From a virus, in IMG/VR virus record IMGVR_UViG_3300037842_000770, positions 1-38,197 of that record: 38,197 bases of DNA. One strand, given 5' to 3'. The notes under the pieces are model-generated. The model saw only the letters and a program-made list of their open reading frames with translations. It did not search any database and was not told where the DNA came from. This document shows, one piece after another, positions 1 to 38,197 of the stretch (within the stretch, counting starts at the first letter, position 1; each line of letters begins with the position of its first letter). The position numbers and the translations under genes were made by a program.

Positions 1-1004
1 GAGACGCGTTCTTAAACATGGGTAGAGAAGATACGGCAACGTCAGGTTTAGTTGCTTTAAATGGTAACACTTTAGGGAATACAGTAGATGTTTCGTTTAC
101 GGTTTCTGTTCCAATTGAAGGACTGGTGGCATCTAATCTAGTTTCAACGACTGAGACTTTGTTTACTTCTGACTTAGTAACAGCAAACTTATCCTCATCA
201 ATTGCGACAACTTCAGGATCTTACCACGACATTATTTTTAATAACGCTGTTAAAAATGAGTTAGGGACTTATAACGCTGCAACTGGTGAATATACAGTTC
301 CTAAAACAGGTGAGTTAAATATTAATATGCAGGTAACTTGGGGAGCCTCTACAGCAGGCGCAAGACAATTGTACTTAGTTAGAAACGGTACAAGAACTGA
401 GGGTATAGGCACTACTCCAGCTCCAACAGCAGCTTTAGATTTTTCACAACAGGGCTCAGTTACAATCCAAGTTACTAAGGGCGAGTTAATAAAGTTTCAA
501 GCAAGGCAAACAACAGGTGGTGCTTTAACTTTAGGGGGATTGTCAACAAATTGGAATTATATTAGTTTTGAAATGAAAAAAGATCTTTCAGTGTTCGGCA
601 TCTTTGGCGAAACTGCGAAAACAGAAGCTAAATCATCTACCTCCGTTGGTTGGCCTTTTACATCAAATACATATGGAGTTATTACCAGTATAGTCGTTCC
701 TCCTGGGGAGCATGACTTAGAATTTAGTGTTATAGGTCAAACAACATCAGCCAATGGCGTGTATGATTTAAGAGCTGCGATTGATACTGTTGGAGGGACA
801 TCAACTCCACCTTTAAATTATTCAGACAATGCAATGTTCGATGTTTACACTAACGTCTCATTTGAAGTTAAGACTGTAACTTTAACAGGATATAAGGTGA
901 GCCCGTCCGTTGAAACAACTTATTATTTAAAGGGTTTTGTTAACGGAACTATAGCTAATCAAAATTTAACTGCTTATAAATTTTCAGCAAGGAAGTGGAA
1001 GTAA
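1..1004 (+). CDS. Tail fibre / surface protein, C-terminal part (5' end outside window)
   Basis: The frame is open from position 3, upstream of the first ATG at 18, so this is the 3' part of a longer gene. It begins in a stretch ending with 'VPIEG', typical of the end of a beta-rich repeat domain in phage fibres. About residues 60-190 form a C1q/TNF-like jelly roll: 'YHDIIFNNAVKNE' followed by 'Y(N)AATGEYTVPKTGEL', the usual C1q signature. A second beta-rich region of about 130 residues follows. C1q-like folds in phage fibres usually trimerise and bind receptors; that role here is inference. Its missing 5' part is probably the gene cut at the right end of the window (37130 onward), which ends in the domain expected just before this one. 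The stop overlaps the next start (TAATG). Confidence 0.75.
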   Translation, partial: DAFLNMGREDTATSGLVALNGNTLGNTVDVSFTVSVPIEGLVASNLVSTTETLFTSDLVTANLSSSIATTSGSYHDIIFNNAVKNELGTYNAATGEYTVPKTGELNINMQVTWGASTAGARQLYLVRNGTRTEGIGTTPAPTAALDFSQQGSVTIQVTKGELIKFQARQTTGGALTLGGLSTNWNYISFEMKKDLSVFGIFGETAKTEAKSSTSVGWPFTSNTYGVITSIVVPPGEHDLEFSVIGQTTSANGVYDLRAAIDTVGGTSTPPLNYSDNAMFDVYTNVSFEVKTVTLTGYKVSPSVETTYYLKGFVNGTIANQNLTAYKFSARKWK

Positions 1005-1570
1005 TGAAATACATAGTTTATAAATTCGGTTCTTATAGAGTAGAAAATACTAGCGGTTTTAAGCCAGATGGATATGTTGCAGCTTACACGGGCCAAGTCC
1101 CAGAATCGGATATGCCGTATACAACCATAACAGACGGTGCTCTAGATGAAATGGGTGTACCTACTAAAGTCTTCACAGTAGACACTGTGGCAAGAGATGC
1201 TGCGTTATCTATAGACACTAAGACCTCGGACCTTGAGGCTCTAAGGGCGGCAAGAGACGTTGATATTTATGCAGAGTTGAAGCTTGTGTTTCTAACCATG
1301 GATCCGAACTCCGCAAACGCTTATTATGAAACCTGGCAGGACATGGCTTTGAACCCTAGTGAATATATAGCCTTCAGTCTGGTTTGCCCTGAGTTATTAT
1401 TAAGCGCTGATGCCACGACGTTGTTCGCGCTAGGTGCTGCTCTAGATACTAATTTGAAGATTCAACAATACGCTGGTCGTAAAATCGAGCAAGCTTTAAC
1501 TTACGGTCGGTGGAGAATGGGACGATTAACACAGTATGCGGTTGCAAAAGCCGTTATTGAAAACGCTTAA
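1004..1570 (+). CDS. Hypothetical protein, 188 aa, downstream of tail fibre
   Basis: I do not recognise the family. ATG 1004 is chosen over GTG 995 because AAGGAAG sits about 8 bases upstream and the start overlaps the previous stop as TAATG. The N-terminal third looks beta-rich and polar. The rest is mainly helical, with 'LEALRAARDVDIYAELK' and a C-terminal helix rich in Tyr, Arg and Ala. There is no signal peptide or obvious membrane segment. Its position between the fibre and the lysis genes suggests a virion-associated or fibre-assembly role, but nothing in the sequence proves it. Confidence 0.75.
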   Translation: MKYIVYKFGSYRVENTSGFKPDGYVAAYTGQVPESDMPYTTITDGALDEMGVPTKVFTVDTVARDAALSIDTKTSDLEALRAARDVDIYAELKLVFLTMDPNSANAYYETWQDMALNPSEYIAFSLVCPELLLSADATTLFALGAALDTNLKIQQYAGRKIEQALTYGRWRMGRLTQYAVAKAVIENA

Positions 1571-1579
1571 GGAGTGGGA

Positions 1580-1801
1580 ATGGGATTCGATGGATTTGAA
1601 GCATTTGTTAACTGGGGATTTATGGCTCTTATATCAGGAGTGATAATATATGGGGTTAACATTCTAACCAAAATGAATAATTCTATTCAAGAATTAAACG
1701 TAACAGTAGCACAAATGCTAATTAAGCATGAGTTTCAAGATAAAGAGATTGACGAAATGAAAAAAGACATTAACTTTATACTTAAACAAATACACACATA
1801 G
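1580..1801 (+). CDS. Small membrane protein with coiled-coil tail, holin candidate
   Basis: 73 aa, starting at ATG 1580 with TAAGGAG five bases upstream; the GTG at 1574 lies inside that Shine-Dalgarno sequence. Residues about 10-30 are one hydrophobic segment ('GFMALISGVIIYGVNIL'). The remainder is a charged helix with a heptad-like pattern ending 'KKDINFILKQIHT'. This resembles small phage lysis proteins with one transmembrane span plus a coiled coil. Two more small genes, a lipoprotein and the endolysin follow in the same operon, so holin is the best guess. A structural or anti-holin role is not excluded. Confidence 0.7.
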   Translation: MGFDGFEAFVNWGFMALISGVIIYGVNILTKMNNSIQELNVTVAQMLIKHEFQDKEIDEMKKDINFILKQIHT

Positions 1802-1810
1802 GGGAACATT

Positions 1811-2065
1811 ATGGCAGAAACACCAGTAGTACCAGTAGCAGATCCGAAACAAATTTTATTAGATGCAATCAAGGCAGAGGGGTTAGATATAGCAGAAGAC
1901 GCTGTAATAAAACTTGTTAAAGCTATTATGCTTGCGCTACCTGCATTTTTCGTAGCAACACCTAATAAAACAGATGACGTAGCTATTCCAATACTTCCAT
2001 TTCTTTTACCACCTTTGATTAAATTGATTGATCAAATTGACGGTAAGGATGACCAAGTACTGTAA
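1811..2065 (+). CDS. Small hydrophobic protein in lysis cassette
   Basis: 84 aa, preceded by AGGGGAAC. Two hydrophobic stretches are visible, 'VKAIMLALPAFFVA' (about 36-49) and 'VAIPILPFLLPPLIKLI' (about 58-74), broken by several prolines. The acidic tail ends at the stop, which overlaps the next ATG (TAATG at 2063-2067). The gene could be the second holin-type component or a membrane accessory of the lysis cassette. I do not recognise the family. Confidence 0.65.
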   Translation: MAETPVVPVADPKQILLDAIKAEGLDIAEDAVIKLVKAIMLALPAFFVATPNKTDDVAIPILPFLLPPLIKLIDQIDGKDDQVL

Positions 2066-2379
2066 TGCATGATCAAATTAAAGCAACAGTTATAGACCTC
2101 GTGGTTAAACAGATCATGAGGTATGTAGTGGATAAGGCCTCCTATTTAACGTGGGGGCCTTTGAATGTGTTTACGAAGCTTATAGTTAAAAAAGTAGTTA
2201 TTAAAGCCATTGAGTTTGGCGTTTTAGAGCTTGGCTCTTTATTAATAAAAATAGAAGTTAATAAAGAGGTAAAAGAGATTAGAGATCTCGTTAATCAATA
2301 CAAAGATAAAACAGCCCAAGAAAAAAGGGAATTGGATGAGAAGCTTAAAAAAGCTTACGATAATATTATTAAGTTTTAG
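2065..2379 (+). CDS. Lysis-cassette protein with C-terminal coiled coil (possible inner-membrane spanin-like)
   Basis: 104 aa. The N-terminal two thirds are amphipathic and hydrophobic helices ('VFTKLIVKKVVIKAIEFGVLELGSLLIKI' lies at about 38-66, quoted here in part only for position). The last 40 residues are a highly charged coiled coil (EVKEIRDLVNQY...). The next gene, a lipoprotein, starts inside its 3' end in another frame. That arrangement and the coiled coil recall the i-spanin/o-spanin pairs of Gram-negative phages, but there is no clean N-terminal transmembrane anchor, so the assignment is tentative. Confidence 0.6.
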   Translation: MHDQIKATVIDLVVKQIMRYVVDKASYLTWGPLNVFTKLIVKKVVIKAIEFGVLELGSLLIKIEVNKEVKEIRDLVNQYKDKTAQEKRELDEKLKKAYDNIIKF

Positions 2380-2644
2380 TGTCTTAGGTTGTGGAATAAC
2401 TCCTCCTAACATTGAAGTATGCGGCAAGCTCGACCGTGGCGCTCACTGTAATCAAACTCTAGAGGAGCATCCCAGATCTATGAGCGACGCTCAGTGGAAC
2501 GAGACGGGTAGAATCTCAATGAGCGTTGAGGCGTGGGGTGAGGTGGTTAAATACATCAAAGACTCATGTAAAAGATCAAAAAAATGTGATATCAAAGATG
2601 AGACTTTGGTTAAGGAGTACTTGTTCAATGAGGAGCTTAAATAA
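2336..2644 (+). CDS. Lipoprotein, o-spanin-like candidate
   Basis: 102 aa. It starts at ATG 2336, inside the preceding gene (44-base overlap, +1 frame), with AAGGGA upstream. The N terminus is a lipoprotein signal: basic 'MRSLKK', hydrophobic core, and lipobox 'SVLGC' with Cys at about 19, so it should be lipidated and held in the outer or inner membrane. The mature part has several further cysteines and is polar. Its location just before the endolysin and the out-of-frame overlap fit an o-spanin. It is longer than classical Rz1 proteins and not proline-rich. The stop overlaps the endolysin start (TAATG). Confidence 0.7.
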   Translation: MRSLKKLTIILLSFSVLGCGITPPNIEVCGKLDRGAHCNQTLEEHPRSMSDAQWNETGRISMSVEAWGEVVKYIKDSCKRSKKCDIKDETLVKEYLFNEELK

Positions 2645-3141
2645 TGGGTTTATGCAGAAAGGTTCGTAAAATTAAAAAGCAAGAAGAAAGCCAGCATGAC
2701 AATCTTCCCAAGTGGTATAATAAAGCCATTCATGAATTAGATGTTGCCGAGATCGTTGGCAAAAAACACAACCCAAGAATTATAGAGTACCACCAGGAAA
2801 CTACGTTAAAAGCTAAGACCGATGAAACATCGTGGTGCAGTTCATTTGTAAACTGGGTCTTTCAATCATCAGGCATTAAAGGCACGAGGTCTGCCACTGC
2901 AAGGAGCTGGCTTAACTGGGGTATTACTCTGGAGGAGCCTAAAAAAGGATGTGTAGTCATATTCTGGCGAGGATCTGTAAGTGGATGGAAAGGTCATGTA
3001 GCTTTTTATGTAAGAGAGAATGATAAGTACGTTTATGTTCTTGGTGGTAATCAGTCAAATCGAGTGAGTATAGCGAAGTACAAAAAAAGCAGAATACTTG
3101 GTTACAGATGGCCATCCATGAATACTATGAAATCCTCATAG
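2644..3141 (+). CDS. Endolysin, TIGR02594 / CHAP-NlpC-like amidase or peptidase
   Basis: 165 aa. The sequence follows the TIGR02594 family closely: 'NPRIIEYHQ', 'WCSSFVNW' (catalytic Cys about 65), 'SWLNWG', 'GWKGHVAFYV' (catalytic His about 118), 'LGGNQSNRVSIAKY' and 'LGYRWP' at the end. These Cys-His hydrolases cut peptidoglycan peptides. There is no N-terminal signal peptide, so release would need the upstream holin candidate. It is the last gene of the rightward late operon and overlaps the convergent VRR-NUC gene by 40 bases. Confidence 0.88.
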   Translation: MGLCRKVRKIKKQEESQHDNLPKWYNKAIHELDVAEIVGKKHNPRIIEYHQETTLKAKTDETSWCSSFVNWVFQSSGIKGTRSATARSWLNWGITLEEPKKGCVVIFWRGSVSGWKGHVAFYVRENDKYVYVLGGNQSNRVSIAKYKKSRILGYRWPSMNTMKSS

Positions 3142-3377
3142 TTATCAAACCATGCGGCAGTTCCACCGGCTTTATTAATCTTGTACATTATGTATCTTTG
3201 TAGTGGTCCTGGTCTTTTACCTGTGGCCTTAAGCTCTATATGAAATGACCTGCCGTTAATAATAAAATACAGATCTGGTACACCGCTTGTATACCTATCA
3301 GAGACTTTCCATAAGTAAATGTCTGTAAAGTTTTCTAAGTAATCCTTGCACTTTTTTGTAAGCTTAGCCTCTGTCAA
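3102..3377 (-). CDS. VRR-NUC domain nuclease
   Basis: 91 aa, the full length of a stand-alone VRR-NUC domain. The PD-(D/E)XK core is visible: 'GVPDLYFI' (Asp about 35), 'IELKAT' (Glu 48, Lys 50) and 'Q' at about 60 in 'PLQRYIMYKI'. Such phage enzymes are thought to cut branched DNA, acting like Holliday-junction resolvases. It ends the long leftward operon, and its start overlaps the upstream stop (ATGA at 3374-3377). Its 3' 40 bases lie within the convergent endolysin gene. Confidence 0.9.
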   Translation of the reverse strand: MTEAKLTKKCKDYLENFTDIYLWKVSDRYTSGVPDLYFIINGRSFHIELKATGKRPGPLQRYIMYKINKAGGTAAWFDNYEDFIVFMDGHL

Positions 3378-3631
3378 TTTAATCCCTTATAGAAATAAAG
3401 CGCATCTTCAATATCCTTGATAATGCCTACCATCTCGTTATCAACCATTTTGTTGTACATATCCACTGGTATAAACTCGTCTCTTACAAGTTCTATAAGC
3501 GTCTCTACACGGTCTGATGAGTTGGCCATAAACATTTGCAGCATCTTAAGGAGCGATAGGATATGCTCCACCTTTTTATCATGCTCCGCACTTGTCCCCT
3601 GAATTAAGCCCATGAAAAAAGCATATCTCAT
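3374..3631 (-). CDS. Hypothetical helical protein, 85 aa
   Basis: I do not recognise the family. It is all-helical and acidic, with 'VEHILSLLKMLQMFMANSSDRVETLIELV' at about 22-50 suggesting packed helices. Two in-frame ATGs are possible, at 3631 and 3613. Neither has a clear Shine-Dalgarno sequence, and both fall in the arms of a perfect inverted repeat (see the repeat entry). It sits between the RHH gene and the VRR-NUC gene in the leftward unit. Confidence 0.65.
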   Translation of the reverse strand: MRYAFFMGLIQGTSAEHDKKVEHILSLLKMLQMFMANSSDRVETLIELVRDEFIPVDMYNKMVDNEMVGIIKDIEDALYFYKGLN

Positions 3632-3636
3632 GGGCT
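3607..3636. repeat. Inverted repeat over the start region of the 3374-3631 gene
   Basis: AGCCCATG (3607-3614) and CATGGGCT (3629-3636) are perfect 8-base arms around a 14-base loop. On the leftward mRNA each arm contains one of the two candidate start codons, so a hairpin would hide them. Confidence 0.7.
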
Positions 3637-3644
3637 ATAAATAT

Positions 3645-3806
3645 CTAGTCTAGTTTTATTTTCGTCTTCATTAACCGCTTAAGAGCCAGATGAACTAGGA
3701 ATGACTTCGGCACCCCTAGACGTTTGGCCTCTTTATGAAGCTTCTCATACATCCTGGTTTCAAGATGTACGGAGTATGGTGTTTTATCAATACAGGTCGT
3801 CTGCAT
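3645..3806 (-). CDS. Ribbon-helix-helix (Arc/CopG-like) small protein, 53 aa
   Basis: A short ORF starting 'MQTTCIDKTPYSVHLE' and running without interruption to a TAG at 3645. The pattern 'TPYSVHLETRMYEKLHKEAK' then 'GVPKSFLVHLALKRLM' is that of RHH DNA-binding proteins: one beta strand, a helix, a short turn at 'LGVPKS' and a second helix. Such phage proteins usually bind operators as dimers. Its start overlaps the end of the upstream gene by 20 bases, as expected in this compact leftward operon. Target sites are unknown. Confidence 0.72.
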   Translation of the reverse strand: MQTTCIDKTPYSVHLETRMYEKLHKEAKRLGVPKSFLVHLALKRLMKTKIKLD

Positions 3807-4566
3807 GGTTCTTTACCACTTTCTCTTCGGCTTGTTCCTCAGAATCAACCACGATGATATCACCTCTGTCTCTTGCCGCTTGTGACATTTCACACAAGTT
3901 AACGGCTGCAAGTTGCACCTCTTTTATAGTCTGCTCACCATAGGACATGGAATATACGTTAAACGTTCCCTTGTCATTAGTCTCTGATGCTGCTGATAGT
4001 TTGAAAGATGTGGCCCATGATGGCGATCCGAAACTTGCCATATCCTTCAGCATCTGGTTGAACTTCTTACCGTTTTTCGCGCCCATTCCCTTGAACTTCA
4101 CTATAAATGGCGATGCGATATATTGCTTCCCGTCCGGTGTCATCACCTCTCGAGTCTCTAAGGGCATAAAGCATACGTAGTTGTAAGCTTTCTGGCGCCT
4201 GATTTTAACCCCGTTAACCTCATCCTCGTAAGGCAGAGACTGCATGTGCGGTTGCCATGGCTGTGTCGATATCCATTTATTCCCCGCAACCTCTGACAAG
4301 ATCTCGGTCTTAAACATATCCACAACCACAAGCTCTAGATCTCCACCATCGGCATGACCCAGCACCTCACTTGTAATGGAGTTAACGAAATCCCCGTCCT
4401 TAATTTCATTACTACGGTCTTTCACCAACGTGCTACTTGATTGCATTAGCATTAAAGACGGTATCTGAATGTCTGATGAATCAATATCATCTGCCGCTCC
4501 CATTGATTTTGATTTCGTGTATACTTGTAAATTTGATCCGTTACTCACTGCGATTTCTTTACTCAT
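3787..4566 (-). CDS. Probable ssDNA-binding / recombination-associated protein
   Basis: 259 aa. It belongs to a type common in phage replication modules: an acidic variable N terminus, then 'IQIPSLMLMQSSS', 'GDFVNSITSEVL', a beta-rich core ('LELVVVDMFK', 'KWIST'), 'FIVKFKGMGAKNGKKFN', and an acidic tail ('DSEEQAEEK'). In other phages these proteins lie beside helicases and nucleases and are often taken as ssDNA-binding or recombination mediators; biochemical proof for this family is not known to me. AGGAG lies upstream of ATG 4566, and the start overlaps the previous stop (ATGA). Confidence 0.6.
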   Translation of the reverse strand: MSKEIAVSNGSNLQVYTKSKSMGAADDIDSSDIQIPSLMLMQSSSTLVKDRSNEIKDGDFVNSITSEVLGHADGGDLELVVVDMFKTEILSEVAGNKWISTQPWQPHMQSLPYEDEVNGVKIRRQKAYNYVCFMPLETREVMTPDGKQYIASPFIVKFKGMGAKNGKKFNQMLKDMASFGSPSWATSFKLSAASETNDKGTFNVYSMSYGEQTIKEVQLAAVNLCEMSQAARDRGDIIVVDSEEQAEEKVVKNHADDLY

Positions 4567-4985
4567 TTTTTAATACTCCTGAAGTTGATTGTTCTATGTG
4601 TCCGTGGTTCTGATAACCCTGGTATTCCGTTTCTTAAAAAAGCAAGATCATTATGCTCCTTTGCAATTTCAAGTTCTTGCTCATATATCCCGCCAAGTTT
4701 CGTTGAGGCTACATTAACCGTATCCTCGAAAACTCCTTTGGATTTTAAAAACTCGAAAAAAGCATGACGATCCTCGATCTTCAAACCATGCTTTTCTGTG
4801 ATGTAAACCATGTGAGTACTGCCGTCAAATCTCCTTAACTCATGAGCATCTAAATGCTCAACCGTCTCTGCCTTTAATATCTTTAATTCCTTATTTAACT
4901 CTGTTTTACTTGCCTCTAATGCATCTATTTCTATTCGTAGCTTCTCCATTCTACGAACTAGCTCCTGCAATGCTGAAACTTCCAT
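4563..4985 (-). CDS. Coiled-coil protein of replication module, 140 aa
   Basis: ATG 4985 is chosen because AAAGGAG precedes it by about five bases. A longer frame upstream (to 5090) would overlap the helicase end by 80 bases. Residues about 3-45 form a heptad-rich coiled coil ('LVRRMEKLRIEIDALE'). The rest includes 'RFDGSTHMVYITEKHGLKIEDRH' and a basic end 'RTHRTINFRSIKK'. It lies between a SNF2-like helicase and the ssDNA-binding candidate and is co-translated with the latter, so it probably works with them on DNA. The family is not recognised. Confidence 0.78.
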   Translation of the reverse strand: MEVSALQELVRRMEKLRIEIDALEASKTELNKELKILKAETVEHLDAHELRRFDGSTHMVYITEKHGLKIEDRHAFFEFLKSKGVFEDTVNVASTKLGGIYEQELEIAKEHNDLAFLRNGIPGLSEPRTHRTINFRSIKK

Positions 4986-5010
4986 ACTACTCCTTTCGTT
5001 TATATATCTA

Positions 5011-6423
5011 TTATATAAGAAGCTTCTTAATGTCCAGTATTGAGTTAGATATTTCTTGTTTGTGGCGCAGCGTATAGATAACCGTTTCATCTATAAGTCC
5101 ATTGGTGACAAGGAAGTAGTGTGTGATCTTGTTATGGAAGTCTATGGATCCTGCCCTATAGTTTCTAGCTCTTGATTGCTCGAAATCTATAAGGGAATAC
5201 CCAACGGAATAGTAGCAGGCGTATTTAGCAGATCTAAGATTGATACCCACCCCGCCGCTGCGAGGGTTAACGATAGCAACCCTACAGTTGTTAGATTGAT
5301 CATTAAATGTGTCAACATTATCAAGCTTATTTTCACCGCTAATTCCTCCATGGATTTCTACATACTCAACACCCTTCTTCTCAAGCGCACGAGCTATGTC
5401 TTTATAGTTCTCTTTAAAAATACAAAATACAATAACCTTATGTGGGTTCGTTGACTCTACAATACTCATTAAACCATCGAGCTTCGGGTTTTTCTTGAGC
5501 TTCACTATCTCCCCTGACTCAAGCTTCATGTATCCTGATAATATCTCAGCCAAGCGTAGCGTGCGCGTAAGTGCGTTTTTAACCACCAACGGATCGTCTG
5601 CATAATCGTCCATCCATGTAATAAGATCGTTTTTAATTTCTTTATAGTGTTTTAACTGCTCAGATGTTGGCTCTACTTTAATCACAGTTTCCACAAGATC
5701 AGGGAGCTCTAGGCAATCCTCTTTTTTAATTCTAGCAGATGTTCTTGCAAGCTTTTGTTTAAGCTCATCGCGCATGGTTTCATTAAACTTCCAGTTCGGA
5801 AAGGCCTCAGCCGATGACCACCCCTGATTCGCGTTTACAAAGTACCGATTTTTGAAGCTGTAGTACCGCTCACCGAACGTTTTGCCGTTATCCATAACCA
5901 TGTATTGAGACCATAGATCAAGGGCATCCTTCGATATCGGAGTCCCTGTGAGTAGGTACTTGTACCAAGCGTTCCGCGCAATGCCCTTGCATGATGTGAA
6001 CATCTTGGATTTCGGTGATTTAATCAAATGGCTTTCATCGCAGATAACAAACTGAGGAGCGAAGGCTGTGAGCTCGTTTAAGATCTCCATTGTCCGCGTA
6101 GCCTCATAGTTTATAATCAAAATCTTATGGTTATCATCTTTAATAATCTTCAAACGCTTGGCCTTCGTCCCCATAACCACACCGATGTTCCTAGGATCAA
6201 CCTTGGTGTTTAGAGAAAACTCATACTTCCAATTTCTTAAAGTAATAGCCGGGCTGAATATTACACACTTCAATAACATCTGATGCATGTTGCATTTTTG
6301 TCTATAAAGGTTTAACGCCACTAGAGTTTTACCCGTGCCTGCATCTAAAAAAAGAGCCGCGAAGTCATCGTTTTTAAAACGATCTATAAGGTCCTGTTGG
6401 TGTTTATAAGGTTTCAGCATCAT
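5011..6423 (-). CDS. SNF2/SF2-type DEAD-box helicase
   Basis: 470 aa from the ATG pair at 6423. SF2 motifs are clear: Walker A 'DAGTGKT' (about 27-33), DEAH-type box 'DESH' (about 129-132), motif III 'LTGTPIS', a C-terminal helicase domain with 'VIVFCIFKENY', 'EIHGGIS', 'NPRSGGVGINL' and motif VI 'EQSRARNYRAGS'. The layout is that of small phage SNF2-like helicases that remodel or unwind DNA during replication and recombination, and VRR-NUC proteins often accompany them. The longer start at 6492 would lie deep in the zinc-ribbon gene and is rejected; with 6423 the overlap is 20 bases. Confidence 0.92.
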   Translation of the reverse strand: MMLKPYKHQQDLIDRFKNDDFAALFLDAGTGKTLVALNLYRQKCNMHQMLLKCVIFSPAITLRNWKYEFSLNTKVDPRNIGVVMGTKAKRLKIIKDDNHKILIINYEATRTMEILNELTAFAPQFVICDESHLIKSPKSKMFTSCKGIARNAWYKYLLTGTPISKDALDLWSQYMVMDNGKTFGERYYSFKNRYFVNANQGWSSAEAFPNWKFNETMRDELKQKLARTSARIKKEDCLELPDLVETVIKVEPTSEQLKHYKEIKNDLITWMDDYADDPLVVKNALTRTLRLAEILSGYMKLESGEIVKLKKNPKLDGLMSIVESTNPHKVIVFCIFKENYKDIARALEKKGVEYVEIHGGISGENKLDNVDTFNDQSNNCRVAIVNPRSGGVGINLRSAKYACYYSVGYSLIDFEQSRARNYRAGSIDFHNKITHYFLVTNGLIDETVIYTLRHKQEISNSILDIKKLLI

Positions 6424-6580
6424 CGTATAACTCGTCGTCAACCATACCCCATTCATCACAGGTCTCTGGTTCATCGTTGGAAAAACCCACACTGTGAGAA
6501 CTGCATTTTGGGCATTGGTCTATGGGACCCTTGATCCAAAATTCCCCACAGTCCATGCAGTCATAAACTACGTTCGCCAT
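6404..6580 (-). CDS. Small zinc-ribbon protein, 58 aa
   Basis: This short ORF has GGAGG five bases before its ATG. It shows two Cys pairs, 'CMDCGEFW' and 'CPKCSSHS', 14 residues apart, which is a rubredoxin-like zinc ribbon, and a long acidic tail ('DDELYDDAE'). Its last 20 bases overlap the helicase start, so the two are probably translationally coupled. The acidic tail and metal site could serve protein contacts with the helicase or host RNA polymerase; that is speculation. Confidence 0.75.
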   Translation of the reverse strand: MANVVYDCMDCGEFWIKGPIDQCPKCSSHSVGFSNDEPETCDEWGMVDDELYDDAETL

Positions 6581-7281
6581 ACTAGCCTCCTCGTATACAG
6601 CTCAACCATCTCGGGCATACCTCTCCAGCCCGACCAGTAGTGAGCGATTAGTGTATTTAATTTACGCTTATCAAGTAACCACCAAGAAAGTAAAGATACG
6701 GGCGTAGGCGCGTGGTCGATCTGTACAAAATGTTTTATAGCGAAATTAATCTGGTCCTCGTCCTTATCAAATAAATTAAAGATAATCGTATTGAGTAGCA
6801 TATGGATATCAAGGATGCATAATAAAGGGATTAAAAAGAGTTTAAACCTTGTAAGCCCTCGCAACTCCATTGCGAGAATATCTGGTCCTGTAATGTCCGG
6901 CATTTTCCACTTCGCCGTTCTCGGGTCAACACCGTTATGTATAGTGTTCCACGAAAATAAAAATAATCTTTTCGCATGGTTCTTCGCAGCTCTTCGCGCG
7001 GCAGGAATATCCCCGTGGCCAATAATCCCTGCAAGCACGCCCGTGTATTGATCTCGACTCATGCATTGAGGTACGGCACCGAAGCCGTTATTGGTATAAT
7101 CAGAGTTCGGATGTCTGACGTACGAGCCCGGGGCTATCTCGAAATAAGTAATAATCGGCTGCGGTTTCTCTCGATAATGTAGATAGATGGCGTGACCAGT
7201 CCAGCAAGCAGAATCACCAAACTCGGTTGTTCCGTTTGGTTGATGTTGTCCTATAGCTCCATACATATCCCTGTAAATCAT
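6568..7281 (-). CDS. Unknown phage protein with C-terminal hydrophobic segment, 237 aa
   Basis: I recognise the general type (uncharacterised phage proteins with 'GDSACWTGH', 'YVRHPNS', 'SRDQYTGVLAGI') but no function. The N-terminal 140 residues are rich in His, Asp and Trp, with 'GDSACWTG' near residue 25 and 'MSRDQ' near 85. About residues 150-185 are strongly hydrophobic ('FKLFLIPLLCILDIHMLL'), followed by a Trp/Arg-rich end. ATG 7281 is used because it overlaps the upstream stop (TGATG). It forms a tight set with the next two membrane genes. Confidence 0.7.
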   Translation of the reverse strand: MIYRDMYGAIGQHQPNGTTEFGDSACWTGHAIYLHYREKPQPIITYFEIAPGSYVRHPNSDYTNNGFGAVPQCMSRDQYTGVLAGIIGHGDIPAARRAAKNHAKRLFLFSWNTIHNGVDPRTAKWKMPDITGPDILAMELRGLTRFKLFLIPLLCILDIHMLLNTIIFNLFDKDEDQINFAIKHFVQIDHAPTPVSLLSWWLLDKRKLNTLIAHYWSGWRGMPEMVELYTRRLVWRT

Positions 7282-7619
7282 CAGCAATGGTCCTTATCAT
7301 GCGGATTCAAAAGATGCGTACAAAACCATTTAGCAATCGGTGCTTTCCAGCTATCTTCTTTCTTAATTCTCTTTAATCTAGCCGTGAATAACCACTCTTG
7401 CGGTAGCTCTATAAACATGACTGAGCCTACAAATATATTAAACAGTACATCATATATCACACCAAGTATCACTACAGGGTATATCATTATGGCCATCACG
7501 CTTGGCAATCTGCCTTCATCTCTTTTTTGACGTAGTCGCATGATATATACGTATGAAATATACGTCATAACAAATAATACAATCATGTACTCTAAGTAGT
7601 TGGTTGCGAATGCTTTCAT
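7281..7619 (-). CDS. Phage membrane protein, 112 aa
   Basis: Two hydrophobic segments, 'YMIVLFVMTYISYVYIM' (about 11-27) and 'VMAIMIYPVVILGVIYDVLFNIFVG' (about 41-65, given here to mark position), suggest a helical hairpin. The C terminus has 'ELPQEWLFTARLKRI' and ends 'LLNPHDKDHC', a pattern I know from uncharacterised inner-membrane proteins of many Gram-negative phages. Function is unknown. The start overlaps the upstream stop (ATGA at 7616-7619) and the stop overlaps the downstream start. Confidence 0.75.
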   Translation of the reverse strand: MKAFATNYLEYMIVLFVMTYISYVYIMRLRQKRDEGRLPSVMAIMIYPVVILGVIYDVLFNIFVGSVMFIELPQEWLFTARLKRIKKEDSWKAPIAKWFCTHLLNPHDKDHC

Positions 7620-7831
7620 TTCTTACTCTCTTCCACGTCCATACATACCCATTTCATTGAATCACAAAACAGGTGTGGTTTATTAATAGCTAACCAAAAT
7701 AGTTCAAACCTTGCAACCCTATTGGTTATATCTTTACCCCTATATGTCTTGGTATCAAACAATGTGTGAAAAAAAACCAGCGTCCCCACGAGCGCTGGCA
7801 ATATAAAAAATCCTATTAAAAATGTTTTCAT
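7616..7831 (-). CDS. Small membrane protein, 71 aa
   Basis: An N-terminal hydrophobic stretch ('FLIGFFILPALVGTLVFF', about 4-21) could be a signal anchor. The remainder is soluble and contains 'RVARFELFWLAINKPHLFCDSMKW'-like aromatic content at about 40-65. The gene is tied to both neighbours by ATGA overlaps (7616-7619, 7828-7831), so it is co-translated with the nuclease upstream and the membrane protein downstream. I do not recognise the family. Confidence 0.7.
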   Translation of the reverse strand: MKTFLIGFFILPALVGTLVFFHTLFDTKTYRGKDITNRVARFELFWLAINKPHLFCDSMKWVCMDVEESKK

Positions 7832-8205
7832 TTATCACCCCAGTGTTTACCGTACTCCATGGCATGTCCTGTTTTAACCATTAGATCGTTGATGTTTTTA
7901 CCATCTTTATATATCTCAGCTATCCATCTACCAAACTTACCTTTTTTAAGAACATGTACTGTGATGTCATCAGAATCAACAAGTAGCCCAGCCAAGTAGT
8001 CTCTTGAAATATAACCTGCTGCCTTTTCTTCTTTATTTCTAGTTCTTATCTCAGGTGTGTTTATTCGAGCAAGTCTTAGGTCTGTTTTAATAAACATGTT
8101 AAACCCTAGATCTATGAGTACTTTTTTTAAAGTGTCCCCGTCATAAACTTGCGCTTTATTTATCTGTACTTGGTATGTGTATAACTGCTTTGGTTTTATT
8201 TTCAT
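7828..8205 (-). CDS. Staphylococcal nuclease-like (SNase/TNase) protein
   Basis: 125 aa. The SNase fold signature is present: 'VYDGDTLKKV' (metal Asp about 22 and 24), 'LRLARINTPEIR' (Arg about 44, Glu about 52) and 'GKFGRWIAEIY' carrying the second catalytic Arg, then 'NINDLMVKTGHAMEY'. The position matching the calcium ligand Asp40 of S. aureus nuclease is Asn, as in many 'INAPE' homologues. There is no signal peptide, so it should act inside the cell, for example on host DNA or in nucleotide recycling. AAGGGGGAT precedes its ATG. Confidence 0.88.
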   Translation of the reverse strand: MKIKPKQLYTYQVQINKAQVYDGDTLKKVLIDLGFNMFIKTDLRLARINTPEIRTRNKEEKAAGYISRDYLAGLLVDSDDITVHVLKKGKFGRWIAEIYKDGKNINDLMVKTGHAMEYGKHWGDK

Positions 8206-8226
8206 TTATCCCCCTTGTTGTTAAAT

Positions 8227-8289
8227 CCCCTCCCCACTTCTCAGTCAAAAACGGCAAGTTCCTTTTTGAGTTAGCTGCGTGGTTAGGGG
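8227..8289 (-). other. Predicted two-tier stem-loop in the leader of the nuclease gene
   Basis: The 87-base gap between the 8293 gene and the nuclease gene contains nested inverted repeats. The outer arms CCCCTCCCCAC (8227-8237) and GTGGTTAGGGG (8279-8289) match at 9 of 11 positions. The inner arms TCAAAAACGG (8245-8254) and CCTTTTTGA (8261-8269) pair with one bulged base around a six-base loop. It is the longest spacer in this part of the operon. It could be a processing site, attenuator or structured RNA. Confidence 0.5.
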
Positions 8290-8292
8290 TAA

Positions 8293-8517
8293 TCATTTCT
8301 TATTAATAGCATCTTTGCATTTTTCAATTAAGTTTCCTCTATGTGTCCAGTTTATAGGTGCTGGAATATCTGAGTCATTGCCTTTCATAATTTCCATTAT
8401 ATCCTCAATTTCTTCTTTTAAATAAGTCAGCAATTCACTTTGTTTTTCAAGGGCATCTTCAAAGCCAGCTTGATACCCAGAACATGTTTGCTTGCAAGGG
8501 TGATATAGTTTATTCAT
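8293..8517 (-). CDS. Small hypothetical protein, 74 aa
   Basis: No recognised family. Cysteines at 'HPCKQTCSGYQAGFEDA' near the N terminus and 'IEKCKDA' near the end; the middle is an acidic helix ('LLTYLKEEIEDIMEIM'). It is the first of a run of tiny leftward genes that each have their own Shine-Dalgarno sequence (here GTGAGGAAAC before the ATG). An early accessory role is likely from position only. Confidence 0.65.
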   Translation of the reverse strand: MNKLYHPCKQTCSGYQAGFEDALEKQSELLTYLKEEIEDIMEIMKGNDSDIPAPINWTHRGNLIEKCKDAINKK

Positions 8518-8541
8518 GTTTCCTCACGCTTATTGTTAAAT

Positions 8542-8733
8542 TCACCCATGGTTTTGAAACTCATCAAAAGTAAATCCTAATTCTTTTAATTTTCTTTCAA
8601 TGACTTTTTTAATTGGCGTTTCCATGCATCCTATAGTTCTATTTCCATTTTTCCATATCCCAAAATCATGTACAGCCTCAATATATCCTTTTAAATAACA
8701 GTGCATTTCTGGTGTCATTTCTTTTTTATCCAT
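8542..8733 (-). CDS. Small hypothetical protein, 63 aa
   Basis: AAAGGAG precedes ATG 8733 by nine bases. The protein is mixed helical, with 'PEMHCYLKGYIEAVHDFG' near the N terminus and a basic helix 'IKKVIERKLKELGF' near the end. It starts 'MDKKE' within the sequence AATTTACATGGA, shared with the starts of two neighbours (8944 and 9367). No family recognised. Confidence 0.62.
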   Translation of the reverse strand: MDKKEMTPEMHCYLKGYIEAVHDFGIWKNGNRTIGCMETPIKKVIERKLKELGFTFDEFQNHG

Positions 8734-8767
8734 GTAAATTACTCCTTTCTTTGACCGGAATTGTTAA

Positions 8768-8944
8768 TTAATTGATAGTCATTAGTTTCCAGATTAATTC
8801 ATACTCATGCGTGTATTTTTTACCGCAATTTGTGCAATACATTCTTATGTATGCTTTTGGAAAATCAACCCACGAATGACACTGGCTAGTGTTTTCTTTT
8901 TTACATCTAGGGCACTCATGGTGATTTACGTCTTTATTTTCCAT
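8768..8944 (-). CDS. Small zinc-ribbon protein, 58 aa
   Basis: A short ORF with AAGGAATAATTTAC before its ATG. Two Cys pairs, 'CPRCKKEN' (11 and 14) and 'CTNCGKKY' (37 and 40), form a classic zinc ribbon. A His-rich start ('NHHE') and a conserved 'SWVDFPKAYIRMYC' stretch lie between and around them. Zinc ribbons this small in phages often contact RNA polymerase or nucleic acid; nothing here shows the target. Confidence 0.75.
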   Translation of the reverse strand: MENKDVNHHECPRCKKENTSQCHSWVDFPKAYIRMYCTNCGKKYTHEYELIWKLMTIN

Positions 8945-8975
8945 GTAAATTATTCCTTATTTTTTGCGTTCGCTG

Positions 8976-9182
8976 TTAAACTTCAGAGTCTGGCTCTAAA
9001 TCCATTTCCACTGCGCTTAAAATTTCATACACATGACTTTGCAAGTCCTCAAAATATTCAAACTTCTCACCCATCTTAAAATCAATAACAGTGTCTTTAT
9101 CAACTAAATGACTGTGCTCACAATTTTTCATTGAAGCATATAATAGATCGTATATATCAACTTCTATCTGTATTCTTTTCAC
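8976..9182 (-). CDS. Small acidic hypothetical protein, 68 aa
   Basis: The GTG at 9182 is preferred because CGGAGG lies five bases upstream; an in-frame GTG at 9209 has no such site and overlaps the previous stop. The protein starts with a beta-like 'KRIQIEVDIYDLL', has 'CEHSHLVDKD' in the middle and a strongly acidic end ('MDLEPDSEV'). No family recognised. It belongs to the tiny-gene cluster. Confidence 0.62.
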   Translation of the reverse strand: MKRIQIEVDIYDLLYASMKNCEHSHLVDKDTVIDFKMGEKFEYFEDLQSHVYEILSAVEMDLEPDSEV

Positions 9183-9205
9183 TTCAACCTCCGTTTTTGT
9201 TAAGT

Positions 9206-9367
9206 TCACTCTATGCCTTCGGCTGCTATACTTCTGGCAATATACGTCTTAATAATTACGACTAATTTTGATGATCCTTGGACTTTTGAATACATAACCA
9301 ACAAGTCGCATAATTCAAGAGTGCTTAATTTCTTAAATTTCTCATGTAATTCTTCAACATTTTCCAT
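9206..9367 (-). CDS. Small hypothetical protein, 53 aa
   Basis: A short ORF with AAGGAATAAATTAC before ATG 9367. It begins 'MENVEELHEKFKKL', almost the same leader and start context as the 8944 gene, and continues as two predicted helices ('LELCDLLVMYSK', 'KLVVIIKTYIARSI'). No family recognised. The clean Shine-Dalgarno sequence and fit between its neighbours support it as real. Confidence 0.62.
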   Translation of the reverse strand: MENVEELHEKFKKLSTLELCDLLVMYSKVQGSSKLVVIIKTYIARSIAAEGIE

Positions 9368-9397
9368 GTAATTTATTCCTTTTGTCGACGGTTTTTG

Positions 9398-9694
9398 TTA
9401 AAGACCTTTGTCTTTTAATGTAAGTTTTCTCATATCTTCTAAGTGATATTTAGTAGCGCTTAATTCAGCATCAACCGCAGACTTTGGAATATACCCACCC
9501 ATTTGTAACGACTCGGCCATTGCGTTTATTATGCCTAGATTATCAGATCGAATATCTGTCGATGGGCTTTCCGTGCCTGGCTCTGACTTGTGCGCAGTTA
9601 TTTCAAAGGTGTATGAAATATTTTTATCATCATCAATTAGATAAAATGATTCGCATCTTTTTTCTATTCGTTTTTCCCAATATCCCTTAATCAT
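9398..9694 (-). CDS. Hypothetical protein, 98 aa
   Basis: AGAGGAACGAG precedes ATG 9694. The N-terminal half is beta-like ('RCESFYLIDDDKNISYTFEIT'-type strands at about 12-33), and the C-terminal half is helical ('GIINAMAESLQMGGY', 'ELSATKYHLEDMRKL'). It is the longest member of the tiny-gene cluster. I do not recognise the family. Confidence 0.65.
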   Translation of the reverse strand: MIKGYWEKRIEKRCESFYLIDDDKNISYTFEITAHKSEPGTESPSTDIRSDNLGIINAMAESLQMGGYIPKSAVDAELSATKYHLEDMRKLTLKDKGL

Positions 9695-9720
9695 CTCGTT
9701 CCTCTAATGTTAAGACTCGG

Positions 9721-9903
9721 CTATAAACCAAGTTGTTTTTTCCAATCTTTGCAATTTACAGCGTCAAATTCTTTATCATAACAGCAATTCATTTCTATGC
9801 ATAATTTCTCTTTTTTCAATTTGTAATTTTTATAACCCTCTGTAAAATCTAAAAAAGCCCATGCAGTTATCATCCAAATAAATATAATTCCTAAAACACT
9901 CAT
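9721..9903 (-). CDS. Small single-pass membrane protein, 60 aa
   Basis: Residues about 2-22 are hydrophobic and aromatic ('VLGIIFIWMITAWAFLDF'). The rest is basic, with three cysteines ('CIEMNCC', 'NCKDW'). An N-terminal anchor with a cytoplasmic or periplasmic tail is likely. AGGGTTTGG precedes ATG 9903. No family recognised; small early membrane proteins of phages can act in superinfection control, but this is only a possibility. Confidence 0.62.
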   Translation of the reverse strand: MSVLGIIFIWMITAWAFLDFTEGYKNYKLKKEKLCIEMNCCYDKEFDAVNCKDWKKQLGL

Positions 9904-9930
9904 CCAAACCCTATGTTAAAATGTGGTTAC

Positions 9931-10140
9931 TCAGCATATAATAGATTCACGAGGCGTAAGAAAATCACTTGGTTCATGCCCAGTTGTTGTTATCGTCATA
10001 TCATAGTCTGGCGTCTGTTTATCAAAAACCAACTTCAAGTGATCTTTTATAATTTCTTTTTGCATAAGATCTATTGTTTTATTTTCTGTATTTAATTCAA
10101 AAAAACCTTGTAACCAGTAGCAAAAATCTCTCTCATTCAT
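9931..10140 (-). CDS. Phage protein of the 'DFCYWLQGFFEL' type, 69 aa
   Basis: The opening 'MNERDFCYWLQGFFEL', followed by 'MQKEIIKDHLKLVFDKQTP', is a pattern I know from many uncharacterised small proteins of Gram-negative phages. Function is unknown. The C-terminal 25 residues are polar and variable. AAAGGAATTGAT precedes ATG 10140. Confidence 0.75.
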   Translation of the reverse strand: MNERDFCYWLQGFFELNTENKTIDLMQKEIIKDHLKLVFDKQTPDYDMTITTTGHEPSDFLTPRESIIC

Positions 10141-10157
10141 ATCAATTCCTTTGTTAA

Positions 10158-10385
10158 TTAGTCGTCACTCTCTATGTATTCTTTTTCTGCTTTGAATACT
10201 TCTCTTGCTATTTTGATAGCTTCACCCCAAGACAAATTTCTAAAACAAATTAACATTCTGGCATACTCCGCTATTTCTTTTTTATCCATACAAATATCCT
10301 TCATCTTTCTAAGCTCTATATTTTTCAATCTTAAATTATTGTTAGCTTCTTTTAATGCAGCTACTTGTTGTTTTCTTGTACTCAC
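10158..10385 (-). CDS. Small coiled-coil protein, 75 aa
   Basis: It starts at GTG 10385 with AGAGGATTTTTAA upstream. An N-terminal basic coiled coil ('VAALKEANNNLRLKNIEL') is followed by 'CMDKKEIAEYARML' and an acidic end. An in-frame ATG nearer the middle exists but lacks a good Shine-Dalgarno sequence. No family recognised. Confidence 0.6.
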   Translation of the reverse strand: MSTRKQQVAALKEANNNLRLKNIELRKMKDICMDKKEIAEYARMLICFRNLSWGEAIKIAREVFKAEKEYIESDD

Positions 10386-10534
10386 TTAAAAATCCTCTAA
10401 TGTTAAAAAGTTGAACTACTCCACGTAAATTCGTTTAAAAGTGGGCTTGACCTGAAAGGTTGTTTTCTCCTAAATCGAGTCGGGCATTTCCTCCCTCTCC
10501 TGCCAGGCCACGCCCTAAATTGTTAACTTCCATG
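10386..10534 (-). other. Intergenic stretch with weak short frames
   Basis: This gap holds no convincing gene. A 32-codon frame from ATG 10533 to 10435 and a 13-codon frame behind TTAACAATTTAGGGC are open on the minus strand, and both may be remnants. A small palindrome ACCTGAAAGGT is also present. Confidence 0.4.
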
Positions 10535-10714
10535 CTACATCTCACGTAAATCATTTATACAATATTTAATATTTCCACTAATTTGATAACACTCATGCAA
10601 TGCCTTTTCACACTTCATAACCGTTAGCCCCTCAGTAGAGCCAGGCACCTCAAACTTTTCGTGCATTGCGGGGTTACTGCAAACAATCGCTATTAAAAAC
10701 GTTATATATGTCAT
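10535..10714 (-). CDS. Small exported or membrane-anchored protein, 59 aa
   Basis: A short ORF whose ATG overlaps the upstream stop (ATGA). It begins 'MTYITFLIAIVCS', a short hydrophobic leader that could be a signal peptide, although it lacks a basic start. The rest holds three cysteines ('MKCEKALHECYQ', 'YCIND') that could form disulphides if exported. No family recognised. Confidence 0.6.
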   Translation of the reverse strand: MTYITFLIAIVCSNPAMHEKFEVPGSTEGLTVMKCEKALHECYQISGNIKYCINDLREM

Positions 10715-10887
10715 TCTGGGTCCTTTATCATTCGTCTCGGTTCTAAACCATAGTTCGCACTATTGCGAAGCGTAGCCTCCAAGTACTGATTCTTTTTGTC
10801 AATCTCTCTAAACCTAGCCTTCAGGTGCACATACTCACGCTCAAGCGCTTCATACGCTGCCTTCATCTCCTCTAAACTCTTGCTCAT
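10711..10887 (-). CDS. Small coiled-coil protein, 58 aa
   Basis: A short ORF tied to both neighbours by ATGA overlaps. It is almost entirely a charged heptad-like helix ('LEEMKAAYEALEREYVHLK', then 'RFREIDKKNQYLEATL') ending with the basic 'EPRRMIKDPE'. Probably oligomeric; function unknown. Confidence 0.65.
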   Translation of the reverse strand: MSKSLEEMKAAYEALEREYVHLKARFREIDKKNQYLEATLRNSANYGLEPRRMIKDPE

Positions 10888-11069
10888 CGCTTTAACCCCT
10901 TTATAAATCGACGCTTCCCATGGGCTTTCAGCACCCTCTCAACCACGTCACCCTCTGTTGCTGCATAGAGTAGATCACTTACATGCCCCACTGTTTCACG
11001 CTCAGCCTTTATGGTAGAGCTACCCTTGCGCTTAACTATCTCCCTGCATATATCCGTTATAGTTTTCAT
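10884..11069 (-). CDS. Small basic hypothetical protein, 61 aa
   Basis: A basic helical protein ('DICREIVKRKGSSTIKAE', C terminus 'HGKRRFIKGLKR') that may contact DNA or RNA. It starts inside the stop of the XRE-type regulator (ATGA at 11066-11069), so it could be co-translated with it. No family recognised. Confidence 0.65.
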   Translation of the reverse strand: MKTITDICREIVKRKGSSTIKAERETVGHVSDLLYAATEGDVVERVLKAHGKRRFIKGLKR

Positions 11070-11314
11070 CGCTCGTTCATCTTCTTGGTTATTTTCTCTT
11101 TATAATCCTTAACCATTAGGTTGATTATTCGATTAATCTCAAACCCATAGATGGGGGCAAGGAGCTTAACCATCTTCACGCTAACCGGGGCCTTACCAAG
11201 TTCAATGTGTGACAGATAATGCGGACGCCTCATCTTCAATATTAAACCCACAGCCTCTTGGGTTAGTCCTTTTTTTAGTCGCGCCTTTCTCAGCGCCGTC
11301 GCTGCATACATCAT
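11066..11314 (-). CDS. XRE/Cro-type helix-turn-helix regulator
   Basis: 82 aa. Residues about 6-60 fit the lambda Cro/CI-type HTH: 'LRKARLKKGLTQEAVGLIL' (helices 1-2), 'RPHYLSHIELGKAPVS' (recognition helix and 'E.GK' turn), then 'VKLLAPIYG'. The tail is basic ('KDYKEKITKKMNER'). There is no dimerisation or autocleavage domain, so it is Cro-like rather than CI-like. It is the third gene from the leftward promoter at 11844-11872 and could bind the palindrome at 11897-11911. The start overlaps the upstream stop (ATGA). Confidence 0.85.
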   Translation of the reverse strand: MMYAATALRKARLKKGLTQEAVGLILKMRRPHYLSHIELGKAPVSVKMVKLLAPIYGFEINRIINLMVKDYKEKITKKMNER

Positions 11315-11616
11315 TTTAATTCATCCTTATATAGCTTACTCTTATAAAGCCGCTTTCCATCTATATACCCTAGAGCCGTTTGAACACCCATGAGCACACC
11401 CATGGTTTCTCGGCCCTCTTCCTCTTTAAAAAAATCTATAAACCGCTGCCCCGTGATGTCGTTTCTCACACACCACATCAGCACACGATCTCCGCGCTTA
11501 AACTCACGAACCTGAGCCATTAGCATTAACACCCTAGGCGCTGTAGCCACGTGATCATGGTGCAGAGCCTGAGCTAACCGCTTCAACTGCCATCGCTGTA
11601 ACGACTCACTCAACAA
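11311..11616 (-). CDS. Hypothetical regulatory-region protein, 101 aa
   Basis: Helical and basic, with 'RWQLKRLAQALHHDH', 'RVLMLMAQVREFKRGDRVLMW', 'GQRFIDFFKEEEG' and a Lys-rich end. The spacing resembles small phage proteins near replication regulators, but I cannot name a family. It overlaps the coiled-coil gene by 11 bases and the XRE gene by 4. Confidence 0.7.
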   Translation of the reverse strand: MLSESLQRWQLKRLAQALHHDHVATAPRVLMLMAQVREFKRGDRVLMWCVRNDITGQRFIDFFKEEEGRETMGVLMGVQTALGYIDGKRLYKSKLYKDELK

Positions 11617-11836
11617 GCGTCACCTCCGAATACATATCGATGATAGCCTGATGATCACCCATATGTGCATGTGCTACAGACTTACGCGCCAATGCCTTGA
11701 AACCCCTGATTATCTCTCCTCTGGTTTCAACCACTTTCGCATACTCCTCTACCACTAGTTCTAGTTTCTTAGTCTGCTCTATATATAGTGCAAACTTCTC
11801 CCTTAACGCATCTACTTCTATTTCTAAATCTGTCAT
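11606..11836 (-). CDS. Coiled-coil protein, first gene of leftward early operon, 76 aa
   Basis: Acidic coiled coil for most of its length ('LEIEVDALREKFALYIEQ', 'LELVVEEYAKVVET'), then 'GFKALARKSVAHAHMGDHQ'. The ATG lies seven bases after the predicted -10 box and has no Shine-Dalgarno sequence, so it may be translated from a leaderless transcript. No family recognised. Confidence 0.7.
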   Translation of the reverse strand: MTDLEIEVDALREKFALYIEQTKKLELVVEEYAKVVETRGEIIRGFKALARKSVAHAHMGDHQAIIDMYSEVTLVE

Positions 11837-11843
11837 GAGTTAA

Positions 11844-11872
11844 TATATATGTAAACTAATTCACTGTGTAAA
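11844..11872 (-). promoter_or_regulatory. Leftward early promoter with leaderless start
   Basis: On the minus strand TTTACA (11872-11867), a 17-base spacer, and TATATA (11849-11844). Transcription should begin near 11836, the ATG of the first gene. Confidence 0.7.
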
Positions 11873-11896
11873 TATATTTATTTTTTATGGCAAGGC

Positions 11897-11911
11897 GTGT
11901 AATCATTACAC
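11897..11911. promoter_or_regulatory. Palindromic operator candidate
   Basis: GTGTAATCATTACAC is a perfect inverted repeat with one central base, lying between the divergent early operon and the primase gene. A half-site GTGTAA recurs at 11866-11871 next to the leftward -35 box. A dimeric repressor such as the XRE protein (11066-11314) is the likely ligand. Confidence 0.65.
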
Positions 11912-11970
11912 TATGCTTAGAGTCATGGGCTAGAGTCTTTTATTCACCATAAAACAGCAGAGGGGATTTA

Positions 11971-14052
11971 ATGAATTTGTTCGAGTTCCAACAACTACAT
12001 GATATTAAAGAGCACATACAATTTGATGGTCAAGTGCATAGGTATAAAAAACACTCCCAAAAACAAAAAAACTCATGGTATATCGGGTTTTCACACTACG
12101 ATAACGGCAAGGAGTTTCAGTATCTGCTGGCCGGAGACTGGTCTACAGGGGAGAGAAACACCTGGAAGTCATACGAGCATACAGAGTACGATGATACCTT
12201 CAGGGCCAAGGTGCAGGAGTCTAAAGAGGCTGCCGAGAAAGAAAAAGCCGTCTTAAATAAAGAGGCTGCAAAAAAAGCTGCATGGTTCTGGACTGAAGCT
12301 GGAGAGCTCAACCCCCTAGAGAATCCCTATATGCAGGCCAAGGGGCTGAGCAAGTCGTATGGACTGAAGTACTTTAAGGGAACGCACGGCAATAGCATAG
12401 TCATACCACGTTATAATATATCGGGCGAGATCACCTCAGTTCAACGCATTTTCGACGACGGCTCTAAGCGATTTCTAAAAGACGGGGAGATCAAAGGGAC
12501 TTTCTTCACCATAAACCCTAGAGCTGTGGAGGATGTGGAGTCTATATATATATGTGAAGGGTTCGCCACAGGAGCTACGTGCTCCGAGGTCCTAGAGGGG
12601 CCAGTGGTTGTGGCGTTCGATGCCGGAAACCTTGAGGCCGTTTATCTAGTGGTTAAGGAGCGGTTCCCGAAAGCCGATATCATGGTTTTAGCTGATAATG
12701 ATCAGTTTAATAAATACAATGCAGGGCTTGATAAGGCCTACAAACTATTCGTAGCCCATGGCGTTCCGTATTTCTACCCAGAGTTTGACTCAAATGATGG
12801 ATACCCAACGGACTTTAACGATCTATATATGAACTATGGGATGGACGAGGTTAAGAGACAGTTATACATGAAGCCAAAGAAAGCCTCTAAGTCTTATCTT
12901 GATTTTAAACTCTGGACCGACGCCCATTATAAAACCATGCGCAGATGCCCGATGTCAGACACCGCGTATTATAAAGATCGGTTCAAGCAATGGATACCAA
13001 TTGAAAACTCTATAAATATTATGAAATCTCTTGCCCCAGAGTCGTTGCTTGATCCAACGAAAGTAGAGCCTCACCTTTCCAGATATATAGACAGTATGGA
13101 GAAACGGTTCCTGTTTGATGCCCCTGAGTATCAGAACGAAGATCCTATTGGGCAGATGTTTAAACGACTATATATATCTAATATTAACCACGATTATGCC
13201 GAGGAGCTATTCAAAGAATGGGCTGGAAAAGTATTCTCTAAGGCTAGGGATTCTAGAAACCAAAATACTGTGACGATATTACAAGGAAACCAAGGGATCG
13301 GGAAGGATTCTTTTTTACAACACATGTTCTCGTCTCTAAGTCTATATTTCTCTGATATCCCAGTTAGTGAGAAACTAAAAGAAATTGCTGGCGATATTGC
13401 CGGGCTACTAATAGGAAACATCCCGGAGTTTGATGAGACTCATAAGACTTCAATCTCAACAATTAAGACTCTTATTACTACGCCAAGGTTAAACTATCGA
13501 ACGCCATACGCTAAGAAAGCCACGTTTATGGATATGCGCACTTCATTTGTCTCATCATGCAACCTTGAGGATATTCTTAGAGACTCCACAGGGAATAGAC
13601 GGTTTACAATCTTCGAGGTTGAAAAAATAATATGGACATATAAGCAAGTTAACCCGGACCAAATTCTAGCTCAAATGATCGAACTAGACCGGGTTAAATA
13701 TAAAGCATCTAAAGAGGCTCATAAAGCCATGGACGAATATCTTAACGAAAAAACGCCGGACGATACAAATGACTTAATTATTGAAGAACTTGCCGATAGA
13801 CTTAAAGCTCTCTATGGAATTAGTACAGATCCTGAAATAATGACTTGGCCGTATGTGTCATCTTTAGCTGAGGCTGTTTCTAAGAAATATAGGGTTGGAA
13901 TTAAAAGGATCCAAGGACTAATGCGTAAGCACTTTCAGAAGGTTCAAAAAGTTGAAGGAAAAGCATGTAGGCTATACTTGCCGAAGGCTTTTCAAAATAT
14001 TGAAAGAACGCCAGGGGTGTTAAATATGGCAGATCATCTAGAAAAAGACTAA
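11971..14052 (+). CDS. TOPRIM-VirE bifunctional primase-helicase
   Basis: 693 aa with AGAGGGG before the ATG. The N-terminal region lacks a CHC2 zinc finger and has 'YLLAGDWSTGER', seen in phage primases. A TOPRIM domain follows: Glu in 'ICEGFATGA' (about 194) and 'LADNDQF' (about 238). The second half is a VirE/superfamily 3-like ATPase: Walker A 'GNQGIGKDS' (about 438-446), 'IPEFDE', sensor region 'SSCNLEDIL' and 'DSTGNRRFTIFEV'. It should prime and unwind at the origin. No phage DNA polymerase gene is visible, so host polymerase is probably used. It stands alone on the plus strand. Confidence 0.92.
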   Translation: MNLFEFQQLHDIKEHIQFDGQVHRYKKHSQKQKNSWYIGFSHYDNGKEFQYLLAGDWSTGERNTWKSYEHTEYDDTFRAKVQESKEAAEKEKAVLNKEAAKKAAWFWTEAGELNPLENPYMQAKGLSKSYGLKYFKGTHGNSIVIPRYNISGEITSVQRIFDDGSKRFLKDGEIKGTFFTINPRAVEDVESIYICEGFATGATCSEVLEGPVVVAFDAGNLEAVYLVVKERFPKADIMVLADNDQFNKYNAGLDKAYKLFVAHGVPYFYPEFDSNDGYPTDFNDLYMNYGMDEVKRQLYMKPKKASKSYLDFKLWTDAHYKTMRRCPMSDTAYYKDRFKQWIPIENSINIMKSLAPESLLDPTKVEPHLSRYIDSMEKRFLFDAPEYQNEDPIGQMFKRLYISNINHDYAEELFKEWAGKVFSKARDSRNQNTVTILQGNQGIGKDSFLQHMFSSLSLYFSDIPVSEKLKEIAGDIAGLLIGNIPEFDETHKTSISTIKTLITTPRLNYRTPYAKKATFMDMRTSFVSSCNLEDILRDSTGNRRFTIFEVEKIIWTYKQVNPDQILAQMIELDRVKYKASKEAHKAMDEYLNEKTPDDTNDLIIEELADRLKALYGISTDPEIMTWPYVSSLAEAVSKKYRVGIKRIQGLMRKHFQKVQKVEGKACRLYLPKAFQNIERTPGVLNMADHLEKD

Positions 14053-14056
14053 TTCA

Positions 14057-14076
14057 GGTTACTGTTAGCAGTAACC
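14057..14076 (+). repeat. Perfect hairpin after the primase gene
   Basis: GGTTACTG - TTAG - CAGTAACC forms an 8-base stem with a 4-base loop, immediately after the primase stop. It lacks a U-tract, so it may be an mRNA end-protecting hairpin or a protein site. Confidence 0.7.
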
Positions 14077-14090
14077 GTACCGATAACATT

Positions 14091-14128
14091 AAGGGGTTTG
14101 CGGTAATATCGTTGAGCCCCTTTTTTTT
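14091..14128 (+). terminator. Rho-independent terminator candidate after primase
   Basis: AAGGGG (14091-14096) pairs with CCCCTT (14117-14122), followed by a run of T to 14128. The loop is about 20 bases and contains a CGGTAATA repeat. Confidence 0.55.
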
Positions 14129-14290
14129 CGTTTTTTTTGCGTTTCCGCAATTGCGGTAATATTGTTTTTTGCGGTAATAAAATTTATCCAATAATTCTAT
14201 TGGCTTATCTGTCTTATTACCGGTTACCTCTATTTCTCTATTAAAAGAAAAGAAAATATAATAAGGGGGTGTGTATAAGGAATAAGCACA

Positions 14291-14330
14291 TATAGGGGGA
14301 TATAGGGGGATATGGGGGAAGGGTATAGGG
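14291..14330 (+). repeat. Tandem TATAGGGGGA repeats with G-runs
   Basis: TATAGGGGGA occurs twice in tandem (14291-14300, 14301-14310) and is followed by the variants TATGGGGGAA and GGGTATAGGG. With GGGGG at 14265-14269, these G-runs could fold into a G-quadruplex on this strand. Confidence 0.7.
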
Positions 14331-14380
14331 AGTACGTTTTTTACGGTAACAGGTAGCCTTGGTTTTTTTGTATATTTGTA

Positions 14381-14409
14381 TTTACATTTTTACATACCTT
14401 GGTTAGATT
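14381..14409 (+). promoter_or_regulatory. Rightward late promoter candidate with leaderless start
   Basis: TTTACA (14381-14386), a 17-base spacer and TAGATT (14404-14409), with the terminase ATG at 14416, six bases further on. The geometry matches the leftward early promoter, and no Shine-Dalgarno sequence precedes this ATG. Confidence 0.55.
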
Positions 14410-14415
14410 TTCTTT

Positions 14416-14988
14416 ATGGCTAAGAAGATTAATACCAAGGCAGATAGGTATGATATATTTTGCACTGAATATCTAAAAGACTTTAACGCATCAAGGGCCG
14501 CAGGAGTTGCAGGAAGCGAAGCTAAGCAACTCGGAGTGGCCGGACATGAACTACTAAATAATCCTAAAGTTAAGACGCGCCTAGCCAAACTTATTAAAGA
14601 TAGAAACGATTCTGTAAAAGTTGACATGTTTTATGTGGTTGAAAAACTTAAGCAGGTCATGGAGGCAGATTTTACTGAGTGGTCTGATCTTGGTAAGGAC
14701 GGGATGGACATATCAAAATTATCTGATATGCCTAAACACATAAGACAAATGGTTTCTACTATGAAGAGGACTGACACAACTTCACGCGACGGTGTAACAA
14801 CGTCTAGATTTGAATTTAAGCTTATGGATAAAACTAAGTGCCTTGAAATGTTAGGTAAGCATGTTGGTGCTTTTACAGATAAGTTTCATATTGATGTTGA
14901 TGTGAAGGTAAAAACTTTTACCGACATGGTTTTAGAGGCTAAGCAAAAACGTCTAATAGATGTTACGCCTGATGAAGATGAGGAATAA
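14416..14988 (+). CDS. terS: Terminase small subunit
   Basis: 190 aa. The N-terminal HTH region follows the Terminase_2 pattern: 'RYDIFCTEYLKDFNASRAA', 'GVAGHELLNNPKVKTRLAKLI' and 'MFYVVEKLKQVMEAD'. The C-terminal part has 'LEMLGKHVGAFTDK', also typical, and ends in an acidic tail. It should recognise the packaging site and present DNA to the large subunit. The ATG has no Shine-Dalgarno sequence and lies just after a promoter-like element. The large-subunit gene is 650 bases downstream, separated by a leftward two-gene insert. Confidence 0.88.
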   Translation: MAKKINTKADRYDIFCTEYLKDFNASRAAGVAGSEAKQLGVAGHELLNNPKVKTRLAKLIKDRNDSVKVDMFYVVEKLKQVMEADFTEWSDLGKDGMDISKLSDMPKHIRQMVSTMKRTDTTSRDGVTTSRFEFKLMDKTKCLEMLGKHVGAFTDKFHIDVDVKVKTFTDMVLEAKQKRLIDVTPDEDEE

Positions 14989-15006
14989 AAAAGGGGCCGA
15001 AGCCCC
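14987..15006 (-). terminator. Terminator of the leftward lipoprotein operon
   Basis: On the minus strand GGGGC-TTCG-GCCCC is followed by TTTTTT. The stable UUCG tetraloop and U-run make a strong terminator for the leftward pair at 15034-15527. It begins at the terminase small-subunit stop. Confidence 0.85.
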
Positions 15007-15033
15007 ATACCAGTGATATGTAACTAACTCCGG

Positions 15034-15351
15034 TTAATCTGTAAAAACACTTGTTACTTGCTTGGAATTACAATCCACATCTATATCATAGTAGTAACAC
15101 CAACCGGCTGTATTCTTATTGAACTGAGAGAACTTATAATTCTCGCTACAGTAATCTCCTGAAGTGTAAATGCTTGGGGTTACTGAGTTGAAAATATCAG
15201 CCAGTCCTTGAGTTGATATATTATCGCCAACACTTACCTCAGATAGTCCTGTAGGTGTTGATGCGCATTTGAATTCCTCATCAGTATCGTTAGCGCACCC
15301 GATGGCGTTTAATAAGAACATTATTAGGAGCAATAGAATTAGTTTTTTCAT
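15034..15351 (-). CDS. Lipoprotein moron, superinfection-exclusion candidate
   Basis: 105 aa. The signal peptide ('MKKLILLLLIMFLLNAIGC') has a lipobox 'NAIGC' with Cys at about 19. The mature part is short and acidic, with four or five further cysteines ('FKCAS', 'DYCSEN', 'GWCYYYDIDVDC') that could form disulphides in the periplasm. GAGGAGGTAGT precedes the ATG. Gene orientation, own terminator and position between the terminase genes mark it as a moron, that is, a gene expressed apart from the virion genes. Small phage lipoproteins such as Llp of T5 block receptors; this role is inference here. Confidence 0.78.
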   Translation of the reverse strand: MKKLILLLLIMFLLNAIGCANDTDEEFKCASTPTGLSEVSVGDNISTQGLADIFNSVTPSIYTSGDYCSENYKFSQFNKNTAGWCYYYDIDVDCNSKQVTSVFTD

Positions 15352-15527
15352 ACTACCTCCTCTTTTTTTAGATTAGTTGTTAATGTCTTCATTATCTCAT
15401 GGACTTCTTCTCTTGCCTTATGTAAGTCATCGACCCTTATAATATTTGTTGACGTAGGGTTTTTTATTTCTTTTATTATCTGTGAGTATATCTGTGATTC
15501 TAGTTCTATTAATTTATCTAATTTCAT
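15348..15527 (-). CDS. Small acidic-basic helical protein upstream of lipoprotein, 59 aa
   Basis: A short ORF with AAAGGATTTAT before its ATG. It is a charged helical protein ('KLIELESQIYSQIIKEIKN', 'DDLHKAREEVHEIMKTL'). Its end contains the Shine-Dalgarno sequence of the lipoprotein and the two genes overlap as ATGA, so they form one leftward operon. It might be a cytoplasmic partner or immunity factor; no family recognised. Confidence 0.7.
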   Translation of the reverse strand: MKLDKLIELESQIYSQIIKEIKNPTSTNIIRVDDLHKAREEVHEIMKTLTTNLKKEEVV

Positions 15528-15637
15528 ATAAATCCTTTGTTAGTTACATAATTTTTATCGGTATTTTAAGTTAAAAACTTTAGCTTTTATTTATGTAATT
15601 GCAAAGTATATACAAACTGTCTTAATGTAATACAATT

Positions 15638-17245
15638 ATGAGCGACGTAACCTTAATAGATGAATATAGAATAAAGCCTGATGAATTTTTTGAGGATGTT
15701 CTTGGAATTGACACTCTAGAGTGTTATCAGTCTGACGTCTTAAGGCGTGTAGCTAAGTATAATCGCGTATTGATACGTTCATCTCATAGTACTGGTAAAA
15801 CATATATGATGGCTCGTATTGCTCTATGGTTTTACTCATGCTTTGAGAACTCTCTAGTAATAACTACAGCGCCAACACATAAGCAAGTTGAGAAACTACT
15901 TTGGGGTGAGCTTAGGGATGCTTATAAAAACTCAAAGATGCCTCTTGGTGGGGTGCTATTAAACACTCAACTTAAAAAGTCTGACAAGTGGTATTGCTTA
16001 GGGTTGTCTCCTCAAAAAACTGCTGGCTCATCAGATGAGCAACAGGGCTCAAGCTTTCAGGGATATCATTCAGATCATGTATTAATTATTTTCGATGAGG
16101 CGACGGGCGTACCTCCTGATATTTGGAAAATGGCTGAGGGGTTAATGACCTCCGGTAAAATTGTTAAGTTCGTAGCTATCGCCAACCCAACTACTCGCGC
16201 GTGTGAGTTTTATGAGAAGTCAAAGTTAGCATCATGGCATAGTATACATTTAAGTTGTTTTAACTCTCCGAACTTAAGGGCTAATGGTTTTTTTAATAAA
16301 GAAGATATTCAGGATGAGATCGACCGCTTAATGATGATGCCAGAAGATGAGCGGCTTATGGAGATATCGAGTTATGCACAGCCTACTCCACATCTTGCAT
16401 CTGCTCAATGGGCTATTGAATTTTGCATGGAGTGGGGTTTAGACCATCCTCTAGTAGTATCTAAAGTATTCGGCGAGTTCCCAGATGACGATGATTCTGT
16501 ATTAATACCGATGAATTTAGTAACTGCGGCGTTTGAAAGAGACACTGAGCTTGAGGAAACAAGCTTAAGATGCATAGGCGTCGATGTGGCTCGCTACGGT
16601 TCCGATAAGAGCGTTTTATGTGAGATGGTTGGCACTAAGCATACCGATCTATTAGCAGTCGCAAAGCGCAGTACCACGGTGGTTACAGGGCATGTGATAA
16701 ATATGATAAACAACGATCACGTAGCTAGAGACACAGTTGTATTAGTTGATGCAACAGGTATAGGTGCGGGTGTGTTTGATAACCTTATTGAAAAGCAGCA
16801 AGAAGGAATAATTTCTAAAAAAGTAGATATTAGAGAAATACATTTCGGAGCATCACCCGTAAACGAGGATGAAAAAGATCAAGAGATAATTGACCAAGAT
16901 AAATCGCGTTATGCCAACCTTAAGGCTAGGATGTTTCAACTATTGTCTAACGATATGCGTTATTGCATAGATTTAATAAATGACTCAAACTTCATGAAAG
17001 AGCTTCCAACGATAAAGTCGTTCCCTGATTCAAAAGGTCGGTTACGAATAGAGTCTAAAGAGGATTATAAAAAGAGGACTGGCCGACCATCACCGGATTA
17101 TTCGGATGCGTTAGCTTTGTGTAATTTAGGTCGTTATGTTAATATTACATACGGTAGTTTTAATAAAAATATATCATCTGAGCCCATAGTTAAGCAGAAA
17201 AAAAGAAGAGAGAGACGATCAGGGGTGAAGGTGAGTGAATATTAG
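15638..17245 (+). CDS. terL: Terminase large subunit
   Basis: 535 aa. ATPase domain: Walker A 'SSHSTGKT' (about 47-54), 'ITTAPTHKQVEKLLWGEL', Walker B 'LIIFDEATGV' (about 148-157) and coupling 'AIANPT'. Nuclease domain: 'GVDVARYGSDKS' (Asp about 314), 'LVDATGIGAGVFD' and 'SPDYSDALALCN' near the end. This motor fills the head and cuts the DNA. The ATG at 15638 lacks a clear Shine-Dalgarno sequence. The C-terminal tail is Lys/Arg-rich ('KQKKRRERRSG'). Confidence 0.95.
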   Translation: MSDVTLIDEYRIKPDEFFEDVLGIDTLECYQSDVLRRVAKYNRVLIRSSHSTGKTYMMARIALWFYSCFENSLVITTAPTHKQVEKLLWGELRDAYKNSKMPLGGVLLNTQLKKSDKWYCLGLSPQKTAGSSDEQQGSSFQGYHSDHVLIIFDEATGVPPDIWKMAEGLMTSGKIVKFVAIANPTTRACEFYEKSKLASWHSIHLSCFNSPNLRANGFFNKEDIQDEIDRLMMMPEDERLMEISSYAQPTPHLASAQWAIEFCMEWGLDHPLVVSKVFGEFPDDDDSVLIPMNLVTAAFERDTELEETSLRCIGVDVARYGSDKSVLCEMVGTKHTDLLAVAKRSTTVVTGHVINMINNDHVARDTVVLVDATGIGAGVFDNLIEKQQEGIISKKVDIREIHFGASPVNEDEKDQEIIDQDKSRYANLKARMFQLLSNDMRYCIDLINDSNFMKELPTIKSFPDSKGRLRIESKEDYKKRTGRPSPDYSDALALCNLGRYVNITYGSFNKNISSEPIVKQKKRRERRSGVKVSEY

Positions 17246-17257
17246 GGGATTTTCGCT

Positions 17258-19657
17258 TTGGCTACAGAAGAGAATGTAAAAGCAACACGTCACGACTCAC
17301 CGATAGGCTCATCAGGCACCGACGTAGTGGGTCGTATTCATAACTCTGATGACCATATAGAATTATTAACAGGTAACGAAGCTTCTAGTTTCTATGATAA
17401 GATGCGCCGCTCTGATTCTCAGATTCGTAAGGTAATATCTGCGGTCAACTATCCTATTAAGGCCGCCGAGTGGGGAATAGAAGCTGCGACTGATGATACG
17501 AAAGACATTGAGGTTGCGGCGTTAATAGATCAGATTTTATTTAAGGATATTTCATGGTCTAAGTTTTTGCATGAGTCGTTAACTTTTTTCTATCATGGAT
17601 TTGCATTATTTGAAATAGTACATCAGAATAAAACAAACAAGGAGCTTGGCCCCTATACGGGATTAGGTCAGTTAGGTTTTCGTAAACAGAATACTATAAC
17701 AGAATGGCATCATGACAAAGTTACGGGGCAGCTTCTACACGTAAAGCAAGAGGCTACTGGAGACATTCAGGTAAGCGCTGATATTCCTGCTGAATTTTTA
17801 TTACAATTTTATAATGAGCAAGAGGGGGACAATATTGGTTTTCCTTTAGGCCGTATTTTGTATGGCCCTTACACACGTAAATTACTTGCTACTGAGCTAC
17901 AGTACATCGGTACTGAGCGTTTCGCTATTCCAACACCAATATTAACAGTGCCCAAGCGCGTGTCTAAGAACGACGCCGAATACGCTGAGGCTGTTGAGGT
18001 TATGAAGGGTTTCACTAGTGCTGAGGATAGCTATATAATCAAGCCTGAGGGTTGGGAGCTAGAGCTACATAATAATAGTTTCGATCCTGAAAAACTCAAC
18101 GCTTTGATTAAGTCTGAGAATGAAAATATGTCAGGCGCTATATTGGCAACATTTTTAGAGTTAGGCATTGGTGGGAATAGCGGAGCGTTTGCATTAGGTA
18201 ATGATCTATCTGATTTTTTCCTAAACGGATTAGAGTCTATTGCGAATACTATACAGGACACTATTAATACGTGTTTAATACCTCAGTTAGTCGCATTAAA
18301 TTATGGCGATACTATTGATACACTTCCACAACTTACATATTCTGGTGTTAGTGATAAGGCCGGAAAAGAAATCATGGAGATCATAACAGGGTATAGTGCC
18401 GCTGGGGTAATTGCTGTTGATGAGCCATTAGAGGATCATGTTCGTAAAATTCATAAGCTGCCTAAGAAAGCCGAGGGCGCTATGATTGACAATGGGGAGT
18501 CAGATGGAACAGGAGGAGATGGAATTAATGATGATTCTAGTGGTGATGACGATGATAGTGATATGGGCGATGACGATAACAGTACATCGCTGAAGCTAGC
18601 CGATATTGTAGGCCATACTCACAAGGGAACGGGCCCTTCTATTAAGCGAGGGGCTAAGCATTATCATGAGCTTTTAGATTCAAGTGGTGAGGTTATAGGT
18701 CGCACTAAAACAGAGGCAGATAGTTCTGGTCACATACATATTATAGACGGTGATACGAACACGAGTAAGCCTGTAGTGTCTAAAGAGCGTAAGGAGTTAT
18801 CAGATAATCCTAAGACGTTGATTGAATCGTTAGAGCCTGAAGTGGTTGGAATTATAAGACGTAATTTAACAAATATTTCTGATAAATACATTAATGACAT
18901 AATGAAAAACTACGAGCGTCTTTCAGATGGTCAGAAGTTAAACGCTACGAAGAATGTTAAGGTGGGCGGTGTTAATGCTTTTAAAAAAGAGCTCAAGGCA
19001 TCGTTAACCGGAGCTGCTAAGAAGTCGTTGAGGCAAGCCAAGAGTGAAATACCTTCAAAGGCTGACGTGAAGCTTGGTTATGACATGGATATGTTAAAAA
19101 CTAAGTTTGATAATGCTGATACTTTTAAGTTCACTGATTTTTCTGAGCTTCCAAGGCATATACAGATATTAATTACTAATCAGGCTGAGTTAATTTCAGA
19201 TAAAGAGGCCGGGTCTATAGCTGACACGGTTGCTTTTCAATTTAATTCCTCTGAGTCATCGACTGAAGATATTGAGGTGTTAAGAAATGATCTGTTAGAC
19301 GCTGCAGACGATGCCATTAACAGCGGGTCTAAGGATGTGGTTGCTGGAACGGTTACGACGACTATAGTTAATGAGGCTCGTAATGAGTTTCTATTATCTG
19401 ACGATGTTATAGACGCCGTGGCTTCATATACTTTTGTTAACAGTGATCCAAAGGCTGATATTTGTAAGAAGCTAGCTGGTACTAGTTACGATGTTAAGGA
19501 TCGTGACATTATACGGTTTCAACCTCCTTTACATCAGAACTGCAAGTCATATTTACGAGCTAACTTAAAAACAAGCCGTGACTTGCCTGACGTTACAGGA
19601 TTACCAGCGATTACAGACACTGACAAGAAGTCTATAACTCTAAAGGAGACGAAATGA
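17258..19657 (+). CDS. Portal protein fused to a MuF-like head-morphogenesis domain
   Basis: 799 aa from TTG 17258, with AGGGGAT upstream. Residues about 1-400 resemble the DUF935/Mu gp29 portal: 'RRSDSQIRKVISAVNYPIKAAEW', 'FYHGFALFEIVH', 'PLGRILYGPYTRKLLATE' and 'NENMSGAILATFLELG'. A linker of about 60 residues is Asp/Ser/Gly-rich ('DDDDSDMGDDD'). A His-rich segment ('GHTHKGTG', 'SSGHIHIID') follows. The last 250 residues end in a MuF-type signature: 'FVNSDPKADICKKLAG', 'IRFQPPLHQNCKSYL'. In Mu these are separate genes (gp29 and gp30). Start choice is moderately sure. Confidence 0.88.
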   Translation: MATEENVKATRHDSPIGSSGTDVVGRIHNSDDHIELLTGNEASSFYDKMRRSDSQIRKVISAVNYPIKAAEWGIEAATDDTKDIEVAALIDQILFKDISWSKFLHESLTFFYHGFALFEIVHQNKTNKELGPYTGLGQLGFRKQNTITEWHHDKVTGQLLHVKQEATGDIQVSADIPAEFLLQFYNEQEGDNIGFPLGRILYGPYTRKLLATELQYIGTERFAIPTPILTVPKRVSKNDAEYAEAVEVMKGFTSAEDSYIIKPEGWELELHNNSFDPEKLNALIKSENENMSGAILATFLELGIGGNSGAFALGNDLSDFFLNGLESIANTIQDTINTCLIPQLVALNYGDTIDTLPQLTYSGVSDKAGKEIMEIITGYSAAGVIAVDEPLEDHVRKIHKLPKKAEGAMIDNGESDGTGGDGINDDSSGDDDDSDMGDDDNSTSLKLADIVGHTHKGTGPSIKRGAKHYHELLDSSGEVIGRTKTEADSSGHIHIIDGDTNTSKPVVSKERKELSDNPKTLIESLEPEVVGIIRRNLTNISDKYINDIMKNYERLSDGQKLNATKNVKVGGVNAFKKELKASLTGAAKKSLRQAKSEIPSKADVKLGYDMDMLKTKFDNADTFKFTDFSELPRHIQILITNQAELISDKEAGSIADTVAFQFNSSESSTEDIEVLRNDLLDAADDAINSGSKDVVAGTVTTTIVNEARNEFLLSDDVIDAVASYTFVNSDPKADICKKLAGTSYDVKDRDIIRFQPPLHQNCKSYLRANLKTSRDLPDVTGLPAITDTDKKSITLKETK

Positions 19658-20892
19658 GTTTATTAAAATCCTTATTAATGGATAAGAAATTTGTAGAGAT
19701 GGAAGAAGAGGTCGATCAAATTATTGCCGACAATGATGTAGAGCCAGGATCTATGGGTCAGCGTATTGAATTTGATGGTACTGTATTTTCTGATAAAGAT
19801 CAGGTTGACGACTTCTTAAGAGCTCATGTCTATACGGATGCGGTAATAGATGAGACTAAAAATGGTTATGCAGTTATTTTATTTGATGAGATTGGTTTTA
19901 TTGAAAGCACCATGCGTAAGATTAAGATTAGAGATGGCGTTACGATTTATGTTGGATTGCTTAGGCCTATGAGTCCTGACAACCCACTTTTATTCAACGT
20001 AAAGGACGGCGATAGTCTAAAGCTAAGCGCTGAATTACCTTACGTCATAGAGCTTGCTACGGTTGTTGATGGTTTCCATGCAGCCTATGGTGAGGTTAAG
20101 ATCACGCAAAAGAATTTATTAAGTTTTAAAGAAAATTTCGAGAATAAAGTAGTAGGAGTCGATCTATCAATAGACTTTGATCATGAAACGAGAGAAGCGG
20201 CGGGTTGGATCAAAGAAGTCTTTTTGAGTGACGACGGCAATACTTTATTCGGGGTTATTAAATGGACACCTAAAGGAGCTGTTAGTTTAACAGACCGAGA
20301 GTTTAGGTATTTGAGCCCGGAATTTCATCCTAATTGGATCCACCCACATTCGGGCGTAGCCCATGGGCCGACTCTATTAGGCGCAGCATTAGTCAATCGA
20401 CCATTCTTAAAAATGGACGCGATTGTTGGTTTAAACGAAAGCAAAAATAAAGGAGTTCCTAAAATGGAAAAAACTATTGCTTTAGCCGACCACAACCAAC
20501 AGATTGTTGATATGCAAAAAAATATCGACGGTTTGAAGTTGAGTGAAGGCACAGCTGTTACTACTGCAAAGAACTTGCAGTCTAAAGTTGAAACTCTGTC
20601 TAAAGAAAATACAGAGTTAAAACTATCAGCTGAGAAAAAAGAAAAAGAAGCGAAGCACAGTGTGCTTTTTAGCGAAGGTAAGATCAACAAAGCTCAACTT
20701 GACGCTTTGAACGAAGGTAAAGACCTTCTAGATGTATTATCTTTAAATGATAAATTAAACACAACGCCTAAAGGTTCTAAAGAAGCTGACAACAAGATTG
20801 TTATTAAGCTTACTGATGCTGAAAAAGCAATGGCTAAGAAAATGGAGCTTACAGAAGAAGAGTTCTATCAGGCAAACGAGGGGGCTGAATAA
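19654..20892 (+). CDS. Mu gpI-like prohead protease with scaffold-type C terminus
   Basis: 412 aa. The protease half (about 1-265) resembles Mu gpI: 'YGEVKITQKNLLSFKENFE', 'VGVDLSIDFDHETREAAGWIKEV', 'EFRYLSPEF' and 'VAHGPTLLGAALVNRPFL'. The last 140 residues are a charged coiled coil ('LQSKVETLSKENTELKL'), as in scaffold proteins, and can also be translated alone from ATG 20464 (separate entry). AAGGAG precedes the ATG, and the start overlaps the portal stop (ATGA). Confidence 0.9.
   Translation: MSLLKSLLMDKKFVEMEEEVDQIIADNDVEPGSMGQRIEFDGTVFSDKDQVDDFLRAHVYTDAVIDETKNGYAVILFDEIGFIESTMRKIKIRDGVTIYVGLLRPMSPDNPLLFNVKDGDSLKLSAELPYVIELATVVDGFHAAYGEVKITQKNLLSFKENFENKVVGVDLSIDFDHETREAAGWIKEVFLSDDGNTLFGVIKWTPKGAVSLTDREFRYLSPEFHPNWIHPHSGVAHGPTLLGAALVNRPFLKMDAIVGLNESKNKGVPKMEKTIALADHNQQIVDMQKNIDGLKLSEGTAVTTAKNLQSKVETLSKENTELKLSAEKKEKEAKHSVLFSEGKINKAQLDALNEGKDLLDVLSLNDKLNTTPKGSKEADNKIVIKLTDAEKAMAKKMELTEEEFYQANEGAE
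20464..20892 (+). CDS. Embedded in-frame scaffold protein (internal start)
   Basis: 142 aa, same frame as the protease gene. The site AAAGGAG (20449-20455) lies eight bases before ATG 20464, as good as any in the module. The product starts 'MEKTIALADHNQ' and contains the coiled coil and a Lys/Glu-rich C terminus with 'LTEEEFYQANEGAE'. Nested scaffolds within protease genes are known in lambda (Nu3) and Mu (gpZ), so this is a likely second product. Confidence 0.72.
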   Translation: MEKTIALADHNQQIVDMQKNIDGLKLSEGTAVTTAKNLQSKVETLSKENTELKLSAEKKEKEAKHSVLFSEGKINKAQLDALNEGKDLLDVLSLNDKLNTTPKGSKEADNKIVIKLTDAEKAMAKKMELTEEEFYQANEGAE

Positions 20893-21308
20893 TGGCTTTA
20901 TCAAACAGTGTAAATGTAGACGAAAAAGACGGTGTTGTTCACAGTGCTCCAGTTATCGCTTCTGATATTATATATCGTGGCGCGATTGTTATGTACTCTA
21001 CAACAGGATACCTTGCTCCAGCGGCTACGGGCGCGGGTAATATTTTTGCAGGTATTTCTGAAGAAGAGATCGACAATTCTGCTGGTGCAGCTGGCGATCT
21101 TAACTGTAGATACAAGAAAGAGGGATGCTATTTATTAACAGGTGCGGGTCTTGCTCAAACTGACATAGGCGAATTTGTTTATGCATCAGCTGATGACACT
21201 ATCACTAAAACCTCTACTAACAACCCTATGGTTGGTCAAATCGTTGAATACGTTTCGGCTACTCAAGTATGGGTTAAACTAGAGCGCAATCCTGTTGCGG
21301 CAGCTTAA
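20892..21308 (+). CDS. Head decoration protein (DUF2190-like)
   Basis: 138 aa. It starts by TAATG overlap with the protease stop. The pattern 'ASDIIYRGAIVMYSTTGYLAPA', 'IFAGISEEEIDNSAG', 'FVYASADDTITKTSTNN' and 'VGQIVEYVSATQVWVKL' fits small beta-rich capsid decoration proteins placed just before the major capsid gene. It should bind and stabilise the capsid surface. Assignment of the exact DUF is from memory of pattern, so only the role is well supported by context. Confidence 0.82.
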   Translation: MALSNSVNVDEKDGVVHSAPVIASDIIYRGAIVMYSTTGYLAPAATGAGNIFAGISEEEIDNSAGAAGDLNCRYKKEGCYLLTGAGLAQTDIGEFVYASADDTITKTSTNNPMVGQIVEYVSATQVWVKLERNPVAAA

Positions 21309-21324
21309 TTAAGGAGGATTTAAA

Positions 21325-22227
21325 ATGGGTATCGTAAGTAATAAATTACTTTTAGAGAAAGGGTTACGCGCTGATTTCATGAAGAAATTCAATAACGGCG
21401 AAAATCCTCAAGAGATCATGGGTATGATCATGGAAACAGACTCTAGTGCTGATTCTGAGAAATACGGATGGTTAGGTAATTCTCCTCAAATGACCGAGTG
21501 GTTGGACGAGAGAAAATTAAAAGGTCTTAAAGACTTTGATTATAGTATCGCAAATAAAGATTACGAAGCTACACTTAAGGTTAATAAGAATGCAATGGAT
21601 GACGATCAATTAGGGGCTGTTAAAGTTCGTATTTCTGATCTTGCTTCTGTTGCTAGAAATCATCCTAGAAAGTTATTCTTTGACCAGTTAAAAGCTGGTG
21701 AAGTTGATCTTGGATATGATGGTCTTCCTTTTTTCTCTTTAGCACATGATGAGTCGGGAGTTAACCAACTTAATCTTGCTACAGCTACTATTGCTGGGAC
21801 TAGCCAAACAGTTGCTGAGTTTAAAGCTGAGTTTCAAACTGCGAGACAAGGTCTTAGAGTTTTAACTGACGATCAAGGCGAGCCAAGAAACGAAGGAAAC
21901 ATGGACTTAATCGTTGTATGTTCTCCTGACCTTCAAAACGTTGTTGACGAGGTTTTAGGCGCGGATTTAATTAACAGTACTACCAACACTCTAAAAGGTG
22001 CTGCTAAGTCTGTTATTTCTTCTCGTTTAACTGGTAACGACTGGTACTTGCTTAATGCTTCTGGCGAATTAAAGCCTTTAGTATTACAAAAGCGTAAAGC
22101 GATTACATTTGAGTCTTTGGACAAAGGTGATAGAGCTTTCATGCGTAAAGAATTACTATTCGGTGTTGATTACCGTGTAGGGTTTGGATACGGCGTTTGG
22201 TATAAAGCATTCAAAATTAAACATTAA
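21325..22227 (+). CDS. Major capsid protein, Mu gpT-like
   Basis: 300 aa, with a strong AAGGAGGATTTAAA before the ATG. The Mu gpT family pattern is clear: 'YGWLGNSPQMTEWLDERKLKGLKDFDYSI', 'YEATLKVNKNAMDDDQLGAV' (positions about 48-95), 'HPRKLFFDQLKAG' and 'LPFFSLAH'. The C terminus ends 'GVDYRVGFGYGVWYKA'. It forms the icosahedral shell. A strong terminator follows, so this and the protease/decoration genes may be expressed above later genes. Confidence 0.93.
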   Translation: MGIVSNKLLLEKGLRADFMKKFNNGENPQEIMGMIMETDSSADSEKYGWLGNSPQMTEWLDERKLKGLKDFDYSIANKDYEATLKVNKNAMDDDQLGAVKVRISDLASVARNHPRKLFFDQLKAGEVDLGYDGLPFFSLAHDESGVNQLNLATATIAGTSQTVAEFKAEFQTARQGLRVLTDDQGEPRNEGNMDLIVVCSPDLQNVVDEVLGADLINSTTNTLKGAAKSVISSRLTGNDWYLLNASGELKPLVLQKRKAITFESLDKGDRAFMRKELLFGVDYRVGFGYGVWYKAFKIKH

Positions 22228-22236
22228 TTTGTTTAG

Positions 22237-22276
22237 CGCCGGGGTGTTTGGTTGTTCTTCTGCCCGGCGTTTTTTT
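22237..22276 (+). terminator. Rho-independent terminator after major capsid gene
   Basis: CGCCGGG (22237-22243) pairs with CCCGGCG (22263-22269), followed by seven T. No promoter is obvious right after it, so it probably gives partial termination, keeping capsid transcripts above downstream ones. Confidence 0.88.
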
Positions 22277-22287
22277 AAGGAGTAGTG

Positions 22288-22524
22288 ATGAAAGTAGTTA
22301 TGAGAGTGAAGCCTAACCTTGTTAACAAGATCCCAAGGCGGGTTATGCGTGTTGGAAAGCACATGGTTACAAGAGATAAGCAGGTTTTTGAAATAGACAA
22401 GGATGACATTGAGCATCTTGAGTCGGTAGGAACTCAGCATTGGGTTGAGGTCGAGAAATATAATTATAATAAACATAAAAAAGAAGTTGTTAACATTGAG
22501 ATTAAGGATGAAAAATCTGAATGA
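22288..22524 (+). CDS. Small hypothetical head-region protein, 78 aa
   Basis: ATG 22288 has AAGGAG five bases upstream; a GTG at 22285 sits inside the spacer. The protein has a basic beta-like start ('VVMRVKPNLVNKIPRRVMRVGKH') at about 3-25, then an acidic linker and a Lys/Glu-rich end. It lies where Mu-like phages carry small unnamed head genes. No family recognised. The stop overlaps the next start (ATGA). Confidence 0.68.
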   Translation: MKVVMRVKPNLVNKIPRRVMRVGKHMVTRDKQVFEIDKDDIEHLESVGTQHWVEVEKYNYNKHKKEVVNIEIKDEKSE

Positions 22525-22808
22525 GTTTATTGGGCGAGGTCAAAGCATGGAAGGTTTTAGCAGAGGCTGCTGACGGCACTGTACAACGTTTGCGTGTTCA
22601 TGATTTCGCTACTCATGAAAAACTCGCTGGTATAGGTGGATTGCTACATGGGGTTTCTTACGATTCGGTTGCAATAACATACCCGACATCTACATCTGAG
22701 ATATATTCATTTTTAACGGGTGGATTAAGTGGAAGCCAGGTTGCTGTAGTAACATTGATATATCAGAGTTCGAGTAAAACTAATCTAGTTAGCGCGGTGA
22801 AGACGTAA
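22521..22808 (+). CDS. Hypothetical virion protein, 95 aa
   Basis: It carries beta-type segments ('VKAWKVLAEAADGTVQRLR', 'YDSVAITYPTST') and a Ser/Gly/Thr-rich C terminus. It overlaps both neighbours (ATGA before, TAATG after). It lies in a block of surface-type proteins after the capsid gene; no family recognised. Confidence 0.7.
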   Translation: MSLLGEVKAWKVLAEAADGTVQRLRVHDFATHEKLAGIGGLLHGVSYDSVAITYPTSTSEIYSFLTGGLSGSQVAVVTLIYQSSSKTNLVSAVKT

Positions 22809-23245
22809 TGGGATGGCGGTTTAATCCATTTACTAGTAATTTTGATTTCGTAGATACGTCGAGTACGTCTACTGTTGTAGATAGTGCAACTAAATTAAAG
22901 ATAACAAGGATAGCTCAAGAGGCTATTGTTGCTAGTGAATTAGTAAGGGCTTTTAGTACAACTCACGTTGCTCTTGCAACAGGCGACAGTACAAAACAAA
23001 ACGCCATGGTTTTAGGTATTGCTGACGCAGGAGCTGCAATAGGTGAAACTGTTGATGTTATATTGTTAGGCGTTGTGACAGACGCAATATTTAGCGTGTT
23101 TAATTTAAATGATCCATTATTTTTAGATGTAGATGGTGGTATTACCAATGTTAAGAGAACAGCGGGTTATCATGTCCCTGTTGGAAAATCATTAGGTGGC
23201 AATGATATATTATTCCAGTCTACTAACCCAACAGTAATTGCATAA
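22808..23245 (+). CDS. Virion protein with DUF2190-like domain, 145 aa
   Basis: The start 'MGWRFNPFTSNFDFVD' is a motif seen in many phage structural proteins. The rest resembles the decoration fold: 'ASELVRAFSTTHVALATG', 'MVLGIADAGAAIGETVDVILLGVVTD' (about 60-85), 'NDPLFLDVDGGIT' and 'VPVGKSLGGNDILF'. Probably a capsid or head-surface component. It follows the previous gene by TAATG overlap. Confidence 0.7.
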   Translation: MGWRFNPFTSNFDFVDTSSTSTVVDSATKLKITRIAQEAIVASELVRAFSTTHVALATGDSTKQNAMVLGIADAGAAIGETVDVILLGVVTDAIFSVFNLNDPLFLDVDGGITNVKRTAGYHVPVGKSLGGNDILFQSTNPTVIA

Positions 23246-23253
23246 AGGAATAT

Positions 23254-23634
23254 ATGGCAACAACAACAAGAGTTAAGAAGAAAAAGGTAGTTAAGAAAGT
23301 ATCTAAGAAAGTAGTTAAAAAAATATCTAAGGTATTAGGTACTCTTGAAGCTGATGATTTAATAAAGCTAGAAACCTTTTCTAAAGATGTTTTAATCGCA
23401 AAAATGGGTATGAATTTAGAAGAGCAATCGTTAAGAAATATGATCTTAGAGAACGAATTGCTTAAGACTAAAATTATATCTCAAAGAGAACTGGTTAAAG
23501 GTAAAGCTGATCGGTTTGAAGTGTATAAGAATAAGTATGTTGAGTATAAAAAAAGCATTAATCCAAAATACGGTCTTTCGGAAAACGAGCCAATGGGGTA
23601 CAATCCTGATACGGGCGAAATTATTAAAGACTAA
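23254..23634 (+). CDS. Lysine-rich hypothetical protein, 126 aa
   Basis: The first 30 residues are extremely basic ('VKKKKVVKKVSKKVVKKISK'). Then comes a helical middle with 'LRNMILENELLKTKI', and a Lys/Tyr-rich end with 'GYNPDTGEIIKD'. The start could bind DNA or RNA inside the head. AAAGGAATAT precedes the ATG. No family recognised. Confidence 0.7.
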   Translation: MATTTRVKKKKVVKKVSKKVVKKISKVLGTLEADDLIKLETFSKDVLIAKMGMNLEEQSLRNMILENELLKTKIISQRELVKGKADRFEVYKNKYVEYKKSINPKYGLSENEPMGYNPDTGEIIKD

Positions 23635-23654
23635 ATATCCATGGAGGGGTAGCA

Positions 23655-25058
23655 ATGGCACAAGTAAAAGTATTATATATAAATGCGGATGGTTTGCCGC
23701 AAGAACACAGTGAGTCAGCTGATTCTTTTAAGGTATCAAGTCTTCTTACTGCAAATAATGAGCTAACGGATACGAGGTTAGGAAACTTAATCGGTGGTGG
23801 GGATGGCTCTGCTGAGCACACTCATGATTCTGTTTATTTTCAAGAGAGTGAGCATTTGAATAGTTCGGCAGGTGTGGGTTCCGCTGGTGCTCCTATAGTT
23901 TTAGATGCTGCTGGATTAATTAATAATAACATGATTAATGTCGGAGCAATTGACCATGGCAGTCTTTTAGGTCTCGGTGACGATGATCATACAATATATT
24001 CATTAGTAGATGGAACCAGAGCTTATACAGGCAAAGTGTCTTACAGTTCTCATCCAACGTTTTCAGCTGACACAGAGTTAGTTGATAAGAAATATGTTGA
24101 TGACATTACGCTAACGAGCGAGTGGTATCCAAAATCAGCATTAGATTATGTTGTGGATAACACAGCTATTCCTGCAACTGAGGTTTTAGACGACGTTTAC
24201 ATACTATCTCACGATGGTGGAGCGCCTCATGTAAACTGGGATGGTGCAAGTGCTGGTGATATAGTTCAATTTAACGGAACATTATGGGTCGCTACTACGC
24301 CTACAGTTGGTACTAAGAATAGTGCTGATGATGAGCCTAATACTGCATATTATCTTTGGGGTGGAGCAAGTTGGAGTCAAAAATTACTCGAAGCAACTAC
24401 TGCCTCTACTGGTTTAACTAAAGTTGGTACTGATGTTCAAATTGCAGATGCGGCTTTAGCTAATGGTATCTCAATAGCTTCAGGTGTTTTTAGTGTTGGT
24501 GTTGACGGGACATCTATTGAGATTAACGGTTCTAATCAGGTTGGTGTTTTAGCTGACGGTATTGACGATACTCATATAGACTGGGGTACAGGCGCAGGCC
24601 AAGTAAGTGCTGGGGATATGCCTATAGCAGATGCTGGTGGTTACTTTACCACTGACTTTGTTGAAGATGCTTTACAACAGCTTGGCGCAGCAATAGTTGA
24701 TGTAGGACAGGATTATACTGTAGGAGCAGGTGGAGTTACTAAGGGCGATTTAGTTTACATATCAGCTGCGAATACAGTTCTGCCTTATGGGACCTTAACA
24801 GTTCACCATAGAGGTATTGGTATTGCTTTAACTACCGAAGCTGCTGCTGCAACCGTTAAGGTGTTAGCTAACGACACTAAGGTCACTGGTTTAACAGTTG
24901 GCGGAACTCCTGCTGTTGGCGATCCTATCTACTGGGATGGTTCTGGCTTAACAGCTACAATTCCTTCAGCAGCATCATCTCATGTTTGGCAAGCTGGTGT
25001 TTTATCAGCTACTGGCGAAATGCATGTTGAAGTAAGGCCTGTTAAGAAAAATGCCTAA
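23655..25058 (+). CDS. Surface or fibre-like structural protein with C-terminal DUF2190-like domain
   Basis: 467 aa, ATGGAGGGGTAGCA before the ATG. The N-terminal 150 residues carry fibre-type motifs: 'AEHTHDSVYFQESEHLN', 'DHGSLLGLGDDDHTIYSLVDG' (part of a repeat type common in fibres) and 'ELVDKKYVDD'. A beta-rich middle follows. The last 120 residues are decoration-like: 'YTVGAGGVTKGDLVYISA', 'RGIGIALTTEAA', 'VGDPIYWDGSGL' and 'WQAGVL'. It may be a head fibre anchored by its decoration domain; role is inference. Confidence 0.72.
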   Translation: MAQVKVLYINADGLPQEHSESADSFKVSSLLTANNELTDTRLGNLIGGGDGSAEHTHDSVYFQESEHLNSSAGVGSAGAPIVLDAAGLINNNMINVGAIDHGSLLGLGDDDHTIYSLVDGTRAYTGKVSYSSHPTFSADTELVDKKYVDDITLTSEWYPKSALDYVVDNTAIPATEVLDDVYILSHDGGAPHVNWDGASAGDIVQFNGTLWVATTPTVGTKNSADDEPNTAYYLWGGASWSQKLLEATTASTGLTKVGTDVQIADAALANGISIASGVFSVGVDGTSIEINGSNQVGVLADGIDDTHIDWGTGAGQVSAGDMPIADAGGYFTTDFVEDALQQLGAAIVDVGQDYTVGAGGVTKGDLVYISAANTVLPYGTLTVHHRGIGIALTTEAAAATVKVLANDTKVTGLTVGGTPAVGDPIYWDGSGLTATIPSAASSHVWQAGVLSATGEMHVEVRPVKKNA

Positions 25059-25590
25059 CTTTAAAGTTGCTTTATTAGAACAGGACGGTGTGGAGCTTCA
25101 TATGCAAACGGAGCTCCAGCTAACTGCGTCTAATGTTTCAGCAGTTACTACAAACGGACTAACCTCCGATGAAACTCAGGGGCAGTTAGATGAACTAGCT
25201 GCCCGTGTATTTGGATTAGATTATGATGAGGCCGTGTCTTTAGGGGATGATTCAACAACTTCAAATGATTGGTCAGATAAAATAGATAATACATTTTCAG
25301 GTTTAACGGACGGGGGAAAATACATTGTAAAATGGTTTACTCTTTGTAAGTTCGAGAAAGCTGAAAGTGGGTTAAACATGAGAGTAAGACTTGACGGATC
25401 TACTGATGTAGAGGTTGACTTAAAGTATGGTGAAAAACAAGAGGATGAGGACTTTTCTTGGACTGGTTTTACTACTGTGACTTTGTCTGGGGCTACAACA
25501 TTGCAGGTTGAGCTTCAATTTAATTCTCCAAATGATGAGGATGAGGTTGAGTTGTCGGAAACTAAAATTGAAATTTGGAGGGTTGCTTAA
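25051..25590 (+). CDS. Surface protein with jelly-roll-like domain, 179 aa
   Basis: The N-terminal 60 residues are helical/adhesive ('DETQGQLDELAARVFGLD'). The rest is a beta-rich domain ('GGKYIVKWFTLCKFE', 'GLNMRVRLDG', 'TTLQVELQFNS') ending 'SETKIEIWRVA'. The next gene's last domain has the same outline and ends 'RARIELWRVDL', so the two share a domain, perhaps a carbohydrate- or receptor-binding module. It overlaps the previous gene by eight bases. Confidence 0.68.
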   Translation: MPNFKVALLEQDGVELHMQTELQLTASNVSAVTTNGLTSDETQGQLDELAARVFGLDYDEAVSLGDDSTTSNDWSDKIDNTFSGLTDGGKYIVKWFTLCKFEKAESGLNMRVRLDGSTDVEVDLKYGEKQEDEDFSWTGFTTVTLSGATTLQVELQFNSPNDEDEVELSETKIEIWRVA

Positions 25591-26318
25591 TGATTCATAT
25601 TTATTCTATAGCTAATGATACTTTAAATGGTGTTTGTAGTGGCCCAGCTTTGAGAGGTGAAATAAGAACATCTGCGATAACAAAAGCTCTTGATTATGTA
25701 AATAGAAGCGCTGATGTTTTAACTATTGGCTTTAAAGAGGCATTATCAGCTTCTGATATAGTGGCTTTAAATACCTTGATTGCGGCCCATACTGGAATTT
25801 ATACAAAATCTGATATTAATAGATATCATATTTTAGATTCAAATGAAGAAGTTATAAATTTAAGTGCAGTACAAGGCCCTCAAGGGGATACTGGAGATAC
25901 TGGTGCAGTAGGTCCAGCTGGACCAGCAGGAAGTGGCAATAATTTCGGTGCTAATTATCAATATGCAGAAAGCGAAAGTGAATCATCTACTACATCTGGA
26001 AGTTATCAAACTAAACTCACTTTAACTACACCGTCCTTAGCATCAGGAAATTATAGAATGCAATTTAGCTATGAAATGTACACATCAGATAGTGATGCTA
26101 ATTATCAGTTGATTCAAAATGATGTTACCGTTTTACATCAAATAGAGCATACCTCTGTGGATGAATTTGAAAAGCATCATTGGATGAGTCAAAGTGGATT
26201 TAAACATTTCACATCTATCTCTGGAGTGAATACTTTTAAAATCCAATATAATGACGATGGTGGGGGCTCTGCTAAAATAAGAAGGGCGCGCATTGAATTA
26301 TGGAGGGTTGATTTATGA
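25590..26318 (+). CDS. Surface protein with collagen-like linker and jelly-roll-like end, 242 aa
   Basis: It starts at ATG 25590 by TAATG overlap with GGAGGG upstream. The first 75 residues ('IYSIANDTLNGV', 'VNRSADVLTIGFKEALSASD') match the start of the next gene. Then a short collagen-type run, 'GPQGDTGDTGAVGPAGPAG' (about 96-114), joins it to a beta-rich C-terminal domain ending 'RARIELWRVDL', like the previous gene. Gly-X-Y linkers trimerise in phage fibres. Likely a head or tail decoration fibre. Confidence 0.72.
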   Translation: MIHIYSIANDTLNGVCSGPALRGEIRTSAITKALDYVNRSADVLTIGFKEALSASDIVALNTLIAAHTGIYTKSDINRYHILDSNEEVINLSAVQGPQGDTGDTGAVGPAGPAGSGNNFGANYQYAESESESSTTSGSYQTKLTLTTPSLASGNYRMQFSYEMYTSDSDANYQLIQNDVTVLHQIEHTSVDEFEKHHWMSQSGFKHFTSISGVNTFKIQYNDDGGGSAKIRRARIELWRVDL

Positions 26319-27175
26319 TATTTTCAATAGCTGCTGATACTTTAAATGCCGCAGTTGATACGCCTAAGCTAACTACTGAAATTACAGCAAGCGCGGTCGT
26401 ACCAGCATTAGATGCTATAAACACTGATTCTGATGTTCTAGAAATATTATTTACTGGAGTCTTGTCGGCTCCTGAAGAAACAATATTGATAGCTTTGGTT
26501 GGCGCACATGACGGTATCCCAGTGCCAGTTATTAAGGCTCCCACAGATGTTAACATCATGGATAAAGATAGTGATACGGCTGGAATTAAAGTTACAACTA
26601 AGTATGCTCCTGATGGATTTTATCAAAGACTACATGAGATTGAGTTTACAACATCAATAATTAATGGTGCTATCCATGATAAGAATGCTGCAAATCTTGA
26701 TACTGGTTTTTCTACGTGTGATTTTTATGAAGATGTAAATGGTGTCGAAACCTTAATGGTTAACCCTACACAACTTGACCTTGATACGAAATGTATAAGA
26801 ACAGACTATAAATTTATGCCTAACGTTGATTTTATGATTATGAGTGGGGTTGTTACACACCAAGAAGTACCAACAACAGAAGTTTATATGTGGGGATTTA
26901 TGTTAGACGTTGATCCTGCTTTGGGTGCTTATGGTTTAGCGCCAATTACAGTTTTAGATGGTGGCATGGCTATGAGTTTTGTTAGCCCGCGTGACCCTGT
27001 TGGCTTAAAAGGTGTTAATGGTACAATGTTGTATAATGCAGGTGTAATGCCGCCCAATGGTGTTTTTGTTAATCTACCACCTAACCTGGGTACAAATAGA
27101 ATTAGATTTATGATGAGACATCAACCCGGATACCAGCATAGGTTTCAGGCAATCTTTGAGATATTTAAGGCGTAA
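26315..27175 (+). CDS. Surface protein paralogous at its N terminus to the previous gene, 286 aa
   Basis: The first 75 residues parallel the previous gene ('MIFSIAADTLNAAVDTP', 'NTDSDVLEILFTGVLSAPEE'), which indicates a shared attachment domain. After residue 85 the protein is different and beta-rich, with 'YQRLHEIEFTTSIINGAIHD' and 'NRIRFMMRHQPGYQHRF' near the end, suggesting a separate receptor-binding domain. GGAGGG precedes the ATG, and the overlap with the previous stop is ATGA. Confidence 0.7.
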   Translation: MIFSIAADTLNAAVDTPKLTTEITASAVVPALDAINTDSDVLEILFTGVLSAPEETILIALVGAHDGIPVPVIKAPTDVNIMDKDSDTAGIKVTTKYAPDGFYQRLHEIEFTTSIINGAIHDKNAANLDTGFSTCDFYEDVNGVETLMVNPTQLDLDTKCIRTDYKFMPNVDFMIMSGVVTHQEVPTTEVYMWGFMLDVDPALGAYGLAPITVLDGGMAMSFVSPRDPVGLKGVNGTMLYNAGVMPPNGVFVNLPPNLGTNRIRFMMRHQPGYQHRFQAIFEIFKA

Positions 27176-27177
27176 TT

Positions 27178-27672
27178 ATGACATTTATATGGACTAGATC
27201 ATTATTCTTGAAAAAAATAAGCACAGAAAACGACTTCATTGGTTACTTTTTAGAGGAGCCATGTGGTCATTTCGGCATACTTATAAATAATAGAATATTG
27301 CATTGGTCTTTTCGTGGTTTCATAGACGATAGTATTGAGGATTTTTTCAAAAAGCGTAAGCGTATTTTTTCAAAGTATTATGAATTAGAATCTGATGAAG
27401 ATGAATCTAAGATATACGAGAATATGAAATATAAATATCGTGGATCAACTTACGATTTTATGTATTTATTTTGGTTAACATGGCGTGGGTTTTTACTTTT
27501 TTCATTTAATAGACCTATCCCCTACGGTGAGCCGTTCGGAGATACAACTAATAACATGCTTTGCCATGAAGCTTTAGAGGGTCTGCCAGATAGGATTAGG
27601 CCTGAATACGATAGGGATAAAGCAAACACTCCGTATAGATTATATATAGAGCTTACAAAGGGGGAGAAGTAG
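27178..27672 (+). CDS. Permuted NlpC/P60-like cysteine hydrolase candidate
   Basis: 164 aa. The order His first, Cys later fits permuted papain-fold enzymes (YiiX/LRAT type): 'EPCGHFGILINNRILHWS' has His at about 31 and 'NNMLCHEALEGL' has Cys at about 129. Between them lies 'YRGSTYDFMYLFWLTWRG', as in this fold's 'YD' helix. Such enzymes cut peptides or lipids. In this late gene block it may be a virion-borne peptidoglycan hydrolase. There is no signal peptide. Catalysis is not proved by these motifs alone. Confidence 0.6.
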   Translation: MTFIWTRSLFLKKISTENDFIGYFLEEPCGHFGILINNRILHWSFRGFIDDSIEDFFKKRKRIFSKYYELESDEDESKIYENMKYKYRGSTYDFMYLFWLTWRGFLLFSFNRPIPYGEPFGDTTNNMLCHEALEGLPDRIRPEYDRDKANTPYRLYIELTKGEK

Positions 27673-28160
27673 TGGCTTATACAACTTCAGCAAAAGTTAA
27701 GACGATGTTTAGAGATATTCGGATTGAGGCGGCAACGGGAGATCCTGAAACTGAAACTGCTGTAACAACTGAGACTGTAGATGAGTTAATTTTAGAGCAT
27801 GATTCTTTTATAGATGCGAAGTTAAATGATTTTTATACCACTCCTATTACTGGAACGGCATCGCTTGTTATTGTTGGCCGTATTTCTAAACTACTTGTGG
27901 CTCATGATATTAAGATGATTTTAGAGTCTGTAAATCAAACCTCTGATAAAAAGCAAGATGTGCAAGGTAATCTTAGAGCTCAGGCTTTGAAAACTTTAAA
28001 CAGCCTAATACCTACATGGGATTCTGAATGTTGTGAGTGGGTAGATCCTGATTTTACTTTAACCGATGCTTCTCCTAAAGAGCAGAGTCCTAAGTCTGCG
28101 GCTTTGTTTAAATCAAACTCCGGAACTGTAACTATTAAAAAAGGTGGAAACAACTGGTAA
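27672..28160 (+). CDS. Head-tail connector protein, Mu gp36-like (DUF1320 type)
   Basis: 162 aa from GTG 27672 with GGGGAGAA upstream. The order 'VKTMFRDIRIEAATGD', 'ELILEHDSFIDAKLNDFYTTPI', 'ISKLLVAHDI' and 'RAQALKTLNSLI' follows gp36-like adaptor proteins that join portal and tail. The C-terminal 50 residues are polar and variable. It is directly followed by a gpG-like protein, as in Mu-type phages. Confidence 0.82.
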   Translation: MAYTTSAKVKTMFRDIRIEAATGDPETETAVTTETVDELILEHDSFIDAKLNDFYTTPITGTASLVIVGRISKLLVAHDIKMILESVNQTSDKKQDVQGNLRAQALKTLNSLIPTWDSECCEWVDPDFTLTDASPKEQSPKSAALFKSNSGTVTIKKGGNNW

Positions 28161-28735
28161 TGGCTGAGCCTATAATATCTTTCATTCCACAAAACGATAA
28201 AGAGTTCTCAGATGCTCTACAGAAGTTGGGTGAGAATGTGGATGATTTTCGCGTTCCATTCCAGTTAATAGGCAACCATTGGTATAAGGGTAATAGGAAA
28301 ATATTCGCTTTAAAATCAGCTGGTTTATATCCTGATTATGGTGGGATGAACCCTAATGATAAGGTTAGGTTAAAGGGTAGGCTTGTTACAAAGCGTGTCG
28401 CTGCGAAGTTTCAAAAACAGCGTGAGGTTGGGTTTATATATCCAATGTTAAAGCGTCACGGTGGTCTTGAGGCTTCATTGATATCAAAAAGCGGAGCAGG
28501 GTCTGTGTTCTTTGCTGGTCGTCAAACAATGATTATGGGAACTAATGTAGAGCATGCGAAGTACCATCAGTCAGATAGGCCTCGTAAGGTATTGCCACAG
28601 CGTAAGATGATATTCATCGATGGCGGACCTGCTGAGCTTGCGAAAGACGCTGTGGTTTCAGGAAGGCTTGAAGCCTGGACGAATATAGTTGTAGACTATG
28701 TAAACCAAGTAATAACAGGGAGCGCACGTGTCTAA
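28160..28735 (+). CDS. Tail completion / virion morphogenesis protein, Mu gpG-like
   Basis: 191 aa. The C-terminal part 'NVEHAKYHQSDRPRKVLPQRKMIFI' (about 128-152) is diagnostic of the phage virion morphogenesis family. The N terminus has 'FSDALQKLGENVDDFRVPFQLIG' and a basic mid-section. These proteins complete or close the head-tail interface. It overlaps the previous stop (TAATG) and the next start. Confidence 0.85.
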   Translation: MAEPIISFIPQNDKEFSDALQKLGENVDDFRVPFQLIGNHWYKGNRKIFALKSAGLYPDYGGMNPNDKVRLKGRLVTKRVAAKFQKQREVGFIYPMLKRHGGLEASLISKSGAGSVFFAGRQTMIMGTNVEHAKYHQSDRPRKVLPQRKMIFIDGGPAELAKDAVVSGRLEAWTNIVVDYVNQVITGSARV

Positions 28736-29237
28736 TCCGAAATATGATGTTGAAAGATTTTTATTAGATATAGAAACGGTATTCAAGGCCAACTTGAATA
28801 CGAAGATAGCTGAGATTAATACAGAGAAGAGTACGTTAACGCCTGAGACTCGTGATGACTTTACATTACAAACCATGGGCGATGACTTCTGGTATTTGCA
28901 GCACCTGCCTCAGGTGTGGAGTTCTAAGCAGTTTATGGTGTTTGGCATAAACGCTATAGACTTAAAGGATCAGCAAGAGGATAACGCCATACAGGTCATG
29001 AAGGTTTTCATAGAGGCAGTTATCCCTGACACTGGCGATAGTAAATATAAATCAAATGTTTTTAAATCATTAAGATACACCCGCGCACTTCAAGAGGTTG
29101 CCATGGAGAACTACGATTCGATTCGCAGTTTTGGTAAGCTCAAAATAGACGTCTTAGTTCCTACGACGGTAGCCATAGGTAACAAGACGTTGCAATCATC
29201 TGGTATTGAAATAACCGCTTCTATTACAGCCAGATAA
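28728..29237 (+). CDS. Tail terminator-like protein, 169 aa
   Basis: It starts at GTG 28728, with GGGAG seven bases upstream and an eight-base overlap with the previous gene. The sequence is a mixed alpha/beta protein with 'YDVERFLLDIETVFKANLN', 'LPQVWSSKQFMVFGINAID' and 'NKTLQSSGIEITASI'. Position between completion protein and tube protein is that of tail terminators, which cap the finished tail. The family call rests mainly on position. Confidence 0.65.
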   Translation: MSNPKYDVERFLLDIETVFKANLNTKIAEINTEKSTLTPETRDDFTLQTMGDDFWYLQHLPQVWSSKQFMVFGINAIDLKDQQEDNAIQVMKVFIEAVIPDTGDSKYKSNVFKSLRYTRALQEVAMENYDSIRSFGKLKIDVLVPTTVAIGNKTLQSSGIEITASITAR

Positions 29238-29249
29238 AGGAGTACAGAA

Positions 29250-29417
29250 ATGTTCAACGACGAGAAGAAGGTGAGTAAGAAGCCTGACGGTTCGATCATA
29301 CCTAAGCGTGATTTTCATATTTTCTGTAATGAAGATGATATCAAGCTTGTTAAAGGTGAGAGAATAACTGTTCCGGTTAAGTATTTACCTAATCTTAAAA
29401 CAGAAAAAGTAATCTAG
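29250..29417 (+). CDS. Small tail-region protein, 55 aa
   Basis: A short ORF with AAAGGAGTACAGAA before its ATG. It is basic with a beta-like core ('DFHIFCNEDDIKLVKGERI', 'VPVKYLPNLK') and ends just before the tube gene. Small genes here are common in Mu-like tail modules; no family recognised. Confidence 0.75.
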   Translation: MFNDEKKVSKKPDGSIIPKRDFHIFCNEDDIKLVKGERITVPVKYLPNLKTEKVI

Positions 29418-29427
29418 GGAGGGCCTA

Positions 29428-30315
29428 ATGGCTTTATCAACTAACAGGATTGTATATGGTATTCATTCAATGGCACCATATAGAAGATCCGATAATTTAC
29501 CTTACGGTATCTTAAAAGTAATCGGTGGTGGTACGCTGAGTTTGTCTGCTGAATTTGAAGACCTTTTTGGTGGTTCTAATAAATTCGCTTGGGCATCTGA
29601 AGCTAAAACTATCGCAAGTGAGTTTACATCAACAGTAAAAAGTTATCCTGACTTTTTGTTTGAGCTATACATGGGAGCAAGCGTAACCGCTACAGCTGCC
29701 AGTGCTACTGGTTCAATCATTGAGGCTTTCGCTAACTCCAATGGGGTATCTGTATTAGATGCTACAACTGGTGTTGCTTCGGCTTTAGTTAAGGCTGGCT
29801 CTGAAGCTGAATTAAAAGACGGTTTATACGTTGTTAAAGCTGTAAGTGCTACAACAGTAGACGTTTATGCTTTATCTGACGTTGCGTTTGATAAAGGTAC
29901 AGCGATCAGCTTTGAGGACGATGCTCTAAAAATCACAGCGTCTGCTTTAACTATCACAGCGTCTACTGCTGTTGATGTTCCAAACACAGGTATTGAGTTA
30001 ACTGGTGGTTCTGGAGCTATCGCTTTAGTGACTGGAGACACAGCTTTCTATCGTGTATCTGCGGCTCATGGTGGTGTAAGTGAAATCGTTATCGGTGGTA
30101 ATGCTACTCAGTTCGCTGAGCATGGTATTATTGCACTTGGTGCAAAGCGTGCTGATTCATCTTTGTTTGAAATCGAGATGTATAAAGCCGTTGGAGCTGG
30201 GTTTCCGATAGCTCTTGAGGAAACTGTTTTCAGTATTCCTGAGCTAACTATTAAGCTTCTATATGATGAGGTTCAAGACAGAGTTGCTAAGATCACAGCA
30301 ACTGCTGGCGCATAG
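29428..30315 (+). CDS. Major tail tube protein
   Basis: 295 aa, AGGGAGGG before the ATG. It opens 'NRIVYGIHSMAPYRRSDNLPYGILKVIGGG' at about 6-35, and contains 'KTIASEFTSTVKSYPDFLFELYMGAS', both typical of long-tail tube proteins. An Ig-like or beta-insert of Ala/Thr/Val-rich sequence follows (about 80-200), and the end has 'GVSEIVIGG' and 'VFSIPELTIKLLYDE'. Position before the chaperone pair and tape measure confirms it. A terminator follows. Confidence 0.88.
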   Translation: MALSTNRIVYGIHSMAPYRRSDNLPYGILKVIGGGTLSLSAEFEDLFGGSNKFAWASEAKTIASEFTSTVKSYPDFLFELYMGASVTATAASATGSIIEAFANSNGVSVLDATTGVASALVKAGSEAELKDGLYVVKAVSATTVDVYALSDVAFDKGTAISFEDDALKITASALTITASTAVDVPNTGIELTGGSGAIALVTGDTAFYRVSAAHGGVSEIVIGGNATQFAEHGIIALGAKRADSSLFEIEMYKAVGAGFPIALEETVFSIPELTIKLLYDEVQDRVAKITATAGA

Positions 30316-30330
30316 TATTCATAATCAAAA

Positions 30331-30358
30331 AAAAGGGTCCCAAGGACGGGGCCCTTTT
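30331..30358. terminator. Bidirectional terminator between tube gene and leftward RHH gene
   Basis: AAAAGGGTCCC (30331-30341) pairs with GGGGCCCTTTT (30348-30358), with one G-T pair and a six-base loop. Leftward transcripts also meet eight T after the stem. It ends the tail-tube transcript and the small leftward gene. Confidence 0.85.
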
Positions 30359-30509
30359 ACTTATTCGTCTTATGATTCATTGCAGTATATATAATCCACT
30401 TACTTAAATTCCCATTGGCATATAGTCCAGCTTTCAATTTCATTTTATTATAATCTGTTTGGTTAACTCTGAAGCTAACCATTTTAGTTTTGTTGTCTTT
30501 GACCTTCAT
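30357..30509 (-). CDS. Ribbon-helix-helix small protein (second), opposite strand, 50 aa
   Basis: A short ORF on the strand opposite the late genes. 'KTKMVSFRVNQTDYNKMKLKAGLYANGNLSKWII' (about 8-41) is a textbook RHH: strand 'VSFRV', helix, turn 'ANGN', helix 'LSKWIIYTAM'. GAGGGCATTGAG precedes the ATG. A 12-base palindrome lies upstream (30524-30535). It probably acts as a dimeric repressor, perhaps of its own promoter and of the nearby rightward promoter. Its stop lies in the terminator. Confidence 0.78.
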   Translation of the reverse strand: MKVKDNKTKMVSFRVNQTDYNKMKLKAGLYANGNLSKWIIYTAMNHKTNK

Positions 30510-30523
30510 CTCAATGCCCTCAT

Positions 30524-30535
30524 TTGTATATACAA
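30524..30535. promoter_or_regulatory. Palindromic operator candidate
   Basis: TTGTATATACAA is a perfect 12-base palindrome just upstream of the leftward RHH start and about 15 bases before the rightward -35 box. Its position suits autoregulation by the RHH protein. GTATATACAA recurs before the terminase large-subunit gene (15606-15615). Confidence 0.6.
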
Positions 30536-30546
30536 CTGAGATTAAT

Positions 30547-30574
30547 TTGTAATATAAAATAGATCAACTATAAT
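30547..30574 (+). promoter_or_regulatory. Rightward promoter of the tail-chaperone to fibre operon
   Basis: TTGTAA (30547-30552), a 16-base spacer and a consensus TATAAT (30569-30574). The chaperone ATG is at 30594 with AGGAG between. It restarts transcription after the bidirectional terminator. Confidence 0.75.
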
Positions 30575-30593
30575 TATTGACATAGGAGAAAGC

Positions 30594-30995
30594 ATGTCTA
30601 TTGACTACAAAGATTTGAATCCAGTTGAGGCTACGGCGGTAATAAATAATCAATCGCTTGAGTTTAATAAGTTTAGTTTAATGGCTCAATGTTGGGCTGA
30701 TAAGGAATTTGCAACTGCTGATGAGCCTAGTGGTGTTATTGTTTTATCTGGCCTTATTCAGGACTGGACGCAACCTGAGCCCATGTTGAAACTCTCTTAT
30801 TATTTATTAAAAGATAAAAGTTTATTTAAGAGCTTCCAAGAGTATCTAGAATTTGTAGATAGTCATAAATCTAAGTGGACTAATGTAAAGGCTATATATG
30901 AGGCTGTTGTTTATACGCTTGGTGTGAGTCAGCCACAGATAGATGAAATGGAGGAGGAGCTAGAGTTAAAAAAATCCTTAGCGGTGGGAAGTTAA
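30594..30995 (+). CDS. Tail assembly chaperone, short form (gpG-like)
   Basis: 133 aa. Its position directly before the tape measure, its size and its acidic helical makeup ('LGVSQPQIDEMEEELELKK') fit the short tail assembly chaperone of siphoviruses. It should bind the tape measure protein during tail assembly. Near its end the codons TTA AAA AAA form the slippery sequence described in the next entry. The promoter and AGGAG lie upstream. Confidence 0.8.
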   Translation: MSIDYKDLNPVEATAVINNQSLEFNKFSLMAQCWADKEFATADEPSGVIVLSGLIQDWTQPEPMLKLSYYLLKDKSLFKSFQEYLEFVDSHKSKWTNVKAIYEAVVYTLGVSQPQIDEMEEELELKKSLAVGS

Positions 30996-31288
30996 AAAAG
31001 AAATCTTGCTATGGTGAGATTTTCGATCTTTTTGCCGCACGGTACAGTTGGACTCTAGATTATTTTTACAGTTTAACTCTAAGACAGATTTTTCAGTTAC
31101 ACGGGTCTTTAGAGAATGGAAAGATTAGGGACTTTGAAGCGCAGGCTAGTTTACATGACAAGAAATTGTCAGACACAGTGAAGCCGGTGAAGATAGATAA
31201 AAAAGATAAGGATCTTTATAAGAAAAAAGAAGATGAGCTTATGGATAAACTCAGAAGAAGACACAAGGAAGCGGTAAAAAATGGCTAA
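30594..31288 (+). CDS. Tail assembly chaperone, frameshift fusion (gpGT-like)
   Basis: A -1 frameshift on A AAA AAA (30968-30974) fuses 127 codons of the short form to a 104-codon downstream frame that has no start of its own. The extension includes 'GEIFDLFAARYSWTLDYFYSL' in its first third (about 20 residues after the slip) and a very basic end ('DKLRRRHKEAVKNG'). It runs to TAA 31286-31288, overlapping the tape measure start by eight bases. The length, position and slippery site match the classic G/GT programmed frameshift of lambda-like tails. Confidence 0.82.
30968..30974 (+). promoter_or_regulatory. Programmed -1 frameshift slippery site
   Basis: Seven A, read as A AAA AAA in the chaperone frame, 19 bases before the zero-frame stop codon. 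After the slip the next codon is ATC (30974-30976), entering the open downstream frame. Confidence 0.8.
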
Positions 31289-33851
31289 GGATCAAGAATT
31301 ATTAATTAAGATTAACGGCTCTGCTAAACAGTTCAATGATGAGATTGATCGTGTAAATAAAAAGACCAAGGACTTACAGAAAAATTTAACTAACGTGGCT
31401 AAGGTGTCGGCAACGGCTTTCGTTGGTCTTGCCGCTGCTGTTGGTAGTACTGTTGCTAGATTCTCTTCCTTTGAGAAGGGCTTTACTAACGTACAGACTC
31501 TGCTTGATAAATCAAGTTTCTCTGCCAAGACATTAACCGAAGGTGTCGCGGATCTTAAAGAAGGTGTGTTAGATGTTGGATCAAAGTCCGGCGAGAGTCT
31601 TGATGTATTAAATAAAGGGTTGTTTGATTTAGTCTCGGCTGGTGTTGAGGCTGAGGAGTCCATAGATACGTTACGAATAGCGACGAATCTAGCTGCAGCT
31701 GGTGCAACGGATACGGCTACGGCTGTAAAAGCGCTAACATCTGTAATGACATCATTCGGCAAAGAGGCTGGGACGGCTCAGGAGATTTCTGAGAAGTTTT
31801 TTACAGCACAGAAGTTCGGTGTAACAACGGTTGGGGAGCTTGCAACTAATTTCAACAAGGTTGCAGGGATCTCGAAAAGCTTAGGGTTATCATTCGATGA
31901 AACCCTAGCTTCGCTTTCGGCTCTTACAGCAGATGGTGCAAAGCCCACGGCAGAGGCTGCAACACAACTTAAGTCTGCATTAAACTCAGTTATATTAGTA
32001 CAGAATAAATTAAAGGGTGAATCCTTAGCGGTTCAAGATGCTCTTTCTCTACAGAACGTAAAGCAACGTGGTCTTGTAGAGTCTATGAATCTATTGAAGA
32101 AGGCCACAGGCGGCAGTATCCCTGAGATGCAACGCTTGCTTGGCTCATCTGAGTCTCTGGCTACTATATTATCACTCACTGGTGCGCAATCATCGCTTGT
32201 AGCCAAGCAGATGGATGCTATGGCCGATGCTCAGGCAAGGGCTGCAACGTTCGCAGATGCTTTGAAGGTAAAGCAGGAGACCACTGAGTTTGCATTGAAG
32301 AGATTAAAAACCAGTGTTGATGCCGTAGCGGTTACGTTCGGTGAGGTGTTTGCGCCAACCATTAATGCCGCTGCTAACGCCTTGAGTGCTATTGCTCAGA
32401 GAATGTCCAAGTTAAGTAAGGGGCAGATTGAGTTTATTGCAGGTGTTGCGAAGGTAGCTCTAGTTATTACAGGTCTCACGGCAGCATTGGCCATTCTAGC
32501 TCTTGGTTATTTGAAAGTAAAAGCCATATTGATTGCTACGAACAATGTTTTTAAAATATCAGCCATTGGAATAAAGATTTACAATGGGGCTTTAATATTA
32601 GGTCAGCGTGCTGCGAAGATTTTCGCTACAGGAATGAAGCTTGCTACGGGATCTGTTAGAGGTTTAGCAGCGGCTACAGGAATAGGTCTTGTGGTTGTTG
32701 CTCTTGGATTATTGATTACGAATTTTAAAGAGGCTAAGGCCGTTGCAGCTGGGACGTTTAAATCCGTTGGTACTGTGATAGATGCTTTTGTAAAGCAGGC
32801 TTCAAACTTACTTGGTAGCCTAGCAGATATCCTTGTGGGTGCGCTGACATTGGATTTCGGTAAAGTTAAGTCTGGTCTTGCAGGTATTGGCGATGGTCTA
32901 GGTACGGCTTTTAATGAGATAGGTAAAAAATCCGGGGATGCTTTTAACGAAGGCTATGCTCAGTCTATAGCTGAGAGTGATGCTGCTGAGGCCTTAGAAG
33001 CTGAGGGTGGTGCTGATGATGGTACTGCGGCCTTAAAATCACAGCTTGAAAAAGAACAGGCTGTTAGGGATGAAGCTGCTGAGATAAAAAAGCAAAAAGA
33101 GGCTGAGCTTAATGCCGAGAAGGTTGAGGTAGATGCTGAGAATAATCAGATTAAGACCGAGAATGATGACCTTATAAACCAGCAAGAGTTAGAAAAACTA
33201 GACGCGAAACTTCTTACAGCGGCTCAGATTAAAGAGAAGATGGCTATTGCTGAGCGCAAAAAAGAGATTAACCGTAGAAATAAATTTAAAGAAGATGAGA
33301 TCAAGCACGGTACTGAGGTTGCGGAGTTCAAACAGTTCTTAGCATCGGATGAGGTGAAACTTGCCGGTGATACTGCCAACAGCTTGGTTAAATTAACCAA
33401 CTCTAAGAACTCAACTCTCAAGGGCATAGGTAAGGCCGCAGCGTTGGTTAACATAGGTATAAGAACAGCAGAGGGTGCGCTTAGCGCGTATGCATCGCTT
33501 GCACCTATACCATTCGTAGGGCCAGCGCTTGGAGCCACAGCAGCGGGTGCTCTGATCGCATTCGGGGCTGAGCAGGCATCCAACGTATTATCAGCACAAC
33601 GTGGCGGGGTAGTTCCAGGAGGTCAGGGTGGTGCTAGAGATAGAATCCCTGCACTGCTTGAGCCTGGTGAGGTTGTAATCCCGAAGGCAGTGGCGCCTGA
33701 TTTTCAACAGGCTTTCGGTAGACCTGAAGGTGGAGTTGAGGAGAGTGGTGGAAGCTCCACAGAGGTTACTATTCAGTTTAAAGACGAGGCTTTCGAGATT
33801 ATAGAACAGAAATTATCAGAGCGCAGAGCTATAGGCGTAGGGAGTTTTTAA
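31281..33851 (+). CDS. Tail tape measure protein
   Basis: 856 aa. It shows a TP901-type N-terminal region: 'SFEKGFTNVQTLLDKSSFS', 'SGESLDVLNKGLFDLVSAG', 'AEATTAVKALT'-like helices and 'SFDETLASLSALTADG' (about 50-230). Hydrophobic segments lie at about 395-425 ('VALVITGLTAALAILALGY') and 455-485. A charged coiled coil spans about 590-690. The end 'GGVVPGGQGG', 'ALLEPGEVVIPKAV' is typical. Tail length should scale with it. AAGGAAG lies upstream of the ATG. Confidence 0.93.
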   Translation: MAKDQELLIKINGSAKQFNDEIDRVNKKTKDLQKNLTNVAKVSATAFVGLAAAVGSTVARFSSFEKGFTNVQTLLDKSSFSAKTLTEGVADLKEGVLDVGSKSGESLDVLNKGLFDLVSAGVEAEESIDTLRIATNLAAAGATDTATAVKALTSVMTSFGKEAGTAQEISEKFFTAQKFGVTTVGELATNFNKVAGISKSLGLSFDETLASLSALTADGAKPTAEAATQLKSALNSVILVQNKLKGESLAVQDALSLQNVKQRGLVESMNLLKKATGGSIPEMQRLLGSSESLATILSLTGAQSSLVAKQMDAMADAQARAATFADALKVKQETTEFALKRLKTSVDAVAVTFGEVFAPTINAAANALSAIAQRMSKLSKGQIEFIAGVAKVALVITGLTAALAILALGYLKVKAILIATNNVFKISAIGIKIYNGALILGQRAAKIFATGMKLATGSVRGLAAATGIGLVVVALGLLITNFKEAKAVAAGTFKSVGTVIDAFVKQASNLLGSLADILVGALTLDFGKVKSGLAGIGDGLGTAFNEIGKKSGDAFNEGYAQSIAESDAAEALEAEGGADDGTAALKSQLEKEQAVRDEAAEIKKQKEAELNAEKVEVDAENNQIKTENDDLINQQELEKLDAKLLTAAQIKEKMAIAERKKEINRRNKFKEDEIKHGTEVAEFKQFLASDEVKLAGDTANSLVKLTNSKNSTLKGIGKAAALVNIGIRTAEGALSAYASLAPIPFVGPALGATAAGALIAFGAEQASNVLSAQRGGVVPGGQGGARDRIPALLEPGEVVIPKAVAPDFQQAFGRPEGGVEESGGSSTEVTIQFKDEAFEIIEQKLSERRAIGVGSF

Positions 33852-34672
33852 TGGCTGCACAGATTAAGTTTTTTAATAAAAATAAATTAGATATTGACAA
33901 CGTAGACGTGAACATAACCGTAACTGATGCTGTTGCTACAGACGATGGCGAGGCTCTATTAGATCTTATGCGAAATAGAAACAACGCCTCCGCATGGATA
34001 ACAACCGGCTCTACTGATGCTGCAAACACAACTTTGGTTTTTGACATGGTAGACGAACGTCCTGTAAGCGATATAATCATCGTGAAACATAACTTGAAAG
34101 CATTCACGGTGAAGTACTGGGACGGGGCAGTTTATCAAGATTTCTCAACAGCCATAAGTGAGACGGTCAATACTGAGGAAACAAGTTACTATTCTTTCAC
34201 AGAGGTTCAAACCTCTAAACTCCAGTTAATTATCACTGGAACTCAAACGGTTGATGATGATAAAACCATTCGTCAATTTATAGCTACCGATAAACTATTA
34301 ACGGGTCAGCTAGTGGGTTGGCCTATAATTAAATCACCTCGTCATAACTCCTCTAAGCAGATTAACAAGATGTTGTCGGGGAAGGTTAACGTTGTTGAAT
34401 CGGTTGGTGCTTTTTCCTTCAGCTTAACAGTGAGTAACTGGACCAAGGATGCTGATCTAAATATTGTTGAAGAGATTTATTTTGGTCGCAAGGGCGTGCT
34501 GGTTTCATTATCAGGTGGTGACGATGCTCAGTTCACGAACCGGAGAATCGGTTATAGGAAAGAGGATATATACTTGATGCGAACTGTTAATGACTACTCG
34601 CCAGAATGGAGCAAGGGTATATACACGAACGGTTTAAAGATTAACATGAAACTAGCGGAGTCTATAGACTAA
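33851..34672 (+). CDS. Distal tail protein candidate, 273 aa
   Basis: It overlaps the tape measure stop (TAATG). The first 140 residues look like a galactose-binding (discoidin-type) beta sandwich: 'NNASAWITTGSTDAANTT', 'FTVKYWDGAVYQDF', 'YYSFTEVQTSKLQLIITG'. The rest is beta-rich and ends 'GLKINMKLAESID'. Its place next to the tape measure suggests the tail tip. Family not certain. Confidence 0.68.
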   Translation: MAAQIKFFNKNKLDIDNVDVNITVTDAVATDDGEALLDLMRNRNNASAWITTGSTDAANTTLVFDMVDERPVSDIIIVKHNLKAFTVKYWDGAVYQDFSTAISETVNTEETSYYSFTEVQTSKLQLIITGTQTVDDDKTIRQFIATDKLLTGQLVGWPIIKSPRHNSSKQINKMLSGKVNVVESVGAFSFSLTVSNWTKDADLNIVEEIYFGRKGVLVSLSGGDDAQFTNRRIGYRKEDIYLMRTVNDYSPEWSKGIYTNGLKINMKLAESID

Positions 34673-35904
34673 TGGCTGTAAGATCTAGAATTAGAGTTTA
34701 TTTCAAGCCAAGGGATGTTAACGGCGTTTTAACCGACTGGGTTGAGGTGTCTGAAGACATTGATTTTAATTCCCTTGGCAAGGTGTCTTTGCTTATTGAT
34801 AACGATGAATATAACGTTGGCCTTTTCAATTATAATGATCTGTCATTAAATTTAAGAAACGATCATGGGAAGTACTCTGATATCACTGAGCTATCAAGTA
34901 TATTTAGATACAAGCGCGGTGGAAGTCCTGTGAAGATTACCTGGCAAGTTCAAGAGGATTTACCCGTCTGTGGGATAGCCATATGCGGAGAAGCGATCTT
35001 AGGGGCTGAGGAGAATATACTTACTGGTGTTTTGAACGATGAGGCTACGAACTTAAACGCTGGGAACCAGCAAGTTAATTTTAAGATTCTTACAAAGGAG
35101 TCTATATTTAGTTCTCTTGAAACTCCTCACGCATCTATTTCAGCCTTGGATACGTATTCTGACACGATATTTCTAGTATTAAACCAGGCCGGAGTCACTG
35201 AAACCTTAACGGTTGATGCCGGTAATATAACAGTAGGTCTTGATCTAGCTATGGATGTGGTGACAGAGTTTGAAAACACTACGGTGAAAGAGGCGCTAGA
35301 TGTTTTATTATTTCAATCAAACTCGGTTTTATTTATCGAAAACGATATAGTTTATGTTGAGTCAAGAGATGGCGGAACGGTTTCGGAGAAAACTTTCTAC
35401 GGCCAAGGATCAAACAATGGTCTCGAGGATATTCTAGATTTATCTGGTATCACCACAGGGCTTAAGAATGTATTTAATTTTTGGACATGGGCTGACACGG
35501 CTCTAGTTAGTACTGATGTTTCAAGCATTACAGCCAACGGTATCCGTAAAAAAGAAATCGAGTTCAAGGAGATCACAGACACGGGTAAAAGAAACTCCGT
35601 TCTAGATGCTCAGAAGACAGAATTTTCATCAAAAAAACAGGAGCTAAATTTAACAACGCCTATGACTTACGAGAACCTAGGCGTTGGGTTATTAGATCGC
35701 GTTAACGTTGATTATCCTCCGGTTTATTATTTAACGGATCCTGACGGTGAGTTTCCTTTATACGGATCTGCTATTTACGGAACGGCTGTATATCCACTTA
35801 CTGATGTTTCAATAAACATACTTCCAACAACGAACTATAAAGTCATGGGCAAGACCGTGCAATTCAAGAAGCAAACTATAACTTTTAAACTGAAGGAGCA
35901 ATAG
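34672..35904 (+). CDS. Tail hub/baseplate-type protein, 410 aa
   Basis: It starts 'AVRSRIRVYFKPRDVNGVLTDWVEVSED', contains 'GKVSLLIDNDEYNVGLFNYNDL', 'TVKEALDVLLFQSNSVLFIENDIVYVESRDGG' (about 205-235) and the repeated 'GIAICGEAIL' / 'LYGSAIYGTAVYPL' elements. The mix of beta strands and helices, and its position after the distal-tail candidate, fit the hub proteins of long-tailed phages. TAATG overlap with the preceding gene. Function by context. Confidence 0.68.
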   Translation: MAVRSRIRVYFKPRDVNGVLTDWVEVSEDIDFNSLGKVSLLIDNDEYNVGLFNYNDLSLNLRNDHGKYSDITELSSIFRYKRGGSPVKITWQVQEDLPVCGIAICGEAILGAEENILTGVLNDEATNLNAGNQQVNFKILTKESIFSSLETPHASISALDTYSDTIFLVLNQAGVTETLTVDAGNITVGLDLAMDVVTEFENTTVKEALDVLLFQSNSVLFIENDIVYVESRDGGTVSEKTFYGQGSNNGLEDILDLSGITTGLKNVFNFWTWADTALVSTDVSSITANGIRKKEIEFKEITDTGKRNSVLDAQKTEFSSKKQELNLTTPMTYENLGVGLLDRVNVDYPPVYYLTDPDGEFPLYGSAIYGTAVYPLTDVSINILPTTNYKVMGKTVQFKKQTITFKLKEQ

Positions 35905-35905
35905 A

Positions 35906-36703
35906 ATGGGGACTAATTCCATACCATCGGCAACCACAGGGAACGTAATCCCAGCGTCCGATCATAATTCAATTCAAGAGGCAATGGCAGGAGACTTAGT
36001 TCCAAGAAACGTTAGTGGTGTTGCCACTGCTGATGGCGGAGATGTTGGAACGACGGCGTTACCATTTAAGAGGGCTGCTATTACTGCAGGTTATTTCTTC
36101 GCAGGTCAGATTATTTCAATGCATACCTATAACGGCTTATTAAGTCCTGGTCATGGTTGGATGAAAATGGACGGTCGTATAATAAATGAAGCTAACTACA
36201 ACACCGAGCATGGGGCTGGCTCTTGGGCCACATATGTTATTTCAAGTGCTCTTAATGGGAAGTATTTGCCTGACACTACTAGTAGATTATTCTTGTCTGG
36301 TAGGTCCACAACAACGGAGGACGGCTCTGTAGCTATAGCCACTGAAGGTAACTCGTTTAATCAGATAGACCTTCAGCATAGTCATACGATTTCAAATCAT
36401 ACGCACACAATCCCTGATCATAATCACCAATGGTATGATAATACTGGTACTGGAGCAACTCCAGATAATACTTACAACTCCGGTGGAGGCTCTACAAACA
36501 TAACCTTGAACTCTAAAACTGGCGGGAACCATGTTGTTATGAGTAATTCTGCGGGGAATGCACCAGCTGATTCTTATACCGACACACATGTGTTCGGAAC
36601 AACTGGAGCAGGTGGAACTTCTCCAACAGCGAATGCTTTGACAACTAACCAAGACATTCAGCCTTATTCTATCGCAGTAATTTACTACATGAGGATTATA
36701 TAA
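35906..36703 (+). CDS. Tail fibre with collar domain and His-rich metal site
   Basis: 265 aa, AAGGAGCAATAGA before the ATG. It begins 'NVIPASDHNSIQEAMAGDLVPRN', a fibre N-terminal anchor pattern. A tail-collar-like domain ('GWMKMDGRIINEANY', 'YLPDTTSRLFLSGR') follows. His-X-His repeats ('HSHTISNHTHTIPDHNH', about 153-169) resemble the metal-binding tip of T4 gp12-type fibres. The C terminus 'IQPYSIAVIYYMRII' is also usual for collar fibres. It should contact the host surface. Confidence 0.88.
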   Translation: MGTNSIPSATTGNVIPASDHNSIQEAMAGDLVPRNVSGVATADGGDVGTTALPFKRAAITAGYFFAGQIISMHTYNGLLSPGHGWMKMDGRIINEANYNTEHGAGSWATYVISSALNGKYLPDTTSRLFLSGRSTTTEDGSVAIATEGNSFNQIDLQHSHTISNHTHTIPDHNHQWYDNTGTGATPDNTYNSGGGSTNITLNSKTGGNHVVMSNSAGNAPADSYTDTHVFGTTGAGGTSPTANALTTNQDIQPYSIAVIYYMRII

Positions 36704-36704
36704 A

Positions 36705-37121
36705 ATGGCATCAATATCTAGTTTAATACCAACGAGGGTAAACGGTCAGACCATTTTCGCGGCCTGGTTTAACACAATAAGGTCAGTTTTAGAAACACTA
36801 AACGGTGCTGAAGCTACAACACTAACGGCTTTCTCAGGCATAGCTTCACAGACTGGTGCTAACGTAACCGATCTTGTTTTCAGCAGTGCATCAACGAGAA
36901 GGGCGGATGTGGAATACGTTATCGTGACGGCAACGAAGGTCGAGTCTGGAAGTTTCGTCTTATTATATGACGGCACGAACTGGACTTTTTACGGTGGTTC
37001 TGTTCAAGGGGTTGATTCTCTAATCTCATTAGATGTTAATTCTGGCACGGGTCAGGTTGAGTATGATAGCGATGCTGAGACCTTTACATTAAATTATAAA
37101 ACGACTACTTTTAACATATAG
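36705..37121 (+). CDS. Fibre-associated structural protein, 138 aa
   Basis: It starts 'ASISSLIPTRVNGQTIFAAWFNTIRS', a motif like the anchor of the previous fibre. The rest is beta-rich with 'SASTRRADVEYVIVTA', 'GSFVLLYDGTNWTFYGG' and 'DAETFTLNYKTTTFNI'. This repeated-strand pattern is typical of short fibre adaptors or trimerisation domains. Only a weak Shine-Dalgarno sequence is present, so translation may be coupled to the gene before. Confidence 0.72.
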   Translation: MASISSLIPTRVNGQTIFAAWFNTIRSVLETLNGAEATTLTAFSGIASQTGANVTDLVFSSASTRRADVEYVIVTATKVESGSFVLLYDGTNWTFYGGSVQGVDSLISLDVNSGTGQVEYDSDAETFTLNYKTTTFNI

Positions 37122-37129
37122 GATTTGAA

Positions 37130-38197
37130 ATGAAAAAAAGATATTTATTACTTATACCATTCTTGTTTTTACTGACGGCGGCCTCCCCACAAATATACAG
37201 GTCTCTTCAGATCGGTTTCGGTGTGCAACCTTCAAGCTCGTTGTTTGATGTTTATTCAACCACTCAAGGATCTAGACCATATCCAACTATGACGAGTGCT
37301 GAGCGGGACGCGGTAGCAACTCCCGCTACTGGTTTAGGTGTTTATAACTCCACCGACGATAAGATTAATTTCTATAACGGCACGGCATGGTTTGAGCCTG
37401 GTTCTGTTCTTGATTATCAGACTTTCGTAGAGCTTGCGGCCACGCCTACCACGCCATCGGCTGGTGAGAAGTTATTATATTCTAAGACCGACGGCAAGGT
37501 ATATACTCTAAACTCAGCAGGTAGTGAAGTTGAGATAGGTGCCGGTGCCGGTGGAGGCGGCGAGGGTGGAGTTAATTATGTGATTAACTCTGATGCTGAA
37601 ACCAACATTGATGATGTGACAGTAACTGCGAATATAACCAAGGCCGCAGAGACTACGGCTCCTTTGTTTGATACTCAGTCTTTTAAATTAACAACTGCTA
37701 CGATTGCAACCACGGCTGATTATTTCGAATTTGACATGAACAATGTGGATCTTGTTTATGTGGAGGGAAGCAGGGAATTACTCGTTGGATTCTGGTATAA
37801 AACAGATGCCAACTACACATCAGATGATTACCAGATTGTTTTAAGAAACGTAGATACGCCTGGCGATATTATAATTACAAATGAAAACAGCGGTAAGCTT
37901 CAAGCCTCCACTACGTCGAAGTATTTTTTAGGCAAGGCTCAGGTCGCTGATCCTGATAATACTTATTCATTAAGAGGCAAGGTGTTGGTCGCGCCAACCG
38001 TTGCGTCATTAATCACAATGGACAAGGTTACGGTCGGTCCAGAGGAGTTCGCTCCCGGTGCTATAATTACCGAGTGGGAAGCTTATACGCCAACTACTCA
38101 AGGTTTCGGTACAGTTTCTAGTGTAGATTGTTGGTGGAGGCGAGTTGGTAGTAATTACGAACTGTCTATAGACTTTAACACAGGGACTAATACAGCA
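37130..38197 (+). CDS. Large tail fibre / surface protein with signal peptide (3' end outside window)
   Basis: 356 residues are visible to the window end with no stop. The N terminus 'MKKRYLLLIPFLFLLTAAS' looks like a Sec signal peptide, which is unusual for a virion protein. Next come short repeats of a fibre type ('MTSAERDAVATPATGLGVYNS', 'KINFYNGTAWF'), a Gly-rich linker, and a beta-rich domain with 'NYVINSDAETN', 'ELLVGFWYKT' and 'VGPEEFAPGAIITEWEAYTP'. It stops inside 'WWRRVGSNYELSIDFNTGTNTA', the start of a domain whose expected end is at the beginning of this window. AGGATTTGAA precedes the ATG. Confidence 0.8.
   Translation, partial: MKKRYLLLIPFLFLLTAASPQIYRSLQIGFGVQPSSSLFDVYSTTQGSRPYPTMTSAERDAVATPATGLGVYNSTDDKINFYNGTAWFEPGSVLDYQTFVELAATPTTPSAGEKLLYSKTDGKVYTLNSAGSEVEIGAGAGGGGEGGVNYVINSDAETNIDDVTVTANITKAAETTAPLFDTQSFKLTTATIATTADYFEFDMNNVDLVYVEGSRELLVGFWYKTDANYTSDDYQIVLRNVDTPGDIIITNENSGKLQASTTSKYFLGKAQVADPDNTYSLRGKVLVAPTVASLITMDKVTVGPEEFAPGAIITEWEAYTPTTQGFGTVSSVDCWWRRVGSNYELSIDFNTGTNTA

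Follow-up and report, generated by a model that had tools for sequence, protein, structure and literature searches.

A small RHH protein encoded against the tail genes as a probable autoregulated repressor of late promoters in a phage family

Introduction

In tailed phages, late-gene expression is commonly described as being turned on by activators, antiterminators or new polymerases. In the viral DNA analysed here (38,197 nucleotides, in the following called the window) a very small gene for a ribbon-helix-helix (RHH) protein is encoded in the tail region on the strand opposite to the late genes. This raises the question which promoters such a regulator acts on. An earlier note, made from the letters of this DNA, regarded the gene as a self-contained regulator inside the tail operon, which faces a palindrome and a promoter. 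This proposal was examined by comparison with relatives. We consider it likely, from the compared sequences, that the protein is an autoregulated repressor of late promoters, namely of its own gene, terS and terL.

Results and discussion

The RHH gene and its neighbours

The reverse-strand gene claimed before is present. Its open reading frame (30357..30509, minus strand) has an ATG start, codes for 50 aa and is located between the tube and the tail chaperone genes. The putative tail tube gene (29428..30315, plus strand) was assigned from gene order and the earlier note, without a family match. On the other side follows the gene of a gpG-like tail assembly chaperone (30594..30995, plus strand). 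At its end the -1 frameshift site A-AAA-AAA (30968-30974) allows reading into the frame ending at 31288. No match was found for the chaperone protein with family models; a -1 slippery site A-AAA-AA(A/G) closes the chaperone gene in the same phase in all 17 relatives considered (17/17).

Relatives of the tube protein with 33-100% identity were found in IMG/VR. Nearly all of those holding the junction carry an opposite-strand RHH gene between tube and chaperone genes, so that gene, place and strand are conserved in the compared sequences; it is absent from the junction in L017, L024 and L057. Each of the 16 contigs searched gave exactly one RHH match. The RHH proteins of the relatives are only 22-48% identical to that of the window, and the frame has therefore been kept despite strong divergence. 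Annotated phage records gave no match at the DNA or protein level and no close homologues of the RHH or the tube protein. Among genome assemblies, the tube protein matched two Bdellovibrionota MAGs (Bdellovibrionales 44%, Oligoflexia 28%; loci L023 and L024). These two contigs suggest predatory bacteria and related organisms as hosts of the phage family. For the locus L018 (6001-7142) the match to the tube gene exceeds that of the relatives by about 260 bp and does not form one simple frame, possibly due to an insert or intron.

In L044 (4954-5779), L045, L046 and L049/L050 extra leftward genes adjoin the RHH gene. They comprise a lipoprotein-like and a small charged open reading frame in L044/L045 and others in L046 and L049/L050, and are possibly cargo or superinfection-exclusion genes. 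The RHH protein might thus control a cargo or immunity module, either as a moron or by Aca-like control of an anti-defence gene, which came to lie in the tail region by chance. The phage P22 immI region, which adjoins sieA, would be in line with this explanation as well. We regard it as improbable, since the RHH gene stands alone at the junction in most relatives, including the window, and the operators described below point to packaging genes. A toxin-antitoxin system was rejected, as no conserved partner gene adjoins the RHH gene, and an Aca-type regulator was rejected, as no conserved gene accompanies it.

Family and predicted fold of the protein

By sequence, the best family for the protein are the NikA/MobC-type relaxosome RHH proteins. 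The Pfam model of NikA-like RHH proteins (PF21983) matched with E 4e-4 and 20.9 bits, which does not reach the curated cut-off of 27. The same model matches 15 of 16 members of the RHH family described here, at best with E 6.5e-9. In PHROGs no informative family was found, and a sequence search of solved structures returned only NikA (E 0.19). Unlike NikA/MobC-type proteins, the window protein has only 50 aa and remains below the cut-off; no relaxase was among the matches of the scanned window proteins.

The AlphaFold model (pLDDT 84) has an extended N-terminal stretch followed by two helices (residues 17-30 and 35-45); it is a monomer, and the strand of the RHH fold forms only in the dimer. 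Structural alignment gave Z scores of 6.1 for ArtA, 5.7 for CopG and 5.6 for Arc, with 40-41 residues of the model covered by CopG and Arc. As far as modelled, the protein conforms to the strand-helix-helix monomer of about 45-50 residues of Arc/MetJ/CopG proteins. CopG and ArtA are small RHH plasmid repressors of the same fold and similar size. In contrast to the window protein, they serve plasmid copy-number or transfer control and no late phage regulon.

In the alignment with Arc (residues 8..48 to 7..46) the positions M10, S12 and R14 correspond to Q9, N11 and R13. These residues of Arc read the DNA (1PAR). Hence, M10, S12 and R14 are the predicted DNA contacts in the beta-ribbon of the window protein. 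R14 is invariant across 16 aligned RHH proteins.

The predicted operator in front of the RHH gene

The perfect palindrome said to face the gene was indeed found at 30524-30535. It reads TTGTATATACAA, has 12 bp, is of the type TGT-N4-ACA and is unique in the window as exact match. The rightward promoter could also be located (TTGTAA-16-TATAAT, 30547..30574, plus strand), but the description as consensus was too strong; with 10/12 positions it is near consensus. In total, the window contains 12 perfect 12-bp palindromes, and between 25 and 36 kb 32 promoter-like matches were counted versus 28.4 expected from shuffles. Both elements are at chance level, and therefore neither is evidence without comparison; the palindrome alone and the promoter alone were rejected as such.

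What exceeds chance is the conservation of the whole arrangement among the relatives together with the operator motif. Of the 24 divergent regions between RHH and chaperone genes, 17 have kept a TGT-N3/4-ACA operator, whereas dinucleotide shuffles gave a mean of 1.3 and a maximum of 6; the 24 regions are not fully independent, as some relatives are close. Several intergenic regions contain two copies at a distance of 12-13 bp, the arrangement expected if two RHH dimers bind. A minimal repressor of the Arc/CopG/NikA type would accordingly bind TGT-N3/4-ACA operators.

The leftward promoter predicted for the RHH gene (TTGATC-17-TAATCT, 30539..30567, minus strand) is weak (7/12) and overlaps the rightward one. 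Its start is near 30532 and thus inside the operator. In an automatic scan of the window other sites were ranked above it; the relatives show the same geometry with better promoters. The best leftward start is at most 4 bp from the operator centre in 12 of 20 loci (3.9 expected, P 6e-5), with all start sites being predictions from the promoter consensus. The RHH protein bound to its own start site would turn the leftward promoter off.

Variation of operator and protein

Operator and protein vary together among the relatives. In a scan of all columns of the RHH alignment, columns 12 and 10 (Arc N11 and Q9) showed the strongest association with the presence of GTTTAAC/GTTAAAC (z 4.6 and 4.3). 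Proteins with Gly or Ala at position 12 have GTTTAAC/GTTAAAC in 8 of 10 cases, those with other residues in 0 of 14; this operator class was picked after inspection of the data, and the all-column scan guards against the bias in part. The operator type is scattered on the tube tree with seven changes, at least four of them on supported branches. Only four independent pairs are on supported branches, of which most show the same direction and none the opposite one; with four pairs a sign test cannot reach 0.05. By this indirect evidence from comparison, positions 10 and 12, which track the operator type best, behave as alternating strand residues reading DNA should. From this a preference can be predicted: TGTATATACA for the window protein (M and S at positions 10 and 12) versus TGTTTAACA for a relative with F and G. 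The earlier proposal that a DNA-binding regulator acts on the palindrome is thus well supported by sequence comparison, through the conserved operator and its co-variation with the contact residues.

Terminator and predicted tail promoter

A hairpin at 30331..30358 (11 pairs, 6 G-C) is located between the stops of the tube and RHH genes and has TTTT on the plus side and TTTTTTTT on the minus side. This agrees with the suggested common, bidirectional terminator. A hairpin was seen in all 27 loci examined, weak in a few of them. No RNA families and no tRNAs were found in the window. As the hairpin separates the tube from the RHH gene, transcription of the tail unit probably depends on a separate promoter. 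The chaperone/tape-measure unit would start behind the tube terminator, at the rightward promoter overlapping the RHH promoter.

The operator covers the predicted RHH start. Relative to the predicted tail start of the window, it is located some 50 bp upstream (near -51). Hence, a direct block of the tail promoter is not predicted by the geometry; the bound protein might activate this promoter, repress it or leave it unaffected. In six loci the operator centre is at -48 to -51.5 from the predicted rightward start. This spacing would also suit an activator or a dual regulator, which stimulates rightward tail transcription directly or by clearing the leftward promoter and represses terS and terL. 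Among RHH proteins, AmrZ is an example of action in both directions; it represses itself and has several targets (PMC3325190). In contrast to the 50-aa window protein, AmrZ is a bacterial global regulator of 108 aa with a C-terminal domain; a protein of 50 aa offers no activation surface to judge. The common spacing may be no more than a consequence of the promoter overlap, and the spacer sites at terL described below fit repression only. We consider dual regulation possible, but do not favour it; it overlaps with the reading as a late-promoter repressor, so that the likelihoods given to the two do not add up to one whole. At the tail junction, the proposed late-promoter repressor would block the leftward promoter; with this competitor silenced, tail transcription may be spared or even favoured.

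A comparable arrangement is found in immI of phage P22, the region of the repressors Mnt and Arc (BK000583). There, the RHH gene mnt lies opposite to the late genes between the structural genes 16 and 9, and overlapping divergent promoters have operators between them; in the window the promoters are consensus predictions. Its target differs from those proposed for the window: immI acts on the antirepressor ant and serves to maintain lysogeny. The window has no ant; the neighbours are the frameshifting tail chaperone and the tape measure, and matching operators are found at terS and terL.

Operator-like sites at terS and terL

These further sites do not agree with the proposed self-contained regulator. 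An operator-like site TTGTATTTACAT (14376..14387) lies before terS (14416-14988) and overlaps a predicted -35 element TTTACA. Two others, AAGTATATACAA (15604..15615) and TGTAATACA (15626..15634), lie before terL (15638-17245). When upstream DNA was compared with the operator region, terL and terS took ranks 1 and 2 of the 58 genes in the window. Among the 58 genes of G004, terL took the first rank and terS was tied for second or third place; in G002, terS was in the top two of 51. In G005, terS was tied second or third of 51, and the first rank belonged to a methyltransferase-like gene behind a terL-type promoter. Of eight phages examined for terS, G003 and G006 were negative and G001 and G008 weak. 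For terS, cognate partners were superior to swapped ones, with just 177 of the 40320 permutations fitting as well. For terL, the observed value was reached by 2 of 24 partner permutations; the terL site of G008 was picked by eye.

The sites at terS or terL in G002, G004, G005 and G008 begin 26-28 bp upstream of the start codon, and most terS/terL operators are within the spacer between -35 and -10. In the terL-type promoters of G004, G005 and G008 (TTGTCA-18-TAAAAT or TAAACT), the 18-bp spacer contains the operator. Judged from the predicted promoters, this is the geometry of a repressor. The predicted -10 element is about 7 nt from the ATG and no ribosome-binding site is evident, so the mRNAs of this type may be leaderless. 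As no promoter-sized gap is evident in the window from terL to the tube terminator, the operators mark the starts of three late units.

The protein could nevertheless act mainly on its own expression and that of the adjacent tail operon, with the sites at terS and terL being due to chance or belonging to another factor. The centring of the operator on the RHH start, the divergent overlapping promoters and the absence of a terS/terL site in some relatives are consistent with this restricted role. It is rather unlikely in view of the ranks of terL and terS, at the very top in the window and near it in G004 and G005, and of the phage-specific operator variants recurring at terS. With the late-promoter repressor, the RHH protein would repress in trans the promoters opening the terS unit and the terL(-portal-head-tube) unit.

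Some observations were made next to these sites. In G005 (the record of L011, late genes turned to plus) the DNA methyltransferase-like gene at 36695-37429 lies directly behind the terL-type promoter and operator and was apparently inserted before terL. In G008 (the record of L015, late genes turned to plus) a further TGTTAAACA site at 19769-19777 is located 43 bp ahead of a large gene (19812-21506), which may be an additional target. Some 100 bp ahead of terS, at 14290-14330 of the window, there are short tandem-like GGGGGATATA repeats, which might be a site of packaging or replication.

Possible role during infection

The likeliest role of such a repressor would be to keep the packaging genes low early in infection. 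Control of late-gene timing by the RHH protein is plausible; how repression is relieved, e.g. by titration through replicated genomes, is a guess. More tentatively, and with somewhat less than even confidence, a one-protein late-gene circuit can be proposed for what is probably a lytic phage family. An RHH repressor of 50-80 aa would have operators at every late-unit start (terS, terL, tail), RHH and tail expression would be mutually exclusive via the overlapping divergent promoters, and co-evolution of operator and protein would give each phage its private specificity.

A repressor of late promoters would also suit a prophage, and relatives were found in two MAGs. Lysogeny control in a temperate phage is still very unlikely in our opinion, because no tyrosine integrase was detected in 15 phage contigs, which are possibly incomplete.

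A search of openly licensed papers turned up no RHH protein that represses terminase or tail promoters. If the proposal is true, a tiny dedicated repressor at packaging and tail promoters would represent a different logic of late-gene control. Furthermore, an overlooked small gene would gain a function across a whole phage family, and DNA recognition could be studied with the series of matched pairs of RHH protein and operator that the relatives naturally provide. In the leftward early region of the window, the gene at 11066-11314 (minus strand) resembles phage transcriptional repressors (PHROG 3, E 1.9e-6) and is possibly a second regulator.
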